Source: Candidatus Kaiserbacteria bacterium RIFCSPLOWO2_12_FULL_50_10 (lineage in GTDB: Bacteria; Patescibacteriota; Minisyncoccia; Phycocordibacterales; UBA918). Taken from it: a stretch of DNA of 58,583 bases. The position numbers were made by a program, and so were the translations under genes. The notes below the pieces were generated by a model that did no database searches, had not been told where the DNA came from, and worked only from the letters and a program-made list of their open reading frames with translations. Shown in pieces: positions 1 through 58,583 of this stretch. The first letter of the stretch is position 1; each line of letters starts with the position of its first letter. The stretch lies in assembly GCA_001783515.1 (NCBI GenBank), contig MFMN01000015.1:1-58583 (forward strand), read 5' to 3'.

Positions 1-52
1 TACCAAATCAAGTCGTTCGTCCAAAATACCAAATCAAGTCGTTCGTCCAAAA
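1..52. repeat. Tandem direct repeat, two 26-bp units
   Basis: Two consecutive identical 26-bp units beginning TACCAAATCAAGTCG occupy 1-26 and 27-52. The window edge cuts the array, so more units may lie to the left. A short hairpin (GAACC-CGCT-GGTTC) follows near 64-77. No gene is visible in 1-206. Confidence 0.85.
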
Positions 53-206
53 AATCGGAACGAACCCGCTGGTTCGTGACAAATCCGCCCATTTCGCCGC
101 ACCCGTCCCGTCCCAATTCATAGCTTCGCGACGGGCTCTTTTGCCCACTCCCGCGCCTTCGGCGCGGGCTTCTTCCCACCTTTCGGATTCGGAAGTTTCT
201 TTCTGC

Positions 207-292
207 GGAGACGGAGGGATTCGAACCCTCGGAGGCTTTTACACCTCGGCACGTTAGCAGTGTGCTGGTTTCAACCACTCACCCACGTCTCC
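207..292 (-). tRNA. tRNA-Ser (GCT)
   Basis: Read on the minus strand this is an 86-nt tRNA with a 7-bp acceptor stem (GGAGACG/CGTCTCC), a long variable arm typical of tRNA-Ser, the T-arm GGTTCGAATCC, and an anticodon loop CTGCTAA giving anticodon GCT, which reads AGC/AGU. No CCA is encoded. The first anticodon-stem pair next to the loop is imperfect. Downstream in the direction of transcription is a GC-rich hairpin near 150-170 (CGCGCC-TTC-GGCGCG), but it has no clear T-run. Confidence 0.9.
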
Positions 293-372
293 AACTTCAC
301 GACTATACTATAAAATGTCCTTTGATACAATTTTTTGTTATCACCTAACATAATCATGCTATACTCACCGCC

Positions 373-1551
373 ATGCAGTCTCTCGAATCAAATATTTGGA
401 AATACGGCATCATGCTCGTTGCAAATAAGCGGGTATTTGCCGCGGTGCTTGGCGCGTATTATCTCACTATTCCCAATGTTACCGCAGCGAGCGTGGGCAC
501 TATTATGCTTTTCAGTAGTCTCGCTGGGTTTCTTTTTGAAATCCCGAGCGGCTACCTCTCCGACAAAATGGGGCATAAACACGCGCTCGTGCTCGCGCGC
601 GTGTTTTTTGTAGCGTCATCACTGCTCTACCTTCTTTCGGAAAATCTCTTGCTCCTTATTCTTGCTTCTGTCGCGTTCGCGCTCGGTGGAGCATTTATGA
701 GCGGCACAGGCAGCGCGTTCATGCACGAAACGCTGAGGGCGCTTGGAAAAGACGACGACTACACACGAATTATGGGAAAACTCAGCTCGCTCGGCTTCGC
801 CATTCCCGTTATCCTTACCGCACTCGTACCGTTCCTTGTCTCTGTGAGCTTCAAACTCCCGTTCCTCGTCATGCTTATCATCGATATCGTCGCGCTTTTT
901 GTCACACTCTCGCTCGTCTCGCCAAAAGTTTCGCAAGAACATATTGACGAAATAGGCGCCACCAACTTCAAGCAGGTAATGCGCGAAGGTATTCGCCTTG
1001 GTTTTATGCCGTTCGCATTCTTTACCGGAACACTCTCGGGGCTTCTTATGATTGGTGGCGTCTTCCGCACGCTGTACCAAGTCGACCTTGGACTGCCCGT
1101 CGTTTGGTTTGGTGTTCTCCACGGTGTTGGGCGACTAGGCGCATCACTCATGCTTGCCTATAGCGGCAAGTTCCGCACATTCCTTCCCGAAAAACGCTTC
1201 TACTCCTTCGAAATAATCCTCTATGCAGCACTCTTTTCCCTCCTTGGCATCATCACCAACATGTGGATTATCGCCACAATCTTCATACTCCTGAACGCAT
1301 TCCAGTGGGGACTCACCCAAATCGAAAAAGGGTACCTGCTTAAACACATCGGGGGCAGCAAGTTCAAAGCAACCCTCCTCTCCGTTCCCGCCCAACTAGA
1401 CGCGCTCGTCGTCGCTGCCGGCAGCTTTATCTTCGGCTACGCCGTCACTGTCTTTGACTACCGCATCACCTACCTCCTCCTCGCTATCGCATTCATCTGT
1501 ATCATGCTTCCGCTCTACGCACGTCTCCGCAAAGAGCTTCACAAAAACTGA
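373..1551 (+). CDS. MFS family transporter
   Basis: This 392-residue protein is almost entirely hydrophobic helices with short loops, consistent with about 12 membrane segments. A major-facilitator motif-A-like loop (GYLSDKMGHK) lies near residues 59-68, after the second or third helix. The substrate cannot be told; relatives are drug or sugar exporters. An extended -10 (TGCTATACT, hexamer 360-365) ends 7 nt before the ATG, so the transcript is probably leaderless. An inverted repeat directly follows the stop. It is a single-gene unit, with tRNA-Ser on the opposite strand upstream. Confidence 0.85.
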   Translation: MQSLESNIWKYGIMLVANKRVFAAVLGAYYLTIPNVTAASVGTIMLFSSLAGFLFEIPSGYLSDKMGHKHALVLARVFFVASSLLYLLSENLLLLILASVAFALGGAFMSGTGSAFMHETLRALGKDDDYTRIMGKLSSLGFAIPVILTALVPFLVSVSFKLPFLVMLIIDIVALFVTLSLVSPKVSQEHIDEIGATNFKQVMREGIRLGFMPFAFFTGTLSGLLMIGGVFRTLYQVDLGLPVVWFGVLHGVGRLGASLMLAYSGKFRTFLPEKRFYSFEIILYAALFSLLGIITNMWIIATIFILLNAFQWGLTQIEKGYLLKHIGGSKFKATLLSVPAQLDALVVAAGSFIFGYAVTVFDYRITYLLLAIAFICIMLPLYARLRKELHKN

Positions 1552-1560
1552 CTATCGCAC

Positions 1561-1594
1561 GAAATAATCCCTCCGTTTATGGAGGGATTATTTC
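1561..1594 (+). terminator. Stem-loop terminator after the MFS gene
   Basis: A perfect 14-bp stem, GAAATAATCCCTCC with GGAGGGATTATTTC, encloses a 6-nt loop 9 nt after the stop codon. The T-rich 3' arm replaces a classic T-run. Confidence 0.7.
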
Positions 1595-1601
1595 GTAGCG
1601 C

Positions 1602-1629
1602 TTTACATTCCATACTACTATGGTACAGT
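1602..1629 (+). promoter_or_regulatory. Sigma70-type promoter for the DUF84 gene
   Basis: TTTACA (1602-1607), a 16-bp spacer and TACAGT (1624-1629) precede a leader of about 60 nt and a Shine-Dalgarno sequence (TTGGAGAAT). This full promoter plus leader contrasts with the leaderless style of the neighbouring genes. Confidence 0.45.
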
Positions 1630-1694
1630 TTCGCTGAAAGGTAATTCAGCCTTGTCTCGCTCTTTTTTGAACATTCACTTTTTGGAGAATCACT

Positions 1695-2240
1695 ATGGCA
1701 CAAGATGGCGCTATGCCAACCCCTGTGAGGATTGTTGTTGGCTCTATGAGTCAAATCAAGATCGAGGCGGTACGCGTCGCCTGTATAGAGCTCGATATTG
1801 TCGCCAAGATTTATTTCGTCGATTGCCCTTCTCGAGTTAACGAACAGCCTGAAGGCTACGCGGAAACCTTTGCCGGTGCCGCGCGCCGTTCTCGAGCAGC
1901 CCTGGCACATAACTCCGGGGCCGAAATTCATATCGGCATTGAGAGCGGACTGTTTTCGCATTACGGAATTTATGTTGATGTTGCAGTCATTCTTGTGAAT
2001 GACGCTTCCCGCAGGAATATTGTGACGACTTCTCGCGGAGTTCAGATTCCGGAAAACTTTGTTGACATTGCGCGAGAGCGCGGCTTCGAAACCACAACTG
2101 TCGGCTCCGTCGTCGCCGAAACGCTCGGTGGTGACAAAGCTGATCCGCACTCGACGCTGACAAACGGCAAGGAAAACCGCCTCGGGCTTCTGACGGAAGC
2201 GATTGTTTCCGCACTCCGTCAAGCCGACCTTGGCGCGTAA
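1695..2240 (+). CDS. DUF84/YjjX-like inosine/xanthosine triphosphatase
   Basis: This 181-residue protein matches the NTPase family that hydrolyses non-canonical purine NTPs (ITP, XTP) to keep them out of nucleic acids. Visible family features are the N-terminal VGSMSQIKIEAVR (the G-S-x-N/S-x-x-K region), the central GIESGLF motif near residue 79, and the C-terminal DPHSTLTNG/KENRLGLLTEAI region. Length is normal for the family. The start was chosen for the TTGGAGAAT ribosome site 6-7 nt upstream. It is followed by 2285-2596 with a short gap and a second ribosome site, so the two are probably co-transcribed. Confidence 0.75.
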   Translation: MAQDGAMPTPVRIVVGSMSQIKIEAVRVACIELDIVAKIYFVDCPSRVNEQPEGYAETFAGAARRSRAALAHNSGAEIHIGIESGLFSHYGIYVDVAVILVNDASRRNIVTTSRGVQIPENFVDIARERGFETTTVGSVVAETLGGDKADPHSTLTNGKENRLGLLTEAIVSALRQADLGA

Positions 2241-2284
2241 TCTTTTCTCAATTTCTTAAACCTCAACTACTATTGGAGAAGCTC

Positions 2285-2596
2285 ATGAGTGATCCTGCAA
2301 AACCCATCACCCCCGCCGAGGCAGAAGTTGCCAAGCGCGCATCAGTCCCTGACGTCATGATCCAGATCTTCAACGACCTCATTGTCATGAACCTGGATGG
2401 CCAGGACGCAATCATCGACATCACACATGTCTTTGAGGCGCTCAAGAAAGCAGGACACAGCGCAGGCGATGCCGCTGCGAACGGGTGGCTGAAGAGCATC
2501 AACACCATCTATGCTGAGGTGGGGTGGACTGTCCGATATGAAGACAACGGAGCACAACAGCTCATTATATTCAGGAAGCCTACTGTTAGTAAGTAA
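2285..2596 (+). CDS. Small hypothetical protein
   Basis: This 103-residue soluble protein has no signal peptide and no recognised family. The start is ATG at 2285, preceded by TTGGAGAAGCTC; an in-frame TTG slightly upstream overlaps the ribosome site and is unlikely. The middle and C-terminal half (VFEALKKAGHSAGDAAANGW...WTVRYEDNG) reads as a helix plus beta-hairpin. It sits 44 nt after the DUF84 gene and ends at a strong terminator, so it shares that transcription unit. Function unknown. Confidence 0.65.
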   Translation: MSDPAKPITPAEAEVAKRASVPDVMIQIFNDLIVMNLDGQDAIIDITHVFEALKKAGHSAGDAAANGWLKSINTIYAEVGWTVRYEDNGAQQLIIFRKPTVSK

Positions 2597-2617
2597 CCCG
2601 CCCGCTCTTTTCCGCTC

Positions 2618-2643
2618 AAAAGCCCGCACTGCGCGGGCTTTTT
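2618..2643 (+). terminator. Rho-independent terminator
   Basis: AAAGCCCGC-ACTGC-GCGGGCTTTTT forms a 9-bp stem followed by Ts, 21 nt after the stop of the small hypothetical gene. Confidence 0.85.
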
Positions 2644-2671
2644 CTGTAGAGCAAGAAGAGTTACATCCATG

Positions 2672-2736
2672 TGGATTTAACTACTTCTCGCACAAAAACA
2701 ATACACGTAACTTTTGTCATCCTGACGGGATCCAGG
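2672..2736 (+). repeat. Family A repeat, right-half copy
   Basis: GATTTAACTACTT, then an ACAATAC block, then ACTTTTGTCATCCTGACGGG and ATCCAGG match the right half of the full family A elements. The end arm can form a small hairpin, ATCC/GGAT with a 5-nt loop. It lies between convergent genes, before the rsmA stop. Confidence 0.8.
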
Positions 2737-2775
2737 AGTCAGAGCAACAACGGTGATTGTTCGCAACGAATTATT

Positions 2776-3564
2776 TTATTTGAGAGAACGTGCAAGAGCC
2801 GTCCATTGTTCAATAGTGAGGTCTTCGCCGCGGACGGTGGGGAGGAGGTTTTGTTGTTTGAAAATTTCTTCGAGCGTTTGACGCGGATATGTCTTTGCAA
2901 GCGCACCGAGGAGTTGTTTGCGTTTGCCGCCGAGGCCTTGGTGGAGGAGTTCGAAGAATTTTGTACGGTCGAGGTTTACGAAGCGATTGTTCGTAATGTT
3001 ATGGACAGCAACAATAGCAGAATCAACTTTGGGTGCAGGGCTGAAATTGCCACGCTTTACGGTTTGTACATATTTCGGTGTACCGAACGCTTTCACGGAT
3101 AGTGAGAGGAGCGACTCCTTTTCATCGCGAGCAATGCGATGCGCGAGTTCCTTTTGAATAAGGAATACGATTGTTTTTGGCTGCTTCGCATGCTCGAGAA
3201 GTGTGCGGAATAAAAAGCCAGAGAGGTAATATGGGATATTTGCGACAACGGCGTAGTTTTCAGGAATACCGTTCATATCTCCCGCCAAAAACTCGCGAAT
3301 ATCTGCGTGCATGAGAGCGAGCTGCCCTGATGCGATTTCTTTTGCAAACACCTCGTAGAGAACTTCCACTGCTCGCTCATCTGCTTCGACAGCAACAACG
3401 TGTGCGCCTGTGGCAAGGAGTGCTTTGGTGAGCGCGCCCGTTCCGGGGCCTATTTCAAGTACGGTGTCACCCGCGGTAAGAGCACCTGCCGCAACCATTG
3501 CTGCTGGCACCGTAGGATTATTGAGGAAATTCTGCCCGAGCGACTTTTTTGCTGTTAATTTCAT
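2776..3564 (-). CDS. rsmA: 16S rRNA dimethyladenosine transferase RsmA
   Basis: RsmA (KsgA) dimethylates two adjacent adenines in the terminal helix of 16S rRNA using S-adenosylmethionine. The protein shows the N-terminal KKSLGQNFL signature, the SAM motif VLEIGPGTGALT near residue 34, and the catalytic NIPYYLS motif (family N-[IL]-P-Y). At about 262 residues it is normal length. ATG 3564 was chosen over upstream in-frame codons because KLTAKKSLGQNFL is where family members begin. An extended -10 (TGGTACGGT) ends 7 nt upstream, suggesting a leaderless mRNA. Confidence 0.93.
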   Translation of the reverse strand: MKLTAKKSLGQNFLNNPTVPAAMVAAGALTAGDTVLEIGPGTGALTKALLATGAHVVAVEADERAVEVLYEVFAKEIASGQLALMHADIREFLAGDMNGIPENYAVVANIPYYLSGFLFRTLLEHAKQPKTIVFLIQKELAHRIARDEKESLLSLSVKAFGTPKYVQTVKRGNFSPAPKVDSAIVAVHNITNNRFVNLDRTKFFELLHQGLGGKRKQLLGALAKTYPRQTLEEIFKQQNLLPTVRGEDLTIEQWTALARSLK

Positions 3565-3629
3565 TACCGACACCGTACCACAAGGAACACACATGCGCTA
3601 GCGCAAACGCCACCTAACGAACAATCATA

Positions 3630-3657
3630 TTGACAATACTCACCTACATGGTACGCT
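3630..3657 (+). promoter_or_regulatory. Sigma70-type promoter
   Basis: TTGACA (3630-3635), a 16-bp spacer and a weak -10, TACGCT (3652-3657). The leader contains TTGATCTTTT (3672-3681) and AAAGGAGAAATTCC before the ATG at 3703. The same leader motif occurs before three genes at 40-41.6 kb. Confidence 0.55.
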
Positions 3658-3702
3658 CTTTTTGCTTGTCCTTGATCTTTTACCTCTCAAAGGAGAAATT
3701 CC

Positions 3703-4362
3703 ATGAAAAAGTTCCTGCTCGCGGCATTTGTCGCGCTCGTGCTCTCGTTTTCTGCTTCTGCCGAAACGGTGCGGCTCGGCGCCGACGGCTCCATTTCCAT
3801 CGAAAACCCAGGCGGTGACCGCAAAATCGAAGTAGCCTTCGGTGACGGCGTCCTTGCGCTCGGCGATGCTTGGTGGAAAGCCGCAATTCGTAACCCAGGC
3901 GTCGTCGTGCCAGTTACCAGCCATGTGAAAGCCGAGCGCTCTGGGTTCTTCCATATCAAAAAAACAACCATCATTGATACCGGCGTCCTCTATGACGGCG
4001 CAGGAAGTGTTACGGTGGTGCGTGATGTCGTTCAGCCTTCGGAAATGGATTCCACGCCGTTTCTCATCATGGCATCCATATCGATATTCTTAGTGTCTGT
4101 GATACTCTATCGTAATCGCATCGGGAAACCCTTGCATTGGAGTTGTTATTTCGCCCCTTCCGGGGTCACATTTCTTCTCTTCTTGTCTTCGCTAGAGGTA
4201 GCTCTTGTTTTCAATTCCCCAAGCGTTTCCGTCTTTTCATTTTTTAGTCTTGCAGCTCTGGCTTGGCTTTTTCTGAAGCTTAAGAAAGAAACGGAGGCGA
4301 CTATTCTCAGCATCTATTACCTCTGTATGGTGGTAAGCGTGGGGACATTCCTCCTCAGCTAA
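3703..4362 (+). CDS. Hypothetical exported membrane protein
   Basis: This 219-residue protein starts with a clear signal peptide (cleavage likely after SASA near residue 20). An extracytoplasmic domain of about 100 residues follows, then three to four hydrophobic segments in the C-terminal half (about residues 120-140, 150-175, 180-195, 200-219). No family was recognised. The start is fixed by AAAGGAGAAATTCC. It has its own promoter and terminator. Leader and ribosome site match those of the CsgG-like island, so it may belong to the same expression group. Function unknown. Confidence 0.75.
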   Translation: MKKFLLAAFVALVLSFSASAETVRLGADGSISIENPGGDRKIEVAFGDGVLALGDAWWKAAIRNPGVVVPVTSHVKAERSGFFHIKKTTIIDTGVLYDGAGSVTVVRDVVQPSEMDSTPFLIMASISIFLVSVILYRNRIGKPLHWSCYFAPSGVTFLLFLSSLEVALVFNSPSVSVFSFFSLAALAWLFLKLKKETEATILSIYYLCMVVSVGTFLLS

Positions 4363-4375
4363 GCCACATCTTTCG

Positions 4376-4406
4376 CCTCGCGCTCCAAGAGCGCGGGGAT
4401 TTTTTG
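4376..4406 (+). terminator. Rho-independent terminator
   Basis: CCTCGCGCTC-CAA-GAGCGCGGGG followed by ATTTTTT, just after the exported membrane protein gene. Confidence 0.85.
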
Positions 4407-4436
4407 TGCGCCAATTACCTGTGGTATAGTTCCCTC

Positions 4437-6212
4437 ATGAAAACAATACCAAAACTCTCGACGTCACCCTGGCGTTTTGCGTGGGACATGTCGCTTAGGA
4501 GTCGAGGTCTCCTTGGTCTCACGCTCCTGCTTGTCCTTATTGGGGACATTATCAGCGGGCTACTTACCTACGTTTATAAAATCATTATTGACGGTGTAAC
4601 CAATGCGAATGTTTCAACTGCACTCCCCACAGGAACATTCATTACAATTTGGTCTGTCGTCTATCTTCTTGGATTTTTGATTGCCGTTCTCACGAAGCAC
4701 TCTGCAGCAGTAACGGGCACGCGGGGAGAAACCATGTCAGTCCTTCGCGCGCAAGCGTCTCTTATGTCGTACCTGTTTGGACACAGTCATCGTTTTTTCT
4801 CTGACGCTTTTTCAGGAACCCTCGGCGCGAAAGTTTCCCAGGCGGCAGACGGTGTGGGCGCTATCATTGAGGGTGCGGTATGGGAAATACTCTCACTAGT
4901 GCTCTCCGTTACTATTGCTACCTCTCTCATGTTCTCCATTGATTGGCGTGCGGGAATGGTCTTTTTGTTCCTCATTGTCATACTCGCCCTTATAAACATT
5001 CCTCTCTCTTCACTCCAGCAAAAAGCGGCTCGTGCACTTGCTGATGAAAACGCAAAAGTGTCTGGGTATTCATTTGATATGCTTGCGAACTTCCGTTCGA
5101 TTCGTACCTTCGCACAAAGCGAACCGGAGCTCGCACTCTTTGTCCGCCAGAACGATGCCGTCCGCAGAAAAGCAAATCACAGTATGGACATGTCGCAACT
5201 CGTCCTTGGGATAAACTCGCTCGCCATTATTTTTGCAACAGGTGTTATTGTGATGCTCCTCGTTACAGGATACAATCTCGGCACCGTAACTGCGGGTTCA
5301 TTTGTACTTATGTTCGCGGTTGTTTTAAATATTTACCAAGAACTTACTCGTGTAGGCTTTACCATCAATCGTTTCGTGCAAACGTACAGTGAAACCGCCG
5401 AGGCGCTCGAGACCCTCATTGTGCCACAGGAAATTCTTGATGCACCACACGCAGAGTCGATTGTTGTGTCAGGAGGAGCAATCGACTTCAAGGATGTCAA
5501 CTTCTCCTATGAACACACGTCTGTTTTCAAAGACTTTACCCTTAGGGTATCGCCACACGAACATCTCGGACTCGTTGGTAGAAGCGGTGCAGGAAAATCA
5601 ACACTTGTCTCGCTCCTTCTTCGTGAATTTGATATCGCCTCAGGCGTCATCACTATCGATAATGTCAACATTGCTTCTGTTACTCAGGATTCACTCCGTG
5701 CCGCTATCTCGATTGTGCCGCAAGAACCCGTCCTCTTCCATCGAACGCTTCGAGAAAACATCGCCTATGGAAAGCCGAGCGCAACCGACGCAGAAATACA
5801 CGATGCCGCAAAAAAAGCACATGCCCATGATTTTATCACCGCACTCCCGAACGGCTACGACACTCTTGTTGGTGAGCGTGGCACCAAGCTTTCAGGAGGG
5901 CAGCGTCAACGAGTTATTATCGCCCGAGCAATACTAAAAGACGCACCAATTCTCATCCTCGACGAAGCAACGAGCGCGCTCGACAGCGAGAGCGAAGCTG
6001 CAATTCAAGACGCGCTAAAAACTCTTATGCAAGGAAAAACAGTCATCGCCATTGCACACAGACTCTCAACCCTTAAGTCCATGTCTCGTATCGTTGTCAT
6101 CGACGGCGGCACCATTCTTGAGGAAGGCACCCACACTGAACTTGTGCAAAAAGACTCAGGCACCTACGCCGCACTCTGGAGCCACCAAGCTGGAGGATTT
6201 ATTCAGGAATAA
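4437..6212 (+). CDS. ABC transporter, fused permease and ATPase
   Basis: This 591-residue half-transporter of the exporter type has an N-terminal membrane domain (about residues 20-310) and a C-terminal ATPase. ATPase motifs: Walker A GRSGAGKST near residue 381, signature LSGGQ near 484, Walker B ILILDEATSALD near 505, and the switch His in AIAHRLST. It should act as a homodimer or heterodimer exporting lipids, peptides or drugs; the substrate is not visible. The start was placed at 4437 because an extended -10 (TGGTATAGT) ends exactly 6 nt before it; the longer in-frame start would lie upstream of that promoter. Confidence 0.9.
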   Translation: MKTIPKLSTSPWRFAWDMSLRSRGLLGLTLLLVLIGDIISGLLTYVYKIIIDGVTNANVSTALPTGTFITIWSVVYLLGFLIAVLTKHSAAVTGTRGETMSVLRAQASLMSYLFGHSHRFFSDAFSGTLGAKVSQAADGVGAIIEGAVWEILSLVLSVTIATSLMFSIDWRAGMVFLFLIVILALINIPLSSLQQKAARALADENAKVSGYSFDMLANFRSIRTFAQSEPELALFVRQNDAVRRKANHSMDMSQLVLGINSLAIIFATGVIVMLLVTGYNLGTVTAGSFVLMFAVVLNIYQELTRVGFTINRFVQTYSETAEALETLIVPQEILDAPHAESIVVSGGAIDFKDVNFSYEHTSVFKDFTLRVSPHEHLGLVGRSGAGKSTLVSLLLREFDIASGVITIDNVNIASVTQDSLRAAISIVPQEPVLFHRTLRENIAYGKPSATDAEIHDAAKKAHAHDFITALPNGYDTLVGERGTKLSGGQRQRVIIARAILKDAPILILDEATSALDSESEAAIQDALKTLMQGKTVIAIAHRLSTLKSMSRIVVIDGGTILEEGTHTELVQKDSGTYAALWSHQAGGFIQE

Positions 6213-6239
6213 CGTGCTCTACATTCCTATAGATCAAAA

Positions 6240-6275
6240 AATCTCAAGACGGTACTGTCTTGAGATTTTCTTTTG
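6240..6275 (+). terminator. Terminator between convergent ABC and helicase genes
   Basis: AATCTCAAGAC-GGTACT-GTCTTGAGATT followed by TTCTTTT. The palindrome has As on the other side and can also serve the opposing helicase gene. Confidence 0.85.
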
Positions 6276-6293
6276 CCTTTACACGAGTGAATA

Positions 6294-8297
6294 CTACAGC
6301 CACACAGTGGTTTCGGCGCCCCAGTCGTCGTCGAGGAGTCCTCGTTTTTTGTTTGGATCGGGAGTAAAACCTATGCCGCGGTGTTGTTGTACTACAGGCC
6401 GTTCTTCTTCAACGAGTTCCTGGGGGATGTCGCCAATGAACGGCGACGGTTCGTTGTAGCGTGTTGAACCAAAGACCATACGAGTCTGCGCCATCGAGAG
6501 ATACACACGCTTCCCCGCACGAGTGAGTGCAACATAGAAGAGTCGTCGTTCTTCTTCGTTGTCTCGCTTGGTGCCGGGGTCGAAGCCTTCGTGCGGGAAG
6601 AGCCCTTTTTCGAGTCCGGTGATGAATACATGTGGAAATTCAAGCCCCTTCGAGGAGTGAATCGTCATAAGACGCACCGCATCCACCACGTCTTCTTTAT
6701 TGCCTATTTCGTCTTGATCACTTTGCAGTGCCGATTCCTCAAGGAGCTGTTCAACGGCTTCGTTTGGCTGCAAGTGCGAATACTTTGTTGCAAGCGCTAC
6801 GAGTTCGTAGACGTTTTGGAGTCGTTCTTCACCTTCGTCGCCACCAGCACGAAGCGCTGCTTCAAGTCCAGTATCTTCAATAATTGCGCGAAGTGTTACA
6901 TCCACGGGCTGTTCATATACCTTCTCTCGAAGTTTACTTATGACCATATCAAAGTTCATAAGCGCACCTTTTGCTTGTGGTGTAATCGCCTGACGGTCGC
7001 CCGCAAGAATCTTATCCATTGATACTTTACCAATACCACGCTTCGGCACATTGATAATACGCGCGAAGTCGCCTTTATTTTCAGAGAGAATGTAGCGGAG
7101 GTAAGAAAGCACATCTTTAACTTCTGCACGCTCGAAGAACTTCGTGCCAAGAAGTTGATATGGCACACCTTTTGTAATCATTGCTTCTTCAAGGACGCGC
7201 GACTGGAAGTTCATGCGATAAATAATCGCGATTTCGCTCGGCTTCGTGCCTGCATCAATGAGTCCTTTGATTTTCTTTGCTACTTCTCGCGCCTCGTTTT
7301 TTTCGTTCTCTGCGTAGATACAGATAATCGGCTCACCTTCTTCGTTATTCGTATACACTGTCTTGTCGGGACGTTGCTTATTCTTCGCAATAATCGCATT
7401 CGATGCATCGATAATCACTTTCGTCGAGCGATAATTCTCCTCAAGCTTAATCTGCTTTACATCTGGAAAATGCTCCTCAAACTGCAAAAGATTCTTAATC
7501 TGCGCCCCGCGCCAGCTGTAAATTGACTGATCCACATCACCTACCACACAGACGTTGCCATGCTCGGCGAGAAGACGAAGGGTTTCCATTTGAATTTTGT
7601 TGGTGTCTTGGAATTCGTCGACGTGAATATATTGCCAGCGTTCTTGGTATCCTTTGCGGATATCTTCGTGGTCACGCAGGAGGTTGTAGGTCTTAATGAG
7701 AAGGTCGTCAAAATCGAGCGCGCCAGCTTCGCGCATGATGACCTCGTAACGTTTCCACACCTCTCCTGCCGCGCGCGCGCCGTACGACTTTGCATTCAAA
7801 AGGTATTGCTCGGGCGTTTCCCCTTCTCCTTTTGCTTTTGAAATTGCTGAAAGGATATTTTTTGGCTCAAATTCTTTAACAGAATAATTCGCTGCCTCCA
7901 TTGCGGATTTAATCGCGCGCATGGTGTCAGAGCGGTCATAAATCGCAAAGTGTTTTGGTAAGCCGAGCCGTTCATGATGCTCACGCAAAATCCGTACGCC
8001 GAGCGAGTGAAAGGTCGTTGCGGTCGGCATTGCGACTGAGACTTCGCCAAAATCATCGGGCTGCGCGGCAGAGCTGAGAAGCTGATGCAGTCGCTCACGC
8101 ATTTCCGCGGCCGCCTTGTTGGTAAAGGTAACCGCCAAAATACGGTTCGCCGGAACGCCACTGCGAATAATTTCAAGAATGCGGTGGGTAATAACTCGCG
8201 TTTTCCCCGACCCTGCACCCGCAAGCACTAGCACCGCGCCATTAATCGTACATACTGCCTCTTGTTGTGCCGCATTGAGCCCTTTGAGATGATCCAT
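6294..8297 (-). CDS. UvrD/PcrA-type DNA helicase
   Basis: This superfamily 1A 3'-5' DNA helicase of 667 residues acts in repair and in removal of proteins from DNA. Motifs in order: LNAAQQEAV (Q motif) at the N terminus, Walker A AGAGSGKT near residue 28, DEFQDTN (motif II), GDVDQSIYSWRGA (motif III), LEENYRST (motif IV), MTIHSSKGLEFPHVF (motif V) and YVALTRA (motif VI). The C-terminal tail is short. The start at MDHLKGLN is supported by an extended -10 (TGGTATAGT) 9 nt upstream and by family N termini. Confidence 0.93.
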   Translation of the reverse strand: MDHLKGLNAAQQEAVCTINGAVLVLAGAGSGKTRVITHRILEIIRSGVPANRILAVTFTNKAAAEMRERLHQLLSSAAQPDDFGEVSVAMPTATTFHSLGVRILREHHERLGLPKHFAIYDRSDTMRAIKSAMEAANYSVKEFEPKNILSAISKAKGEGETPEQYLLNAKSYGARAAGEVWKRYEVIMREAGALDFDDLLIKTYNLLRDHEDIRKGYQERWQYIHVDEFQDTNKIQMETLRLLAEHGNVCVVGDVDQSIYSWRGAQIKNLLQFEEHFPDVKQIKLEENYRSTKVIIDASNAIIAKNKQRPDKTVYTNNEEGEPIICIYAENEKNEAREVAKKIKGLIDAGTKPSEIAIIYRMNFQSRVLEEAMITKGVPYQLLGTKFFERAEVKDVLSYLRYILSENKGDFARIINVPKRGIGKVSMDKILAGDRQAITPQAKGALMNFDMVISKLREKVYEQPVDVTLRAIIEDTGLEAALRAGGDEGEERLQNVYELVALATKYSHLQPNEAVEQLLEESALQSDQDEIGNKEDVVDAVRLMTIHSSKGLEFPHVFITGLEKGLFPHEGFDPGTKRDNEEERRLFYVALTRAGKRVYLSMAQTRMVFGSTRYNEPSPFIGDIPQELVEEERPVVQQHRGIGFTPDPNKKRGLLDDDWGAETTVWL

Positions 8298-8508
8298 AGC
8301 CGCATCACTATACCACACGACCGCCATCAAAAAGCGTTGACAGTTCCTGCAACCTGCGTACAATTTTAGGCATAAGTCGCGCTTTGCGATTTTTCATGCA
8401 CTACTGCTTCTCCGTAACGATACTCCGGCGGCGCGTCCACCCTTTTGTATTCAATCTCTTGATACCCAAACTGATGGTTCCTTACCCAAAAGACCATCAC
8501 GACATATT

Positions 8509-9459
8509 ATGCGGATAGCAATCGGCACCTTAGGCATAAGCAGCCTCTCGTTTGTCGTTCCGCCCCTTATGAGTTCACTTGCCGCAAGCGAAAGTGATTC
8601 TCCCTATGTCATAGTACAGCCAATTCAGGATACTACCGCACAGAACATCCCCCTTCTTGGCACCACAACCGCAACACCTCTTGCAGTACCCGGGGGCGCC
8701 GACGGCTTTCTTTTTGCTGAAAACGACCGTTCATTTGAGAAATCAGGCACCGTAAGTGGTGAGATTAGCGTCTATGTTGTCCATGAGGGCGATACCCTCT
8801 CGCAAATTGCACAGATGTTTGATGTTTCGCAAAACACCATTCTTTGGGCAAACGATATCGCACGCGCCAACCTCATCAAGCCCGGCATGGTGCTGAACAT
8901 TCTCCCTATCTCTGGCGTCCGTCACACCGTGAAGAAGGGCGACACCATTGCATCCCTCGTCAAGAAGTACAAAGGTGATGCAGACGAAATCGTTGCCTAC
9001 AACCAACTCGAAGGTGACCTCAAAGTCGGCTCGGTCGTCGTGATCCCAAACGGTATCGTTGCTGAGGTTGCTGTCGCAAAAAGCACGAGCGGCGTGACGA
9101 GCGGCGGCAGTAGCAGTGCCGGACTCATCCATCCGCTTCCGAACGGTCGCAAAACACAAGGCATCCACGGCTACAATGGCATCGACATCGGCGCGCCTCT
9201 CGGCACTACCGTTCGTGCTGCGGCAGCAGGCACCGTTATCATTTCCGCATCGTCCGGCTACAACGGCGGCTACGGCCAATACGTCGTAGTCAAGCACGCA
9301 AACGGCACCCAAACACTCTACGCCCACCTCTCAAGCAACGCCGTTCGTGTCGGCGACAAGGTCTCGCAAGGCCAAAAGCTCGGCGGCGTCGGCAACACCG
9401 GCCGCTCTACCGGCCCACACCTCCACTTCGAAGTCCGCGGCGCCAAGAATCCGTTTTAA
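8509..9459 (+). CDS. LysM-M23 peptidoglycan endopeptidase
   Basis: This 316-residue exported cell-wall hydrolase has an N-terminal signal or membrane segment (about residues 5-27), two LysM domains (starting YVVHEGDTLSQIA near 89 and HTVKKGDTIASLV near 137) and a C-terminal M23 peptidase domain. The zinc ligands look intact: HGYNGID near 220 and HLHFE near 304. It should bind peptidoglycan and cut peptide cross-links, with roles in division or remodelling. It is transcribed divergently from the helicase. The 211-bp gap between them shows no other gene. No strong ribosome site precedes the ATG. Confidence 0.92.
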   Translation: MRIAIGTLGISSLSFVVPPLMSSLAASESDSPYVIVQPIQDTTAQNIPLLGTTTATPLAVPGGADGFLFAENDRSFEKSGTVSGEISVYVVHEGDTLSQIAQMFDVSQNTILWANDIARANLIKPGMVLNILPISGVRHTVKKGDTIASLVKKYKGDADEIVAYNQLEGDLKVGSVVVIPNGIVAEVAVAKSTSGVTSGGSSSAGLIHPLPNGRKTQGIHGYNGIDIGAPLGTTVRAAAAGTVIISASSGYNGGYGQYVVVKHANGTQTLYAHLSSNAVRVGDKVSQGQKLGGVGNTGRSTGPHLHFEVRGAKNPF

Positions 9460-9461
9460 AG

Positions 9462-9489
9462 CACCGTGCGCAAGCATGGTGTTTTCGTG
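9462..9489 (+). terminator. Rho-independent terminator
   Basis: CACCGTGC-GCAA-GCATGGTG (one G-T pair, GNRA-type loop) followed by TTTTCGTG, directly after the M23 stop. Confidence 0.75.
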
Positions 9490-9502
9490 TTACTATACGG
9501 AT

Positions 9503-10612
9503 ATGGAACGCAAGTATATGTACCCCTCACTCATACTATTTGGCTCGTTGCTCCTTGTTATTCTTGCAACAACAGGAAGTTCGACATGCGTGCACCGGAA
9601 TACGTTTACAAAAATCGGTGAAACGGTCATTTCTTATAAAGTAGTCGACAATGCTACGCTTGCTCTTTATAGCGAGGTGAAAAACGAAGAGTGGCACATC
9701 CCGCTTAAAGACGCCTGCGCAGCAACACTACTTTCAGACACACTCATACAAACACCATCTGAACTGCATACCATACACGACAATCGTGATTCTTTTATAC
9801 TGAAGAAAATTGCAGATATCTCCGATACTCCTGCGCGCAATGTCGACTCGAATACGATAGTTATTGGTAAACAAGTATTTATGAATGGAACAGAGGTGCT
9901 TGCTCGCGACGCACAAACCCTCACTCGCATTTCGCCAGAAGAACAGTCTCTCTATAATGAAGTGTATTATAAAGACAGTGTGCAAGTGTATGTTCGCGAA
10001 GTTATTCCAAACCCCTTGCATACCGTACTGCATCCTTTCTCCGAAGTAGACCCCGCTACGTTTGAGGTAATCCCCGATTCCGACTATGTAAAAGACAAAA
10101 ATGCCGTCTATTATAAAAGAAGCTACATGTATGGTACAGACCCAGAAACCTTCGCAGTACTTCGCGAGCCCGACATCGGAAAACCATCTCTTCGTATGCG
10201 CTACAAGTATCCCTACGCAAAAGATAAGAATGGTGCATACTTTGAAGGTAACACCATAAATAGCGCAGACATCGAAACCTTCACTCCGCTCTATGAGAAG
10301 GGTGAAACCGTTGGCAAAACATTTGACTACGCACGCGATAAAAACAGCGTCTTCTATCACGAAACAACCATCAAAGGTGCAGACCCCGATACCTTCCAAA
10401 TACTCTGGCACTATATCTACGAAGGCTGCAATGCAGACCAGTATGCAAAAGACAAAAATGCCGTCTATTATAAACATCTTCCTCTCATCGGCGCCGACCC
10501 TGCAACCTTCGAGGCAACCGACAATATCCTCGGCAAGGATAAACACGGCTACTGGGAACATGAACTTCTAAAACCAGAAATCACCGAACCTCGCGTCTGC
10601 GAGTTCGCCTAA
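9503..10612 (+). CDS. DKNYY-repeat exported protein
   Basis: This 369-residue protein has an N-terminal membrane anchor or signal (YPSLILFGSLLLVILATTG). At least four imperfect repeats of about 28-36 residues, each with a core D-K-N-x-V/A-Y/F-Y/F, follow in the C-terminal half (YVKDKNAVYY, YAKDKNGAYF, YARDKNSVFY, YAKDKNAVYY), spaced by a conserved G-A/T-D-P-x-T-F. This matches the DKNYY family, which is found in bacterial surface proteins of unknown role. The start at 9503 follows TACTAT by exactly 6 nt; the longer frame would begin inside the M23 gene. Confidence 0.8.
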   Translation: MERKYMYPSLILFGSLLLVILATTGSSTCVHRNTFTKIGETVISYKVVDNATLALYSEVKNEEWHIPLKDACAATLLSDTLIQTPSELHTIHDNRDSFILKKIADISDTPARNVDSNTIVIGKQVFMNGTEVLARDAQTLTRISPEEQSLYNEVYYKDSVQVYVREVIPNPLHTVLHPFSEVDPATFEVIPDSDYVKDKNAVYYKRSYMYGTDPETFAVLREPDIGKPSLRMRYKYPYAKDKNGAYFEGNTINSADIETFTPLYEKGETVGKTFDYARDKNSVFYHETTIKGADPDTFQILWHYIYEGCNADQYAKDKNAVYYKHLPLIGADPATFEATDNILGKDKHGYWEHELLKPEITEPRVCEFA

Positions 10613-10647
10613 CAAAAACTCATACCATTCCTGGTATGAGTTTTTGT
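10613..10647. terminator. Bidirectional terminator between convergent genes
   Basis: AAAAACTCATACCA-TTCC-TGGTATGAGTTTTT is a perfect 14-bp stem with A and T tails on both sides. It serves the DKNYY gene (+) and comM (-). Confidence 0.9.
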
Positions 10648-10650
10648 TAG

Positions 10651-12156
10651 TTATTGCACACGGTACTGCAATGCTTCGAGGATGTGCGATTCTTTAATGT
10701 CGTCGCTTCCTTCGAGGTCGGCGATGGTGCGGGAGGTTTTGACGAGGCGGTGGTAGCTGCGGGGTGAGAGTTTGAGGCGTTCGGCGGATTTGATAAGAAG
10801 CGTACGAACGGAGTCTGACAGTTCAATAACTTCATCGATAACACGCGCAGTCATTTCGGCATTGGCCGTGAGTCCGTGTTTTTTGAGGCGCTCTCTTTGG
10901 CGGGCACGTGCAGCTTTAATGAGGTCGCGCGCACGCTCTGTCTCTCCGCGCTGTGTGTTTATTTTTGCCAAATCTTCATGTGAGATATGCGGCACGGAAA
11001 GCCACAAGTCGATACGGTCGAGAATTGGCCCCGAGACTTTGTTTTTGTAAGTCTCGAGCATTTGCTCGGCATAATTATCGCCATCACTACCGCCGCGTGA
11101 CGGATTCATAGCTGCAATCATCATAATATTTGCAGGAAACTGCACCGATGACTGCGCGCGAGCAATCGTCACAATCCTGTCTTCAAGCGGCTGGCGAAGA
11201 CTGTCGATTGTTCTGCGGTCAAATTCAGGAAATTCATCCATAAAGAGCACTCCTCGATGCGCAAGCGTTACCTCGCCTGGGCGCGGAATTGAGCCACCGC
11301 CAACAAGCGCCACATGTGATGCTGAGTGGTGTGGTGAGCGGAATGGTGGTGTTGCGGTGATGCCACCCGAGAGCGTTCCTGCGTATGAATGGATGGCCAT
11401 AACCTCAAGCGCTTCGTCGAGCGAAAGTGCGGGAAGTATGCCGGGAAGCGCCCGCGCAAGCATCGTCTTCCCTGTTCCTGGCGGCCCTACAAGAATAGCG
11501 TTGTGCTTTCCCGCTGCGGCAATAATAAGCCCACGTTTTGCGGTCTCTTGCCCGCGTACATCTTCAAGCATAGTGACCGTCGAGGCGTAAGTATCGTCGA
11601 TGGTTGTTCGTGGCATGACAGGAAGCATCACGGTACCTTTTATATGCTGCGCAACCTCTACAAGTGACTGCGCCGCATACACCGTAAGCCCCTCAACAAG
11701 TGCAGCTTCAGCAGCATTTCCTTGCGGAACAATTATTTTTGTATACCCGGCTTTCTTTGCCGCGACCGCTGCAGGAAGCACGCCGCGCACCTCCCGAAGC
11801 GTTCCGTCGAGCGAGAGCTCCCCTAGAAACACCGTATCTGAAACCTCTACCGTAAGTCCCTCGCGCGCAATAAAATACGCAACCGCGATAGCTAAGTCGA
11901 AGAGCGACCCATCCTTTTTGAGCGCAGCCGGAGCAAGCGATATAATGGCGCGTATCGTCCCTTCTTTTGGCGTCAGCAATTTCGAATTGCGCAGCGCAGT
12001 GAGCACACGGTCACTCGCCTCGTCAATCGCTTTTCCTGCAAGCCCTACAATTGAGAATATCCCCGGACCATTCTTCACCGTCATAAAATCAGCTTCGACG
12101 GTAACAATAGTTCCGTCAAGCGCATTCGGTTGCACTGTGTGTGTTCTCGCAATCAT
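10651..12156 (-). CDS. comM: ComM/YifB family Mg-chelatase-like AAA ATPase
   Basis: This 501-residue protein has an N-terminal Lon-protease-like fold (ChlI subdomain, about residues 1-170), a Mg-chelatase AAA module with Walker A GPPGTGKT near residue 220 and Walker B-like VLFMDEF, and the C-terminal Mg-chelatase domain (SPRSYHRLVKTSRTIADLEG). ComM is a ring helicase that promotes branch migration when incoming DNA recombines during natural transformation. That fits a genome carrying a DNA-transfer apparatus, though the link is inference. An extended -10 (TGCTATATT) ends 7 nt before the ATG. Confidence 0.92.
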   Translation of the reverse strand: MIARTHTVQPNALDGTIVTVEADFMTVKNGPGIFSIVGLAGKAIDEASDRVLTALRNSKLLTPKEGTIRAIISLAPAALKKDGSLFDLAIAVAYFIAREGLTVEVSDTVFLGELSLDGTLREVRGVLPAAVAAKKAGYTKIIVPQGNAAEAALVEGLTVYAAQSLVEVAQHIKGTVMLPVMPRTTIDDTYASTVTMLEDVRGQETAKRGLIIAAAGKHNAILVGPPGTGKTMLARALPGILPALSLDEALEVMAIHSYAGTLSGGITATPPFRSPHHSASHVALVGGGSIPRPGEVTLAHRGVLFMDEFPEFDRRTIDSLRQPLEDRIVTIARAQSSVQFPANIMMIAAMNPSRGGSDGDNYAEQMLETYKNKVSGPILDRIDLWLSVPHISHEDLAKINTQRGETERARDLIKAARARQRERLKKHGLTANAEMTARVIDEVIELSDSVRTLLIKSAERLKLSPRSYHRLVKTSRTIADLEGSDDIKESHILEALQYRVQ

Positions 12157-12180
12157 AGAAATGAATATAGCATGAGAACA

Positions 12181-12204
12181 ACAAAACGCCTTGTGGCGTT
12201 TTGT
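12181..12204. terminator. Terminator-like palindrome
   Basis: ACAAAACGCC-TTGT-GGCGTTTTGT lies just downstream of the DksA-like gene (minus strand) and upstream of comM. On the minus strand the T-rich arm makes it a plausible end of the DksA-like transcript. Confidence 0.8.
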
Positions 12205-12214
12205 TGTTCATTAT

Positions 12215-12586
12215 TTACGACAAAGTATCCTCTTCGTCTTTGTGTGCAATACATGTCCTTGCAGCAAGATTTGCCTCAAGACGAGCTGTTTCGATTGGGT
12301 GTCCACTTATTTCGCAGATGCCGTAGGTGCCCTTCTCAATACGTTCGAGCGCACGACGTACGTCGTTATACCGACGCTCAAGCTCAGCTACTTCTCCTGT
12401 TCGCTCTGCCCACGCTTCTGTCTTGTCCGCAACATCAATCTCGTCAGCTTCGTCAGCGGCGATATCGTCTGTCTTTGGCACCCAGTTGTGCGCGTCCTTC
12501 GGGTCGCGAGCTGCAACTTCCTCCAAGAGTCGGGTCACTTCCGTAAGCTCCCCTTCTAGGGCAATTTTATATGATTCTGTTTCCAT
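12215..12586 (-). CDS. DksA/TraR-family protein with reduced zinc finger
   Basis: This 123-residue DksA/TraR-like protein has an N-terminal coiled coil (LEGELTEVTRLLEEVAA...AELERRYNDVRRALERIEKG) and the C-terminal family segment YGICEISGHPI...ARLEANLAARTCIAHKDE. The usual four-cysteine finger (CxxC...CxxC) is reduced to two cysteines (C-E-I-S and C-I-A-H), so a classical zinc site is unlikely unless the His helps. Members bind RNA polymerase through its secondary channel and tune transcription, for example with ppGpp. The start is fixed by TATACT ending exactly 6 nt before ATG 12586. Confidence 0.85.
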   Translation of the reverse strand: METESYKIALEGELTEVTRLLEEVAARDPKDAHNWVPKTDDIAADEADEIDVADKTEAWAERTGEVAELERRYNDVRRALERIEKGTYGICEISGHPIETARLEANLAARTCIAHKDEEDTLS

Positions 12587-12613
12587 ACCTCTAGTATACT
12601 CCATATTTATAAA

Positions 12614-12639
12614 ACAAAAACTCCTTGCGGAGTTTTTGT
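12614..12639 (-). terminator. Terminator of rpsO
   Basis: CAAAAACTCC-TTGC-GGAGTTTTTG is a perfect 10-bp palindrome between rpsO and the DksA-like gene, both on the minus strand. Confidence 0.85.
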
Positions 12640-12644
12640 TTGAA

Positions 12645-12911
12645 TTATTTCTTGAGTCCGAGCTCTTTCACGAGCTTTGCGTATGACTTTGCATCCTTAC
12701 GTTCAAGATACTTAAGATGCTTGCGACGATCAGAAACCATCTTGAGGAGTCCACGACGTGAGTGGAAGTCCTTTGCGTTTGTCTTGAGGTGCTTTGTGAG
12801 CACTTCGATCTGCTTCGTGAGAAGTGCAATCTGTACCTCAGTTGAGCCGGTGTCACTGTCGTGACGACGGATGTCCTTGATAACACTTGCCTTTTTGCGA
12901 GGGGTAAGCAT
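12645..12911 (-). CDS. rpsO: Ribosomal protein S15
   Basis: The 88-residue S15 is full length, with the conserved HDSDTGSTEVQIALLT and DFHSRRGLLKMVSDRRKHLKYL regions that contact the 16S rRNA three-way junction. S15 is a primary binder in 30S assembly and organises the central domain. Unlike most genes here it has a long leader of about 90 nt, downstream of an extended -10. That leader contains two small hairpins and may be the S15 autoregulatory site seen in other bacteria. Confidence 0.97.
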   Translation of the reverse strand: MLTPRKKASVIKDIRRHDSDTGSTEVQIALLTKQIEVLTKHLKTNAKDFHSRRGLLKMVSDRRKHLKYLERKDAKSYAKLVKELGLKK

Positions 12912-13013
12912 GAGTTTATTCGTTAGTTACGTAATGTAATAGTTTACTTCTGCGTGAGAAGTTTTGGTTAGGGCTAGATACTGCCTCTTACCTGCGAAGG
13001 TAGACACAATATA
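12912..13013 (-). promoter_or_regulatory. rpsO promoter and structured leader
   Basis: Minus strand: extended -10 TGTTATATT (hexamer 13008-13013), then about 90 nt with hairpins TACC-TTCGCA-GGTA and CTTCT-CACGC-AGAAG before the rpsO ATG. S15 represses its own translation through leader RNA in many bacteria; assigning that role here is inference. Confidence 0.45.
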
Positions 13014-13025
13014 ACACATTTTTAT

Positions 13026-13074
13026 AAAAAAGCAACAGAATGGTGTGCCTGCAGGCGTTATTCTGTTGCTTTTT
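13026..13074 (-). terminator. Terminator overlapping the end of the DUF5667 gene
   Basis: AGCAACAGAAT pairs with ATTCTGTTGCT across an 18-nt loop, with A and T tails on either side. The stem includes the stop codon of the DUF5667 gene. Confidence 0.75.
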
Positions 13075-14158
13075 CTGGAGTTGTTGTTGCCTCTGCCTTT
13101 GGCTGAGGGGCGGTTTCAACTACTGCTTCTGGTGCGGGAGTCTCAGGTATCACCTCTTCCTTAGGCACCGATTGACGGAGTGCAGTGTTCGAAAGATACG
13201 TGATGAGTGTTTTGATACGGGTGAGAATATCGTCAGATGCCCGAGGAGGTGTGCTGGTTGCTATTTCTGGTGCAACAAATGTTTGCACCACCACCATTTC
13301 GCTACTTGAGGCAGAAGTGGTCGACGCGGCCTCCGTGCTTGTTGCGAGAGCTACGGGAGTTTCTCCCCGGAGCAATGCCTCAATACGGCTAAAACGACGT
13401 GCAACCTCAGTTACTTCCTCTTCCGAAAGCTTTCTTTCAAGCGAAGCACGGAGCTCATACGCACGCGAGAGCTCGCGTTCGACATGCCCCATCACCTGCT
13501 CTTGCGAAGACGTTGCCGCGACGGTTGCGAGTTCTACCGCTACGTCTTTTGCCTCAGTTACCGCCTTCTTGAGTGACTCTGCTGGTTGGTCACTTACAAT
13601 AGCGGTTACAATATCTTGTGTTTTGGTAAGCTCGGCAGCGAGGTCAGCCTTTGCATAAATTGCTTCTTCGGTGTTCGTGGTCGCTATTTCTTCGATATTC
13701 TTTTGGATTTCTCCTGAATGTCGCTTAATGTTCTTTGAAAGATCTTCCTCTGCCTGTACGCTGAGCGTTCCTGTGTCAACAAGAAGCTGTGTTTCTAGTA
13801 CTCGCTTTTCGAGCAGCTTCATTTCAAATGCAATTTTCTCCTCTGGTGTTGAGAGCGTAATCCCCTGCAATGGCTCGTTTACTCGTGTCTTTACCGCATA
13901 AAGCAAGTCACCTGGATTTGCACTTTCTGCAAGGAATGGCGTTGCGATAATTGCAATGAACACAGCCATGCTTGCTGATGCAATCATACGGGCAGCATTT
14001 GCGCGCTGCATGATACGCTCAAGGAAGGGCACCCGCTGCGGCACAAGCACACGATACGGATGGTATTCCATGTATGCCAAAAGCCGCGCACGAAGTTCTT
14101 CGCGCTCGGTTGTGTTTAGCTTCGTATCCTGTACGTATGTCGACCAAGGTGATTTCAT
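13058..14158 (-). CDS. DUF5667-like membrane protein, putative anti-sigma partner
   Basis: This 366-residue protein has a cytoplasmic N terminus (about residues 1-55), one transmembrane helix (ARMIASASMAVFIAIIATPFL), a conserved post-membrane segment with GDLLYAVKTRVNEPL typical of DUF5667, then a long helical coiled-coil region and a low-complexity Ala/Thr/Pro/Glu tail. The ATG overlaps the stop of the ECF sigma gene by 4 nt, so the two are translationally coupled. That layout is the classic sigma/anti-sigma pair, and the inference is that it senses envelope state and holds the sigma factor. No canonical ZAS (His-Cys) motif is visible. Confidence 0.75.
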   Translation of the reverse strand: MKSPWSTYVQDTKLNTTEREELRARLLAYMEYHPYRVLVPQRVPFLERIMQRANAARMIASASMAVFIAIIATPFLAESANPGDLLYAVKTRVNEPLQGITLSTPEEKIAFEMKLLEKRVLETQLLVDTGTLSVQAEEDLSKNIKRHSGEIQKNIEEIATTNTEEAIYAKADLAAELTKTQDIVTAIVSDQPAESLKKAVTEAKDVAVELATVAATSSQEQVMGHVERELSRAYELRASLERKLSEEEVTEVARRFSRIEALLRGETPVALATSTEAASTTSASSSEMVVVQTFVAPEIATSTPPRASDDILTRIKTLITYLSNTALRQSVPKEEVIPETPAPEAVVETAPQPKAEATTTPEKATE

Positions 14159-14706
14159 TGTTTTGTTTCGAGAATTTTTTTGAGGGCTTTGAGTCCTCGG
14201 TGAATTCTGAGTGAAACAACATTTTCTGTTGTTTCAATAAGTTCGGCAATCTCTTTCGGCGAAAGTCCGTCTATATACCGAAGCACGACTGCTTCGCGAT
14301 ATTGTGGAGGAATGTCCTGAAGATATTCAAGTGCATGACGCGCATCGATGCTGGTTATGAGTGTTTCATGACTATGATCATGGAGCTCGGTCATATATCG
14401 CTCGTCGGATTCATCACCATCAATCATTGCATCGAGCGAAACCGACTTTTGTTTGCGGTATTCGTCGATGATTCTGTTGTTGAGAATCTTATAGAGGAAC
14501 GACTTGTACGAGCCGATAGCAACACCCTTGCAGACGTATGACCACGCTTGTATGTAGGTATCATGCACAAGCTCAATAGCTCGTTCACGATCAGACAAGC
14601 GAAAGAATGCATGGCGAAAGAGTGCATCGTTATATTCGTCAAATGCAGCTATGAACGCGTCTTCTTGATGACTGCCAGACGGTATGTCTAAATCGAGGAG
14701 AGACAT
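14155..14706 (-). CDS. ECF-type RNA polymerase sigma factor
   Basis: The 183-residue protein has the two-domain ECF layout. Region 2 includes FDEYNDALFRHAFFRLSDRE and AIELVHDTYIQAW. Region 4 includes LQDIPPQYREAVVLRYIDGLSPKEIAEL with its helix-turn-helix, ending in VSLRIHRGLKALKKIL. ECF sigmas direct RNA polymerase to stress or envelope promoters. It is the first gene of a two-gene unit with the DUF5667 protein. Its own promoter, TGGACA-16-TATAAT, lies 14 nt upstream, so this gene has a short leader rather than none. Confidence 0.93.
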   Translation of the reverse strand: MSLLDLDIPSGSHQEDAFIAAFDEYNDALFRHAFFRLSDRERAIELVHDTYIQAWSYVCKGVAIGSYKSFLYKILNNRIIDEYRKQKSVSLDAMIDGDESDERYMTELHDHSHETLITSIDARHALEYLQDIPPQYREAVVLRYIDGLSPKEIAELIETTENVVSLRIHRGLKALKKILETKQ

Positions 14707-14720
14707 GGCGAGTGGGAGTC

Positions 14721-14748
14721 ATTATATAGGTAGACGTTTAATTGTCCA
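14721..14748 (-). promoter_or_regulatory. Promoter of the ECF sigma operon
   Basis: Minus strand: TGGACA (14748-14743), a 16-bp spacer and consensus TATAAT (14726-14721), 14 nt before the ATG. It lies immediately downstream of the long hairpin at 14759-14887. Confidence 0.65.
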
Positions 14749-14758
14749 TATCTTTCAC

Positions 14759-14887
14759 CTTGACTTCCAAAACGGGCGAATTCGCGCTGTCTGAGCTGAC
14801 TTTTTAGCTTCCGCCGTACGTTAGGTACGTCTACAGCAAAAAAGTCACCTCTGCCAGACACGACTTCATCCCGTTTTGAAAATCAAG
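14759..14887 (-). ncRNA. Long imperfect hairpin, possible structured RNA
   Basis: Read on the minus strand, the first 18 nt (CTTGATTTTCAAAACGGG) pair fully with the last 18 nt, allowing two G-U pairs. Inward there are further helices: GAG/CTC, TGACTTTTT/AAAAAGTCA, GCT/AGC and CGTAC/GTACG, capped by a small loop. It is a rod-like fold of about 129 nt. The G-U pairs favour RNA from the minus strand. A minus-strand frame is open through part of it but has no start. It could be a structured ncRNA or a decayed palindromic element; no known family was recognised. Confidence 0.5.
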
Positions 14888-14930
14888 ATTGCTCTTCTCA
14901 GATTTTGGGGGCTCATTTTGAAGAAATGGG

Positions 14931-14960
14931 TGTGGATAAGCCTGTGGATACTGTGGGTAA
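14931..14960 (+). promoter_or_regulatory. Cluster of three DnaA boxes away from oriC
   Basis: TGTGGATAA (14931-14939, perfect complement of TTATCCACA), TGTGGATAC (14943-14951) and TGTGGGTAA (14952-14960) lie in one orientation within 30 bp, about 17 kb from the presumed origin. The rest of 14888-15074 shows no gene. Confidence 0.65.
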
Positions 14961-15079
14961 TGGACATCCGCGGTCGTCAAGTCCTACAGAAACCGTTATT
15001 TTTCAACGTAAATATAGGACATGGCAAAATTAGCGTTTCACACTGAAACACTTCCCTTTTGTTCGGCTTGCACGTACTA

Positions 15080-15095
15080 TGTTCCATATGAAACA
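15080..15095. promoter_or_regulatory. parS-like palindrome at the yraN start
   Basis: TGTTCCATATGAAACA, a near-perfect 16-bp palindrome resembling bacterial parS (TGTTTCACGTGAAACA) with CATATG instead of CACGTG at the centre. It overlaps the last base of the -10 and supplies the ATG of yraN. Confidence 0.6.
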
Positions 15096-15507
15096 CCGAA
15101 TCGGTGAACTTGGCGAGTCTATTGCGGCGAAGCACCTTACTTCGCTAGGGTTTGAAGTGCTCGAGCGCAACTACTTTCAGCCGTGCGGCGAGATTGATAT
15201 TGTGTGCCGCAAAGGACGAACCCTCCATATTGTCGAAGTAAAGGCTACAGTATTTAGTAGTAGCGAGGAACTTCATCGAGCTGTTTCATATGAAACATAC
15301 CACATCAACGAACGTATCGACTACGAAAAGATGCGAAGTTTACGAAATGTCATCGGTATTTACCGGTCAGAACGAAAGTTTCATGGGAAACATGTCATAG
15401 ATGCCCTCTTTGTCTATCTTGTTCCCCATGAAACCTACGCGGCTGTTGAAATGCTTGAGGATTTAGAAGGTGAACTTACAAAGGGCGACGACTGGGATTT
15501 TGAGTAA
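15088..15507 (+). CDS. yraN: YraN family (UPF0102) nuclease-like protein
   Basis: This 139-residue protein has the PD-(D/E)xK core of the family: GELGESIAAKHLTSLGFEVLERNY, then GEIDIV with the active-site Asp, then HIVEVKA with the Glu/Lys pair. Members are predicted Holliday-junction-like or DNA-processing nucleases, often near rnhB or recombination genes. The ATG at 15088 was preferred over 15079 because TACTAT (15075-15080) ends 7 nt before it. The gene contains parS-like sites at 15080 and 15282; the latter encodes the peptide VSYET. Length is slightly above average because of an acidic C-terminal tail. Confidence 0.88.
   Translation: MKHRIGELGESIAAKHLTSLGFEVLERNYFQPCGEIDIVCRKGRTLHIVEVKATVFSSSEELHRAVSYETYHINERIDYEKMRSLRNVIGIYRSERKFHGKHVIDALFVYLVPHETYAAVEMLEDLEGELTKGDDWDFE
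15282..15297. promoter_or_regulatory. parS-like palindrome inside yraN
   Basis: TGTTTCATATGAAACA, a perfect 16-bp palindrome within the coding sequence. A weaker copy, AGTTTCATGGGAAACA, lies at 15377-15392. Confidence 0.65.
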
Positions 15508-15538
15508 TGTCCTTTATGTCTTATATAAAAGGACATTG
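15506..15538 (+). terminator. Terminator-like hairpin after yraN
   Basis: AATGTCCTTT pairs with AAAAGGACATT across an 11-nt loop, starting at the yraN stop. The pairing TGTCCTTT is repeated just downstream at about 15540-15548. Confidence 0.55.
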
Positions 15539-15741
15539 ATGTCCTTTATACGAACACTAGTGAAACTAGCAGGGAATCGACCCGGAATCACGGCTACTTT
15601 TATTCGTGCGCCGCACTCAAAAGTAGACTCGTGTTCCTGGTCGGACACTCGCTCTGTTGCGCTTCTTCGCTACCGCTTCGAATGCTCACAGTAAGCTCCG
15701 TGTCTTCGATTCCCTGGCGTAGGCGAAGCAGTTCGCCTACT

Positions 15742-15805
15742 CTCCCCGACCAATATAAAGAAAGAGCAGTCAGAAGACTGCTCTTTCTTTATATTGGTCG
15801 GGGAG
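15742..15805. repeat. 30-bp perfect inverted repeat entering tRNA-Pro
   Basis: The left arm 15742-15771 (starts CTCCCCGACCAATATAAAG) is the exact reverse complement of 15776-15805, with loop AGAA. The right arm includes the encoded CCA and the acceptor 3' strand of tRNA-Pro (to 15805). The inner part can act as the tRNA terminator. Farther left, TCGATTCCCTG (15706-15716) copies the tRNA T-arm but is separated from the left arm by a small hairpin (about 15720-15741). Confidence 0.85.
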
Positions 15806-15868
15806 CAGGGAATCGAACCCTGGCCACTCGGTCCCAAACCGAGTACACTACCATTATGCTACACCCCG
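15798..15868 (-). tRNA. tRNA-Pro (TGG)
   Basis: A 71-nt tRNA on the minus strand with anticodon loop TTTGGGA inside a perfect CTCGG/CCGAG stem, giving anticodon TGG. The T-arm is AGGGTTCGATTCCCT. The acceptor CGGGGTG pairs with CTCCCCG, with one T-T mismatch at the sixth pair. CCA is encoded at 15797-15795. The 3' end lies inside a 30-bp perfect inverted repeat, which is unusual. Confidence 0.9.
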
Positions 15869-15893
15869 ATGGTGAAGTCTTATCTTACACGTG

Positions 15894-15965
15894 TGCGCCC
15901 ACCAGGACTCGAACCCAGAACGCTTGATCCGAAGTCAAGAATGATATCCATTTCACTATGAGCGC
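15894..15965 (-). tRNA. tRNA-Arg (TCG)
   Basis: A 72-nt tRNA on the minus strand. The acceptor GCGCTCA pairs with TGGGCGC, the anticodon stem CTTGA/TCAAG encloses loop CTTCGGA with anticodon TCG (CGN arginine codons), and the T-arm is CTGGGTTCGAGTCCTGG-like. CCA is not encoded. It lies 25 nt from tRNA-Pro on the same strand, so the two may share a transcript. Confidence 0.9.
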
Positions 15966-16022
15966 GTGCCTCGTATCATACGCAAAAACATAAAAAACGC
16001 AACTGTGTTGCGTTCCCTTATG

Positions 16023-16430
16023 TTACTTCATAGACAACTTCTCCGCGAACGCTTTCATTTCGCCATCTGCGTACACCTCATGTGTTGGCTTTTGGAATGG
16101 TTGTGCGTTTTCGTATCGAGGAATAACGTGCACATGAAAATAAAAGACTTCTTGCCCTGCGGCAGGCTCATTGTTACCGTGCACATTCACGCCGTCGGCA
16201 CCGAGCGCTTGCTTCATATGTTGTGCCACTTTTTGTGCCGTTTGATACACGCGCCCTACTGTTTCACTTGGACAGTCGAGAATATTTCGGCAGCGTGCCT
16301 TTGGCACAACAAGCGTATGCCCTTTGTGTACGGGGGTCATATCAAGGAACGCAACGGTTGCGTCGTCTTCATAGATAATGTGAGCGGGGATCTCGCCGCG
16401 CACAATCTTATCAAATACTGTTTCTTCCAT
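16023..16430 (-). CDS. HIT family nucleotide-binding protein
   Basis: This 135-residue histidine-triad protein matches the HinT/Hit subfamily of nucleoside phosphoramidate hydrolases: FDKIVRGEIPAHIIYEDD at the N terminus, TPVHKGHTLVVPK in the middle, and the catalytic triad FHVHVIPRY (H-x-H-x-hydrophobic). The length is typical. The start at 16430 was chosen because TATACT ends exactly 6 nt upstream; the longer frame would run through that promoter. It is divergent from recJ across a 36-bp promoter region. Confidence 0.92.
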   Translation of the reverse strand: MEETVFDKIVRGEIPAHIIYEDDATVAFLDMTPVHKGHTLVVPKARCRNILDCPSETVGRVYQTAQKVAQHMKQALGADGVNVHGNNEPAAGQEVFYFHVHVIPRYENAQPFQKPTHEVYADGEMKAFAEKLSMK

Positions 16431-16458
16431 GCGTGAAGTATAGCACTGTGTTATGATA

Positions 16459-16474
16459 TGTTCCATATGAAACA
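16459..16474. promoter_or_regulatory. parS-like palindrome at the recJ start
   Basis: TGTTCCATATGAAACA, identical to the copy at the yraN start. It lies 2 nt after the recJ -10 (TATGAT, 16452-16457) and supplies the recJ ATG at 16467, so it could also act as an operator. Confidence 0.6.
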
Positions 16475-18146
16475 CTATCGGGTTACTGAGCGCACTCAAG
16501 ACAACCTTGTTGAACAACTCTTGCAGAATCGGGGTGTTTCATATGAAACAAAAGGTGTGTTTCTCAACCCTGATTTTGAACGAGACTTGCACGATCCGTT
16601 TCTCATGACTGACATGCTTGTTGCTGTTGAACGTGTCCTTGTAGCACGTGAAACTAATGAAAAGGTTGTTATTTATAGCGACTACGACTGTGACGGCATT
16701 CCTGCCGGCACACTCATGCATGACCTTTTCAAAAAGGTCGGCATCACGAACTTCACGAATTATATTCCACATCGCCACAACGATGGCTTTGGACTCAATA
16801 TGAACGCCGTGAACACCTTTATCGAGGACGCTGTAACCCTGCTTATTGTGCTCGACTGCGGCACAGTATCCTTCGATGAAATTGCTCACGCAAAAGCGAA
16901 CGGTATCGATGTTATCGTTATCGACCACCATGAAACTGCGCAGGGAAGAATACCGGACGTTGTTGCACTGCTCAATCCGCGGCGCGACACAGCGTATCCA
17001 TGGCGAAGCTTATGTGCATGCGGTGTTGCATTCAAATTCGCACAGGCGTTTCTCATGAAACTTCGCGAGAGAGAACCTGCTATTGATATTCCACTTGGCT
17101 GGGAGCGCTGGCTCCTTGATCTTGTGGCGCTCTCCACGATTTCTGACATGGTACCGCTTGTGGATGAAAACCGCGTGCTTGTCACCTACGGACTCAAAGT
17201 GCTTCGTAAAACGCGAAGACATGGGCTTTTACGTCTTCTTCGCGACAATAAAGTGAATCCTGCGCATATTACCGAGGACGACATTGGTTTCACTATCGGG
17301 CCACGCATTAATGCTGCTTCGCGCATGGGCATTCCACGTATTGCTTTCACTATGCTTTCTGGTGACGACACAACAGGCCCCGAAGCAGCACAGGAGCTTG
17401 AAGATTTGAATAAGTCGCGAAAAGCAAAAGTTGCCGCCATGACTCGCGAGGTGCATCAAAAGTTTAAACACATGGATGAGATTCCTCCCGTGATTGTTAT
17501 TGGAAATCCTGACTGGATGCCGTCGCTTGCCGGACTTTTAGCAAACTCACTCTCTGAAGAATATAAACGCCCTGCGTTTGTCTGGGGGCGCGACGGGAAA
17601 GGGCATATAAAAGGCTCGTGTCGCAGCGCCTCTACCAGCGTCGTCGCACTTATGGAACATGCACAAGAGGCAATCCTGCAGGGCGGCGGGCATCATCAAG
17701 CGGGCGGTTTCGAGGTTGCTGATGATAAAATCCATACGCTTGGCGCAGCATTATGTGCAGCGCATGATGCACTTTCAGAAGATAGCGAGGCTGTTTCATA
17801 TGAAACAGTGGTAGACGCAACGCTTTCGCTTCATGAACTCACGAATGAAACCTATGCATCTATTGCGAGTCTGGCACCGTTTGGCATGAAGAATACCAAG
17901 CCGCTTTTTCAGATTCCAAATGTGACACCACACACCGTTGAGCTCTTTGGTAAAACAAAGGAGCACACCAAAATTACCCTCGAGGGCATGCAACACCATA
18001 TTCCCGCCATCGCGTTTTTCCGCACACCTGATTCGTTTCACATGGAACCTGAAGCGGGGAAGACCTGTACGCTTATTGCACACTTTGAAGAATCCTATTT
18101 TATGAACAAACGAGAGTTACGACTTAGAATTGTTGATGTTCTATAG
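16467..18146 (+). CDS. recJ: Single-strand DNA exonuclease RecJ
   Basis: RecJ is a 5'-3' single-strand exonuclease for recombination and mismatch or base-excision repair. The 559-residue protein shows DHH-superfamily motif I (YSDYDCDGIPAG), motif II (VLDCG), the DHH motif (VIDHHE), the GPRINAASRMG region and the DHHA1 motif GGGHHQAGGF. The start at 16467 was chosen over 16458 because the -10 TATGAT (16452-16457) touches the earlier ATG. The gene contains parS-like 16-mers at 16535 and 17792 encoding GVSYET and AVSYET, and weaker ones at 16640, 17047 and 18034. Confidence 0.93.
   Translation: MKHYRVTERTQDNLVEQLLQNRGVSYETKGVFLNPDFERDLHDPFLMTDMLVAVERVLVARETNEKVVIYSDYDCDGIPAGTLMHDLFKKVGITNFTNYIPHRHNDGFGLNMNAVNTFIEDAVTLLIVLDCGTVSFDEIAHAKANGIDVIVIDHHETAQGRIPDVVALLNPRRDTAYPWRSLCACGVAFKFAQAFLMKLREREPAIDIPLGWERWLLDLVALSTISDMVPLVDENRVLVTYGLKVLRKTRRHGLLRLLRDNKVNPAHITEDDIGFTIGPRINAASRMGIPRIAFTMLSGDDTTGPEAAQELEDLNKSRKAKVAAMTREVHQKFKHMDEIPPVIVIGNPDWMPSLAGLLANSLSEEYKRPAFVWGRDGKGHIKGSCRSASTSVVALMEHAQEAILQGGGHHQAGGFEVADDKIHTLGAALCAAHDALSEDSEAVSYETVVDATLSLHELTNETYASIASLAPFGMKNTKPLFQIPNVTPHTVELFGKTKEHTKITLEGMQHHIPAIAFFRTPDSFHMEPEAGKTCTLIAHFEESYFMNKRELRLRIVDVL
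16535..16550. promoter_or_regulatory. parS-like palindrome inside recJ
   Basis: TGTTTCATATGAAACA, identical to the copies at 15282 and 17792. Confidence 0.65.
16640..16655. promoter_or_regulatory. parS-like site with CACGTG core inside recJ
   Basis: TGTAGCACGTGAAACT keeps the canonical parS core (CACGTGAAAC) and differs from the usual consensus mainly at positions 4 and 16. It sits among the CATATG-type copies. Confidence 0.45.
17792..17807. promoter_or_regulatory. parS-like palindrome inside recJ
   Basis: TGTTTCATATGAAACA, the third exact copy. A weaker copy, CGTTTCACATGGAACC, lies at 18034-18049. Confidence 0.65.
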
Positions 18147-18167
18147 AATAACTGTATTGCTTTGACT

Positions 18168-18296
18168 CTGGATCCCTCCTGGATGACAAAAGTTACGTAT
18201 ATTGTTTTAGATAGACAATTAGTTAAAACGCAGATTTAACTAATTAGTAATCAAAAGCATTACGTTTTACTTTTGTCAGGAAGGATGGGATCCAGG
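18168..18296. repeat. Family A repeat, full copy
   Basis: The ends CTGGATCCCTCCTGGATGAC and the opposing arm ending GGATCCAG are terminal inverted repeats enclosing a central hairpin, TTAGTTAAA/TTTAACTAA. The right arm is mutated (CAGGAAGGATG). It lies between convergent recJ and rlmB. Confidence 0.85.
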
Positions 18297-18312
18297 AGTT
18301 GAAACGCTACTC

Positions 18313-18343
18313 ACAGTAAAGGACACCTGAGTGTCCTTTACTG
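18313..18343. terminator. Terminator between recJ and rlmB
   Basis: ACAGTAAAGGACAC-CTGA-GTGTCCTTTACTGT is a perfect palindrome just beyond the rlmB stop, placed to terminate from both sides. Confidence 0.75.
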
Positions 18344-18349
18344 TGTCCT

Positions 18350-19066
18350 TTATGAGTTTTGTGTACTCCAAGCATAGAGCGCTACCGTTGCGGCAGACGC
18401 AGCATTGAGTGATTCTGCGGGGCCAGCCATAGGGATAGCAAGCATAGTATCGCAATGCTCGCGAGTTTTTTCGCGAAGTCCTTCTGCTTCATTACCAACA
18501 ACAATTGCGGTTGGTTTCGTGAAGTGTTCTTTATTAAGTGGTTCTCCCTCCATATCGAGCCCATACACCCAGAAGCCTTTGCCTTGGAGGTCTTTGAGCG
18601 CACTGTTGAGGTTTGCAACGACAACAATCGGGACGGCAAAGATAGTACCGACAGAAACCTTAACGGTTGCGGCGGTAATGCCTGCTCCACGGTGTTCTTG
18701 CACTAAAATCGCTGACGCGCCAAACGCAACCGCGCTGCGAATAATCGCACCGATGTTTTGTGGGTCATTCAGCTCCGCGAGCGCTACCACGCAGGTTGCT
18801 GCGTCTTTTTCTGCAAGCTCATGCTTCCATGTTTTAAAATCATGCAAGAGTTTTTCGATACTAATTTCCGCAACAATCCCTTGATGCACTGCATCTTTGG
18901 GAAGTTTCATAATCATATCCTTGCCTAGCGCTTTCACCGAAAGTCCTTGCAAGACTGGCTCGCTGTAGTATCGCTCGTCAGCATACACCGCAAGCACACA
19001 GTCCGGACGCTTTGCGACCGCTTCAAGCACGGCGTGCTTTCCATAGATTTTTTCCATATCTGGCAT
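18350..19066 (-). CDS. rlmB: TrmH/SpoU-family rRNA 2'-O-methyltransferase (RlmB-like)
   Basis: This 238-residue SPOUT methyltransferase has the N-terminal substrate-binding IYGKHAVLEAV start typical of RlmB, then the SPOUT motifs: ELNDPQNIGAIIRSA (motif 1), VVGNEAEGLREKTREHCD (motif 2) and IPMAGPAESLNAASAATVALY (motif 3, the SAM-binding trefoil knot). RlmB modifies G2251 of 23S rRNA in E. coli; exact target specificity here is inferred. ATG 19066 was chosen as the first ATG after a -10-like TAAACT. It is divergent from the methyltransferase at 19099 with only 32 bp between starts. Confidence 0.87.
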   Translation of the reverse strand: MPDMEKIYGKHAVLEAVAKRPDCVLAVYADERYYSEPVLQGLSVKALGKDMIMKLPKDAVHQGIVAEISIEKLLHDFKTWKHELAEKDAATCVVALAELNDPQNIGAIIRSAVAFGASAILVQEHRGAGITAATVKVSVGTIFAVPIVVVANLNSALKDLQGKGFWVYGLDMEGEPLNKEHFTKPTAIVVGNEAEGLREKTREHCDTMLAIPMAGPAESLNAASAATVALYAWSTQNS

Positions 19067-19098
19067 AGAACCATAGTTTATGTTATGTTGCAAGGGAT

Positions 19099-19815
19099 AT
19101 GGCGAAAAAAGTACGACACGGCGCGACATTCTGGGACCACGAATATACTCATGCGGAGCATTTGAAACTTTCCGATGAAGTAAGCGAGGACCTGGAGAAA
19201 TTTGTGCGTTTTCTTGCGCGCCATAAAGATGCGCAAGTTCGTCTCCATCCGCACGTGCTCGATCTTGGCTGTGGCAACGGACGCAACCTTATTTATCTTG
19301 CAAAAAACGTCCAGGCACGAGGCTACGGCTACGACACCTCTGCCGCAGCTATCAAACAAGCAAAGATTGCTTCAGAAGGACTTCCGCTTACCTATGAGGT
19401 ACGTTCTATTGCAGGAGTAATCGGGCTTCCTGACAATTCACAGGACATCGTGCTTGATATGATGGCGTCACACTTCCTCGATAACGACGACCGTGAATTT
19501 CTTCGCAACGAAATTATGCGAGTCCTTCGCCCGGGCGGCTGGCTCTTTATGAAGACCTTCCTTCGTGATGAAGACATTCACACGTCACGACTCCTGAAAG
19601 AATCCGGCACTGATGAAGAGGGAACGTATATCCACCCCATCATTGGCGTCCCCGAACATGTGTATTTTGAACAAGAGCTCGCTCAGTTTATGCGCGATGG
19701 CGGACTCCTTGTGGAATACACCAGCAAATCACACCGTCACCGTACAGCAGGAGGCAAAGCAGGGAAGCGCCGCACCATCTCCCTCTACGCTCGCAAAGAT
19801 CCGTACGCAAAGTGA
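19099..19815 (+). CDS. Class I SAM-dependent methyltransferase
   Basis: This 238-residue protein has a Rossmann methyltransferase core: motif I VLDLGCGNGRNLIYLA near residue 54, motif II-like YGYDTSAAAIKQAK, and the post-motif region EIMRVLRPGGWLFMKTFL. The N terminus (KKVRHGATFWDHEYTHAEHL) suggests a small-molecule or tellurite/TehB-like group, but the substrate cannot be assigned. TATGTT ends 9 nt before the ATG. The C-terminal end is basic. Confidence 0.85.
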   Translation: MAKKVRHGATFWDHEYTHAEHLKLSDEVSEDLEKFVRFLARHKDAQVRLHPHVLDLGCGNGRNLIYLAKNVQARGYGYDTSAAAIKQAKIASEGLPLTYEVRSIAGVIGLPDNSQDIVLDMMASHFLDNDDREFLRNEIMRVLRPGGWLFMKTFLRDEDIHTSRLLKESGTDEEGTYIHPIIGVPEHVYFEQELAQFMRDGGLLVEYTSKSHRHRTAGGKAGKRRTISLYARKDPYAK

Positions 19816-19828
19816 CGACAGACAAAAA

Positions 19829-19864
19829 GAATCCCCCGTCTCTCTTGCGAGACTGGGGGATTTT
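19829..19864. terminator. Bidirectional terminator
   Basis: AATCCCCCgTCTC and GAGACtGGGGGATT form a strong stem followed by Ts, between convergent methyltransferase and lipoprotein genes. A second hairpin (CGGGCGA/TCGCCCG, 19871-19890) overlaps the lipoprotein stop. Confidence 0.85.
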
Positions 19865-19880
19865 ATGAGGCGGGCGAATG

Positions 19881-20264
19881 TTATCGCCCGACCATGTGAG
19901 GTGGCACCATGCGGCACATTTGTCCGCGGCCATGCGGCCGGCACTCCTTGACCAGCCGCTGTTGTTGCGGACGCCTGATTCCGCCGCCGTAGCAGCTCGG
20001 ACCCCGCCCGTTGTGGTAGTTCGCGCAGAAGCTTGGCTGCTCGTACGAGCCGCCCCCTTGTTGCACGATGACGTTGTTGTTCACAACGTTACCACCGTTG
20101 GGTACTTGCACCATCGGTCGCGGGCGGTATTGCCCTTGACCCTGCTGGGGACTGACAGCAATCTCACCATAGAAGCGGCCGTTCGGCGCAATACCGAAGT
20201 GTCCGCCCGCACAGCCAGCGAGGAGTGTCGCAACCAGAAAGGTTGCAATAAGTTTAAAGGACAT
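19881..20264 (-). CDS. Small Gly/Arg/Gln-rich lipoprotein
   Basis: This 127-residue protein has a lipoprotein signal (KLIATFLVATLLAGC, lipobox L-A-G-C at about residue 18). The mature part is low-complexity and rich in Gly, Gln, Arg, Pro and Asn (VNNNVIVQQGGG, RRPQQQ), with three cysteines near the C terminus that could form disulfides. No family recognised. The start is fixed by a strong TGGAGGTTCT ribosome site, and it has a full sigma70-type promoter (20316-20343), unlike the leaderless housekeeping genes. Confidence 0.8.
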   Translation of the reverse strand: MSFKLIATFLVATLLAGCAGGHFGIAPNGRFYGEIAVSPQQGQGQYRPRPMVQVPNGGNVVNNNVIVQQGGGSYEQPSFCANYHNGRGPSCYGGGIRRPQQQRLVKECRPHGRGQMCRMVPPHMVGR

Positions 20265-20315
20265 AGAACCTCCAGAAGAAAGTGAGCAGAAAAGGAAGCG
20301 AAACGAATCTAAAAT

Positions 20316-20343
20316 ATTGTATAACATAAAACAGAAAAGTCAA
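20316..20343 (-). promoter_or_regulatory. Promoter of the lipoprotein gene
   Basis: Minus strand: TTGACT (20343-20338), a 16-bp spacer and TACAAT (20321-20316), about 50 nt before the ATG. Confidence 0.6.
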
Positions 20344-20411
20344 GTATTTGGTAACACTTTGTCTCTTCTTGGTACACAAAAAGAACGCTGTCGCGTTCTT
20401 TTTGGCTACTG

Positions 20412-20483
20412 TGGGCGATGAGGGGATTGAACCCCCGACCTTCTCGGTGTAAACGAGCTGCTCTACCGCTGAGCTAATCGCCC
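20412..20483 (-). tRNA. tRNA-Val (TAC)
   Basis: A 72-nt tRNA on the minus strand: acceptor GGGCGAT/ATCGCCC, D-arm TAGCTCAGCGGTAGAGC, anticodon loop TTTACAC with anticodon TAC, and T-arm GGGGGTTCAATCCCC. No CCA is encoded. Confidence 0.93.
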
Positions 20484-20491
20484 CTGTTTTA

Positions 20492-20575
20492 GGAAATCTC
20501 CAAGTGAATAAACGCTATGGCGATCGCCTTTGTTTTTGGGAAATCTCCATAAGCGTAGACGCTATGGCGATCGCC
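20492..20575. repeat. Duplicated 37-bp unit ending in GGCGATCGCC
   Basis: Units 20492-20528 and 20539-20575 both start GGAAATCTCC and end CGCTATGGCGATCGCC. The final 10-mer is a perfect palindrome containing the GCGATCGC octamer known as HIP1 in cyanobacteria. It lies upstream of tRNA-Val. The rest of 20576-20678 shows no gene. Confidence 0.75.
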
Positions 20576-20678
20576 CTTTCTGTGAGGTGCATAATACCTA
20601 TTTTTTAAGAAAACGCAAATTTTTTTGTGTGGCAGATGGGAAATTAAATGCTCGCAATGGAGTCTGTTGTCGGACTCC

Positions 20679-20810
20679 TGGATCCCTCCTGGATGACAAA
20701 AGTTGCGTGTATTGTTTTAGAGAGACACATGGTTAAAGCGAACGCGGATTTAACCATTGAGTAGTCAAGACAATATTACGTAACTTTTGTCATCCAGGAG
20801 GGATCCAAGC
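20679..20810. repeat. Family A repeat, full copy (best preserved)
   Basis: The terminal arms starting CTGGATCCCTCCTGG and ending AGGAGGGATCCAAG are inverted repeats of about 28 bp. A central hairpin TGGTTAAA/TTTAACCA and a flanking ATTGT/ACAAT pair add structure. Each arm holds a small ATCC/GGAT hairpin. Confidence 0.9.
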
Positions 20811-20822
20811 CAATACGAATGG

Positions 20823-21152
20823 TTACTCTCCGCGAATACTCTTTGCGTATTCTTCGCACGTCTTCTCTTCCTTTGCACGCCAGGCGTTATATGCTGTCTC
20901 GTCTTTCGCCTGCAAAAGGAGCTGCGTTACGATTTTCGCTTGCACGCACGCTCGCACGAAGTCGCCATTTTTGTACGCCATCTCATATTGATCGATTGCA
21001 TCTTGCACAACACCTGCATACAGAGGTGTCTTTGTGCCATCAATACGTGCGGTTTCACTCGGCCGGTAGACGGCAATTGAAATAAATATAAGAAACGCAA
21101 CACCAAGCAGAGCGAGCGCTATTTTGTTGTGGAGAAGCTTCATGAATAACAT
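20823..21152 (-). CDS. Single-pass membrane protein, unknown
   Basis: This 109-residue protein has one N-terminal transmembrane helix (IALALLGVAFLIFISIAVY) and an extracytoplasmic helical domain (QDAIDQYEMAYKNGDFVRACVQAKIVTQLLLQA) with two cysteines. The helical part resembles a TPR-like hairpin, but no family is recognised. The start at 21152 was chosen because TATACT ends exactly 6 nt upstream. It ends 12 bp from a family A repeat. Confidence 0.7.
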   Translation of the reverse strand: MLFMKLLHNKIALALLGVAFLIFISIAVYRPSETARIDGTKTPLYAGVVQDAIDQYEMAYKNGDFVRACVQAKIVTQLLLQAKDETAYNAWRAKEEKTCEEYAKSIRGE

Positions 21153-21187
21153 ACTGTCAGTATACGCGGAAGGCAGGCCGTATTTTA

Positions 21188-21215
21188 TTGACAAATGAGT
21201 ATATTATGCTATAAT
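21188..21215 (+). promoter_or_regulatory. Consensus sigma70 promoter
   Basis: TTGACA (21188-21193), a 16-bp spacer and TATAAT (21210-21215) with an upstream TG (extended -10). It drives the 21293 gene after a leader of about 70 nt. It is the closest match to the textbook promoter in the window. Confidence 0.85.
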
Positions 21216-21292
21216 TTTGCTCTAGGTTCTTTGATATTCGGCATTACGCCATACGGTTTCGCAGCGTTCTGCGATATATGGAGGAGTTCCTC

Positions 21293-21919
21293 ATGTATAA
21301 AATCGTTATCGACGGCACGCCCGTTCTGTTCTCGGACTTTCTTTCGGAGGATGACTGCGCAAGCGTCATCGCCGAAGCGACGGGCGCAGCCCGGGTTGTC
21401 TTCATCGGCACGCCCTGTACGCCACTCCTCGTAAAAACCATCGAGGAACTCGTTTTCCGTGATAACTATGTTGTCGTCCGCGACAACAACGACATCTTGA
21501 GCCCGCGCGACAAGCGCGAGCGTGAGATCAAAACCTGTTCGGAATACGTACGCAAACTCACGAGCAGTGGCACAATCGTGCGAAGCCGCGAGACATGCCT
21601 CGGGTGCGCCTCGCTCGTGCGGGAGGGTGAGTTCAAAATTGAACAAACCGTCGTCGTCACTCAACTCGAAGTTCGCACGCTCCTCGCGACCATGAAGGCG
21701 CTCGGGGTTGTCTATGACGGCCTCGACGAAGACGATGCTATTCTCGAAGCGACGCGCCGCGAGCGGGCAGGGAAGAGTTTCACGGAACTACTGGTGCAGC
21801 ATTTGCTCGTAGAGCTCCCCCTTTTCGACTGGCAAAATCCTGAGCGGTACGAAAGCACGAAGGCTGCGCTCTTCGCTCAGTTCGTCGCAACCGTTCATGA
21901 TCTCACCTATTTGTCGTGA
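21293..21919 (+). CDS. Hypothetical protein
   Basis: This 208-residue soluble protein has no signal peptide and no recognised domain. The N-terminal half alternates beta and helix (YKIVIDGTPVLFSDFLSEDDCASVIAEATGAARVVF). A CxxC-containing segment (ETCLGCASLVREGEFKIE) lies near residue 105. The start at 21293 follows GGAGGAGTTCC; an ATG 15 nt upstream overlaps that ribosome site. The neighbouring 22033 gene lies 113 nt downstream in the same style, so they may form a unit. Function unknown. Confidence 0.7.
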   Translation: MYKIVIDGTPVLFSDFLSEDDCASVIAEATGAARVVFIGTPCTPLLVKTIEELVFRDNYVVVRDNNDILSPRDKREREIKTCSEYVRKLTSSGTIVRSRETCLGCASLVREGEFKIEQTVVVTQLEVRTLLATMKALGVVYDGLDEDDAILEATRRERAGKSFTELLVQHLLVELPLFDWQNPERYESTKAALFAQFVATVHDLTYLS

Positions 21920-22032
21920 CCTGTGTCACTTCGGAGAAACTTGCATCGCTTGTTTCTCCACTTTATTCGGCTTGCAACATTCTGTTGTGTGTCGATAGGG
22001 TTCTTTTTCATCAACCTTTTAGGGAGATTCCT

Positions 22033-22749
22033 GTGGCAAAAGATTCTGTTCCCGTGAAAAATCCTGGCACCATCAAAGTGCTGGGGGATGACATTCCCAT
22101 CGAGTACCTCCCGGGGCGCTTGCCCTGTGTACGTATTGACTTCTTGGGCGACAACGCTTATGCGTGGCAAAACCTTCCCGACGAAGGCGTCCGCTTGGCA
22201 GACGGCACCGAGGTTATGTTTTGCGCTCTCGTCGAGGGTTATCGCTATTATGTTGAGGCTAAGTCCTCGAAGTTCAAGAAGACGGCACGCGAATTCGTGA
22301 ACCACCAGGCGTGGCATGAGTTCTCGAAGCCCGATCTGCCGTCGCCGGAAGTCAGCATCCCCGAGATCGTTGCGTTCACCTACGGGAGCGACGCCATGAC
22401 CGGCGAGCCGCTCGTCGGCTACGGAACCTTTGTCTATGACTCGTGGTACAGCACCTTCTGGCGCCCGCACTTCACGTGTGACAAGGCCGAGGCGGAGCAC
22501 TTGCGCGAAAAGGCAATCGAGCGTTTCTCCTCGGAGCGAAATGTGGCAGACCGCAAAGCGCTCAAAAAGCGCCTCGGCGAGCTGCACGCGCAGCACTACG
22601 ACAACAGCTTGTTACCTCTCGAGATGCGCGAGCGGCTTCGCGTGATGTACTACGCGTTTCCGAGCGGCGTCTCGGCCGCGGAAATCCGCGCGTTCATCAT
22701 CACCGTGGAGGCTGAAGCCGAAACGCAACATGTTCTTTCTTCACTCTAA
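22033..22749 (+). CDS. Hypothetical protein, GTG start
   Basis: This 238-residue soluble protein is unrecognised. GTG 22033 was chosen because it follows TAGGGAGATTCCT; the in-frame upstream extension overlaps the preceding gene. The middle is rich in aromatic residues (GTFVYDSWYSTFWRPHF) with a His/Cys pair (HFTCDKAEAEH) that could bind a metal. The C-terminal part is helical and charged. The coding sequence is visibly more GC-rich than the type IV secretion genes that follow. Function unknown. Confidence 0.65.
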   Translation: MAKDSVPVKNPGTIKVLGDDIPIEYLPGRLPCVRIDFLGDNAYAWQNLPDEGVRLADGTEVMFCALVEGYRYYVEAKSSKFKKTAREFVNHQAWHEFSKPDLPSPEVSIPEIVAFTYGSDAMTGEPLVGYGTFVYDSWYSTFWRPHFTCDKAEAEHLREKAIERFSSERNVADRKALKKRLGELHAQHYDNSLLPLEMRERLRVMYYAFPSGVSAAEIRAFIITVEAEAETQHVLSSL

Positions 22750-22768
22750 AGCACCTCGTGCCTTAGAG

Positions 22769-22799
22769 AACACCCCAGCTCCGGCTCGGGTGTTTTTTT
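22769..22799 (+). terminator. Rho-independent terminator
   Basis: ACACCC...GGGTGT with a GC-rich inner part (AGCTCCGGCT), followed by a run of seven Ts. A weaker hairpin (CTCTAA/TTAGAG) overlaps the preceding stop codon. Confidence 0.85.
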
Positions 22800-22836
22800 G
22801 CCAGCAATTTTCTCAATCTCATTGTATACTGGGCGC

Positions 22837-24621
22837 ATGGGTATTTTTGATTTTCTCTCTCCTGCAAAGCCACAAGCTGGTACGGACAGTGCACCAGCGC
22901 CGCTTGCGAAGCGTTTTTCTATTCAGGACACCATTGCGCCAGCGGCTATTGAAATTGCACCAAAGCACATCAATATCAGCGGTACGTACGCTCGTGTGCT
23001 CTATGTTGTTTCGTATCCACGCTTTTTAAACGACGGCTGGCTTGAACCTATTCTCAATCTCGACAAAGAGGTCGATGTATCTATTGCGGTAAATCCCGTC
23101 GACACCGCGCACCTTCTGAAAGATTTCCAGCGTAAGGTTGCTGAAGTAGAAAGTCAGATTTTTGAACGCGAATCAAAAGGTCTGGTGCGCGACCCGCAAC
23201 TTGAGATGGCATATCAAAACCTTGAAGATCTTCGCGACCGCCTCACGACCGCCGAGGAACACATTTTTGAAGTCGGTCTCTATATTTCTATCTACGCCGA
23301 CAGCGAGGCGCTCCTCGACAAGGCAGAGCAGGAGGTAAAGAACATTCTCGAAACAACCATGATCTACGCGAAAACTGCACTCTTCCAGCAAGAGCAGGGT
23401 TTCCGCAGCACGATTCCTATAGTTTCCGACGAACTCGAGGTACACACAAAATTCAACACGCAGCCGCTCTCAAGCTTCTTTCCGTTCACCTCATTTGACC
23501 TTTCCATGGACAAGGGGATTTTGTACGGCATCAACCGCCACAACTCATCACTCGTGCTCTTTGACCGTTTTTCCCTTGCGAACTACAACTCGGTAACCTT
23601 TGCAACCTCCGGTGCGGGAAAGTCCTACGCAATCAAACTAGAAATTCTGCGTTCTATGATGATGGGCGCCGAAGTGCTCGTTATCGACCCTGAACATGAG
23701 TATGAATATCTTGCCGAGGCAACCGGTGGTCGTTTCATTGATATTTCACTCTCGTCACCACACCACATTAACCCGTTTGACCTTCCCGACCCAACCGAAG
23801 ACGAAAGCCCGAAGGATATTCTCCGTACGCACATTATTGAGCTCACCGGTCTTTTCCGTATTATCCTCAGCGGCCTCACCCCTGAAGAAGAGGCAATCAT
23901 CGACCAAGCACTCCACGAAACCTACGCACTCAAAGACATCGACGGCACCTCGGACTTCAAGGAGCTTCCGCCGCCGCTTCTTTCTGACTTTGAGATGGTG
24001 CTCACCGGCATGGTCGGCAGCGAGTCGCTCGTGCAACGCCTCCAAAAGTACACGACCGGCACCTGGGCGGGATTCATGAATGAGCCAACGAACGTCGATA
24101 TTCAACAAAAGTTCATCGTATTCTCTCTCCGTGAAATGGAAGAGGACCTCAAGCCTGCTGCGATGTACATTATTATGAACCATATTTGGGCGCAGATTCG
24201 CCGTCGCCTCCAAAAGCGCCTTATGGTTATCGACGAAGCATGGTGGATGCTTAAATCGGAAGACACCGCGAAATTCCTCCACTCCCTCGCAAAGCGTGGT
24301 CGTAAGTACTACATGGGTATCGCTACCATTACGCAGGACGTAGACGACTTCCTTCGTTCGCCCTATGGCGTACCCATGATTACAAACTCTTCGATGCAGC
24401 TGCTCTTGAAGCAGTCCCCAAGTGCGGTAGATACTCTTAAAGAAGTTTTCAACCTCACCGACGAAGAAAAGTATCTCCTCCTCGAAAGCGGGGTAGGGGA
24501 AGGCATCTTCTTTGCGGGGCAAAAGCACGTCGCACTGAAGATTATCGCCTCGTATACTGAAGACCAAATCATCACCTCGAATCCTGAACAGATTCTCGCT
24601 ATGCAGCAGGCGCGGAAATAG
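22837..24621 (+). CDS. virB4: VirB4/TraC-type conjugation ATPase (motor part)
   Basis: This 594-residue protein is the energy-supplying ATPase of a type IV secretion system. Motifs: Walker A SGAGKSYA near residue 257, VLVIDPEHEYEYL after it, Walker B LMVIDEAWWMLK near 462, then GIATITQDVDDFL and the terminal LLLESGVGEGIFF region. The N-terminal about 230 residues are shorter than in full VirB4. A separate gene at 42792 encodes a protein like the missing N-terminal domain. TATACT ends exactly 6 nt before the ATG, fixing the start. It leads a cluster with the membrane, Ig-like and pilin-like genes that follow. Confidence 0.9.
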   Translation: MGIFDFLSPAKPQAGTDSAPAPLAKRFSIQDTIAPAAIEIAPKHINISGTYARVLYVVSYPRFLNDGWLEPILNLDKEVDVSIAVNPVDTAHLLKDFQRKVAEVESQIFERESKGLVRDPQLEMAYQNLEDLRDRLTTAEEHIFEVGLYISIYADSEALLDKAEQEVKNILETTMIYAKTALFQQEQGFRSTIPIVSDELEVHTKFNTQPLSSFFPFTSFDLSMDKGILYGINRHNSSLVLFDRFSLANYNSVTFATSGAGKSYAIKLEILRSMMMGAEVLVIDPEHEYEYLAEATGGRFIDISLSSPHHINPFDLPDPTEDESPKDILRTHIIELTGLFRIILSGLTPEEEAIIDQALHETYALKDIDGTSDFKELPPPLLSDFEMVLTGMVGSESLVQRLQKYTTGTWAGFMNEPTNVDIQQKFIVFSLREMEEDLKPAAMYIIMNHIWAQIRRRLQKRLMVIDEAWWMLKSEDTAKFLHSLAKRGRKYYMGIATITQDVDDFLRSPYGVPMITNSSMQLLLKQSPSAVDTLKEVFNLTDEEKYLLLESGVGEGIFFAGQKHVALKIIASYTEDQIITSNPEQILAMQQARK

Positions 24622-24646
24622 CGGGGATTCGTGCATACCCAACACA

Positions 24647-24670
24647 AAAGACGCCCGGGCGTCTTTTTTT
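24647..24670 (+). terminator. Terminator after virB4
   Basis: AAAGACGCCCGGGCGTCTTT, a perfect palindrome followed by Ts. Confidence 0.85.
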
Positions 24671-24732
24671 ATTCCCTATTACAAAAATGATTCGGGTAAT
24701 TCTCAATTATTATCACACAACAAAAGCACGAG

Positions 24733-24895
24733 TTATCCTCGGGATGTAGAAAGTAAACGGAGCAGGGCGGAGTATTACTTCCACATAACCGGGGATCCAT
24801 GGATACTATACAATGTTCTCAAGCCATGGATCCCCGGTTGTCTTGAAAATATATTCGGCAAAGCCTCATTATTTTCATAGACCCCGAGGATGACA
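24733..24895. repeat. Family B cloverleaf repeat, copy 1
   Basis: Terminal stem ATCCTCGGG (24735-24743)/CCCGAGGAT (24883-24891) encloses three hairpins: GAAAGTAA/TTACTTCC (24749-24782), CCGGGGATCCATGG/CCATGGATCCCCGG (24789-24837) and GAAAATA/TATTTTC (24845-24876). It is homologous, in opposite orientation, to the copy at 45116. It occupies most of the gap between virB4 and the next gene; 24671-24732 shows nothing else. Confidence 0.85.
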
Positions 24896-24979
24896 GGAAC
24901 TGGGATATTGTGCATGTAACGCATGAATTGAGGTATTTTAGTTATGCCTGGTAGCTTCCTTGTGTGGTATACTGCTCAC

Positions 24980-25705
24980 ATGGTCGCTCCACTTATTATT
25001 GGCGCTGCACGTGTAGCAGGGACTGCTGCGGTACGTACCGCGGGACGTTCGCGTATTGCTCGTGCGACAGCACTTCATGCAGAAAGAACAGGGGTATCTC
25101 GCTTTACGCAAAGCCAAAGCCTCTCGGCTCGCGCGGCATCAAGAAGCACGCCATCGCCTCTTGGCGACATCGCACCCGTTCGTACTAAAGAGCGCACATC
25201 CCGCACGCGCCTTCTCTCTAAAATCCCACGAAGTCTACGTGACATCGAACGACTCATAGAGAATGAAGACGAAGATGAACTTCTCCTGCATGGTGACCCT
25301 AAAAACCCTGCCGTCAAAGCACTCCGGTATGCACTCGGCCTCCGAAGGTTCTTTATGATTCTTCCGGTACTCGTGAAGGTTTCTATCCTTATTCCAGTTT
25401 TTAGCATTTTTGGACTTATTGCTATTTTCGGCGCCGAGACCTTAAGGTGGGGAACCTTTTCTGTGGTAGACATTACAAAAGTTGGTCACCTGTTTCTCGG
25501 GCTGGCTTTTGTAGCAACACTTATTGCATATGTTGCCCTCCTTCTTTTCCTTATGGTTATGCGACGCATACACCCCCTAGAGTTTCCCACCTTCCACTTC
25601 CTACTCTTTGTCTTTCTTCCTGTCTTTGACCTCATACCTGGACTTAATATCTTCCCTTGGTTTGTCCTCTGGGGATTTGTCCTTTGCACCGCACCGAAGA
25701 CCTAG
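24980..25705 (+). CDS. Polytopic membrane protein, type IV secretion cluster
   Basis: This 241-residue protein has a basic, Ala/Arg/Ser-rich cytoplasmic N-terminal region (about residues 1-110, including the acidic patch ENEDEDELL) followed by three to four transmembrane helices. No family recognised. ATG 24980 is exactly 6 nt after TATACT, so the upstream in-frame ATG at 24944 is rejected. Its position between virB4 and pilin-like genes suggests a structural or assembly part of the secretion channel, which is inference from context only. Confidence 0.7.
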   Translation: MVAPLIIGAARVAGTAAVRTAGRSRIARATALHAERTGVSRFTQSQSLSARAASRSTPSPLGDIAPVRTKERTSRTRLLSKIPRSLRDIERLIENEDEDELLLHGDPKNPAVKALRYALGLRRFFMILPVLVKVSILIPVFSIFGLIAIFGAETLRWGTFSVVDITKVGHLFLGLAFVATLIAYVALLLFLMVMRRIHPLEFPTFHFLLFVFLPVFDLIPGLNIFPWFVLWGFVLCTAPKT

Positions 25706-25743
25706 TGTTATGTAAAATCAGAAAGTGACGGTATACTTCATGC

Positions 25744-26652
25744 ATGATACGGACGCTGTCTTTTCTCCTCGTAAGCGCATGCATGCTTGCACTCATGCCG
25801 TTTTCGGTAGCTGCACAAAGTATTCCTCAAGGCGCTCAAGTTTCTATCGCTTCACAACCGAGGTATCCCGAGCCATTCACTCCGGTCACGCTCACTCTCG
25901 AAGCATACGGTCTTGCCATTTCTGACGACCAAATTGCCTGGTATGTTGATGGTGAGCTAGCTCAATCAGGTACACGCACGATTACACTTGAGCCGGGCGG
26001 CGTCGGAGTATCCATCCATGTTGCTGTACTTATCACTGCAAACGGGGCATCACGCACGGTAGAAAAGACAATAACCCCGGGCGTGCTTTCTGTCTTACTT
26101 GAATCGTCAATACCTTCTTCTCCTTTTGTAACCGAGAAGATGGGCGCTCCCGCAGGAACGCCGCTCACCGCAATCGCTGTGTATGGAAATGGTAACCCTT
26201 CCGTGAAGTACAACTACCGCTGGGAGCTTGGACAAAAAAATGGCGGCATAACAAGCGGGCAGCGTTTTCTGCTTACCATGCCGCTCTTTGAAACAGATCT
26301 TATTGTCACCGTAACTGATACTGCAGGCAACGTAGTACACCAAGGCGGCGTCACGCTTACCCCCGCTACACCACTTCTTTCGGTGTATAGTTTTGCGAAC
26401 GGGATAGTGTCGCCGTTTCCGCTTGCTGGTTCGTATCGACCGGTCGCCGATACAGAGTCCTTCCTTGCAATTGTTCGAAATAGCGGAGTAAGCACGCCGC
26501 GATGGTTTATGAACGATGCGCAGCTTACCACACCGAACCCACTCACGCTCACCAAGCTTTTAGCCACCGAGCGCGCAGAGCTTCGTGTTGAACTTCCGTA
26601 CGGGCCGTTTAATACGCTTATGGCAGAAAACACCATAACACTCACTCAGTAA
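25744..26652 (+). CDS. Exported Ig-like-domain protein
   Basis: This 302-residue protein has a signal peptide (about residues 1-24, ending SVAAQS). The mature part is beta-rich with at least two stretches typical of Ig/PKD-like domains (PEPFTPVTLTLEAYGLAI...IAWYVDG and VTVTDTAGNVVHQGGVTL). It lies 38 nt after the membrane protein and 3 nt before the pilin-like gene, so it is part of that unit. A -10-like TATACT ends 6 nt before the ATG. A surface or channel-associated role is inferred. Confidence 0.7.
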   Translation: MIRTLSFLLVSACMLALMPFSVAAQSIPQGAQVSIASQPRYPEPFTPVTLTLEAYGLAISDDQIAWYVDGELAQSGTRTITLEPGGVGVSIHVAVLITANGASRTVEKTITPGVLSVLLESSIPSSPFVTEKMGAPAGTPLTAIAVYGNGNPSVKYNYRWELGQKNGGITSGQRFLLTMPLFETDLIVTVTDTAGNVVHQGGVTLTPATPLLSVYSFANGIVSPFPLAGSYRPVADTESFLAIVRNSGVSTPRWFMNDAQLTTPNPLTLTKLLATERAELRVELPYGPFNTLMAENTITLTQ

Positions 26653-26655
26653 TTT

Positions 26656-27366
26656 ATGTATTTCATTCGCCTCATCAGTCTACCCATCCTTGCACTTGCC
26701 CCGCTTTTTGTGCATGCGCAAAACAAGCTCTACACCACGCCACTCACCCGTATTCCTGGTATTACTGATGCACAGACGCTTTCAACTATTTCCACCTACG
26801 GGCTCGCGGGGTTCCTTAATGGTCTTATCACCTTTATTTTCACCGCTGCGGCTATTGCGTCCGTTGTTATGATTGTGATTATTGGTTTTCAATACGCAAC
26901 CACCGAACAATCTGGCCCCAACCTAAGTTTCTTGAAAGGGAAGATAAAATCTGTTGCGTTTGGCGTCGCGGTTATCGCGAGTATGTTCATTATCTTTAAA
27001 TTTATCAATCCGCAAATCGTCTCCTCGCTCGAAGTGCTCTCACCAACCAAAGACATAGGAAACGCCGGCGCCGCAGAGGGGACGTTTGTATCGGAGGAGG
27101 AGTATAAGGAGCTTGTAAAACAAGCAGATGATATGCAAAAGAATTTTCCTTTATCGGGCGAGGTTTTATCTGGTAATTTTAGCGAGGAAGCAGCCCAAGC
27201 ATCCGCTAAAGCAAGAGCGGAAGCTTATCAGAAGTCAATAGATGATAAATGTAGTAAACTGCCTGGTTTTACATTTGTAAAATATAATTCGTCATCTATT
27301 ATAATAAATAGTAGATATGAAGTATATTGCTATATTACCGTTGGGCAAGAAACGAAGAAAAAATAA
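26656..27366 (+). CDS. VirB2/TrbC-like pilin-type membrane protein
   Basis: This 236-residue protein has a signal peptide (residues about 1-21, ending VHAQ), then two long hydrophobic helices (about residues 50-80 and 95-118) separated by a short positively charged loop. That is the layout of VirB2/TrbC pilin subunits, which form the conjugative pilus. The C-terminal about 80 residues are an unusual polar tail with two cysteines, written in markedly AT-rich codons unlike the rest. It starts 3 nt after the Ig-like gene. The pilin assignment is by topology and context. Confidence 0.7.
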   Translation: MYFIRLISLPILALAPLFVHAQNKLYTTPLTRIPGITDAQTLSTISTYGLAGFLNGLITFIFTAAAIASVVMIVIIGFQYATTEQSGPNLSFLKGKIKSVAFGVAVIASMFIIFKFINPQIVSSLEVLSPTKDIGNAGAAEGTFVSEEEYKELVKQADDMQKNFPLSGEVLSGNFSEEAAQASAKARAEAYQKSIDDKCSKLPGFTFVKYNSSSIIINSRYEVYCYITVGQETKKK

Positions 27367-27369
27367 ATG

Positions 27370-27400
27370 CACCCCACCAGTAAGACTGGTGGGGTGTTTT
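27370..27400. terminator. Terminator after the pilin-like gene
   Basis: CACCCCACCAG-TAAGA-CTGGTGGGGTG followed by TTTT, an 11-bp perfect stem 3 nt after the stop. Confidence 0.9.
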
Positions 27401-27436
27401 GGAGTACGTCATCTCGCTACCTATCTGCTTATCTGC

Positions 27437-27811
27437 TTATGAGCAGTACGTTTTCTTTTCATTGGTCGTTCGCCAAGTAGATGCACTTTTCACAATAGTG
27501 ATCCCGTCGATCAACTTACCATCACTCTTTGATCTCCAGCAGACTTGCACTTGATTGGAGTTTTCAATTTTTTTCTTCTCGAAGAGAACATTTTTGAAGC
27601 CCTCTTCATAGATAGGTTTCATTTTTTCTTTTTCGTATTCGCACAAAGCAACATTGCCGCGCGACCTGTCGAGGCATTTTTCAAAGTTCATAGTCAGAAA
27701 CACCACAAGCATTTCGTCGTCCGATGGTATCTCCGACTCCCCACAAGCGGCGAGGGAGATGGCGAAGAGGGCCGACAGGACAATGGTTTTGACGAAGGAC
27801 ACGAAGTTCAT
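27437..27811 (-). CDS. Small lipoprotein, unknown
   Basis: This 124-residue protein has a lipoprotein signal (IVLSALFAISLAAC, lipobox L-A-A-C near residue 23). The mature part is charged, with five more cysteines. No family recognised. The start is set by AAGGAGAAAATC. A full sigma70-type promoter lies at 27868-27896, about 60 nt upstream. It belongs to the Shine-Dalgarno-led, exported class in this window. Confidence 0.78.
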   Translation of the reverse strand: MNFVSFVKTIVLSALFAISLAACGESEIPSDDEMLVVFLTMNFEKCLDRSRGNVALCEYEKEKMKPIYEEGFKNVLFEKKKIENSNQVQVCWRSKSDGKLIDGITIVKSASTWRTTNEKKTYCS

Positions 27812-27867
27812 GATTTTCTCCTTGAAGAAAAAGGTCGGGTTAAGGAAGAGAAAGGACTAACGTTATA

Positions 27868-27896
27868 TTTATACACCATATTACAGTTTTTGTCAA
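27868..27896 (-). promoter_or_regulatory. Promoter of the small lipoprotein gene
   Basis: Minus strand: TTGACA (27896-27891), a 17-bp spacer and TATAAA (27873-27868). Confidence 0.7.
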
Positions 27897-27957
27897 GTAT
27901 TTTCTCTCCGTTGGTTTCTTATTTACTCCTGGCGATGGTATAGTTGCTCTATATAAT

Positions 27958-29184
27958 ATGCAGAAAAAATTTATTATCGCGGGCGGCTTGGTGCTTGTGA
28001 GTATCACTATCGCACTCTTTGTCTACGTGTTCTTTGTACAAAAAGCAGGAGAACCTCTTTCTTCGACACAAGAGGGGGTTTTTGCAACCTCCGACCAAGC
28101 AGATACCGTACAATCTCCATCAGGCACAGATACACAGAGCGCGGAAGTAAATCTAGCACAAGACACCCCATCAACTTCTGCGCTTACTGAGACAACCGGA
28201 GTTCAAGGAACTGAGACACAAGCTCCTCGCTCGCACTACACACAACTTTCAACCACTCCTGTTGCAGGAATGACCTTCATCGGAACGTCAACCGTACGCT
28301 ATAGCGAGAAGGGCACCGGAACTCTTGTTGATGTAAATCTCCTCACACAAGAAACAACCACACTCACCACAAATCTCAGCAATATTATTTCTGCGACATT
28401 CAATACGAACGGCTCACGGGTAATTTTTAAACTACATGATACTCTCACCACACGATTCTTTGTTGGTGTTGTTGCTAAGAATGCAGAAGGAATAAACGAT
28501 CTCCGAGGCTCATTCCTTCCTCAAGATACAGAAGATGCTATCTTTGTAGGGGACACCAATATTCGTTACCTTCTTGCAACCGCAGCTGGTGGGGAAGTGC
28601 ACACCTATGAATCTTCTACAAAAAAGGATTCTATTGAGGGTACGCTTCCGTTTAGTCAAGCGTCTCTTATTTCTTCCGGTAAAGACACCTATATTCTTTC
28701 TCGACCGTCCGCAAGTCAATTAGGTACTCTCTTCCGCTACACCCCTGAGGGAATTACGCCACTTCTTCCTTCTGCACGAGGCCTCACTGCGTTTGTGGCA
28801 CCCTATTCAGAGTCTCTCTATAGTACGGGATATTTCGACCGAGAACTTTCTACCACAGTACTCAAAGGCGATACACAGTCATACCTCGCGCAGATTATGA
28901 ATACCGATACCTGTACCGCAACACAAGCATCTGTCTACTGTGCACGACCAATAGTATTCGAAACCGCTGAATACCCCGACCGTTGGTATCGTGGGGAAGA
29001 GCGTCATGAGGATTTTATCTGGTGGCTGAACGAAGAATCTAACACGCTCCACCCTATCAGTAGCCCCGTAAAGGAAACAGGACAATCGTTTGATATTCTT
29101 GCTATGCAGGGTAATAAGGATGTAGACAATCTCCTGCTCCTCATCAATAAAAATAACGGAACGCTTTGGCTCTATACTCAATAG
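27958..29184 (+). CDS. Membrane-anchored beta-rich protein, unknown
   Basis: This 408-residue protein has one N-terminal transmembrane helix (FIIAGGLVLVSITIALFVYVFFV), a Ser/Thr/Gln-rich linker to about residue 95, then a beta-rich region of about 300 residues with repeated short blades (ISATFNTNGSRVIFKL, EDAIFVGDTNIRYLL, SLISSGKDTYILSRP), suggesting a beta-propeller-like fold. No family assigned. It is followed by a bidirectional terminator shared with yidC. TATAGT lies 13 nt before the ATG. Confidence 0.65.
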   Translation: MQKKFIIAGGLVLVSITIALFVYVFFVQKAGEPLSSTQEGVFATSDQADTVQSPSGTDTQSAEVNLAQDTPSTSALTETTGVQGTETQAPRSHYTQLSTTPVAGMTFIGTSTVRYSEKGTGTLVDVNLLTQETTTLTTNLSNIISATFNTNGSRVIFKLHDTLTTRFFVGVVAKNAEGINDLRGSFLPQDTEDAIFVGDTNIRYLLATAAGGEVHTYESSTKKDSIEGTLPFSQASLISSGKDTYILSRPSASQLGTLFRYTPEGITPLLPSARGLTAFVAPYSESLYSTGYFDRELSTTVLKGDTQSYLAQIMNTDTCTATQASVYCARPIVFETAEYPDRWYRGEERHEDFIWWLNEESNTLHPISSPVKETGQSFDILAMQGNKDVDNLLLLINKNNGTLWLYTQ

Positions 29185-29195
29185 GGGGAGTACAC

Positions 29196-29223
29196 AAAAA
29201 ATCGCCTATGCGGCGATTTTTTT
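29196..29223. terminator. Bidirectional terminator before yidC
   Basis: AAAAAATCGCC-TATGC-GGCGATTTTTT between two convergent genes. Confidence 0.88.
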
Positions 29224-29925
29224 GCGAACGTAGAGCTCTTGGGCAATTGAGGTGAGGTTACTTATCGTGAAGTAGAGCGAGATAACTGCTGCAAAGCTGT
29301 ATCCAAAGACAACGATAGTGACGGGGAGCACGTAGAGCATCATGGTACGCATACTGTCTTGCATATCTTGTGCAAAATCTGGCTTTGCGTCCTTTTTCTT
29401 TTCTTCTTTTGGTGGCAGTGACACTCTTGCTTGAAAGTGCATAGTGATACCCGCAAGGAGCGCAAGTCCCATATGTCGCGCGTCCATAGGAATACTTCCA
29501 AGGAAGAACATGTTCACCACGTCTGGTGTTGGCACGAAGGTGTAGAGGAGGCTACTAGTAATGTCGGGAAGAGAACGTACTGCAAAATAGAGGGCAAAGA
29601 GGACGGGGAGTTGAATAATAAGGATAAGGAGCGGCGAGAACGGATTAAGCTTTTCACGCTTGTACACTTCCATAAGGTGAAGTGCAAGCTCTTCACGCTT
29701 ATCTTTGTACTTTTCTTGGATTGCTTTAAGCTCGGGCTGCACTCGTTTCATGAGCTGGTTTGTGCGAGATGCTTTGAGCGCAATCGGGAGGAGTACTATT
29801 TTTACCAGCACTACTGTTGCAATAACCGCAAGGCCAACGTCGTGTGTGGTAATAGTGTCTACAAAGAATATAAGGGTGTTGTAGATAGGGTCAAAGAAAA
29901 AGGTGTGCCAGATGAACGAAAACAT
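29206..29925 (-). CDS. yidC: YidC/Oxa1 membrane protein insertase
   Basis: YidC inserts and folds membrane proteins, alone or with SecYEG. The 239-residue protein is the short (Gram-positive-like) form without the large periplasmic domain. It shows ATVVLVKIVLLPIALKASRTNQLMKRVQPEL, with the conserved Arg in the groove helix region, IIQLPVLFALYFAVR, and the C-terminal FGYSFAAVISLYFTISNLTSIAQE. It is a partner of rnpA (5-nt gap) in the conserved rpmH-rnpA-yidC order. No lipoprotein cysteine is evident at the N terminus. Confidence 0.94.
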   Translation of the reverse strand: MFSFIWHTFFFDPIYNTLIFFVDTITTHDVGLAVIATVVLVKIVLLPIALKASRTNQLMKRVQPELKAIQEKYKDKREELALHLMEVYKREKLNPFSPLLILIIQLPVLFALYFAVRSLPDITSSLLYTFVPTPDVVNMFFLGSIPMDARHMGLALLAGITMHFQARVSLPPKEEKKKDAKPDFAQDMQDSMRTMMLYVLPVTIVVFGYSFAAVISLYFTISNLTSIAQELYVRKKIAA

Positions 29926-29930
29926 AGGTA

Positions 29931-30260
29931 TTAGGTATTTAATTGCTTAGCGAGCAGTTTTGTAATTGATTGCGAGAGTGTAGCATAGTTTGCACGGAGC
30001 GCTTCCTTTTTGAGGAGGAAAATATATGTTCCAGTGCGAGGCGCTACTTTTTGCGACGCCCGAACAATTTCATAGACTTGTCGACGGAGTTTGTTACGCA
30101 CAGGTTTTATATTTGTTGTTTTTCCCGAGACTACAACCGCTGCTTTTACTGTTGTGCTTGGCATATACAGCATTGTTGCAAGTTCACCATGAAAGCGCCT
30201 TCCGTTTTTAAAGGCGGTGTTGAATTCATGTGTGGTAAGCCTGTTTTGTTTCGCGAGCAT
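29931..30260 (-). CDS. rnpA: Ribonuclease P protein component
   Basis: RnpA assists the RNase P RNA in trimming tRNA 5' ends. At 109 residues it has the expected basic helix, although the usual RNR motif appears as VRNKLRRQVYEI, preceded by a weakly conserved SGKTTNIKP. Identification rests on its position between rpmH and yidC as well as this motif. TATACT lies 10 nt before the ATG. Confidence 0.88.
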   Translation of the reverse strand: MLAKQNRLTTHEFNTAFKNGRRFHGELATMLYMPSTTVKAAVVVSGKTTNIKPVRNKLRRQVYEIVRASQKVAPRTGTYIFLLKKEALRANYATLSQSITKLLAKQLNT

Positions 30261-30280
30261 ATCTATTGCAAGTATACATG

Positions 30281-30307
30281 AAAAAACCCGTATTTCTACG
30301 GGTTGTT
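30281..30307 (-). terminator. Terminator-like hairpin after rpmH
   Basis: Minus strand: AACCCGTA-GAAA-TACGGGTTTTTT, a hairpin with a T-run between rpmH and rnpA. It may lower expression of rnpA relative to rpmH; rnpA has its own TATACT. Confidence 0.7.
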
Positions 30308-30308
30308 T

Positions 30309-30479
30309 CTATTTTGTTGTTACTCGTTTCTTCGTTGGAGTAACTGCGAGAACAGCGCGGCCTTTTCGGCGGCGTGCCTGAATAATGTTTGCGCCGCTTG
30401 GTGTTCCCATACGTACAAGGAATCCGTGCGTACGTGCACGCTTGAGTTTACTCGGCTGGTAGGTTTTCTTTGTTGCCAT
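30309..30479 (-). CDS. rpmH: Ribosomal protein L34
   Basis: The 56-residue L34 has the conserved [19 protein letters not shown] and [10 protein letters not shown] segments. It has about ten extra C-terminal residues compared with typical L34. The start at 30479 follows TATAGT by 9 nt. Adjacent divergent dnaA is the standard arrangement near bacterial origins. Confidence 0.96.
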
Positions 30480-30574
30480 AATGGTGGTACTATACCTGCT
30501 TTTTATCAAAACGCAAGGGCGAAAAGAGGGTTAGTATTTTGCTTTTTAGTTTCCTATTGTTTATACTACGATGT

Positions 30575-31975
30575 ATGTATACCCAACATGGAACCGATCG
30601 AGAAGATGAGGACGTGTCGGCACTCTCACGCGACCTTGTCACCCTTTGGGATGAAACACTCCAAGAGTTAAGTACCCACACAAGTCCTGCAAATAAAGCA
30701 TGGTTTCGCGATACGTTTATTACAACCTATAACACCGGCACAGTAACGGTTGGCGTCCCCTCTATTTTTGTGCGTGATTATCTTCGTGATAAATTCAGCA
30801 CGCTTATCTTACGTGTACTTCGAGAGAAAGAGCAGGGGATTCGCGGGGTTGTCTTTAGTGTTACGCATCGCACGCCGCCCGACCAAGCAAAGCGTATTGA
30901 GCGTGAGAAGCAGCGCAGCACGACACCATCAGCGGTTATTCCTCTTGATGAGTATTATGTTGACCGCAATGACAACCTAAACCCGAAGTATCAGTTCGAT
31001 TCGTTTGTGGTTGGCCCTTTCAACCAGCTTCCTCATGCGGCCGCAAAAGCGGTTGTTGAGCGCCCTGGTGTTGTGTATAACCCACTCTTTATTTATGGCC
31101 AAACCGGGCATGGAAAGACACACCTTATCCAAGCGGTTGGCAACAGCCTTAAAAAACGCGGATTAAAAGTACTGTATGTTACCTCAGAGCGTTTTGCGGT
31201 TGATTATTTTAATGCAATTCAAACAGGGGACGCGAATAAATTTAAGGATAAATACCGTGCGTACGATGCTATTATTATCGATGACGTACAGTTTTTGTCG
31301 TATAAGGATAAAACGCAGGAGGAATTATTCCACCTTTTCAACGCGTTTCATGATTTGAATAAACAAATTGTATTTTCAAGCGATATTCACCCCGCACTTC
31401 TTGAAGGCCTTGAAGACAGACTTCGTTCACGTTTCAATCAAGGAATGATTATCGATATTCCAAAACCAGACCTTGAGTCACGCACCGCTATTATTTCTGC
31501 AAAGCTTGCGCATCGTGGTATTACCCTTGATGACCAAATTGTTGGGTATATTGCAAAATCAATCGAAGGAAACATTCGTGAACTTGAAGGAATGCTTAAT
31601 TCAATCATTATTCAGTCAGAAGTTTCTGAAAAGCCGCTCACATATGAAATGGTGAAGGGAATTGTTGAAGTAAGCCTTAAGCCAAAAACAAACCTTTCTA
31701 TTCGCGATATTATTGAGAAGATTGCTCGACTTTATAACTTAAGTATTGAAGATCTCCATAAAAAGACCCGCCAAAAGGAGATTATGCGCCCGCGTCAGCT
31801 TATTATGTATATCTTGCGTGAAGATTTCCAGATTTCATTCCCAAATATCGGTGCGGCGTTTGGTGGACGTGACCACACTACGGTTATTCACTCATGTGAA
31901 CGTATTAAGGAAGATCTCAAAAACGACCCCATGCTCCCTCGAGAGCTCAATCGTATCCGTGATTTGTTCCGATAA
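30575..31975 (+). CDS. dnaA: Chromosomal replication initiator DnaA
   Basis: DnaA binds origin boxes, melts DNA with ATP and loads the helicase. The 466-residue protein has domain I (about residues 1-85), a short linker, the AAA+ domain with Walker A GQTGHGKT near residue 175 and Walker B IIIDDVQFL near 232, and the C-terminal DNA-binding domain with the signature GRDHTTVIHSCERI near 430. ATG 30575 was chosen because TATACT ends 7 nt before it; upstream in-frame codons would put the promoter inside the gene. The DnaA-box array follows immediately. Confidence 0.97.
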   Translation: MYTQHGTDREDEDVSALSRDLVTLWDETLQELSTHTSPANKAWFRDTFITTYNTGTVTVGVPSIFVRDYLRDKFSTLILRVLREKEQGIRGVVFSVTHRTPPDQAKRIEREKQRSTTPSAVIPLDEYYVDRNDNLNPKYQFDSFVVGPFNQLPHAAAKAVVERPGVVYNPLFIYGQTGHGKTHLIQAVGNSLKKRGLKVLYVTSERFAVDYFNAIQTGDANKFKDKYRAYDAIIIDDVQFLSYKDKTQEELFHLFNAFHDLNKQIVFSSDIHPALLEGLEDRLRSRFNQGMIIDIPKPDLESRTAIISAKLAHRGITLDDQIVGYIAKSIEGNIRELEGMLNSIIIQSEVSEKPLTYEMVKGIVEVSLKPKTNLSIRDIIEKIARLYNLSIEDLHKKTRQKEIMRPRQLIMYILREDFQISFPNIGAAFGGRDHTTVIHSCERIKEDLKNDPMLPRELNRIRDLFR

Positions 31976-32274
31976 TCTGTGGATAAGTCTGTGGATAGTG
32001 TGTAGATACTGAGGTATAAATCTGTGGATATCTCGAAGCTTCTTCTGGGGATAACTAAAAAGTTATCCCCAGCTAACACAGGGCGTGTTGTGGATATCTT
32101 AAAGTTATCCCCAGTCTCCACAGATTACAACGACGTCATCCTCAAGATATTCACAGCAGGCACTCGTGAAATGAGTGAGGAATTACGTGCTACAATCGTG
32201 TTATCCCCGCCATCCACCGTGCTAATAAGAGTAGTAAAAATTTTTTAAAAAGAAATAAGTAAGAGAACTTCTGT
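31976..32274. other. Probable chromosomal origin (oriC)
   Basis: The dnaA-dnaN gap holds many DnaA-box-like 9-mers: TGTGGATAA 31978, TGTGGATAG 31990, TGTAGATAC 32001, TGTGGATAT 32023, TGGGGATAA 32046, TTATCCCCA 32063, TGTGGATAT 32089, TTATCCCCA 32105, TTATCCCCG 32201. A perfect hairpin CTGGGGATAACT-AAAA-AGTTATCCCCAG (32045-32072) and an AT-rich stretch at about 32221-32265 suit an unwinding element. Position and content fit oriC. Confidence 0.85.
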
Positions 32275-33366
32275 ATGCATATTCACATCAAAACACAGGA
32301 ACTACGAGATATGCTCGAGACCGTCTCTCGGGTAAGTACGAAGCACCCCACACTGCCTATTCTTCAATGTGTGCACCTTACGGCACTTGAGGGAGGTACA
32401 ATAACATTTAAGGCAACAAACTTAGAAATTGGCGTAGAAGGAACACTCAGTGGCAAAGTTGAGATACCAGGCGCTATCGCGGTACCCGCACACATTCTTT
32501 TGCAAACCATAGCACTTATTACCCATCCCGAAGTATCCCTTAAAGAAGACGTAGGTACACTTACCATTACTACCAAAACTTCAAAAACTTCAATCGCTAC
32601 ACAACCTGCGGATGATTTTCCAAATCTCCCTGTTCTTGAAGGAGATGCACATACTATCTCTGGAAAGAATTTTGCGTATGGTATTAAGACGGTAGCGTTT
32701 GCCGCATCACAAAACTCTATTAAACCAGAGCTTGGCTGTGTGTATATTTACCAAAAGAAAGAAAATACCCTCACGTTCGTTGCAACTGACTCATTCCGCC
32801 TCGCAGAAAAAACAGTTCCCATGGCAAATATGGTACTTTCGAACCATATTCTTATTCCTGCAAAGAATGCGCTTGAGCTCGCACGACTCGCTGAAATGAT
32901 GCAAGCTGACTCGCAACTCACCCTTTCAGAGAATCAATGTGTTCTTTCTTGGGATACACTCCAGGTCACCTCTCGGTCAGTTGTAGGAAGCTTCCCTGAT
33001 TACAATCAGATCATGCCGAAGGAATTTTCAACCCACGCAACCATTCTTGTGCAAGACGTTATGAATGCACTGAGGCGTACGAATGTATTTCTTAATAAAT
33101 TCGCGCAACTTACCCTTAGCCTTGCTGGAGGTGCGCTTACTCTCTCTTCAAAAGGTGACACCGGCATGACTGAAGAAGTAGTTACCGTAGCGCAGGAAGG
33201 GGCTGATATTGCGATTTCCGTCAACCAAAAGTACCTCCAAGACATTCTTACCTATATCACTGATGATAGCCTTACGGTTCATTTTACAGGCATTGGAAGG
33301 CCTATGGTGGTGGAAGGGGTCTACGATAAAAGTTTGAGATACTTGGTAATGCCAATGAATAGGTAA
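32275..33366 (+). CDS. dnaN: DNA polymerase III beta subunit (sliding clamp)
   Basis: DnaN forms the dimeric ring that tethers the polymerase to DNA. The 363-residue protein spans the three clamp domains. Recognisable segments are SRVSTKHPTLPILQCVHL at the N terminus, FVATDSFRLAEKTV in domain II, and the C-terminal VEGVYDKSLRYLVMPMNR, a variant of the usual P-M-R-L ending. The location after dnaA and oriC is canonical. No strong ribosome site, only AAGAGA about 14 nt upstream. Confidence 0.96.
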   Translation: MHIHIKTQELRDMLETVSRVSTKHPTLPILQCVHLTALEGGTITFKATNLEIGVEGTLSGKVEIPGAIAVPAHILLQTIALITHPEVSLKEDVGTLTITTKTSKTSIATQPADDFPNLPVLEGDAHTISGKNFAYGIKTVAFAASQNSIKPELGCVYIYQKKENTLTFVATDSFRLAEKTVPMANMVLSNHILIPAKNALELARLAEMMQADSQLTLSENQCVLSWDTLQVTSRSVVGSFPDYNQIMPKEFSTHATILVQDVMNALRRTNVFLNKFAQLTLSLAGGALTLSSKGDTGMTEEVVTVAQEGADIAISVNQKYLQDILTYITDDSLTVHFTGIGRPMVVEGVYDKSLRYLVMPMNR

Positions 33367-33385
33367 GGAATACTTTACATTATGT

Positions 33386-33685
33386 ATGCAGCCGAAGATT
33401 TTTAAAGCAACACAAGCGAAGCCGCTTAATAGTATGTTTGCGGCGATTGCGGCGCGTCTTATTGCGCCGCAAAAATCGGTGATTGAGGTGTTTTGTACTT
33501 CGGTTGCGGAGGTTATGCAGGTGAAGCTTGATACACGATTTGTTTCGTATGTACCTTCTTCAAAAACAATTCACTTAAACGCACCAGGTATGTTTAAGCA
33601 GGAAATAAAAATGCGAGAAAAAGAAATTTTTGAAATAATGAAGGCAACTATCGGCGCGAAGAATGTACCTAAGACTATTCTGTAA
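33386..33685 (+). CDS. Small protein, possibly DciA/DUF721-like
   Basis: This 99-residue protein lies 19 nt after dnaN. Its basic N terminus, the middle EVMQVKLDTRFVSYVPSSKTIHLNAPGMFKQEIKMREKEIF and its position near dnaA/dnaN resemble DUF721 (DciA, the helicase-loading factor). The similarity is weak and the family's Trp is missing. It ends just before a family A repeat. An ATG 4 nt upstream is out of frame. Treat the name as a guess from context. Confidence 0.55.
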   Translation: MQPKIFKATQAKPLNSMFAAIAARLIAPQKSVIEVFCTSVAEVMQVKLDTRFVSYVPSSKTIHLNAPGMFKQEIKMREKEIFEIMKATIGAKNVPKTIL

Positions 33686-33702
33686 ATATTTCTTTTAAAA
33701 GT

Positions 33703-33839
33703 CTGGATTCCTCCTGAATGACAAAAGTAGCGAGTGGTGTTTTTTAGAAATAAGTAGTTAATTCGACGTCGATTTAACTACTTATACTTAGTAATTTAAA
33801 GCAATACCTGTTACTTTTGTCATCCTGGCGGGATCCAGG
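33703..33839. repeat. Family A repeat, full copy
   Basis: The left arm CTGGATTCCTCCTGAATGAC uses the ATTC/GAAT version of the small hairpin, while the right arm uses ATCC/GGAT. The central hairpin is AAGTAGTTAA/TTAACTACTT. It lies between convergent genes. Confidence 0.88.
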
Positions 33840-33861
33840 CGCTAGAAATTAGACTATAAAC

Positions 33862-33897
33862 AAAACAACACCTCCATGAATGGAGGTGTTGTTTTTT
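33862..33897. terminator. Bidirectional terminator
   Basis: AACAACACCTCCA-TGAA-TGGAGGTGTTGTT with A and T tails, touching the stop of the penicillin-binding protein gene. Confidence 0.88.
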
Positions 33898-36110
33898 TAC
33901 TGCCCAATAACTTCAGTAGTTGTGGTGCTTAAAGAAGGGAAAGAGGTGTTATTTTGTCCAAGAAGTCCTTGGAGCCAGTTAAGTACACCGTATTCCCAAT
34001 ATTTAAACTGTGGGTCACTATTTGGATTGTTTGGCTGTGAACCTGTTGGATTTTCAGAATCTATAAAATAAAGTTCTGAGTGTATCTCTGGCTCACCATA
34101 GGTATTCATACCGAGCCATACGCCATCAAGAATAGGTTTTCCGGTCACCGTATGGGTTGGTTCCGGGAAAGATTCTGATGGTAATTCACGCAATGCTTCA
34201 TCCATAAACGCACGCCAAAGCGGAGTGATAATAAGTCCAGAAATCTCCTTCATTTCAACGTTGTTATTGTTGCCTGCCCAGGCACCCGCGACGAGATTTG
34301 GTGTGTAGCCAATAATCCACACATCTTTTTTGTCGTTGGTGGTACCTGTCTTTGCGGCGACATCACGTTCTCCAAAATGAAGCGGAGAATTTGCACCAAA
34401 GAGCGGTGCGCGCGCTGCGTTGTCAGAGAGAATACTTGAAATATTAAGTGCGGTATTTCGTTCAAGTACACGTCCTGCGTTCACTTCATCAAATTCCTTC
34501 AGAACAGTACTGCGGCTATCTTCAATACGAAGGACGGTGCGAGGTTCAATTTTTATGCCTTCACTTGCAAAGACAGCATATGCGGAGACCATTTGATATA
34601 AGGTAACTTCACCAGAACCAAGCACTAAGTCGAGCGAAGGGGTTGTGTCAGGAAGTGTGGTAATTCCCATATCTCGCGCTGTTTTTACCGATGACTTTCG
34701 GCCGGCGAGATAAAACATTTTTACCGCAGGAACGTTGAGCGACTGTGCGAGGGCGTTACGAATAGAGACAGGTCCGCGGAACTGGTGGTCGTAGTTTTTT
34801 GGTGAGTAGCAATTCGGGTCCTCACTATTTGTTTTGAAGTTATCGACAGCACATGCGGTAGAGAATTGTGTTTCAACATCAAAAAGAATTGAGTCCGGTG
34901 TATATCCCTTTTCAAAGGCTGTCGCGTAAATGAACGGTTTAAAGGATGACCCCGGCTGACGTCCAGGCGTTTCATTTGTTGCAACATTGTATTGTCCTGC
35001 AACACGAGGGTCATCGATATTTTCCTCAAAGAAGTCGCGTGAACCAACAAGTACCAAAACATCACCATTTTTTGGGTCTTCAGCAACAAGCGATGCATTT
35101 GCCGCATTGTACGCAGCATCATTTTTAAGTGCGTATTCCTTCACAATTGCCTCAGCTTTTTCTTGAAGGGGGAGGTCAACGGCGGTGATTATTTTATACC
35201 CTTTATTAAGGTACTCGTCGCCGTACTTTTCTTGGAGCTGTTCAAGGACATACATAACATAATGCGGCGCACGAATAGTTGCAGATATATATGGCTTCCA
35301 AGCAACTTCCTCAGCACGGGCGATTTCCGCTTCGTCCTTGGTAATCATACCTTCTTCTTCCATACGGGTGAGGACGTAATTTTTACGGACTTCAAGTTGA
35401 CTCACTTCGCGTGTTTGTGGGTCGCGGAAGGATTGTGTGTAGGGCGAAAGACGCGTAGGCGCCTGGGGGAGCGACGCAAGATAAGCTGCTTCTGCAAGGG
35501 TGACCTCATTCGCATGCTTTCCAAAGAATGCTTGCGCAGCTTCTTCAACACCATACAACGTGCCGCCATAGGGAGATTCATTGAGGTAGGTGAGAAGAAT
35601 CTCATCCTTTTCCATCACTTGTTCTAGCCGTATAGCGAGAATTGCCTCTTTAATTTTACGAGTGAGTGATCGTTCCTGCTGTAAAACCGAGTTTTTAATC
35701 ACTTGCTGGGTAATAGTTGAGCCGCCACCACCACTAAAGACGCCTTTTCCTTGTGAAAGTGAGGTAATCATCGAACGAACGATTGCTGTCGGGCGAACGC
35801 CGGCATGTGTCCAAAATTCAGCATCTTCAATAGCAATCGTGGCATTTTTCAAGTATTCAGAAATCTCGTCGTAGCGAACAACGGTGCGACGAACGTCACT
35901 GTTGGTGTCATAGAGGATTGTTTCTCCGGTGCGGTCATAGAGTTTTGTAGATTGTGCAACAAGGCGCTGATTAAACGCAGAGAGGTCAGGAATATCGAGT
36001 GTTGCAACCCAGACAAAAAGTGAGCCGATCGCAACAAGAAAGAATACCGTACCAAAAAGTACAATATCGCTCGCAATACGACGCATGCGTGAAGGTGATT
36101 TTTTCTTCAT
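33897..36110 (-). CDS. Class A penicillin-binding protein (PBP1A-like)
   Basis: This 737-residue bifunctional peptidoglycan synthase has a cytoplasmic basic N terminus, one membrane helix (IVLFGTVFFLVAIGSLFVWVA), a glycosyltransferase domain (IEDAEFWTHAGV, GGGGSTITQQVIKN, YLASLPQAPTRLSPY) and a transpeptidase domain with SxxK (GSSFKPF), SxN (AQSLNVPAVK) and KTGT (AAKTGTTNDKKDVW). ATG 36110 was preferred to the GTG at 36122 because the -10 TATAGT nearly abuts the GTG. It is divergent from tyrS. Confidence 0.95.
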   Translation of the reverse strand: MKKKSPSRMRRIASDIVLFGTVFFLVAIGSLFVWVATLDIPDLSAFNQRLVAQSTKLYDRTGETILYDTNSDVRRTVVRYDEISEYLKNATIAIEDAEFWTHAGVRPTAIVRSMITSLSQGKGVFSGGGGSTITQQVIKNSVLQQERSLTRKIKEAILAIRLEQVMEKDEILLTYLNESPYGGTLYGVEEAAQAFFGKHANEVTLAEAAYLASLPQAPTRLSPYTQSFRDPQTREVSQLEVRKNYVLTRMEEEGMITKDEAEIARAEEVAWKPYISATIRAPHYVMYVLEQLQEKYGDEYLNKGYKIITAVDLPLQEKAEAIVKEYALKNDAAYNAANASLVAEDPKNGDVLVLVGSRDFFEENIDDPRVAGQYNVATNETPGRQPGSSFKPFIYATAFEKGYTPDSILFDVETQFSTACAVDNFKTNSEDPNCYSPKNYDHQFRGPVSIRNALAQSLNVPAVKMFYLAGRKSSVKTARDMGITTLPDTTPSLDLVLGSGEVTLYQMVSAYAVFASEGIKIEPRTVLRIEDSRSTVLKEFDEVNAGRVLERNTALNISSILSDNAARAPLFGANSPLHFGERDVAAKTGTTNDKKDVWIIGYTPNLVAGAWAGNNNNVEMKEISGLIITPLWRAFMDEALRELPSESFPEPTHTVTGKPILDGVWLGMNTYGEPEIHSELYFIDSENPTGSQPNNPNSDPQFKYWEYGVLNWLQGLLGQNNTSFPSLSTTTTEVIGQ

Positions 36111-36151
36111 AATAGTTGTCACTATACGTACTTTATAGTAGCATGCAATCT

Positions 36152-37324
36152 ATGATAACAGATGTTCATAAGGTAGATGCAGTGCTCTCACGTGGTGTCA
36201 GCGAAGTGATTGGTCGCGACGAGCTCAGAAAGCGTATGCTTGCCGGAGAAACCTTGCGTATTAAGCTTGGTATTGACCCAACGAGTAAAAATGTCCATGT
36301 TGGACGTTCGATTCCGCTCTTAAAATTGCGCGACTTTCAAGAACTAGGACATCAAATTGTGCTTATTATTGGTGATGCAACAGGAGTTATTGGCGACACC
36401 TCTGACAAAACAGCAGAGCGCCCTATGCTTGATCAAGCGACGATAGATGAAAACAAAGAGGCATATTTTGCACAAATCGGCAAGTTGCTCGATATGGAAA
36501 AGGTTGAGTTTCGCTATAATTCAGATTGGCTCAACAAACTTTCCTTTAAAGAAATAGGCGAACTCGCAAATCTCTTTTCTGTGGCGGAGTTTACCGCACG
36601 TGAGAATATTAAAAAACGTCTCGATGAAGGCAAACGTGTCTCGCTTCGTGAAATGCTGTATCCACTTATGCAAGGATATGACTCTGTTGCGATTAAAGCA
36701 GATGTCGAAATTGGAGGCAGCGACCAACGTTTTAATAATCTCGCAGGACGCACCATGCAGCCACATTTCGGACAATCACCACAAGCAATTGTACTTGGGC
36801 CAATTGTGAACGGTACCGATGGTCAGAAAATGTCATCATCACGCGGGAATGTGATTGCGCTCACTATGGAGAGAGAAGAGATGTACGGTAAGGTTATGAG
36901 TATGCATGATGACGACATTGTGACCTATCTCACTGTCTGTACTCGTATCCCGCTCGAAGAAGTTGCAGAGCTCTCTCAAGAACTCTCGCAAGGAGTAAAT
37001 CCTCGCGACATCAAAATGCGTCTTGCCTATGAACTTGTGAAGATGTATCACTCAGCTGAAGCGGCGGACAAGGCACAACAAGCATTTATTTACACCTTCC
37101 AAAAAGGAGGCGTCCCCGAGGAGGTAGAAGAAATTACCGCGCCATATATTGATGCACTGCTTGCAAAGGAAATCGTGAAATCAAAATCTGAACTCCGCAC
37201 CTTGCTTATGGCGGGCGGTGTACGTAATCCAGAGACAAATGAAAAATACGAAGCGTTCCCTGAAACAGTAGAGGAACCAACCGTGATAAAAATCGGAAAA
37301 AGACGGTTTGTAAAACTTATTTAG
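36152..37324 (+). CDS. tyrS: Tyrosyl-tRNA synthetase
   Basis: TyrRS charges tRNA-Tyr. The 390-residue class I synthetase shows the HIGH-like motif HVGRS near residue 49, GDATGVIGDTSDKTAERPML, the tyrosine-binding GYDSVAIKADVEIGGSDQRFN region, the KMSKS-like GQKMSSSRGN near 225, and a C-terminal S4-like RNA-binding domain (LRTLLMAGGVRNPE). Several in-frame ATGs exist; 36152 was picked because it lies 12 nt after TATAGT, whereas 36143 is only 3 nt after it. Confidence 0.95.
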   Translation: MITDVHKVDAVLSRGVSEVIGRDELRKRMLAGETLRIKLGIDPTSKNVHVGRSIPLLKLRDFQELGHQIVLIIGDATGVIGDTSDKTAERPMLDQATIDENKEAYFAQIGKLLDMEKVEFRYNSDWLNKLSFKEIGELANLFSVAEFTARENIKKRLDEGKRVSLREMLYPLMQGYDSVAIKADVEIGGSDQRFNNLAGRTMQPHFGQSPQAIVLGPIVNGTDGQKMSSSRGNVIALTMEREEMYGKVMSMHDDDIVTYLTVCTRIPLEEVAELSQELSQGVNPRDIKMRLAYELVKMYHSAEAADKAQQAFIYTFQKGGVPEEVEEITAPYIDALLAKEIVKSKSELRTLLMAGGVRNPETNEKYEAFPETVEEPTVIKIGKRRFVKLI

Positions 37325-37337
37325 GAAAAACTCCAGC

Positions 37338-37398
37338 ATTAACTCCCTGTCTCTTTAAAACAATACACATTACTTTTGTCATCCTGGAGGGATCCAGG
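37338..37398 (+). repeat. Family A repeat, right-half copy
   Basis: TTTAAAACAATACACATTAC followed by TTTTGTCATCCTGGAGGGAT and CCAGG. Only the right half is present. It lies between convergent tyrS and the acidic-protein gene. Confidence 0.8.
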
Positions 37399-37408
37399 CA
37401 ATACAACA

Positions 37409-37440
37409 AAATACCCAATGTTTAATAACATTGGGTATTT
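37409..37440. terminator. Bidirectional terminator
   Basis: AAATACCCAATGTT-TAAT-AACATTGGGTATTT, a 14-bp perfect stem between convergent genes. Confidence 0.85.
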
Positions 37441-37448
37441 CATACATT

Positions 37449-37661
37449 CTACAAAAGGTCGCGGTCTTCAAATGAGTCGAAGAGGGGATCCTCGTCATCA
37501 TCATCGCCATATTCGTCACCATCCTCGTCACGAATAAGATTTTCAGGCGTACGGCCTTCTACCGGCGCGTCGAGCTCCTCATCGTCGATAGGGAAATCGT
37601 CGCTGTCGAGTACGGCGTCGTCGAGACTGTTTTCATCTGCAAGATCTTGAAACATATGCAT
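37449..37661 (-). CDS. Small highly acidic protein
   Basis: This 70-residue protein is mostly Asp and Glu (for example DEDGDEYGDDDDEDPLFD) with almost no basic residues. Such proteins can mimic nucleic acid or act as RNA polymerase delta-like tails, but there is no homology to support a role. The start could be 37661 or 37655 (MFQDLADENS). It is flanked by terminators and convergent to tyrS. Confidence 0.6.
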   Translation of the reverse strand: MHMFQDLADENSLDDAVLDSDDFPIDDEELDAPVEGRTPENLIRDEDGDEYGDDDDEDPLFDSFEDRDLL

Positions 37662-37736
37662 TGATTATTTGATTGGGAAAGTTGTAGCAAAAAAATCTTT
37701 CTTGCGCAAGTCCTTGAAGGGGGGTATGATACCGAT

Positions 37737-38549
37737 ATGGAACAAGAACACATTTCGTCAATAGACACGCCCGCACCAAAGCGCGCATTCGCTCTTTCAC
37801 CAAAGGTACTCATGAGCGCACTTACCCTCGCCGTAGCACTTATAGGGAGTTATGTAGCCTATCAAAACGTAGTGCCGCAGTACCCGCCACTCCTTCCTGA
37901 AGTGCTTCGAGAAAGCCGTTTTGGAACAGTCGCGACGGTCAACGGAGATGGAATTTCTCGCGAGCGCTACAATAGCGCGCTTGCAGCAGTTGCAAACCTT
38001 GCCGCAACAAACGGCATTAGCCTCGAAGACACCGCGGTGCTTACTGAAATCAAGAACGTCGCACTCACCAGTGTTATCGAGAACGAAGTGCTCCTCCAGG
38101 CAGCTCGCACAGCAAACGTTACTGTTGATGACGCAACCATAGAGGAACAAATTCTTGCGACCTCAATTCAAATCGGAGGCAAGGATGCGTTTGAGGCAGA
38201 ACTTGAAAAAGCAGGCGTTACCGAGAAAGCATACCGCACTTCAGTGTTTGAACAGGCGCTCTTGAGCAGTTATATCGCGCAAGCGGTACCAACAAGCACG
38301 ATTGCAATTAGCGACGACGCAGTAAAGGCATTTTATAAAGAACGAACTGCTCTCGCAGAGAAAGGAACAGAAATTCCTGCATTTGACGAGGTGAAAGACC
38401 AGGTGCGTGCGTATCTCGAAAATACTGAGCACGAAACACTCGTGCGTGCACATATCGAAGCACTTGTCGCAGCGGCAACTATTGAAAAGCATATCACTAT
38501 CGAAGCTGCTCCTGTAGCAACGTCGACAGAAGAAGTGCCAACCGAATAA
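37737..38549 (+). CDS. SurA N-domain-like membrane-anchored chaperone
   Basis: This 270-residue protein has a cytoplasmic N terminus (about 25 residues), one transmembrane helix (VLMSALTLAVALIGSYVAY), then a SurA/PrsA-like N-terminal domain (VATVNGDGISRERYNSAL...IENEVLLQAARTANVTVDD...IQIGGKDAFEAELEKAGVTEKAYRTSV) and the returning C-terminal helix. No parvulin PPIase domain is present, so it would be a chaperone rather than an isomerase. TATGAT ends exactly 6 nt before the ATG. A Thr/Glu-rich tail ends the protein. Confidence 0.8.
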   Translation: MEQEHISSIDTPAPKRAFALSPKVLMSALTLAVALIGSYVAYQNVVPQYPPLLPEVLRESRFGTVATVNGDGISRERYNSALAAVANLAATNGISLEDTAVLTEIKNVALTSVIENEVLLQAARTANVTVDDATIEEQILATSIQIGGKDAFEAELEKAGVTEKAYRTSVFEQALLSSYIAQAVPTSTIAISDDAVKAFYKERTALAEKGTEIPAFDEVKDQVRAYLENTEHETLVRAHIEALVAAATIEKHITIEAAPVATSTEEVPTE

Positions 38550-38561
38550 TAAAAAGAACCA

Positions 38562-38590
38562 CAACGCGCCATGGCGCGTTGTTTTCTTTC
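38562..38590 (+). terminator. Terminator overlapping the acylphosphatase promoter
   Basis: CAACGCGCCATGGCGCGTTG, a perfect palindrome followed by TTTTCTTT. The -10 of the next gene (TATCGT, 38595-38600) starts just 5 nt later, so termination and initiation are packed together. Confidence 0.8.
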
Positions 38591-38606
38591 ATGGTATCGT
38601 CCCTCT

Positions 38607-38882
38607 ATGCTCTCAGAGTTACATGCAGTTATTTCAGGAAAAGTACAAGGTGTCGGCTATCGTGATTTCGTGCGCGAAAGCGCCGAGTCGCTAAGGTTGT
38701 ATGGGTGGGTGAAAAATAAAGAAGACGATACCGTTGAACTACTTGCGCAAGGGTATCCCGAAAAACTCCGCGAACTCGCCGAACTTCTCCAAGAAGGCTC
38801 GGTGCTTGCAAAAGTAACAGGCGTTGCGACAGAGTTTCGCACACCGCGCGTGCTCTATGAAGACTTTTCAGTAAAAGCTTAA
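38607..38882 (+). CDS. acyP: Acylphosphatase
   Basis: This 91-residue enzyme hydrolyses acyl phosphates such as carbamoyl phosphate. It shows the family motif GKVQGVGYRDFV with catalytic Arg and the second motif YGWVKNKEDDTVELLAQG with catalytic Asn. The length is typical. TATCGT ends exactly 6 nt before ATG 38607; the in-frame ATG at 38571 lies inside the terminator. Confidence 0.93.
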   Translation: MLSELHAVISGKVQGVGYRDFVRESAESLRLYGWVKNKEDDTVELLAQGYPEKLRELAELLQEGSVLAKVTGVATEFRTPRVLYEDFSVKA

Positions 38883-38890
38883 AGCGCGCC

Positions 38891-38954
38891 CGCTTTAACC
38901 ATTTGTCGCTTTAAAGCAATACCTGTTACTTTTGTCATTCAGGATGAATCCAGG
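38891..38954 (+). repeat. Family A repeat, right-half copy
   Basis: GCTTTAACC..., GCAATACCTGTTAC, then TTTTGTCATTCAGGATGAAT and CCAGG. The arm hairpin has the ATTC/GAAT version. It lies between codirectional acyP and the pseudouridine synthase gene, leaving about 17 bp before the next ATG. Confidence 0.8.
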
Positions 38955-38971
38955 CTAAAGAACACCAAACC

Positions 38972-39706
38972 ATGCAAACCATAGAAATACTCGAAGAGGA
39001 CGATAACGTTTTGGTTATCAATAAACCAAGCGGTCTTTTAGTGCATGAAGAAAAGCAAGGGAGTGCGGAACCAACAGTGGTAGCGTGGTTTCTTACTACC
39101 TATCCTGAAGCAAGAGGCGTTGGCGAACCGCAGTATGATATGCAAGGGAACCTCATTGAACGAAGCGGTGTAGTGCATCGCCTCGACAAAGGCACCTCTG
39201 GCGTACTTATCCTCGCAAAAACACAAGAGGCATACAATCACCTCAAGTCACAATTCCACGACCGTCTTGCACAGAAAGAATATCAAGCGATTGTCTATGG
39301 TTATTTCAAAGCAATTAAAGGACGTATCGAAGCAAAAATAGGTCGCGCAAAAAGCGACCCACGCAAACGCTCCGCATTTAAAAACGCCGTCGGCACCCTC
39401 CGTGACGCAGTGACTGACTGGGAACTTATCACCCAAAATGCACAGTTCGCTCACATTCGTCTCATGCCGAAAACAGGTCGCACTCATCAGCTTCGTGCGC
39501 ACCTCACCTTCCTCTCCCACCCCATAGTTGGCGACGGGCTCTATGCAACCAAAGAACAGTTCCGCAGTACACAAGAAGTATCACGAATACTTCTGCATGC
39601 GCACTCGCTCACGATAACCCTTCTTAATGGCGAACAGAAAAAATTCACCGCGCCACTCCCGGGCGACTTCACCCACTTTATCCACAAAAAAATAACCCCT
39701 GCGTAG
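38972..39706 (+). CDS. RluA/RluD-family pseudouridine synthase
   Basis: This 244-residue enzyme isomerises uridines in rRNA or tRNA. It has the N-terminal LVINKPSGLLVHEE, the catalytic motif HRLDKGTSGVLILAK with the essential Asp, and RLMPKTGRTHQLRAHL. There is no S4 domain, so it is a short form (RluA/RluC-like catalytic core). It cannot be assigned to a specific site. Its short upstream gap from the family A half-repeat suggests co-transcription with acyP or a promoter within the repeat. Confidence 0.92.
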   Translation: MQTIEILEEDDNVLVINKPSGLLVHEEKQGSAEPTVVAWFLTTYPEARGVGEPQYDMQGNLIERSGVVHRLDKGTSGVLILAKTQEAYNHLKSQFHDRLAQKEYQAIVYGYFKAIKGRIEAKIGRAKSDPRKRSAFKNAVGTLRDAVTDWELITQNAQFAHIRLMPKTGRTHQLRAHLTFLSHPIVGDGLYATKEQFRSTQEVSRILLHAHSLTITLLNGEQKKFTAPLPGDFTHFIHKKITPA

Positions 39707-39720
39707 TTGCAGGGGCTTTT
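39695..39720 (+). terminator. Terminator overlapping the stop codon
   Basis: CCCCTGC-GTAGTT-GCAGGGG then CTTTT; the TAG stop lies in the loop. Confidence 0.8.
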
Positions 39721-39740
39721 GCGGCCGGAGCCGCAGTAGT

Positions 39741-40037
39741 TCATCCGAAGATGGACCAGAGGAACAAAAATGGGCTAAAGACAGTCCCGAGGAATGCGTC
39801 GGCGTGAAGCATTTTATCGGGCGGGGTATCTCCAGGGAGCACCATCGCGAAGAAGAAGAGCACGAGGTTCGCTACGATCCACACCGCGAAGACGCCCGGA
39901 AGAGCCCACCGCAGACGGATCATTGTTCCATCCTCGGTGAAGACACCGAGTTCCGTCGTCGCGCCGTAGCGAAATGCGTGATAGACGAGGGGCAGAGCAG
40001 CAATGAAAACAATCACCAAAAACGAAATTACGGACAT
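39741..40037 (-). CDS. Small polytopic membrane protein, unknown
   Basis: This 98-residue protein has three hydrophobic segments (about residues 3-22, 48-68 and 82-97). No family recognised. The start is fixed by GGAGGCTTCC. The promoter TTGACT-17-TATAAA (40108-40080) is divergent from that of the 40210 gene, with 19 bp between the -35 boxes. It shares the TTGATCTTTT leader motif (40065-40056), which suggests co-regulation with the CsgG-like genes. Confidence 0.72.
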   Translation of the reverse strand: MSVISFLVIVFIAALPLVYHAFRYGATTELGVFTEDGTMIRLRWALPGVFAVWIVANLVLFFFAMVLPGDTPPDKMLHADAFLGTVFSPFLFLWSIFG

Positions 40038-40079
40038 GGAAGCCTCCAAAAAAGAAAAAGATCAAAACAAGGTGCTTAA

Positions 40080-40108
40080 TTTATAGCACATATTTGTAAA
40101 TAAGTCAA
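40080..40108 (-). promoter_or_regulatory. Promoter of the small membrane protein gene
   Basis: Minus strand: TTGACT (40108-40103), a 17-bp spacer and TATAAA (40085-40080) preceded by TGC. Confidence 0.7.
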
Positions 40109-40127
40109 CATATCTCGCTCTGAACTG

Positions 40128-40156
40128 TTGACATTTTACATATGGCGTGCTAGTTT
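40128..40156 (+). promoter_or_regulatory. Promoter of the HfaA-like/CsgG-like unit
   Basis: TTGACA (40128-40133), a 17-bp spacer ending TGC, and TAGTTT (40151-40156). The leader carries TTGATCTTTT (40182-40191) and CTGGAGAAATTC before ATG 40210. Confidence 0.65.
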
Positions 40157-40209
40157 GTTTCCGCATCACAACCGTGACGCATTGATCTTTTACATCACTG
40201 GAGAAATTC

Positions 40210-40638
40210 ATGAAATTGATGAACGTTTGGGCAATCGCCCTCAGCGCTCTCATGGGCATGGGAACCGTCACTGTCGCTTCGGCGGCGGACGGTGCTCGCG
40301 CGTGGGGTTCCACGACGAAGCTCTCGCCGAAAAGCGAGGTCACTGACCTCGCCCTCAAGGAGCACATGCTCCGCGAGGAGCTGCTCGGGAGCCGCACCAC
40401 GATGAACCACTACGGCGACAACAACATGACGAGCAACACCGTGTGCGCTTCTGTGGACGCCTGCCAAACGCAGGATTCCTCGGTCACCAGCGTGAACGGT
40501 TCGACCTTCACCTCGGTGTCGTCGTCGGACCAGTCGAGTGTCGGTATCAATACCACCATCACGACCGGTCAAACCGACCAAACCGGGACCGCGCAAAGCA
40601 ATTCGCGCGTCTCGGGCAATCAGCTCATCATCAAATAA
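40210..40638 (+). CDS. Secreted Ser/Thr/Asn-rich protein, possibly HfaA-like
   Basis: This 142-residue protein has a signal peptide (residues about 1-25, ending VASAA). The mature part is rich in Ser, Thr, Asn and Gln, with a C-terminal stretch of alternating beta-type residues (SVGINTTITTGQTDQTGTAQSNSRV) recalling curli or holdfast-anchor subunits. A CxxxxxC pair (CASVDAC) lies near residue 79. Size and position directly before a CsgG/HfaB-family gene match HfaA in the hfaABD order; sequence similarity alone is weak. It is co-transcribed with 40651 (12-nt gap). Confidence 0.6.
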   Translation: MKLMNVWAIALSALMGMGTVTVASAADGARAWGSTTKLSPKSEVTDLALKEHMLREELLGSRTTMNHYGDNNMTSNTVCASVDACQTQDSSVTSVNGSTFTSVSSSDQSSVGINTTITTGQTDQTGTAQSNSRVSGNQLIIK

Positions 40639-40650
40639 GGAAGAAATCTC

Positions 40651-41466
40651 ATGCGTGCAATCATCATTGCTCTCCTCATGTCCTTGTCCGGCTTTGCCTT
40701 TGCGGCGGAGCAGGATCAAGAAGCGGCCATTGAGTCGCACGTCGGCATCGCCGAAGCAACCTCGCCGTACGCGGACGCCATGTTCTGCGTGCGTGAGTTC
40801 ATGCAGCAAGCGCCGACTCGCATCGGCGTTGCCGACATTGCCGACAAAACCGGCAAAAACAACTACGCCGAGGGCGGCACCGGCACCATGATGACCCAAG
40901 GCGCAACCGACATGTTCTACACGTCGCTCGCGAACTTGGGCATTCGTGGCACCGAGGCAACGCCGCAATTCCGCGGCGCGATTGACTGGTACCAGCAGAA
41001 GGGTGCAAAGATTTCGATTGAACTCCCGACGTACATGATCATGGGTTCGCTCGACGTGCTCGACCTCTTGCCGGGAACGGCAAAAAGCTTTGGCATTCTC
41101 GGCCTCGGCGCCGATACCGTCGCCTACAAAGCCGTTGGCGGGATGGACGTTCGTCTCGTGAAGATGCTCGGCGAAGGCGGAGAAACCGGTCGTGTTCTCT
41201 ACAACGTGGCTCCGAAGAAGGAGTACCTCGCTGTCGAAGACCGCGCCGGCTTCGGTCGCTTCGTGGGCAAGGGGCACGGGCTCAGCATGTTCAGCTTCGA
41301 GCTGGCACGCGGCGCTCGCACCCCGATGCAGCTGACAACTCGCTGGCTCATCGACTACGCAGCGACGAGCCTTGTGCTCGACCTTGCCGAAGACAAGCTG
41401 GCGCACTCCGCAGAAACCAAGGCATACCTCACGGGTTGCCGCGGCAAACTGCGCAGTGCGTTGTGA
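40651..41466 (+). CDS. CsgG/HfaB-family secretion channel protein
   Basis: This 271-residue protein has a signal peptide (MRAIIIALLMSLSGFAFA) without a lipobox. Two stretches match CsgG well: TRIGVADIADKTGKNNYAEGG...GATDMFYTSLANLG (CsgG IQDETGQ...SATAMLVTALKDS) and YMIMGSLDVL...FGILGLGADTVAYK...MDVRLVKM...TGRVLYNV (CsgG VEGSIIGY...FGIGADTQYQ...VNLRVVNVSTGE). CsgG forms a nine-subunit outer-membrane pore for curli; HfaB anchors the Caulobacter holdfast. The lack of an acylated cysteine and the presumed monoderm host make the role uncertain. A GGAAGAAATC ribosome site precedes it. Confidence 0.75.
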   Translation: MRAIIIALLMSLSGFAFAAEQDQEAAIESHVGIAEATSPYADAMFCVREFMQQAPTRIGVADIADKTGKNNYAEGGTGTMMTQGATDMFYTSLANLGIRGTEATPQFRGAIDWYQQKGAKISIELPTYMIMGSLDVLDLLPGTAKSFGILGLGADTVAYKAVGGMDVRLVKMLGEGGETGRVLYNVAPKKEYLAVEDRAGFGRFVGKGHGLSMFSFELARGARTPMQLTTRWLIDYAATSLVLDLAEDKLAHSAETKAYLTGCRGKLRSAL

Positions 41467-41477
41467 CCTAGTCACAA
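41461..41477. promoter_or_regulatory. Palindrome between CsgG-like and repeat-protein genes
   Basis: TTGTGAC-CTA-GTCACAA is a perfect 7-bp palindrome overlapping the CsgG-like stop, 5 bp before the next -35. It has operator-like symmetry, or could be a weak terminator. Confidence 0.45.
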
Positions 41478-41482
41478 AGCGT

Positions 41483-41511
41483 TTGACATTCCTTCCACCT
41501 CGTGCTATCTT
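41483..41511 (+). promoter_or_regulatory. Promoter of the QGVGA-repeat protein gene
   Basis: TTGACA (41483-41488), a 17-bp spacer ending TGC, and TATCTT (41506-41511). The leader has TTGATCTTTT (41538-41547) and CAGGAGAAATTCCCC before ATG 41571. Confidence 0.7.
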
Positions 41512-41570
41512 CCAAATGCTTTCACGCCGTGAGAGCTTTGATCTTTTTCAATCCACAGGAGAAATTCCCC

Positions 41571-42236
41571 ATGCGCAAGCATTTCCTCGCCATCTCCCTC
41601 GCCATGTTCGCCGCCTCTGCCTTCGCCGCCCCCGGTGTCCACGTCGACGTTGACGTCACCACAGCCGACACGGTTATCCAGGGTGTCGGCGCCACTGCGA
41701 TGTCGACCGCCCACAGCGGCGACTTCAACGCGGTTGCGTCCGGCACCACGGGCAACGGCATTTCGAGCATCACGCTCGACCTGCCGCAAACCTTCAACGA
41801 CGACGTCGATGTCTCGGTCTACACCAACGGTCTGGTCCTCCAGGGCGTCGGTGCGCTGGCCATGAGCTGGTCTGGCGACGCGACGGCAACCGCCACGGCG
41901 CTGAACGCCGTGTCGACCATTGCCGGCTCCATGGGTGGCGGCGCCGACTCGATCGATGTGAACATCGCATCGGAGGCCCCGGTCATCCAGGGCGTCGGCG
42001 CCAGCGCGATCGTCATGAGCAACAACAGCGGCAACGATGCTGCGGTTGCCTCGGGCACCGCGGCGAACAGCCTCTCGTCCATCGACGTCTCGCAGGTCGG
42101 CTATGCTGACCATGTGGGCGTGCAGGTGGGCACGGGCTTCGTCCAGCAGGGCGTCGGCGCCTTCGCGATCTCGCAAGGCCCGGCCACCGCGACCGCCACG
42201 GCGCTGAATGCCGTCTCCGCCATCAACATCAACTGA
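41571..42236 (+). CDS. Secreted protein with QGVGA repeats
   Basis: This 221-residue protein has a signal peptide (about 20 residues, ending AFAA). The mature part is built from four blocks, each opening with V-x-Q-G-V-G-A-x-A-M/I at about residues 35, 89, 138 and 191. Blocks 1 and 3 share SG..xAVASGT, and blocks 2 and 4 share ATATATALNAVS, so the pattern is A-B-A-B. It is Gly/Ala/Ser/Thr/Asp-rich and nearly free of Lys, Arg and Cys, like secreted fibre or adhesin subunits. It follows the CsgG-like gene, where hfaD would be; homology to HfaD is unproven. Confidence 0.72.
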   Translation: MRKHFLAISLAMFAASAFAAPGVHVDVDVTTADTVIQGVGATAMSTAHSGDFNAVASGTTGNGISSITLDLPQTFNDDVDVSVYTNGLVLQGVGALAMSWSGDATATATALNAVSTIAGSMGGGADSIDVNIASEAPVIQGVGASAIVMSNNSGNDAAVASGTAANSLSSIDVSQVGYADHVGVQVGTGFVQQGVGAFAISQGPATATATALNAVSAININ

Positions 42237-42244
42237 TGGGGCGC

Positions 42245-42264
42245 GGGAGAGTCTCGGCTCTCCC
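42245..42264 (+). terminator. Stem-loop after the repeat-protein gene
   Basis: GGGAGAG-TCTCGG-CTCTCCC, a perfect 7-bp stem without a T-run, 8 nt after the stop. Confidence 0.5.
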
Positions 42265-42295
42265 TGCCATTGTTCTTTGCCTTCGGGCACTCTGT

Positions 42296-42325
42296 AAAAC
42301 CGCCTCCTTCGGGACGCGGTTTTTT
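42296..42325 (+). terminator. Rho-independent terminator
   Basis: AAAACCGC...GCGGTTTTTT with a 12-nt GC-rich loop, closing the GC-rich island and lying just before the prgI promoter. Confidence 0.85.
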
Positions 42326-42350
42326 CTTGGTTGTAAGGTATACTGTGCGT

Positions 42351-42770
42351 ATGCGGTACGAAGTGCCACAATTTATTGAAGTTGAACAGAAAGTTATTGG
42401 GCCATTCACGTGGAAGCAATTCGTGTATCTCGCGGGTGGCGCGGGCGCGCTCCTTATCACGTTTCTCCTCCTACCGTTTCTCCTTTTTGTGCTGCTTGGC
42501 GTGCCGGTTGCTGCGCTTGCGGTCTTGCTTGCGTTTCAAAAGGTAAACAACCGCCCGTTCGAGATACTCCTCGAGGCCGCGTTTAACTATATGGTGAAAG
42601 CACGCTTCTATCTTTGGAATATCGAAGAAGCACGCAAATACACCATTATTGGAAACGATACAAAGGCAGTAGAAAAAGAAGAAGCACCACAAGAATTGGC
42701 GCCCCGAAAAGAAGGCGGCATCTCAAGCCTTGAAACAAAACTCATGGAAGCTGAAACAGGCACCATCTAA
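42351..42770 (+). CDS. PrgI family type IV secretion protein
   Basis: This 139-residue protein begins YEVPQFIEVEQKVIGPFTWKQFVYLAGG, the characteristic PrgI start, and continues with two adjacent membrane helices (LLITFLLLPFLLFVLLGVPVAALAVLLAF) and a conserved post-membrane segment (NNRPFEILLEAAFNYMVKARFYLW). PrgI is the VirB3-like membrane partner of the VirB4 ATPase in conjugation systems. TATACT ends exactly 6 nt before ATG 42351. The next gene follows by 21 nt. Confidence 0.88.
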   Translation: MRYEVPQFIEVEQKVIGPFTWKQFVYLAGGAGALLITFLLLPFLLFVLLGVPVAALAVLLAFQKVNNRPFEILLEAAFNYMVKARFYLWNIEEARKYTIIGNDTKAVEKEEAPQELAPRKEGGISSLETKLMEAETGTI

Positions 42771-42791
42771 TCTAGATAATCTCTTTGTCTT

Positions 42792-43421
42792 ATGGCACAA
42801 AAAACAACACCAGCAACACAAACGTTTGTTCCGATTAAGGAAATCACTGATGATGTGGTGGTTCTTCAGAATGGCCAGCTCTGCGGTATTTTGCTCACCA
42901 CCTCGGTGAACCTTGCGCTGAAGTCAGGTGATGAGCAGAACGCGGTTATCCGCCAGTTCCAAGGTTTTTTAAACTCGCTTGATTTTTCGATACAAATTTA
43001 CGCACAGTCGCGTCGGTATGATGTGCGCCCGTATCTTTCGTACCTTCGAACACTTGAAAGTACGCAACACAATGACCTCATGCGTGTACAGCTTCGTGAG
43101 TATACGGAATTCATTAAGACATTCGCCGACGATGTCGCGATTATGAAGAAGAACTTCTTCGTTATCGTGCCCTATCACGCAGCGCCTATCTCGCAGGGAA
43201 AATCGTTTATTCCAACCACGTTCCAAAAGAATACAGACACTGAAGTACAGCAATCTTTCAATAAAAGCAAAGAACAGCTCAATCAACGTGTCACCGCAGT
43301 TGCCTCGGGCCTCCAAAGCATGGGTATTAAGTCGGCACGTCTCGGAAGTGCAGAGATTATCGAACTCTTCTACCATATTTACAATCCGAGCGAAAAAGGA
43401 AACGCACCACGTTCTGAATAA
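42792..43421 (+). CDS. TraC/VirB4 N-terminal-domain-like protein
   Basis: This 209-residue soluble protein (FVPIKEITDDVVVLQNGQLCGILLTTSVNLALKSGDEQ...QIYAQSRRYDVRPYL) resembles the N-terminal non-ATPase domain of TraC/VirB4 that docks on the inner-membrane complex. No Walker motifs are present. The ATPase part is encoded separately at 22837. In Patescibacteria this protein often sits next to PrgI, as here. It probably forms part of the same channel; interaction with the distant ATPase is inferred. Confidence 0.78.
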   Translation: MAQKTTPATQTFVPIKEITDDVVVLQNGQLCGILLTTSVNLALKSGDEQNAVIRQFQGFLNSLDFSIQIYAQSRRYDVRPYLSYLRTLESTQHNDLMRVQLREYTEFIKTFADDVAIMKKNFFVIVPYHAAPISQGKSFIPTTFQKNTDTEVQQSFNKSKEQLNQRVTAVASGLQSMGIKSARLGSAEIIELFYHIYNPSEKGNAPRSE

Positions 43422-43427
43422 GAGACA

Positions 43428-43459
43428 TGAAAAACATCTTCTCATTGAGAAGATGTTTT
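43428..43459. terminator. Bidirectional terminator
   Basis: AAAAACATCTTCTC-ATT-GAGAAGATGTTTTT between convergent TraC-like and rny genes. Confidence 0.9.
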
Positions 43460-43462
43460 TCA

Positions 43463-44977
43463 TTATCGTGCCCACGTGACCACGCGGGTCTCGCGGATGA
43501 CATGTACTTTGATTTCGCCAGGATAGCGAAGACGTTCTTCAATCGTTGCGGCGACATCACGCGCAAGTTTCTCGGCACCATAGTCGGAAATCTTGCTTGG
43601 ATTCACCATGATGCGCACTTCGCGTCCTGCTTGAATGGCATATGCCTTTTCAACGCCAGGAATCTCAGTGGCTATTTCTTCGATTTCACGGATACGCTTA
43701 ATGTAGTGTTCGAGCGAGTCGCGGCGTGCGCCCGGGCGACCGCCCGAGATTGCGTCCGCAACCTGCACGAGCATCGACTCAATAGTTTCATACGGGTACT
43801 CCTCGTGGTGTGCGCGCATCGCGAGAATGACGCGCTCATCGACATCGAATTTCTTAAGAATGCGAATGCCGATTTCAACGTGTGTGCCCGCGACTTCTTG
43901 CGACACGGTTTTGCCAATGTCGTGCAAGAGTGCGCCCGCCCGCGCAATAGCGACATCTGCGCCGATTTCTTCTGCAAGAATGGCGGCAATGTGTGCCATT
44001 TCGACAGAGTGCCAGAGGACATTTTGTCCATACGACGTGCGGAAATGAAGGCGTCCAAGGATTTTTATAAGGTCAGGATGAAGGTTCGGCACGCCAGCTT
44101 CAAAGGCAGCTTTTTCGCCCATGCGACGCACGGTTTCCGCAACATTTTGACGAGCATGCTCGAGCACCTCCTCAATTTTTGCGGGCTGAATGCGTCCGTC
44201 GGCGATAAGTGCCTCGAGCGCGACGCGAGCGATTTCGCGACGAACCGGGTCAAACGAGGAGAGGGTGACGGCACCGGGTTGTTCATCAATGAGCACATCA
44301 ACGCCCGAGGCGTGTTCGAAGGCGCGAATGTTGCGCCCCTCACGGCCGATGATTTTACCTTTGATATCTTCCGAAGGAATTTCTACCGTTGAGGTCATGA
44401 TGTCCGGCGAGAGCGTATTGCCGATGCGGTGTATTGCTGCGGTAAGGAGGCTTCGTGCACGGTCGTCGAAGGTGTCGGTCGAGGCGGTTTCAAGCTTACG
44501 AAGCCGAGCAAGAAGGTCGGATTCGTTTCGCTGTTCAAGCTCTTTGACCATACGTGCGTATGCTTCCTCGCGGGAGAGTCCAGCAACTTCCGCGAGCTTT
44601 GTATCAAGCGATCCCGCGCGGGCGTCGAGTGCGGCTTTAATAGCTTTTATTTCTTCTATCTTGGCGCGGACGTTTTCTGTTTCTGACGAAAGGCTGTTCT
44701 GCCGCTCGTCGAGAAGTTCTTCTTTGCGGATAAGGTGTTCTTCACGTTTTTCTTGACGTTTCGTGATGTCACTGAGTTCTTGTTTTGTTGCACGTTCGAG
44801 TTCGCTGACTTTTTCTTCGGCTTTTGCAATGATGCGTGCGGCGGTGTCGTGCGCCTCAAGTTCGCGGCGCTCAAGGGTAAGCTCAAGCGATGATGCGCGC
44901 ACGCGCGAATGGATATAGCGCGCGCCATATCCTAGGAAAAAGCTACTGACCACAAACGCAATGAAAGGGACGGTCAT
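43463..44977 (-). CDS. rny: Ribonuclease Y
   Basis: RNase Y is a membrane-bound endoribonuclease that starts mRNA decay. The 504-residue protein has an N-terminal membrane helix (VPFIAFVVSSFFLGYGARY), a long coiled coil (about residues 30-190), a KH domain with GKIIGREGRNIRAFE, and an HD domain with LLHDIGK and HHEEYPYE, plus the C-terminal GGRPGARRDSLEHYIKR. It is full length. It interrupts the type IV secretion genes and is transcribed against them. Confidence 0.96.
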   Translation of the reverse strand: MTVPFIAFVVSSFFLGYGARYIHSRVRASSLELTLERRELEAHDTAARIIAKAEEKVSELERATKQELSDITKRQEKREEHLIRKEELLDERQNSLSSETENVRAKIEEIKAIKAALDARAGSLDTKLAEVAGLSREEAYARMVKELEQRNESDLLARLRKLETASTDTFDDRARSLLTAAIHRIGNTLSPDIMTSTVEIPSEDIKGKIIGREGRNIRAFEHASGVDVLIDEQPGAVTLSSFDPVRREIARVALEALIADGRIQPAKIEEVLEHARQNVAETVRRMGEKAAFEAGVPNLHPDLIKILGRLHFRTSYGQNVLWHSVEMAHIAAILAEEIGADVAIARAGALLHDIGKTVSQEVAGTHVEIGIRILKKFDVDERVILAMRAHHEEYPYETIESMLVQVADAISGGRPGARRDSLEHYIKRIREIEEIATEIPGVEKAYAIQAGREVRIMVNPSKISDYGAEKLARDVAATIEERLRYPGEIKVHVIRETRVVTWAR

Positions 44978-45115
44978 AGTATGTGTGTATTAAAAATAAG
45001 TGTTGGGCGCCCGAGGAAATGAAAAAGAAACGATTCGTGCGCCTTCATGCACTCTACCACGAAAACTGGCGATAACAAGGGAATCGTAGGAAACAGGCAA
45101 GATACTCACACCGTA

Positions 45116-45277
45116 GTCATCCTCGGGGCTTATGAAAGCACTGAGCGATAGCGACCATGCTTTCAAAGAGCCCGGGGATCCAAGGCTGTACTGGATACAT
45201 TTTAAGCCATAGATCCCCGGATATATGAAAGTAATACTTCGCTCTGCTTCGTTTACTTTCTATATTCCGAGGATGAC
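45116..45277. repeat. Family B cloverleaf repeat, copy 2
   Basis: Perfect 11-bp terminal repeats GTCATCCTCGG (45116-45126)/CCGAGGATGAC (45267-45277) enclose three hairpins: GAAAGCA/TGCTTTC (45134-45164), CCGGGGATC/GATCCCCGG (45172-45220) and GAAAGTAA/TTACTTTC (45227-45260). It lies in the divergent rny/45337 gap (44978-45336). The remainder of that gap shows only promoter-like TAATAC for rny and TATACT for 45337. Confidence 0.9.
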
Positions 45278-45336
45278 GGCGTATGGTCGTGGTGTGCCTG
45301 TTTCGTGAATTCTGTAAGAGAGAGTATACTGATGCC

Positions 45337-46197
45337 ATGGATGGGAATACGCTTAAGATTGCGGCGGCTGGTTGTTTTGGGCTCATTATTGTCGCTACGT
45401 CCGTTTCGGCGCGCTTTGATGTGCATGGCTCTCTTGCGAATGTATTTACAACACTTGGCGGTAGCGAGCAAACAGAAATAGCAACAGGAGTTCCCGTGCC
45501 GACCACACAAGAATGGCGCTCATCGCTTTCAAAGTACACAACTATAAACCCTGATATCGCCAGCAGCACCGCTGCCATCGCGTCATCGAGTATGACGATG
45601 ACCGACACGTTCACGCGGTCAATGTTTGAAATGTATTTGCGAAATCGTGAAGACATAAACACTCCCGAAGCACGCGCGGCATTTGGCGAAGAATACGGGC
45701 GGGTGTTTCGGGCGTCACTCGAACCCATACAACACACAGAGAAAGATATCGTTGTACAAAATAGTGTAGCACTGTATGACTACGTCATTGCAGTAACGGA
45801 AGCACTAAGAACAACAAGCGAGCCACATGAGAACGAAATGATTATCTACGAAAGACTCCTTCGAAACACTGAAACAGCTGAAACAGACATGGCTACCATT
45901 CTGGCAACGGCAAAGGATTATGAAGATATTGAACAGAGACTCCTTGCTGTTGCAGTGCCAATACGCGCAGCAAAAATACACCTTGCCCTTCTAAATGCAA
46001 TAACAAGTGTACACACACACCTCTATAGTATGGTTTCATTCGAGCTTGATCCGTTCCGTGCCGCAGGAGGGTTCGTCGGCTACCGTAACGCAGCAACACA
46101 GTTAGGAATAGCGATTGCAACACTGCGGCTGCAAGTAAACATTGAAGGTGTCTCCTTTCCTGAAGGCTCGGCAGCAGCACTCCTTATGCAACTATAA
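45337..46197 (+). CDS. Membrane-anchored protein, type IV secretion cluster
   Basis: This 286-residue protein has one N-terminal transmembrane helix or signal (IAAAGCFGLIIVATSVSA) and a mostly helical remainder (for example YDYVIAVTEALRTTSEPHENEMIIYERLLRNTETAETDMATIL). No family recognised. ATG 45337 is exactly 6 nt after TATACT. It lies 6 nt before the next gene, so it is likely cotranscribed with the VirB6-like cluster and may act in the channel or its periphery. Confidence 0.7.
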   Translation: MDGNTLKIAAAGCFGLIIVATSVSARFDVHGSLANVFTTLGGSEQTEIATGVPVPTTQEWRSSLSKYTTINPDIASSTAAIASSSMTMTDTFTRSMFEMYLRNREDINTPEARAAFGEEYGRVFRASLEPIQHTEKDIVVQNSVALYDYVIAVTEALRTTSEPHENEMIIYERLLRNTETAETDMATILATAKDYEDIEQRLLAVAVPIRAAKIHLALLNAITSVHTHLYSMVSFELDPFRAAGGFVGYRNAATQLGIAIATLRLQVNIEGVSFPEGSAAALLMQL

Positions 46198-46203
46198 AAG
46201 ATT

Positions 46204-47541
46204 ATGATACGTTTTGGACAAAAAACACTCGCGACACTCCTTATCCTCAGTAGTTTTTTTGTGGGTGCGCAGCGTGCGAATGCAATAGATGCGGAAGACT
46301 TCGGAACATGGGCGTTGGTAGGTCTACAGAATGTTTTTACGTTGATTGGAAATGGGATTGAAGGTGCTACCGCATGGGCAACGGGAAGTCTTGTGGAAAA
46401 GGAGTGGATTGCAGACGGTGCATCAACTGTTCTGCTTGAAATGGCGCGAGCCACCTTGGTGAGAAGTATTCTTGATTGGGCGCGAACGGGTTTTAATGGC
46501 AGCCCTGCTTTTGTGCAGAATCTTAAAGGGTACTTTGAAGGAATAGGCGATGAAATCGCTGCTGAGTTTATTACAGGTGCTGGACTTGATGCACTTTGTT
46601 CGCCGTTTGCGTTAGATATCCGTGCAGCGCTTATCTTACAATTTGAGAAGGATCGTAAGAATGGCGAAGGTATCAACAAGTGTACGTTTACTGACATCAG
46701 CAAAAACATCAAAAATGCAGGGAAGAGTGGTAAAAAAGCATTTACCTCAGAAGATTTCTTTAAGGTATACTCAAGCCCAGTAAACACCCCGCAAGGAGCC
46801 TATGCTGACGCGCTTGGCGCGCTCAGTATTTCCATCACCAACAAGAAAGGAGAGCGTACAAAACTCCTCGATTTTGGCAAGGGCCTCCTCTCAAAAGAGG
46901 AATGTTTTGACCTTGGGCCAGATAAGCAGGTGTGTCAGATAATTACACCAGGGGATACGATTGCAAACTCTATCAATAAAACACTTGGTCTCGGACAAGA
47001 CGCCCTCGTAACGGCAGATGAAATAAACGAATTTGTTGGCGCGTTTATCGGACATGTTATGCAGAAAACGCTCCAAGAAGGTATTACGAAGATAGACCTC
47101 AATGCGACAGGTACGCCAGCAGGATTTGCTGCATCATTGCCAGAGTTTGATGGTGGGCAAACAGCCGCCGCACTTGACCAGATGATCGTAAAGCAAAAAG
47201 AGGCAATTGGAAAACTAGATGCACTCCTCAAAAAACTCGCAGCACAGTGTTCATCTGCACAAGATGAAAACCAGCGTATCGCGCAGTATAAACAGCGTGG
47301 TGTCTATGACATTTACCAAGACGTGCTTGCGAGAAAGAAAGGTGCGGAGGGAAAGCTCGGCGAAATGGAAGCCCTTAAAAAGAAGACAGAAGGAGCAACA
47401 GCAACGGAAACAATAGAAATCACGAACCAGGCGACAGCCATGACTTCGCAACAAAATGTCTATGTAAACAATCAGGATCTCGACAAACTTATCAAAAAAT
47501 ACGAAGCAGAAATCAATCAAAAGTGTCGTGTCGACAACTAA
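46204..47541 (+). CDS. Exported coiled-coil protein, type IV secretion cluster
   Basis: This 445-residue protein has a signal peptide (about residues 1-28, ending RANA). An N-terminal amphipathic helical region (about 30-130) is followed by a middle part with several cysteines (C137, then near 155, 240 and 250), and a C-terminal coiled coil (KQKEAIGKLDALLKKLAAQ...KKGAEGKLGEMEALKKKTE) ending in a further cysteine. Its position directly before the VirB6-like gene suggests an assembly or lytic/structural component, without homology support. Confidence 0.68.
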   Translation: MIRFGQKTLATLLILSSFFVGAQRANAIDAEDFGTWALVGLQNVFTLIGNGIEGATAWATGSLVEKEWIADGASTVLLEMARATLVRSILDWARTGFNGSPAFVQNLKGYFEGIGDEIAAEFITGAGLDALCSPFALDIRAALILQFEKDRKNGEGINKCTFTDISKNIKNAGKSGKKAFTSEDFFKVYSSPVNTPQGAYADALGALSISITNKKGERTKLLDFGKGLLSKEECFDLGPDKQVCQIITPGDTIANSINKTLGLGQDALVTADEINEFVGAFIGHVMQKTLQEGITKIDLNATGTPAGFAASLPEFDGGQTAAALDQMIVKQKEAIGKLDALLKKLAAQCSSAQDENQRIAQYKQRGVYDIYQDVLARKKGAEGKLGEMEALKKKTEGATATETIEITNQATAMTSQQNVYVNNQDLDKLIKKYEAEINQKCRVDN

Positions 47542-47550
47542 GAGAACACC

Positions 47551-49776
47551 ATGAACAAAAGAACAATCCATATACTTATCTTCGCACTCATCACGCTCGC
47601 TACTCTTCCAGCGCCTGTTTTTGCGATTGATATTGGTGGTGAGGTTGGCAACTTGCTCGCACAACTTGGCGCGCTCTTCTTTGGGTTCTTTGCACTCATT
47701 TTTCAGAAGTCCATCACCTTTCTCGTATTTGAGATTGGACAGAACATGACCGGGCAACTCGGGTTTGTGGTAAACACCACGTGGGCTATCGTGCGCGACC
47801 TCTGCAACCTCGTGTTTATTTTCCTCTTCCTTTACGTCGGCGTGCGACTCGTGCTTACGGTAGAAACGGTCGACCGTGCACGAACGGTGCTGGTGAAAAT
47901 TATTGTTGCGGCACTCCTTGTCAATTTCAGCCTCTTCTTCGCGAAGGCAATTATCGATATCGCGAACGTTGCGGCAGTTGCGGTGTATGGGCTCTTCCAA
48001 GACGCTTCTGGCGAGGCAGATGTAGCTGCTGCGGTTGCGGCATCGCTCGGGCTTCACACCTGGTTTGGCGCTACCGCGCAGCAGCTTCCTCTCATGAGCT
48101 TTACCAAAGGCGTCATGATGATGATTTTCTTCCTCGTTGCCGCACTTTCATTCCTTACCGCGTCAGTCGTACTCTTTAAACGATACGTGATACTGCTCTT
48201 CGGTATGATAGTGTCGCCGCTTGTGCTCATCTTCAAGCTTTTGCCAACGAAGGACTTTTCCTTTATGTCGAGTGTGGTGAAAAAAGTCGAGGGTCTGTAT
48301 TCGCAGTTTATATCGAGTGCGTTTTTCCCGGCGGTATTTCTCTTCCTTATCTACATTTCGCTCCAGATTATTAAATCATACGCGGGTGAGCCGCAGTTCG
48401 CGAAGTCAATTCTTGGTGAAGACGAAAATGCCGTCGGTACGCTTCTTGTGTACTTTATCGGTATTGCGCTTCTCCTCGCCTCGATTCGTGCAGCAAGTAT
48501 GGTTTCCGACACCGCCGCAAACATGTCAATGAGTTTTGCTCGTAAGGCGGGTGGTGCGGCAACGCTTGGTGTGGGTGCGTGGGCAGGAAGAAATCTCGGA
48601 GGACGTCTCGGGAAAATCGCGCAAGAAGGACTACAAAACGGCAAAGTGCCTACGACACGTGTTGGGCGCCTCTTTAAGACCACAGCGATATCTGGCGCGG
48701 AGAAGATGCGTACCGGCAGCTACGATGTTCGCGGCACAAAAGCTTACGCTGGTGCCGCAAAAGCAGCAGGCGTACCCGTTGGTGGCGGCTGGGGTGTAAC
48801 CGACAAGGGGTACGAAGACGTCTATACAGAGAAGGTTAAGAAGGAAAAAGAACTCGCCGAAAAGCAAGCGGCAATCCTCGCGGGCGTTTCGAAAACAGAA
48901 CAAGAAGAAAAAGAAAAGAAGGCAAAGGAAGAGTTCGACAAGACGAAGGAAGCGCTCAGAGACGCATCTTCCTATCGAAAGATTATTGAAGAGAGAAACA
49001 AGGCAGCCGGCACGAGCGGTACTCCTGAAGAGGCAAAAGCGCGCGCAACTGAGCTTGCCGACGCAGACAAGGCAGTTAGTGAAGCACTCCTCAAACAAAG
49101 GAAAGCAAAAGAGGAACACGAAAAAGTTAAGAACGAATACAAAGAAAAGGTTGAAAATGTGCTCGTGGGTACGAAGGAGGCGCGTCAGGCAATCCATCTC
49201 GAGGATACCGCTGCGAAGCATGTCGCTGCAGAGGAGGCGCGCAAGGCGCTCCTTGCACAGCGCGAGGGCACCGTTGCACGTATGGCACAAGCATCACCCG
49301 AAGAACGCGCAGAGCTCCAGAAAAAGGTTGATGAGCTCGAAAAGAAGATAACCGAACAAGAAACAACCATCGAATCCGCAAAGGTGGCAGGCGAAAAGAT
49401 GGTTACTGCAGAGCGTGCCAAGAAAGCCGAAGAAGCGACACTTCAAGTAAAAGCAACCCAAACAGCGCTCACCGGAGCTAAAGAAGGAGGAGAAGTACAG
49501 GCGAAGCTTCAGGCAGAACTTGCGTCACTTCAGGAAAAAGCAGCGCAAGCACAGCAACACGTTGCTGCACCAGCAGGACGAGATACTGATGTCGCGCAGC
49601 GCATGCGTGACGCCGCAAAGGCAGCTCGCAATATGCGGGCAAAGCAGGGAGGTATTGCTGGTTCACAAGAAACCGAAGGTGCTGTGGGCAGAGCGCTCGG
49701 AGGAGGGGCACCATTCTCATCCGCAGGACGCACCGCGGGTACAGAACTTCGAGAAAAGCATAAGCCAAAATACTAA
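47551..49776 (+). CDS. VirB6/TrbL-like polytopic protein with long coiled coil
   Basis: This 741-residue protein has a signal or first membrane helix, then about seven hydrophobic segments within residues 1-330 (for example NLVFIFLFLYVGVRLVL and IIVAALLVNFSLFFAKAIIDIA), as in VirB6/TrbL, the inner-membrane channel component. After about residue 420 comes a charged Ala/Lys/Glu-rich coiled coil of about 270 residues (EKVKKEKELAEKQAAILAG and following), which is unusual for VirB6 and may extend into the cytoplasm. It lies 9 nt after the preceding gene. Confidence 0.8.
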   Translation: MNKRTIHILIFALITLATLPAPVFAIDIGGEVGNLLAQLGALFFGFFALIFQKSITFLVFEIGQNMTGQLGFVVNTTWAIVRDLCNLVFIFLFLYVGVRLVLTVETVDRARTVLVKIIVAALLVNFSLFFAKAIIDIANVAAVAVYGLFQDASGEADVAAAVAASLGLHTWFGATAQQLPLMSFTKGVMMMIFFLVAALSFLTASVVLFKRYVILLFGMIVSPLVLIFKLLPTKDFSFMSSVVKKVEGLYSQFISSAFFPAVFLFLIYISLQIIKSYAGEPQFAKSILGEDENAVGTLLVYFIGIALLLASIRAASMVSDTAANMSMSFARKAGGAATLGVGAWAGRNLGGRLGKIAQEGLQNGKVPTTRVGRLFKTTAISGAEKMRTGSYDVRGTKAYAGAAKAAGVPVGGGWGVTDKGYEDVYTEKVKKEKELAEKQAAILAGVSKTEQEEKEKKAKEEFDKTKEALRDASSYRKIIEERNKAAGTSGTPEEAKARATELADADKAVSEALLKQRKAKEEHEKVKNEYKEKVENVLVGTKEARQAIHLEDTAAKHVAAEEARKALLAQREGTVARMAQASPEERAELQKKVDELEKKITEQETTIESAKVAGEKMVTAERAKKAEEATLQVKATQTALTGAKEGGEVQAKLQAELASLQEKAAQAQQHVAAPAGRDTDVAQRMRDAAKAARNMRAKQGGIAGSQETEGAVGRALGGGAPFSSAGRTAGTELREKHKPKY

Positions 49777-49783
49777 CCAAAAG

Positions 49784-49811
49784 AAAAACGACCGTGCACG
49801 GGTCGTTTTTT
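49784..49811. terminator. Bidirectional terminator
   Basis: AAAAACGACC-GTGCAC-GGGTCGTTTTTT between the convergent VirB6-like and engB genes. Confidence 0.88.
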
Positions 49812-49814
49812 GCA

Positions 49815-50378
49815 TTACAATCCAAGGCGAGTACGGAGCGCTGCGATACCGCGTCCCTCGCGTGAGGAAATCATGCAGTATTCTTGGTGATGGAATGCTT
49901 GTTTGAATGCACGCTCTGCCTTGATGGTTTCTGATTGGTTGAGCTTGTCCATTTTGTTGTGGACAATAATGAGGGGGAGGTTTTCTTCAGTGGCAACCTC
50001 GAGGAGTTCGCGGTCGAATTTTGTCATGCCGACACTGCCGTCGATAATAAGAACGAGTTGCTGAAGGTGCGGACGCACTTCAGGAGAGGTGAGATACCAG
50101 AGAATGTAGCCACGGATTTTATTCGCCGTTTTTACGGAAGTCTGTGCGTAGCCAAAACCGGGAAGGTCGACAATATATTTTTCAGCATCAACCAAGAAGA
50201 AGTTGATTTCTTGCGTGCGTCCAGGCGTTGCGGAAACCTTTGCTGCCTTTTCATTCAGAAGCGCGTTAATGGTCGAGCTTTTCCCCGCGTTACTACGCCC
50301 CACAAAAGCAATATGTGGAATTTCATCCTCAAGAATTTCATTTGACCCCGTGATGCCTTTTATAAACTGGACTTTCAT
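49815..50378 (-). CDS. engB: Ribosome biogenesis GTPase EngB (YsxC)
   Basis: This 187-residue Era-like GTPase is needed for 50S assembly. Motifs: G1 GRSNAGKSS, G2 region with T after GRTQEINFF, G3 DLPGFGYA, G4 HNKMDKLNQ and G5 ISSREGRG. The length is typical. TATGGT ends exactly 6 nt before ATG 50378. The promoter region shares the gap with a family A half-repeat. Confidence 0.95.
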   Translation of the reverse strand: MKVQFIKGITGSNEILEDEIPHIAFVGRSNAGKSSTINALLNEKAAKVSATPGRTQEINFFLVDAEKYIVDLPGFGYAQTSVKTANKIRGYILWYLTSPEVRPHLQQLVLIIDGSVGMTKFDRELLEVATEENLPLIIVHNKMDKLNQSETIKAERAFKQAFHHQEYCMISSREGRGIAALRTRLGL

Positions 50379-50420
50379 GCTGCAACCATATCACAAAAGC
50401 AACATATGTCACGCTGAACC

Positions 50421-50485
50421 GTGGATTTAACTACTGAGTAATCAAGTACACACAATTTCCCTTTTGTCATTCAGGAGGAATCCAG
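50421..50485 (+). repeat. Family A repeat, right-half copy
   Basis: GTGGATTTAACTACTGAGTA, AATCAAGTACACACAATTTC, then CTTTTGTCATTCAGGAGGAA and TCCAG. The arm hairpin has the ATTC/GAAT version. It lies in the divergent gap between engB and the GIY-YIG gene. Confidence 0.82.
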
Positions 50486-50535
50486 AGCTAAAACAAAATA
50501 CTTAGTCTTTTAAGAAAAAGGAATATACTGCAAGA

Positions 50536-50838
50536 ATGGCATGGAAGAAATACAACTTCTGGGTATATATGATGGCAAGCGGTCGGAACGGTACTATTTA
50601 TGTTGGTGTTACCAACAGTCTCTCACGAAGAGTGCTCGAACACAAACTAAAAGAGAAGAAGGGGTTTACTGAAAAATATGATGTTGCTAATCTCGTGTAT
50701 TCTGAGCACCATACGTATATTATCAATGCAATAGACCGGGAGAAGGAGATAAAAGATCTTTCACGAGCTAAAAAGATAGCGCTCATAGAGGTAGAGAATA
50801 TTTTTTGGAAAGACCAATCAATTGACGAAGGACTCTAG
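50536..50838 (+). CDS. GIY-YIG domain protein (UPF0213-like)
   Basis: This 100-residue protein shows the GIY-YIG core: WVYMMASGRNGTIYVGVTNSLSRRVLEHK, with the catalytic Tyr pair and Arg, and the downstream Glu in DREKEIKDLSRAKK. The family includes single-domain nucleases of unknown role, common in these bacteria. TATACT ends exactly 6 nt before the ATG. The stop codon TAG lies inside a family A repeat, so repeat insertion set the C terminus. Confidence 0.88.
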   Translation: MAWKKYNFWVYMMASGRNGTIYVGVTNSLSRRVLEHKLKEKKGFTEKYDVANLVYSEHHTYIINAIDREKEIKDLSRAKKIALIEVENIFWKDQSIDEGL

Positions 50839-50965
50839 ATTCCTCCTGAATGACAAAAGGGAAAGATAATGCCTTGGATTACTGAGTAGTTAAATCCATA
50901 CCGATTTAACTATGTGTCTCTTTAAAACAGTACCCGTCACGTTTGTCATCCTGACGGGATCCAGG
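50835..50965. repeat. Family A repeat, full copy, flush with gene ends
   Basis: The left arm CTAGATTCCTCCTGAATGAC contains the GIY-YIG stop codon (TAG 50836-50838), and the right arm ends CGGGATCCAGG 2 bp before the aminopeptidase stop (50968). The central hairpin is AGTAGTTAAA/TTTAACTA. Confidence 0.85.
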
Positions 50966-50967
50966 CG

Positions 50968-51978
50968 TCAAAGCACGTATTGTCCATGCTCAAAAATCAC
51001 CACGCCGTCGGCGATGACGCGATCGATGACGGGAAAGACGTCGATATGGTATCGTGCTTTGTATGCTTTAATCCCTGGCTTTTTGTAGATACTATGCTTT
51101 TCACCGATTGAAAAATGCATGCCGAGATTGCGTTCAAAGGCGGTGATGTCGTTCAAGAAGCGTTCGCGAGTAATTGCTCTATTTAATCCAAAGCCAAGCT
51201 CGCGAATAATTGGGCGCTCTTCAAGGCGAACCTTTTCAATAATATCCTTGAACGCTTGTGGTGCATTCTCACCAAATCCAGCAATTTGTCCGTGAGCAAT
51301 ATCGACACGAAACGGCTCGTGTTTTTCTATCTCAAAATTCGTATCGGCAAAAATATCGATGTAGAATGAGCCGTTTATAAGCTCAAGACTTCTTGCCTCG
51401 GTAAACACTTCACCAATAGGGAAAGCACCACCAACGTTTTCCATACCGGTGTAGTCGCCAATGTTGAGGCTTGCTGGTTCGAGTCCTCCACTCACGGAGA
51501 GTGTTGCATTACACGATTCATATCGAAGCTCCTCTGCGCTATCAAGAATATGTTTGAGTCCCTGCCCTGTCTCGCGATACCACGTTTTGTCGTACGCAAG
51601 CGCATCAATATACGTGCCCCATGTCGCTTCAGTATTTCGACCAAGTCGCGCGTGTTCAATCACCTTAATTTTCTTCGCAAAAAGATGGAGCCTAATACGA
51701 AAATCATTGAGTCGAAAGTTCGTCGACTGCACCATGACTACCAAGTCTTGAGGAGAAAGCGTTTCGAACACCGCAAGAATCTCTTCCTTTGATGAGGTGT
51801 CGAAATCAATAGTGGTCGCAGAGGGAAGTGCTGCCTTATACGCATCCGCTACAATCTGCGTGAGTCCCCACTGCGCATCATAAATAATCACCGCTTTGTG
51901 CGAGGCGTCATGCTGCAATGCGCTTGTCAAAATATCTGATACATTTCGCACCGCCCGCTCAGTAAGAGTAAGACTCAT
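50968..51978 (-). CDS. M29-like aminopeptidase
   Basis: This 336-residue protein resembles thermophilic/M29 aminopeptidases (AmpS, aminopeptidase T). Visible family features are AFPIGEVFTEARS (metal-binding Glu), RELGFGLN (second Glu), GMHFSIGEK (His) and the YHIDVF motif near the C terminus (H-x-D). These supply the expected two-metal site. It releases N-terminal amino acids from peptides. The start at 51978 follows TGTACT by 8 nt and has a weak AGG. It is convergent with the GIY-YIG gene across a family A repeat. Confidence 0.75.
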   Translation of the reverse strand: MSLTLTERAVRNVSDILTSALQHDASHKAVIIYDAQWGLTQIVADAYKAALPSATTIDFDTSSKEEILAVFETLSPQDLVVMVQSTNFRLNDFRIRLHLFAKKIKVIEHARLGRNTEATWGTYIDALAYDKTWYRETGQGLKHILDSAEELRYESCNATLSVSGGLEPASLNIGDYTGMENVGGAFPIGEVFTEARSLELINGSFYIDIFADTNFEIEKHEPFRVDIAHGQIAGFGENAPQAFKDIIEKVRLEERPIIRELGFGLNRAITRERFLNDITAFERNLGMHFSIGEKHSIYKKPGIKAYKARYHIDVFPVIDRVIADGVVIFEHGQYVL

Positions 51979-52037
51979 ACCTGCACAGTACAAGAAGTAC
52001 GGTGAGAACGCAAACAAAATACGACCAGGGGTCGTAT

Positions 52038-55000
52038 TTAGTTTGGTGAAGATATTCGTGTTGATTGTGAAGTGCTGTGTATGAGTCCGCCAAAAGTCTT
52101 ATTGTTGGTAGTTTCTACCGTTTTGATTCGTCCATCAGGAAGAGTTTCTTGAGTAATGGTGGTGGTGCCGGGTTCTCCTGTGGCGATGGTGGAGCCCACA
52201 TGTTGGAGGCTCGGCAGTTTTTCAAGGTCAAAGACGGGGCCAAAACGCTCATTGAGTCGCTCCAGATTTTGGTGTACGCGCGAGAGAATTTCTTGTGCCT
52301 GTGCAGCGTTTCCTGCTTGCAGAGACTGCTGATATTTCTGCATGTCCACTGCGACTGCGTTGCTAATTTCTTGCGCTTTTGCAAGATCTCGTGCGCTACC
52401 ACCGTGCTCCGCTATGAGCCTCTCTGCATCAGGCGAGAGGTATTCATTGCCAGAAATACCTTGAAGATTGTTTTCGACAGTAGGTACTGTTCCTTCGTTT
52501 TCATACCAATAGGGAGAAGGCTTTTGGCGAAGAGCTTCTTGCATGGCATGCAGGCGATTCGTAAATTCGTTCGGCGCCTCTGGTTCAGTAGCGTTCAGAG
52601 GGATTTGGAATCCGCCAGAGCTGCCCACAACCGTCTCGGGTGCAATTTCTCCTGAAGCAAATTTCTGCTTCAGCGCCTGCGTTGCCGCTTCGTCCTTTTC
52701 AAGGAGGGGATCACTGACTGGGGCGGCACCCCCTGTTTCAGGAGTAGAAAATTTTTGCATGAGTGCATCCATGGCAGCTCCATCTTTTTCGGGGAGAGGG
52801 AATTTGTCATTCAAGGCAAAGGTGTTTGTGCCGCGAATATCTGCGATAGCGTTGCGGACTGTATTGAACGCTTCACTTTGCTCTATGCTTTGAGGCATGG
52901 AGAGCTTCACGCGGGGGAGGTTTTCACTAAGGATACTGCTAAGCGCTGCACCCGCAAACGTGAATCCTGCACCGAGTGCTGCTCCTTCAAGTGCAGCACG
53001 TTTCCGCTGAAGCAATCGCGCTGCGTCAACTTTTTTGTCGCGGCCAGCAAGTACTCCAGAAACTTCTCGGAGGTGCGCTCGCATCGAAGCCTTTAATCCA
53101 GAGTTATGCAGCGCGAGCGTTGTTTCGGCAGTGCCGATTTCAAGGGCGAGCTGTGAGAGCGTGCCGGCGCGAAGCGCGGGAGTGCCCCCGATGTCAACGC
53201 GTTGCTGCATAAGGCGCTTTTGTGTGTAGTCGATACGTGCCGCGAGTCGCTCGGTAAGCGCGGCGACTTTTGTGCGCTGTGCTGCAAGAAGTGCGGGGTC
53301 AGCATTTTGGGACTCTTGCGTGCGGAGCTCCTCATTTGCACGGGTGTATTCATGTGAAAGACGAGAAAGTTTGTCGCGGAGAACCTGCCCGTTGTCGAAT
53401 CCAAATCCTCCTTCGGGAAGTGTGGCTGGAAGAGGAGTGCTTTGCGGCGCTTGCTTTGGCGCCTCGAGCTGCGCGTCGTATTCTGCAAGGCGTTGACTGA
53501 GCACACGCACCTCAGCATCATTGTCCTTTTTGAGCTTTGCGGCAGTGAGACGTTCCTCGACGCCTTTGCGGAGTACGGCGAGATATGCAGGGCTAACGTC
53601 AGGTCCCTTCGGAGCAGCTTCTTTTACAGGAATTTTTTCTCCCATGCGCGCAAGAAGGTCGGCATCGCTTTGCTCGGCGGCCTTGCGTCGCCACCCCGTG
53701 AAGCCTCCGATGCCCGCACCCACAAGAGGAAGTGCGAGGAAGCCGCACATGGTGCCTAGGACGCCTCTTCCTGCGAAACCTGCTGCCATAAGGCCGCCGC
53801 GCTCAACGAAGGCTGAACGTGCAAATCCACGAGAAGCTTCGTCGCCTCGCAAGCTTTCTTCAAGGCTGCGGTTCTTTTCGAGGAAGGTGCCGAGCACTAC
53901 TTCGCGTCGTGCACGAAGCGCCCACTCTGCCGCGAGCCGCTCGAAGGCTGCTTCGTGTTCGGAGCTGAGCGTTTCGGGGAACGTTTTGCGAAGGCTTACA
54001 ATACCATCTTCGATAATAGAGCCGAGCTTGCTGAGCCGCTCTTGCGCGCCGGCTTCGCCGAGTGCTGGTTTTTCACGAATGAGCGCATTGAGTTTTGTAT
54101 TGAGGTCAGGGATGCCGGTGTCATCGGTACTGAAATCGATGCGTCCGTCGGGAAGTACTCCGAAAGCATCTTCTGCGCGAATGCTTTGGGTGAGGGTCGC
54201 GAGGAGTCGTAACTTTTCTTTTTCTTTGCCGCTGTAGGGCGAGCTCCATGCATCGTGGAGTCCTTCTTCGCGTTTTCCAATTTGGTAACTACGGGTTGCG
54301 GTGTGCCAACTGCGACGCACGACACGTTTGAGTTTGCCGAAACGTGTTGCTGCAGGAGTGCGGTCAATCGTAGCGAGATTTTCAAGGTGGCCTGAGACAG
54401 CCTTTGTGTGCACATCTTCGCGTACGAGTGAGGAAAAGCGTTCAAGAACAAGGCGTTGCTGCGACTTGTTTAGATTTTGAAAGCCGGGTGTTTCGCGAAG
54501 GGTTGCGCTATCGACTGAAAAATTCCTAGTAAACGCATCTTCGACATCTTTTGCAAGTTCATGTACGGGCTCGTTTGTGGAAGGAAGTACTTCTGGACGC
54601 GCGGGGGTAGATGGTTTTTCCGAGGCTTCTGTTGCGGAGACTTCGGGCGACTGAGGTGGCGTAGACGGTTCAGAGAGTGGCGCCTCCTCTGAGGAGGCTG
54701 GCTTCTCCATCGGTTCAAGCTTCCAGGTCTTCGGGTCATGCAGGTCTCCTCTTTCTTCAGAGGCTTTTTGGAGCGGCTCAAGTTCCCAGGTGGTAGGGTC
54801 ATTGGGGTCGCCCCTTCCTGCTTTTCTCTCTTCACTATGAGGTAGAGGTGCAGAAGCCTTTTTCTCCATCGGCTCGAGCTTCCACTTTGCTGGATAGCCG
54901 AGCTTTTCTTTTTTTGGTGGGACGGTTGTAGCGGAAGTGGTTACTACGGTTGCGTCAGGTATAGAAGTTACCTCGGCAATCTCGGGCGGCAGCGGTGTCG

Positions 55001-55634
55001 CTGTCTCAGGATGTGACTTCGAGCCTTGTGTAATAATTTTGTCAAAAACCCTGAGTTCCTCTTGGATGCGCCAAGGGACACGCTCCATTTTTTTTGCTCG
55101 AGCAGCAAGTTCTTTGCGCTTCTTTTGTACGGTAGGGAGGAGGCGCTCAAATTCTTGAGGTGATGCCTCAGAAAAGTTTTCAAGTATGGCGAGATACGCA
55201 GAAAAAGAGTCTTTTGTAGGAGCTTCTGCATAGGCAATATCAGCAGCATTGAGTGTATCGATGTAGGGGGTTTTAGAAACCTCGGGAGAGGCGAGGGGTT
55301 TCTCAGCGGGGTTATTTTTTTCCCGTGTTGGTTTCTCATCTACTACCGAGTCAGGCATGCTGGTGTCGCCACGAAGATCTGAAAAAGGATTGATAACTGC
55401 GGAGGTGTCGACATCTTCCATTTCAGCGTGTAGTTCCGTGTGTATCTCCGTGTCGAGAACCGGTTCTGCGGGCAAGGTCTCTTCAGGGGGTGTTGCAGCA
55501 GGAGTTTCCTTCGGGAGGTCTCTGTTTTTAACAAATTTAGGGGAAGGAGAATCTTTGGGGGTATCGTCGGAAAAATCGGGAGACGTATCGCGTCGTCCTT
55601 TCCCGCGAGGCTTTTTTTCAAATCCTTCGTGCAT
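52038..55634 (-). CDS. Giant helical/low-complexity membrane protein
   Basis: This 1198-residue protein has no recognised family. The N-terminal about 370 residues are Pro/Glu/Lys/Thr-rich with three repeats of the type TWKLEPMEK (KWKLEPMEKK, TTWELEPLQKA, KTWKLEPMEKP). Central regions are long charged helices. Two hydrophobic stretches (GVLGTMCGFLALPLVGAGIGGF and GAALGAGFTFAGAALSSIL) could cross the membrane. The C terminus is helical, then Thr-rich (TITQETLPDGRIKTVETTNN). TATACT ends exactly 6 nt before ATG 55634. It may be a surface or cytoskeletal-scale protein. Confidence 0.75.
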   Translation of the reverse strand: MHEGFEKKPRGKGRRDTSPDFSDDTPKDSPSPKFVKNRDLPKETPAATPPEETLPAEPVLDTEIHTELHAEMEDVDTSAVINPFSDLRGDTSMPDSVVDEKPTREKNNPAEKPLASPEVSKTPYIDTLNAADIAYAEAPTKDSFSAYLAILENFSEASPQEFERLLPTVQKKRKELAARAKKMERVPWRIQEELRVFDKIITQGSKSHPETATPLPPEIAEVTSIPDATVVTTSATTVPPKKEKLGYPAKWKLEPMEKKASAPLPHSEERKAGRGDPNDPTTWELEPLQKASEERGDLHDPKTWKLEPMEKPASSEEAPLSEPSTPPQSPEVSATEASEKPSTPARPEVLPSTNEPVHELAKDVEDAFTRNFSVDSATLRETPGFQNLNKSQQRLVLERFSSLVREDVHTKAVSGHLENLATIDRTPAATRFGKLKRVVRRSWHTATRSYQIGKREEGLHDAWSSPYSGKEKEKLRLLATLTQSIRAEDAFGVLPDGRIDFSTDDTGIPDLNTKLNALIREKPALGEAGAQERLSKLGSIIEDGIVSLRKTFPETLSSEHEAAFERLAAEWALRARREVVLGTFLEKNRSLEESLRGDEASRGFARSAFVERGGLMAAGFAGRGVLGTMCGFLALPLVGAGIGGFTGWRRKAAEQSDADLLARMGEKIPVKEAAPKGPDVSPAYLAVLRKGVEERLTAAKLKKDNDAEVRVLSQRLAEYDAQLEAPKQAPQSTPLPATLPEGGFGFDNGQVLRDKLSRLSHEYTRANEELRTQESQNADPALLAAQRTKVAALTERLAARIDYTQKRLMQQRVDIGGTPALRAGTLSQLALEIGTAETTLALHNSGLKASMRAHLREVSGVLAGRDKKVDAARLLQRKRAALEGAALGAGFTFAGAALSSILSENLPRVKLSMPQSIEQSEAFNTVRNAIADIRGTNTFALNDKFPLPEKDGAAMDALMQKFSTPETGGAAPVSDPLLEKDEAATQALKQKFASGEIAPETVVGSSGGFQIPLNATEPEAPNEFTNRLHAMQEALRQKPSPYWYENEGTVPTVENNLQGISGNEYLSPDAERLIAEHGGSARDLAKAQEISNAVAVDMQKYQQSLQAGNAAQAQEILSRVHQNLERLNERFGPVFDLEKLPSLQHVGSTIATGEPGTTTITQETLPDGRIKTVETTNNKTFGGLIHSTSQSTRISSPN

Positions 55635-55699
55635 ATGCAAAGTATACCACATCACATAAAAAAATTTTGATGAGTGGTGGTATACTGCACACGAAAGCT

Positions 55700-56623
55700 A
55701 TGGATCCGTATACTGGCAACGAAGAACTGGATACGCTCGTAAGAGAACGTATGGATACGCTTGCGCCAGAGGTAAAGCGTGTTTTCGACGATCCTGCAAG
55801 CTCTATTTATATCGAGAGTTTTGCGGCGAGTGCAGGCCTCGACGTTGAGAAAACAGAAGGGCTCAAACACGAAATCATACTCATGATGCTCGGCTTTACC
55901 CCCGCCGACGATTTTTCGTTCGTGCTTATGACTGAGCTTGAAATGCCGCCGCGTCAAGCGTTTGCGGTAGAGCACTGGGTGAAGGGCGTCTTTTTGAAAG
56001 AGGTCATGCCATATCTTGTTTCGTCACAAGGAAGTGCAGTGTCGCCAGAAGCTCCGTCGCCCGTACTGCCCGAAGTTTCGCCTGCACCAGTTGCGGTGTC
56101 CGCACCTGCACCAACGCCAGAACCAGTTGTTCTAGAGCCGCAAGAAGAACCACTGCCCGAGCCAGCGCTTCGTACAGAGCCAGAAGCTGCTCCTGTGTAT
56201 GAGCCCGAGCCAGTGCAGGCGCCTGAAAGAGAAGCTCCACAAGAAGTAGCCCTTGTGGCACCGGTAATTCCTACCTATACTGCGCCAGTCCCCGCTCCAG
56301 TTCCACCACCGTCAGCACCTATGCCGGCGCCACACCCCGTAGCGGCGACTCCTCTGCCGGTAGCGCAACCTGCTGTGACTGTGCCAAAAGTTATGATGGC
56401 CCCGCCGCTTCCCAAAGCAATGACACCATTGCCGATCCCGACAAAACAAATACCGGCAATACCTTCAAGTGCCCCAACACTTGCATCTATGCTGCAGACA
56501 TCATCCACGCCAAAACCCCGCACCATGCTTGAAGACGTAGCACGCGCACGAGGCGCCATTACCCCCGAGGGTATCGCCCGCTACGACCGCCCCCTCGCAC
56601 AAACCCCTTCATATGCAAAATAA
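55700..56623 (+). CDS. Protein with structured N domain and Pro-rich tail
   Basis: This 307-residue protein has an N-terminal helical domain of about 100 residues (ELDTLVRERMDTLAPEVKRVFDDPASSIYIESFA) followed by a long Pro/Ala/Val/Glu-rich tail (about residues 118-260) that should be extended. The final segment is again ordered (MLEDVARARGAITPEGIARYD). No signal peptide and no family recognised. TATACT lies 13 nt upstream. It is divergent from the 1198-residue gene, and both have low-complexity Pro/Glu segments, so they may work together. Confidence 0.68.
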   Translation: MDPYTGNEELDTLVRERMDTLAPEVKRVFDDPASSIYIESFAASAGLDVEKTEGLKHEIILMMLGFTPADDFSFVLMTELEMPPRQAFAVEHWVKGVFLKEVMPYLVSSQGSAVSPEAPSPVLPEVSPAPVAVSAPAPTPEPVVLEPQEEPLPEPALRTEPEAAPVYEPEPVQAPEREAPQEVALVAPVIPTYTAPVPAPVPPPSAPMPAPHPVAATPLPVAQPAVTVPKVMMAPPLPKAMTPLPIPTKQIPAIPSSAPTLASMLQTSSTPKPRTMLEDVARARGAITPEGIARYDRPLAQTPSYAK

Positions 56624-56646
56624 AATCGCCCATGGTAGGCGTTTTT
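56622..56646 (+). terminator. Weak terminator
   Basis: CGCC-CATGGTA-GGCG with flanking A and T tracts, ending in GTTTTT, just after the Pro-rich-tail gene. Confidence 0.55.
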
Positions 56647-56725
56647 ATAAACTTAAATATTTGTCCGCCCAATGGGACGATGTGGGAACTTACATTAGTG
56701 GGCAACTAGTCTAGCGACACGGGTA

Positions 56726-57178
56726 TTATGAAGCCTTACTTTTCTCCTTTAGTGCATGGCTTTGGAGTTCTCGCCACTTCGTATGCTCTGTGGAGACAAA
56801 GAGTTCGGTTCTCTCTCCTAGAAGTTTTAATGCCTCTTTGTCGTCTAGGTCTGTATAGTCTGCAAAACGTCCAATGTATGAATATTTTTCATGGCGGAGA
56901 GATTCGCAGTTTGAGCGGTATGAATTCCATTTATCTCCCCATTTATTAATGTGCTGCAGTCCTTCCAAAATAATGACACAAGCACCAAGGACTGCTGTAA
57001 TAGTAGGGAAAGAAAATGCTGTAACTGGAATAAAAGCAGATAGTGCTATTTCAAGTACTTTTGAACGTTTGAACATTTTCTGCATGTGTCCAGCTTTTGA
57101 GTCGTACCACTTTATTTGCTGCTCGAGTCTTTCGTAGCCTGAGGTAGGCTCGGATTCGACTGCTCCTGGTGTCTTCAT
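56726..57178 (-). CDS. SLATT-type (DUF4231-like) two-helix membrane protein
   Basis: This 150-residue protein starts with a polar N terminus (YERLEQQIKWYDSKAGHMQKMFK), then two hydrophobic helices separated by a short turn (about residues 43-72), then a helical cytoplasmic domain with a conserved Arg/Trp-rich part (KWNSYRSNCESLRHEKYSYIGRFADY). This is the layout of SLATT proteins, predicted membrane pore effectors in antiphage systems. It lies 4 nt downstream of the TIR gene. Function is inferred from this pairing. Confidence 0.8.
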   Translation of the reverse strand: MKTPGAVESEPTSGYERLEQQIKWYDSKAGHMQKMFKRSKVLEIALSAFIPVTAFSFPTITAVLGACVIILEGLQHINKWGDKWNSYRSNCESLRHEKYSYIGRFADYTDLDDKEALKLLGERTELFVSTEHTKWRELQSHALKEKSKAS

Positions 57179-57182
57179 AATG

Positions 57183-57767
57183 CTAAACTCTTACCTTGAT
57201 TTGCTCAGCAATCTCATGCGCCCTTTTTTCAAATGCCATCTCTATGTATTCTTCTGGACTAACTAGAAAATTATCCCACCTTACAAGAATGCAGTAGCGA
57301 TCATTCTCGGTATAGTGACACTTGTTTGGGTCAATGTGGTAATTCTTGTGAAACTCCGCAATTGTTGTTTCGTCATTGACTCTTACGGTGGCTATACCAT
57401 TCCCGCACGACATGCAGATGCCGGAACCTGTATATACTCTTGAGTACATATCAGGTAAAACAATGCCAAGTATTCCATTTCGAGTATTTCCCTCACCATG
57501 ATATAGGGAAGATTGAAGTTCACGCTTAATGTATTTTTGTTCTTCTTGTCCAAGTGTCTCAGCACTTTTGGTGCCAATGAGGTGAATTGTTACTGTTGAA
57601 TCTGCAAGGTAGTCTTCTCTAATTTTCCGCATGATATAGTTCTCATCTTCTGAGTCGATTGGCTCGTTGAGGGATTTGTCTATGATGTCGAGATTTTGAA
57701 TCCCTTGAATGTGTTCCTTGTATGGGGTATCTTCCGTTTTGAAAGAAATGAAGCATTTGCGTGCCAT
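57183..57767 (-). CDS. TIR-like (ThsB/DUF1863) protein
   Basis: This 194-residue protein begins RKCFISFKTEDTPYKEHI, the (F/I)SF-x-x-D pattern of the ThsB/MTH538 TIR-like family. It continues with DKSLNEPIDSEDENYIMRKIREDYLADSTVTIHLIGTKSAET and a C-terminal CxxC...His segment (CMSCGNGIATVRVN). TIR proteins cleave NAD or make cyclic ADP-ribose signals in defence. Here it precedes a SLATT gene in a two-gene unit. No clear Shine-Dalgarno; ATG 57767 is the first in-frame start. Confidence 0.82.
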   Translation of the reverse strand: MARKCFISFKTEDTPYKEHIQGIQNLDIIDKSLNEPIDSEDENYIMRKIREDYLADSTVTIHLIGTKSAETLGQEEQKYIKRELQSSLYHGEGNTRNGILGIVLPDMYSRVYTGSGICMSCGNGIATVRVNDETTIAEFHKNYHIDPNKCHYTENDRYCILVRWDNFLVSPEEYIEMAFEKRAHEIAEQIKVRV

Positions 57768-57937
57768 ATATCTGTTTGGTTATTGTTAATCTAGTAGCAG
57801 CACTAATGGTGCCTTATTGCATATCGTACTACTATAAAAAATAAAGTAAAGGCAAAAATCATAGTTGCTCTCCCGCTTGGGTTCCATGCAAACGGAGCGG
57901 AGCGGAGTTTGTAGGGGCGGGGAGTTGCGCTGTTTTA

Positions 57938-58447
57938 CTAGACTGTTTCTGCTGTTGAGGCTGTGATGGGTAGAAGACTTTTGATTTTTACTGCATAGTC
58001 ATCTCCAACAGTAACATGCTCAAGGCGAACACCTATTCGTGCATATAGTTTATTCACAAAAGCATCACGTTCTTGCATTTTCTGACTGTTGTGTGAGCTT
58101 CCGTCTAGTTCTATGGCGAGAGCTATTTTGTTTTCCTGTGCGTCCCAGATGAGATAATCGATGTGTTTTGCTCGTATCTTATTCCACCACGTTTGGTATT
58201 CCTTTCCCGTAGCTGTTACCTCGATAAAGTCCGCAAGGCGCATTTTTGGAAATATCAGATACCGTTTTGTATCGATATGTTCACGAAGTGCTTGTAAAAA
58301 TTGAAGTTCTGAACGTGAAAATATATATAATTTTGCACGGTAGGGTAGTAGTTTCTCTGTTGTCTCATTCATGTTGAGGTGTTTGATTACCAATAAGAGA
58401 GCGGCGATAAGAATCAGCAACGCAAGAACTATATAAATGTTTGTCAT
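57938..58447 (-). CDS. DUF2726-like nuclease-fold protein with membrane anchor
   Basis: This 169-residue protein has an N-terminal membrane helix (IYIVLALLILIAALLLVI) then a DUF2726-like domain: SRSELQFLQALREHI, YLIFPKMRLADFIEV, KHIDYLIWDAQENKIALAIELDGSSHN, FVNKLYARIGVRL. The family belongs to the restriction-endonuclease-like fold and often accompanies mobile or defence genes. The D...E-x-D core (IDYLIWD, AIELDG) is present. TATAGT lies 11 nt upstream of the ATG. The gap 57768-57937 (170 bp) shows no gene. Confidence 0.8.
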   Translation of the reverse strand: MTNIYIVLALLILIAALLLVIKHLNMNETTEKLLPYRAKLYIFSRSELQFLQALREHIDTKRYLIFPKMRLADFIEVTATGKEYQTWWNKIRAKHIDYLIWDAQENKIALAIELDGSSHNSQKMQERDAFVNKLYARIGVRLEHVTVGDDYAVKIKSLLPITASTAETV

Positions 58448-58504
58448 ATGTAATGCTAACTATAGTCTGTAGAAGCAAAATAGGCAATAGGCTATTGTTT
58501 TTGC

Positions 58505-58583
58505 ATGAGTACGCCTACTCTCAAAAAATTAGCAGTGAAGATTCAGGACGAGCGCAAGAAGCGTGGTTTTTCGCAGGAGTCTT
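58505..58583 (+). CDS. Start of an XRE-type HTH regulator (cut by window end)
   Basis: The first 26 residues (MSTPTLKKLAVKIQDERKK, then RGFSQES) match the beginning of a Cro/cI helix-turn-helix domain. TATTGT ends exactly 6 nt before the ATG. It is divergent from the DUF2726-like gene. The rest lies outside the window. Confidence 0.6.
   Translation, partial: MSTPTLKKLAVKIQDERKKRGFSQES

Follow-up and report, generated by a model that had tools for sequence, protein, structure and literature searches.

In Kaiserbacteria and relatives (Paceibacteria, candidate phyla radiation), we identified a family of short elements at the 3' ends of tRNA and tmRNA genes. Judged from sequence, they are probably non-autonomous, ORF-less mobile elements that insert at the T-loop (TTCRA) of these genes and are mobilised in trans. 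The copies share one architecture that recurs at many tRNAs, their antisense parts match their own tRNA, their cores covary, some stand in tandem, and cores have moved between tRNAs and between species. The elements measure about 190-300 nt, and the cores, which fall into distinct structural types of roughly 70-220 nt, leave no room for an ORF.

The copy from which we started lies at 15568-15817 on the minus strand of the window (the whole 58,583-nt stretch of DNA analysed) and is one member of this dispersed ORF-less family. On the tRNA strand the order is tRNA with T-A, terminator palindrome, A', h, T', D1, D2 and a second sense copy; the parts in the window are as follows:

15893-15965, minus strand: tRNA-Arg(TCG), neighbour of tRNA-Pro (ARAGORN)
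15795..15868, minus strand: host tRNA-Pro(TGG), encoded CCA included (ARAGORN; Rfam RF00005, 65.1 bits)
15795..15817, minus strand: T-A, the functional tRNA 3' half from T-loop TTCGA to CCA, first of three target copies (sequence)
15742..15805, minus strand: 30-bp perfect palindrome with a 4-nt loop, made of tRNA acceptor end, terminator hairpin and antisense acceptor
15757..15790, minus strand: terminator-like stem-loop at the palindrome centre, AAAGAAAGAGCAGTC-TTCT-GACTGCTCTTTCTTT (sequence and fold)
15742..15748, minus strand: A', antisense copy of the acceptor 3' strand
15717..15741, minus strand: h, a hairpin inserted between A' and T', with a recurrent CTGC motif in the loop
15705..15716, minus strand: T', antisense copy of the T-arm 3' strand and T-loop (CAGGGAATCGAA)
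15644..15704, minus strand: D1, conserved hairpin domain with internal loop C[GGA]GC..GC[GA]G (alignment A1 and fold)
15578..15643, minus strand: D2, conserved hairpin domain CGACCAGGAAC..GATTCCGGGTCG (alignment, fold; covariance model R1, 99.4 bits)
15568..15579, minus strand: remnant, the second sense copy of the tRNA 3' half (CGATTCCCTGCT), decayed past this point (also the sense T-arm copy)
15520..15550, minus strand: second terminator-like hairpin behind the remnant (sequence), possibly the displaced original tRNA terminator

A first-pass annotation had described a 30-bp perfect palindrome at the 3' end of tRNA-Pro, and we recovered it where it had been placed, with arms (15742-15771 and 15776-15805) complementary at 30/30 positions around a 4-nt loop. 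It is the longest perfect palindrome of the window, the runner-up having arms of 19 bp, and 20 shuffles of the window gave no perfect palindrome with arms of at least 14 bp. The annotation had read it as the acceptor 3' strand with the encoded CCA and the next 19 nt, a reading with which the ARAGORN and Rfam calls of tRNA-Pro agree. The T-arm copies that it listed are present, antisense to the tRNA at 15705-15716 and sense at 15568-15579, and so is its small hairpin between the T-arm and acceptor copies (15717-15741). Its span ended at the T-arm copies; the 125 nt between them fold into two hairpin domains, and this core is the conserved and mobile part. The Rfam scan of 15450-16020 returned the two tRNAs and no other family above the gathering score; apparent miRNA matches were palindrome artefacts, far under that score. 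The terminator-like stem-loop at 15757..15790 was absent from the listing of a consensus scan. The tRNA-Arg/tRNA-Pro pair (window 15528-16035) is inverted relative to its counterpart in the related genome G001 (L037 5174-5648), with the flanking genes in the same orientation.

The first-pass annotation had also proposed comparing the locus with related genomes. In a DNA search over 59 related genomes started from the window locus, 15572-15746 was matched elsewhere besides the tRNAs, and the order of parts recurred at other places, including a second one in the same genome. The hosts at the first loci read were tRNA-Pro, Leu(GAG), Leu(TAA), Arg, Gly and a tmRNA. Across copies the T-loop part of T-A is TTCRA; h, with its CTGC loop, is usual but not universal. 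Behind the core, nearly all copies inspected carry the second sense copy of the tRNA 3' half, which opens with CRANTCC; it is often decayed, and often near perfect with its own terminator next. A covariance model of D1-D2 built from eight copies (R1) matched 35/49 genomes of the family. We fetched 71 hits, 49 of which scored at least 30 bits and had enough upstream sequence; 28 of these 49 follow a tRNA or tmRNA on their own strand at a distance of 55-100 nt, covering 12 tRNA isotypes and tmRNA, and an opposite-strand tRNA within 150 nt was found for 0/71. Among the remaining hits, several are second tandem members, follow a tRNA that is masked or degenerate, or fall close to the end of a contig. 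Tandem elements behind one tRNA occur at Ser, Phe, Leu and others (e.g. L040, G062 Phe, L209).

A second core type (model R2) was found in 94/247 genomes and 70/152 genera of the order, again behind tRNAs (Glu, Gln, Arg, Tyr, Leu). It is almost confined to the order: in a phylum-wide sample R2 matched 7/380 genomes, two of them outside the order, and one of those two clearly carries the same architecture at tRNA-Leu. An exact core pattern searched in 84,980 species genomes occurred in Patescibacteria only, mostly in Candidatus Kaiserbacteria and once in a Nomurabacteria genome. Perfect palindromes can provoke chimeric assemblies, and the first-pass annotation had named this as its refutation. 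The recurrence of this architecture in dozens of genomes from separate assemblies, its sequence specific to the tRNA and its changes compensated, leaves an assembly artefact or a chance palindrome at one locus a negligible probability.

The arrangement had further been suggested for a search at other tRNAs. For every tRNA of the window genome (G000), G001 and G021, we asked whether its own 3' half recurs in antisense in the 450 nt downstream. Clear copies were present at 8/33, 11/36 and 11/37 tRNAs, respectively (30/106 in total), an occupancy of about one quarter to one third. All 30 antisense copies fit their own tRNA best, and 0 of the 32-35 other tRNAs of the same genome scored as high. 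A' and T' are either directly joined, without h, or about 25-27 nt apart, with h between them. The first-pass annotation had read the locus as an inverted duplication at an integration target. The integration part is supported by an insertion signature at the T-loop, with a whole tRNA, an insert and a displaced piece of the tRNA 3' end, which is repeated at many tRNAs; plain inverted duplication is insufficient, because it leaves the two-domain conserved core, the hairpin h and the family of copies unexplained.

The cores are conserved as structures. In type III cores (alignment A3, 10 copies, mostly from one genome) 22/50 pairs have changed on both sides, and in type II cores (A2) 13/24. The covariation score was reached by 0/500 shuffles, and slid pairings collapsed. 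The tRNA strand folded better than its complement in 66/71 R1 cores, a preference that is partly circular since R1 was built on the tRNA strand, and in 12/12 type III cores, which were selected by their antisense copy without regard to structure. These results point to a tRNA strand that folds single-stranded, as RNA or as ssDNA. In four comparisons of inherited hairpins we counted five compensated pairs versus two broken ones. As a separate observation, D2 frequently ends in a GAGCGNAGCGA-type mini-hairpin (e.g. L165, L057, L042), which resembles the very stable d(GCGAAGC) DNA hairpin.

The strong covariation and the tRNA-strand preference, together with the constant strand and fixed distance from the tRNA, would also suit a D1-D2 that benefits the host as a structured RNA, or that acts in cis on the expression or 3' processing of tRNA, and that spread by duplication and not by selfish mobility. 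We consider this quite improbable, as a terminator-like hairpin separates D1-D2 from the tRNA, occupancy is limited to about one tRNA in three or four and sister species differ at the same tRNA; moreover, D1-D2 decays freely, stands in tandem and has its core swapped between tRNAs. The tRNA-processing hairpin offered in the first-pass annotation finds no support: the tRNA and the antisense copy have the terminator-like hairpin between them, most tRNAs are without the structure, and the core recurs whatever the identity of the tRNA.

Evidence for movement came from G000 and G001, sister species of one genus whose syntenic DNA is ~69-83% identical. The core at tRNA-Ala of G000 is 96% identical to that at tRNA-Lys of G001, above the level of orthologous DNA, which argues that cores move; the terminator hairpins before these two cores are only 65% identical, about the level of unrelated hairpins here. 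Conversely, the orthologous Val(GAC) and Gly(GCC) genes have hairpins of 88-91% identity with cores of only 63-67%. Taken together, the two contrasts indicate that the hairpin stays with its tRNA while cores swap sites and species. Occupancy is unlike at many tRNAs of the two species, and at tRNA-His the distance from the tRNA to the conserved flank is about 388 nt longer in G000 than in G001. The tRNA-Gly of G017 has kept its hairpin and its core has decayed. We observed that behind the tRNA-Met scored as empty in G001 (L182) there is a perfect terminator palindrome and then GTCCCG, part of an antisense acceptor; this is probably an old decayed insertion. The tRNA-Val(TAC) of the window (20320-20411) has a terminator hairpin, GCCAAAAA..TTTTTGTGTAC, like that of type III elements, without T' or core, and is perhaps a decayed insertion too.

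The left terminators of occupied tRNAs sometimes resemble those in 'empty' species (Met and Asp, less clearly His and Pro). This likeness fits a native left end with the element downstream, or 'empty' sites that are old decayed insertions. We weighed the explanation that the element inserted behind the native tRNA terminator and that its own inverted arms (A'T' and TA) were made to match the tRNA by template switching at the terminator hairpin (quasipalindrome correction), the second sense copy then being the end of the element and not the displaced original. Besides the Met and Asp terminators, which resemble those at the same tRNA in the sister species, the palindromes themselves speak for it: their pairing continues without a gap from the centre of the terminator to the T-loop, and they stay perfect, changed pairs being compensated and hardly any broken, even at loci with a decayed core (G017 Gly, G000 Trp). 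Against it, both sense copies begin exactly at the T-loop, an ordinary terminator often follows the second sense copy as expected of a displaced native 3' end, and h interrupts the antisense copy where acceptor and T-stem meet, a break not expected of simple fold-back copying. On balance this explanation is plausible but unlikely. Insertion at the T-loop has a count against it as well, in that classical attP logic would require one element lineage per tRNA.

Under the favoured explanation of T-loop insertion with mobilisation in trans, the element would enter at the TTCRA of a tRNA or tmRNA gene and supply the tRNA 3' half and a terminator from its own side, so that the tRNA stays functional; the original 3' half would be pushed downstream and then decay. 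The tRNA would thus be restored as it is in integrase-type tDNA insertions (PMC4383910). The segment from T-A through the terminator, A' and h to T' would fold into one long asymmetric hairpin beside D1-D2, and the folded single strand would be mobilised in trans, probably by an enzyme from elsewhere. The crossover would fall on the T-loop, where the hairpin has its base, in analogy to integron attC cassettes or Xer-exploiting elements. The target copies could be matched to each tRNA by a copy borne on the element, by copying on insertion or by template-switch palindrome correction.

The direct repeats cover about tRNA nt 56-75 at every tRNA type, non-homologous ones included, with nearly the same core. 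This would suit a transposition that copies its target, in which a casposon-like staggered cut from the T-loop to the tRNA 3' end accounts for the direct repeat and the antisense copy arises by hairpin-primed synthesis; tRNA 3' ends are known casposon targets. However, Cas1 homologues are absent from 46/48 family genomes, including the element-richest, and terminal inverted repeats independent of the target were not seen, which makes this route distinctly unlikely.

We searched 48 family genomes for four enzyme classes. A tyrosine recombinase was present in 46/48, nearly always in one copy. Reverse transcriptase occurred in 11/48 (present in G000, absent from G001 and G021), Y1 HUH transposase in 27/48 (absent from G000, G001, G021, G017 and G004, all of which carry elements) and Cas1 homologues in 2/48 (absent from G000, G001 and G021). 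The distributions of casposase, Y1 transposase and reverse transcriptase are not co-extensive with the elements, and we rejected them as resident movers. The single Xer-type tyrosine recombinase of the host is the only tested class general across hosts and is a candidate mover by co-occurrence, which is not proof because an Xer-type protein is expected in almost any bacterium.

No element copy carried a recombinase or integrase gene, and the viral contigs had no match to two exact core patterns. Candidate cargo and carriers were rejected as well. An HTH ORF at the tRNA-Arg copy of G021 (L036 10286-10822), a copy whose right part is deleted, is a flanking gene, since in G017 the same gene is separated from the element by other sequence. 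For a LAGLIDADG homing endonuclease, one ORF end lies near the L098 copy, and a motif search of all fetched loci found no other. Large autonomous parents behind the tRNA-less hits (L049, L068, L087, L098) were discarded, there being no element ORFs; at least one upstream stretch among these hits looks like a degenerate tRNA.

Two further repeats were observed. A second dispersed module (CCTTGCG..hairpin..CGCAAGGTGTACTG with a short hairpin) occurs at G008 loci L064, L089, L090, L094, L097 and L105; it recurs away from tRNAs and inside some elements, one being nested in the tRNA-Phe copy of G001 (L183), and is possibly a related mobile repeat with another target. Eight GTTTCATATGAAAC-like palindromes stand in a 3-kb stretch inside the window (15081-18048), against 0.38 expected in the whole window, and GTTTCACGTGAAAC and GTTTCATATGAAAC lie near L036 9700 in the relative G021. 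These palindromes resemble parS and possibly form a parS cluster.

We advance only tentatively, as a near-even call that falls just short, the fuller proposal of a protein-less class that uses the T-loop of almost any tRNA gene, rebuilds the split tRNA and writes forward and reversed copies of the 3' half, the folded strand being recognised by shape by a recombinase acting in trans and the structured cores being exchangeable. If the mobility is true, ultra-small bacteria with genomes of ~1 Mb tolerate a dense load of minimal selfish DNA in their most essential genes, because the element repairs what it breaks. The elements would be among the smallest natural site-specific mobile units known and could show a recombinase guided to any tRNA by shape, not sequence. 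The tRNA 3' ends, terminators and 'antisense tRNA' fragments of these genomes would often be element-derived.

Judged on Rfam and the open-access literature, the element fits no existing family and its combination of features is new; that literature gave no description of such elements. The fragmentation of tRNA genes by mobile-element insertion is well known, and the movers described are phages and integrative conjugative elements (PMC9897764). Tyrosine-integrase insertion into tDNA restores the tRNA, a principle stated for the Islander class (PMC4383910). The islands and prophages of that class likewise show a regenerated intact tDNA, an insert and a displaced tDNA fragment, use tRNA and tmRNA targets and form tandem insertions. 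They are, however, kilobases long and carry an integrase, whereas the elements here are about 190-300 nt with neither integrase nor ORF; one family occupies many isotypes, with an antisense tRNA end and a folded two-domain core.

Casposons share the targeting of the tRNA 3' region and the direct repeat of the target, but the elements lack their Cas1 (in 46/48 genomes), ORFs and target-independent terminal repeats. MITEs and REP-type palindromic repeats are similarly short, non-coding, dispersed, palindromic and presumably moved in trans; unlike them, the elements have a T-loop-specific site, target-derived arms and a restored tRNA, and Y1 is missing from several element-rich genomes. The repetitive hairpin-forming elements of sponge mitochondria also invade a compact genome, and the passages on them available to us in PMC2800124 make no mention of tRNA 3' half restoration or an antisense target copy. 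Integron attC cassettes, which may be small or empty, share the tandem arrays and the long asymmetric hairpin, variable in sequence and conserved in structure, beside the presumed crossover. Integrons rely on IntI and attI; here tyrosine recombinases, scored as a class, occur in 46/48 genomes, mostly one per genome. The attC trait of a structure-conserved imperfect palindrome beside the presumed crossover has its counterpart in the own-tRNA hairpins with their compensated changes, the arms of which, unlike those of attC, are the tRNA 3' half.
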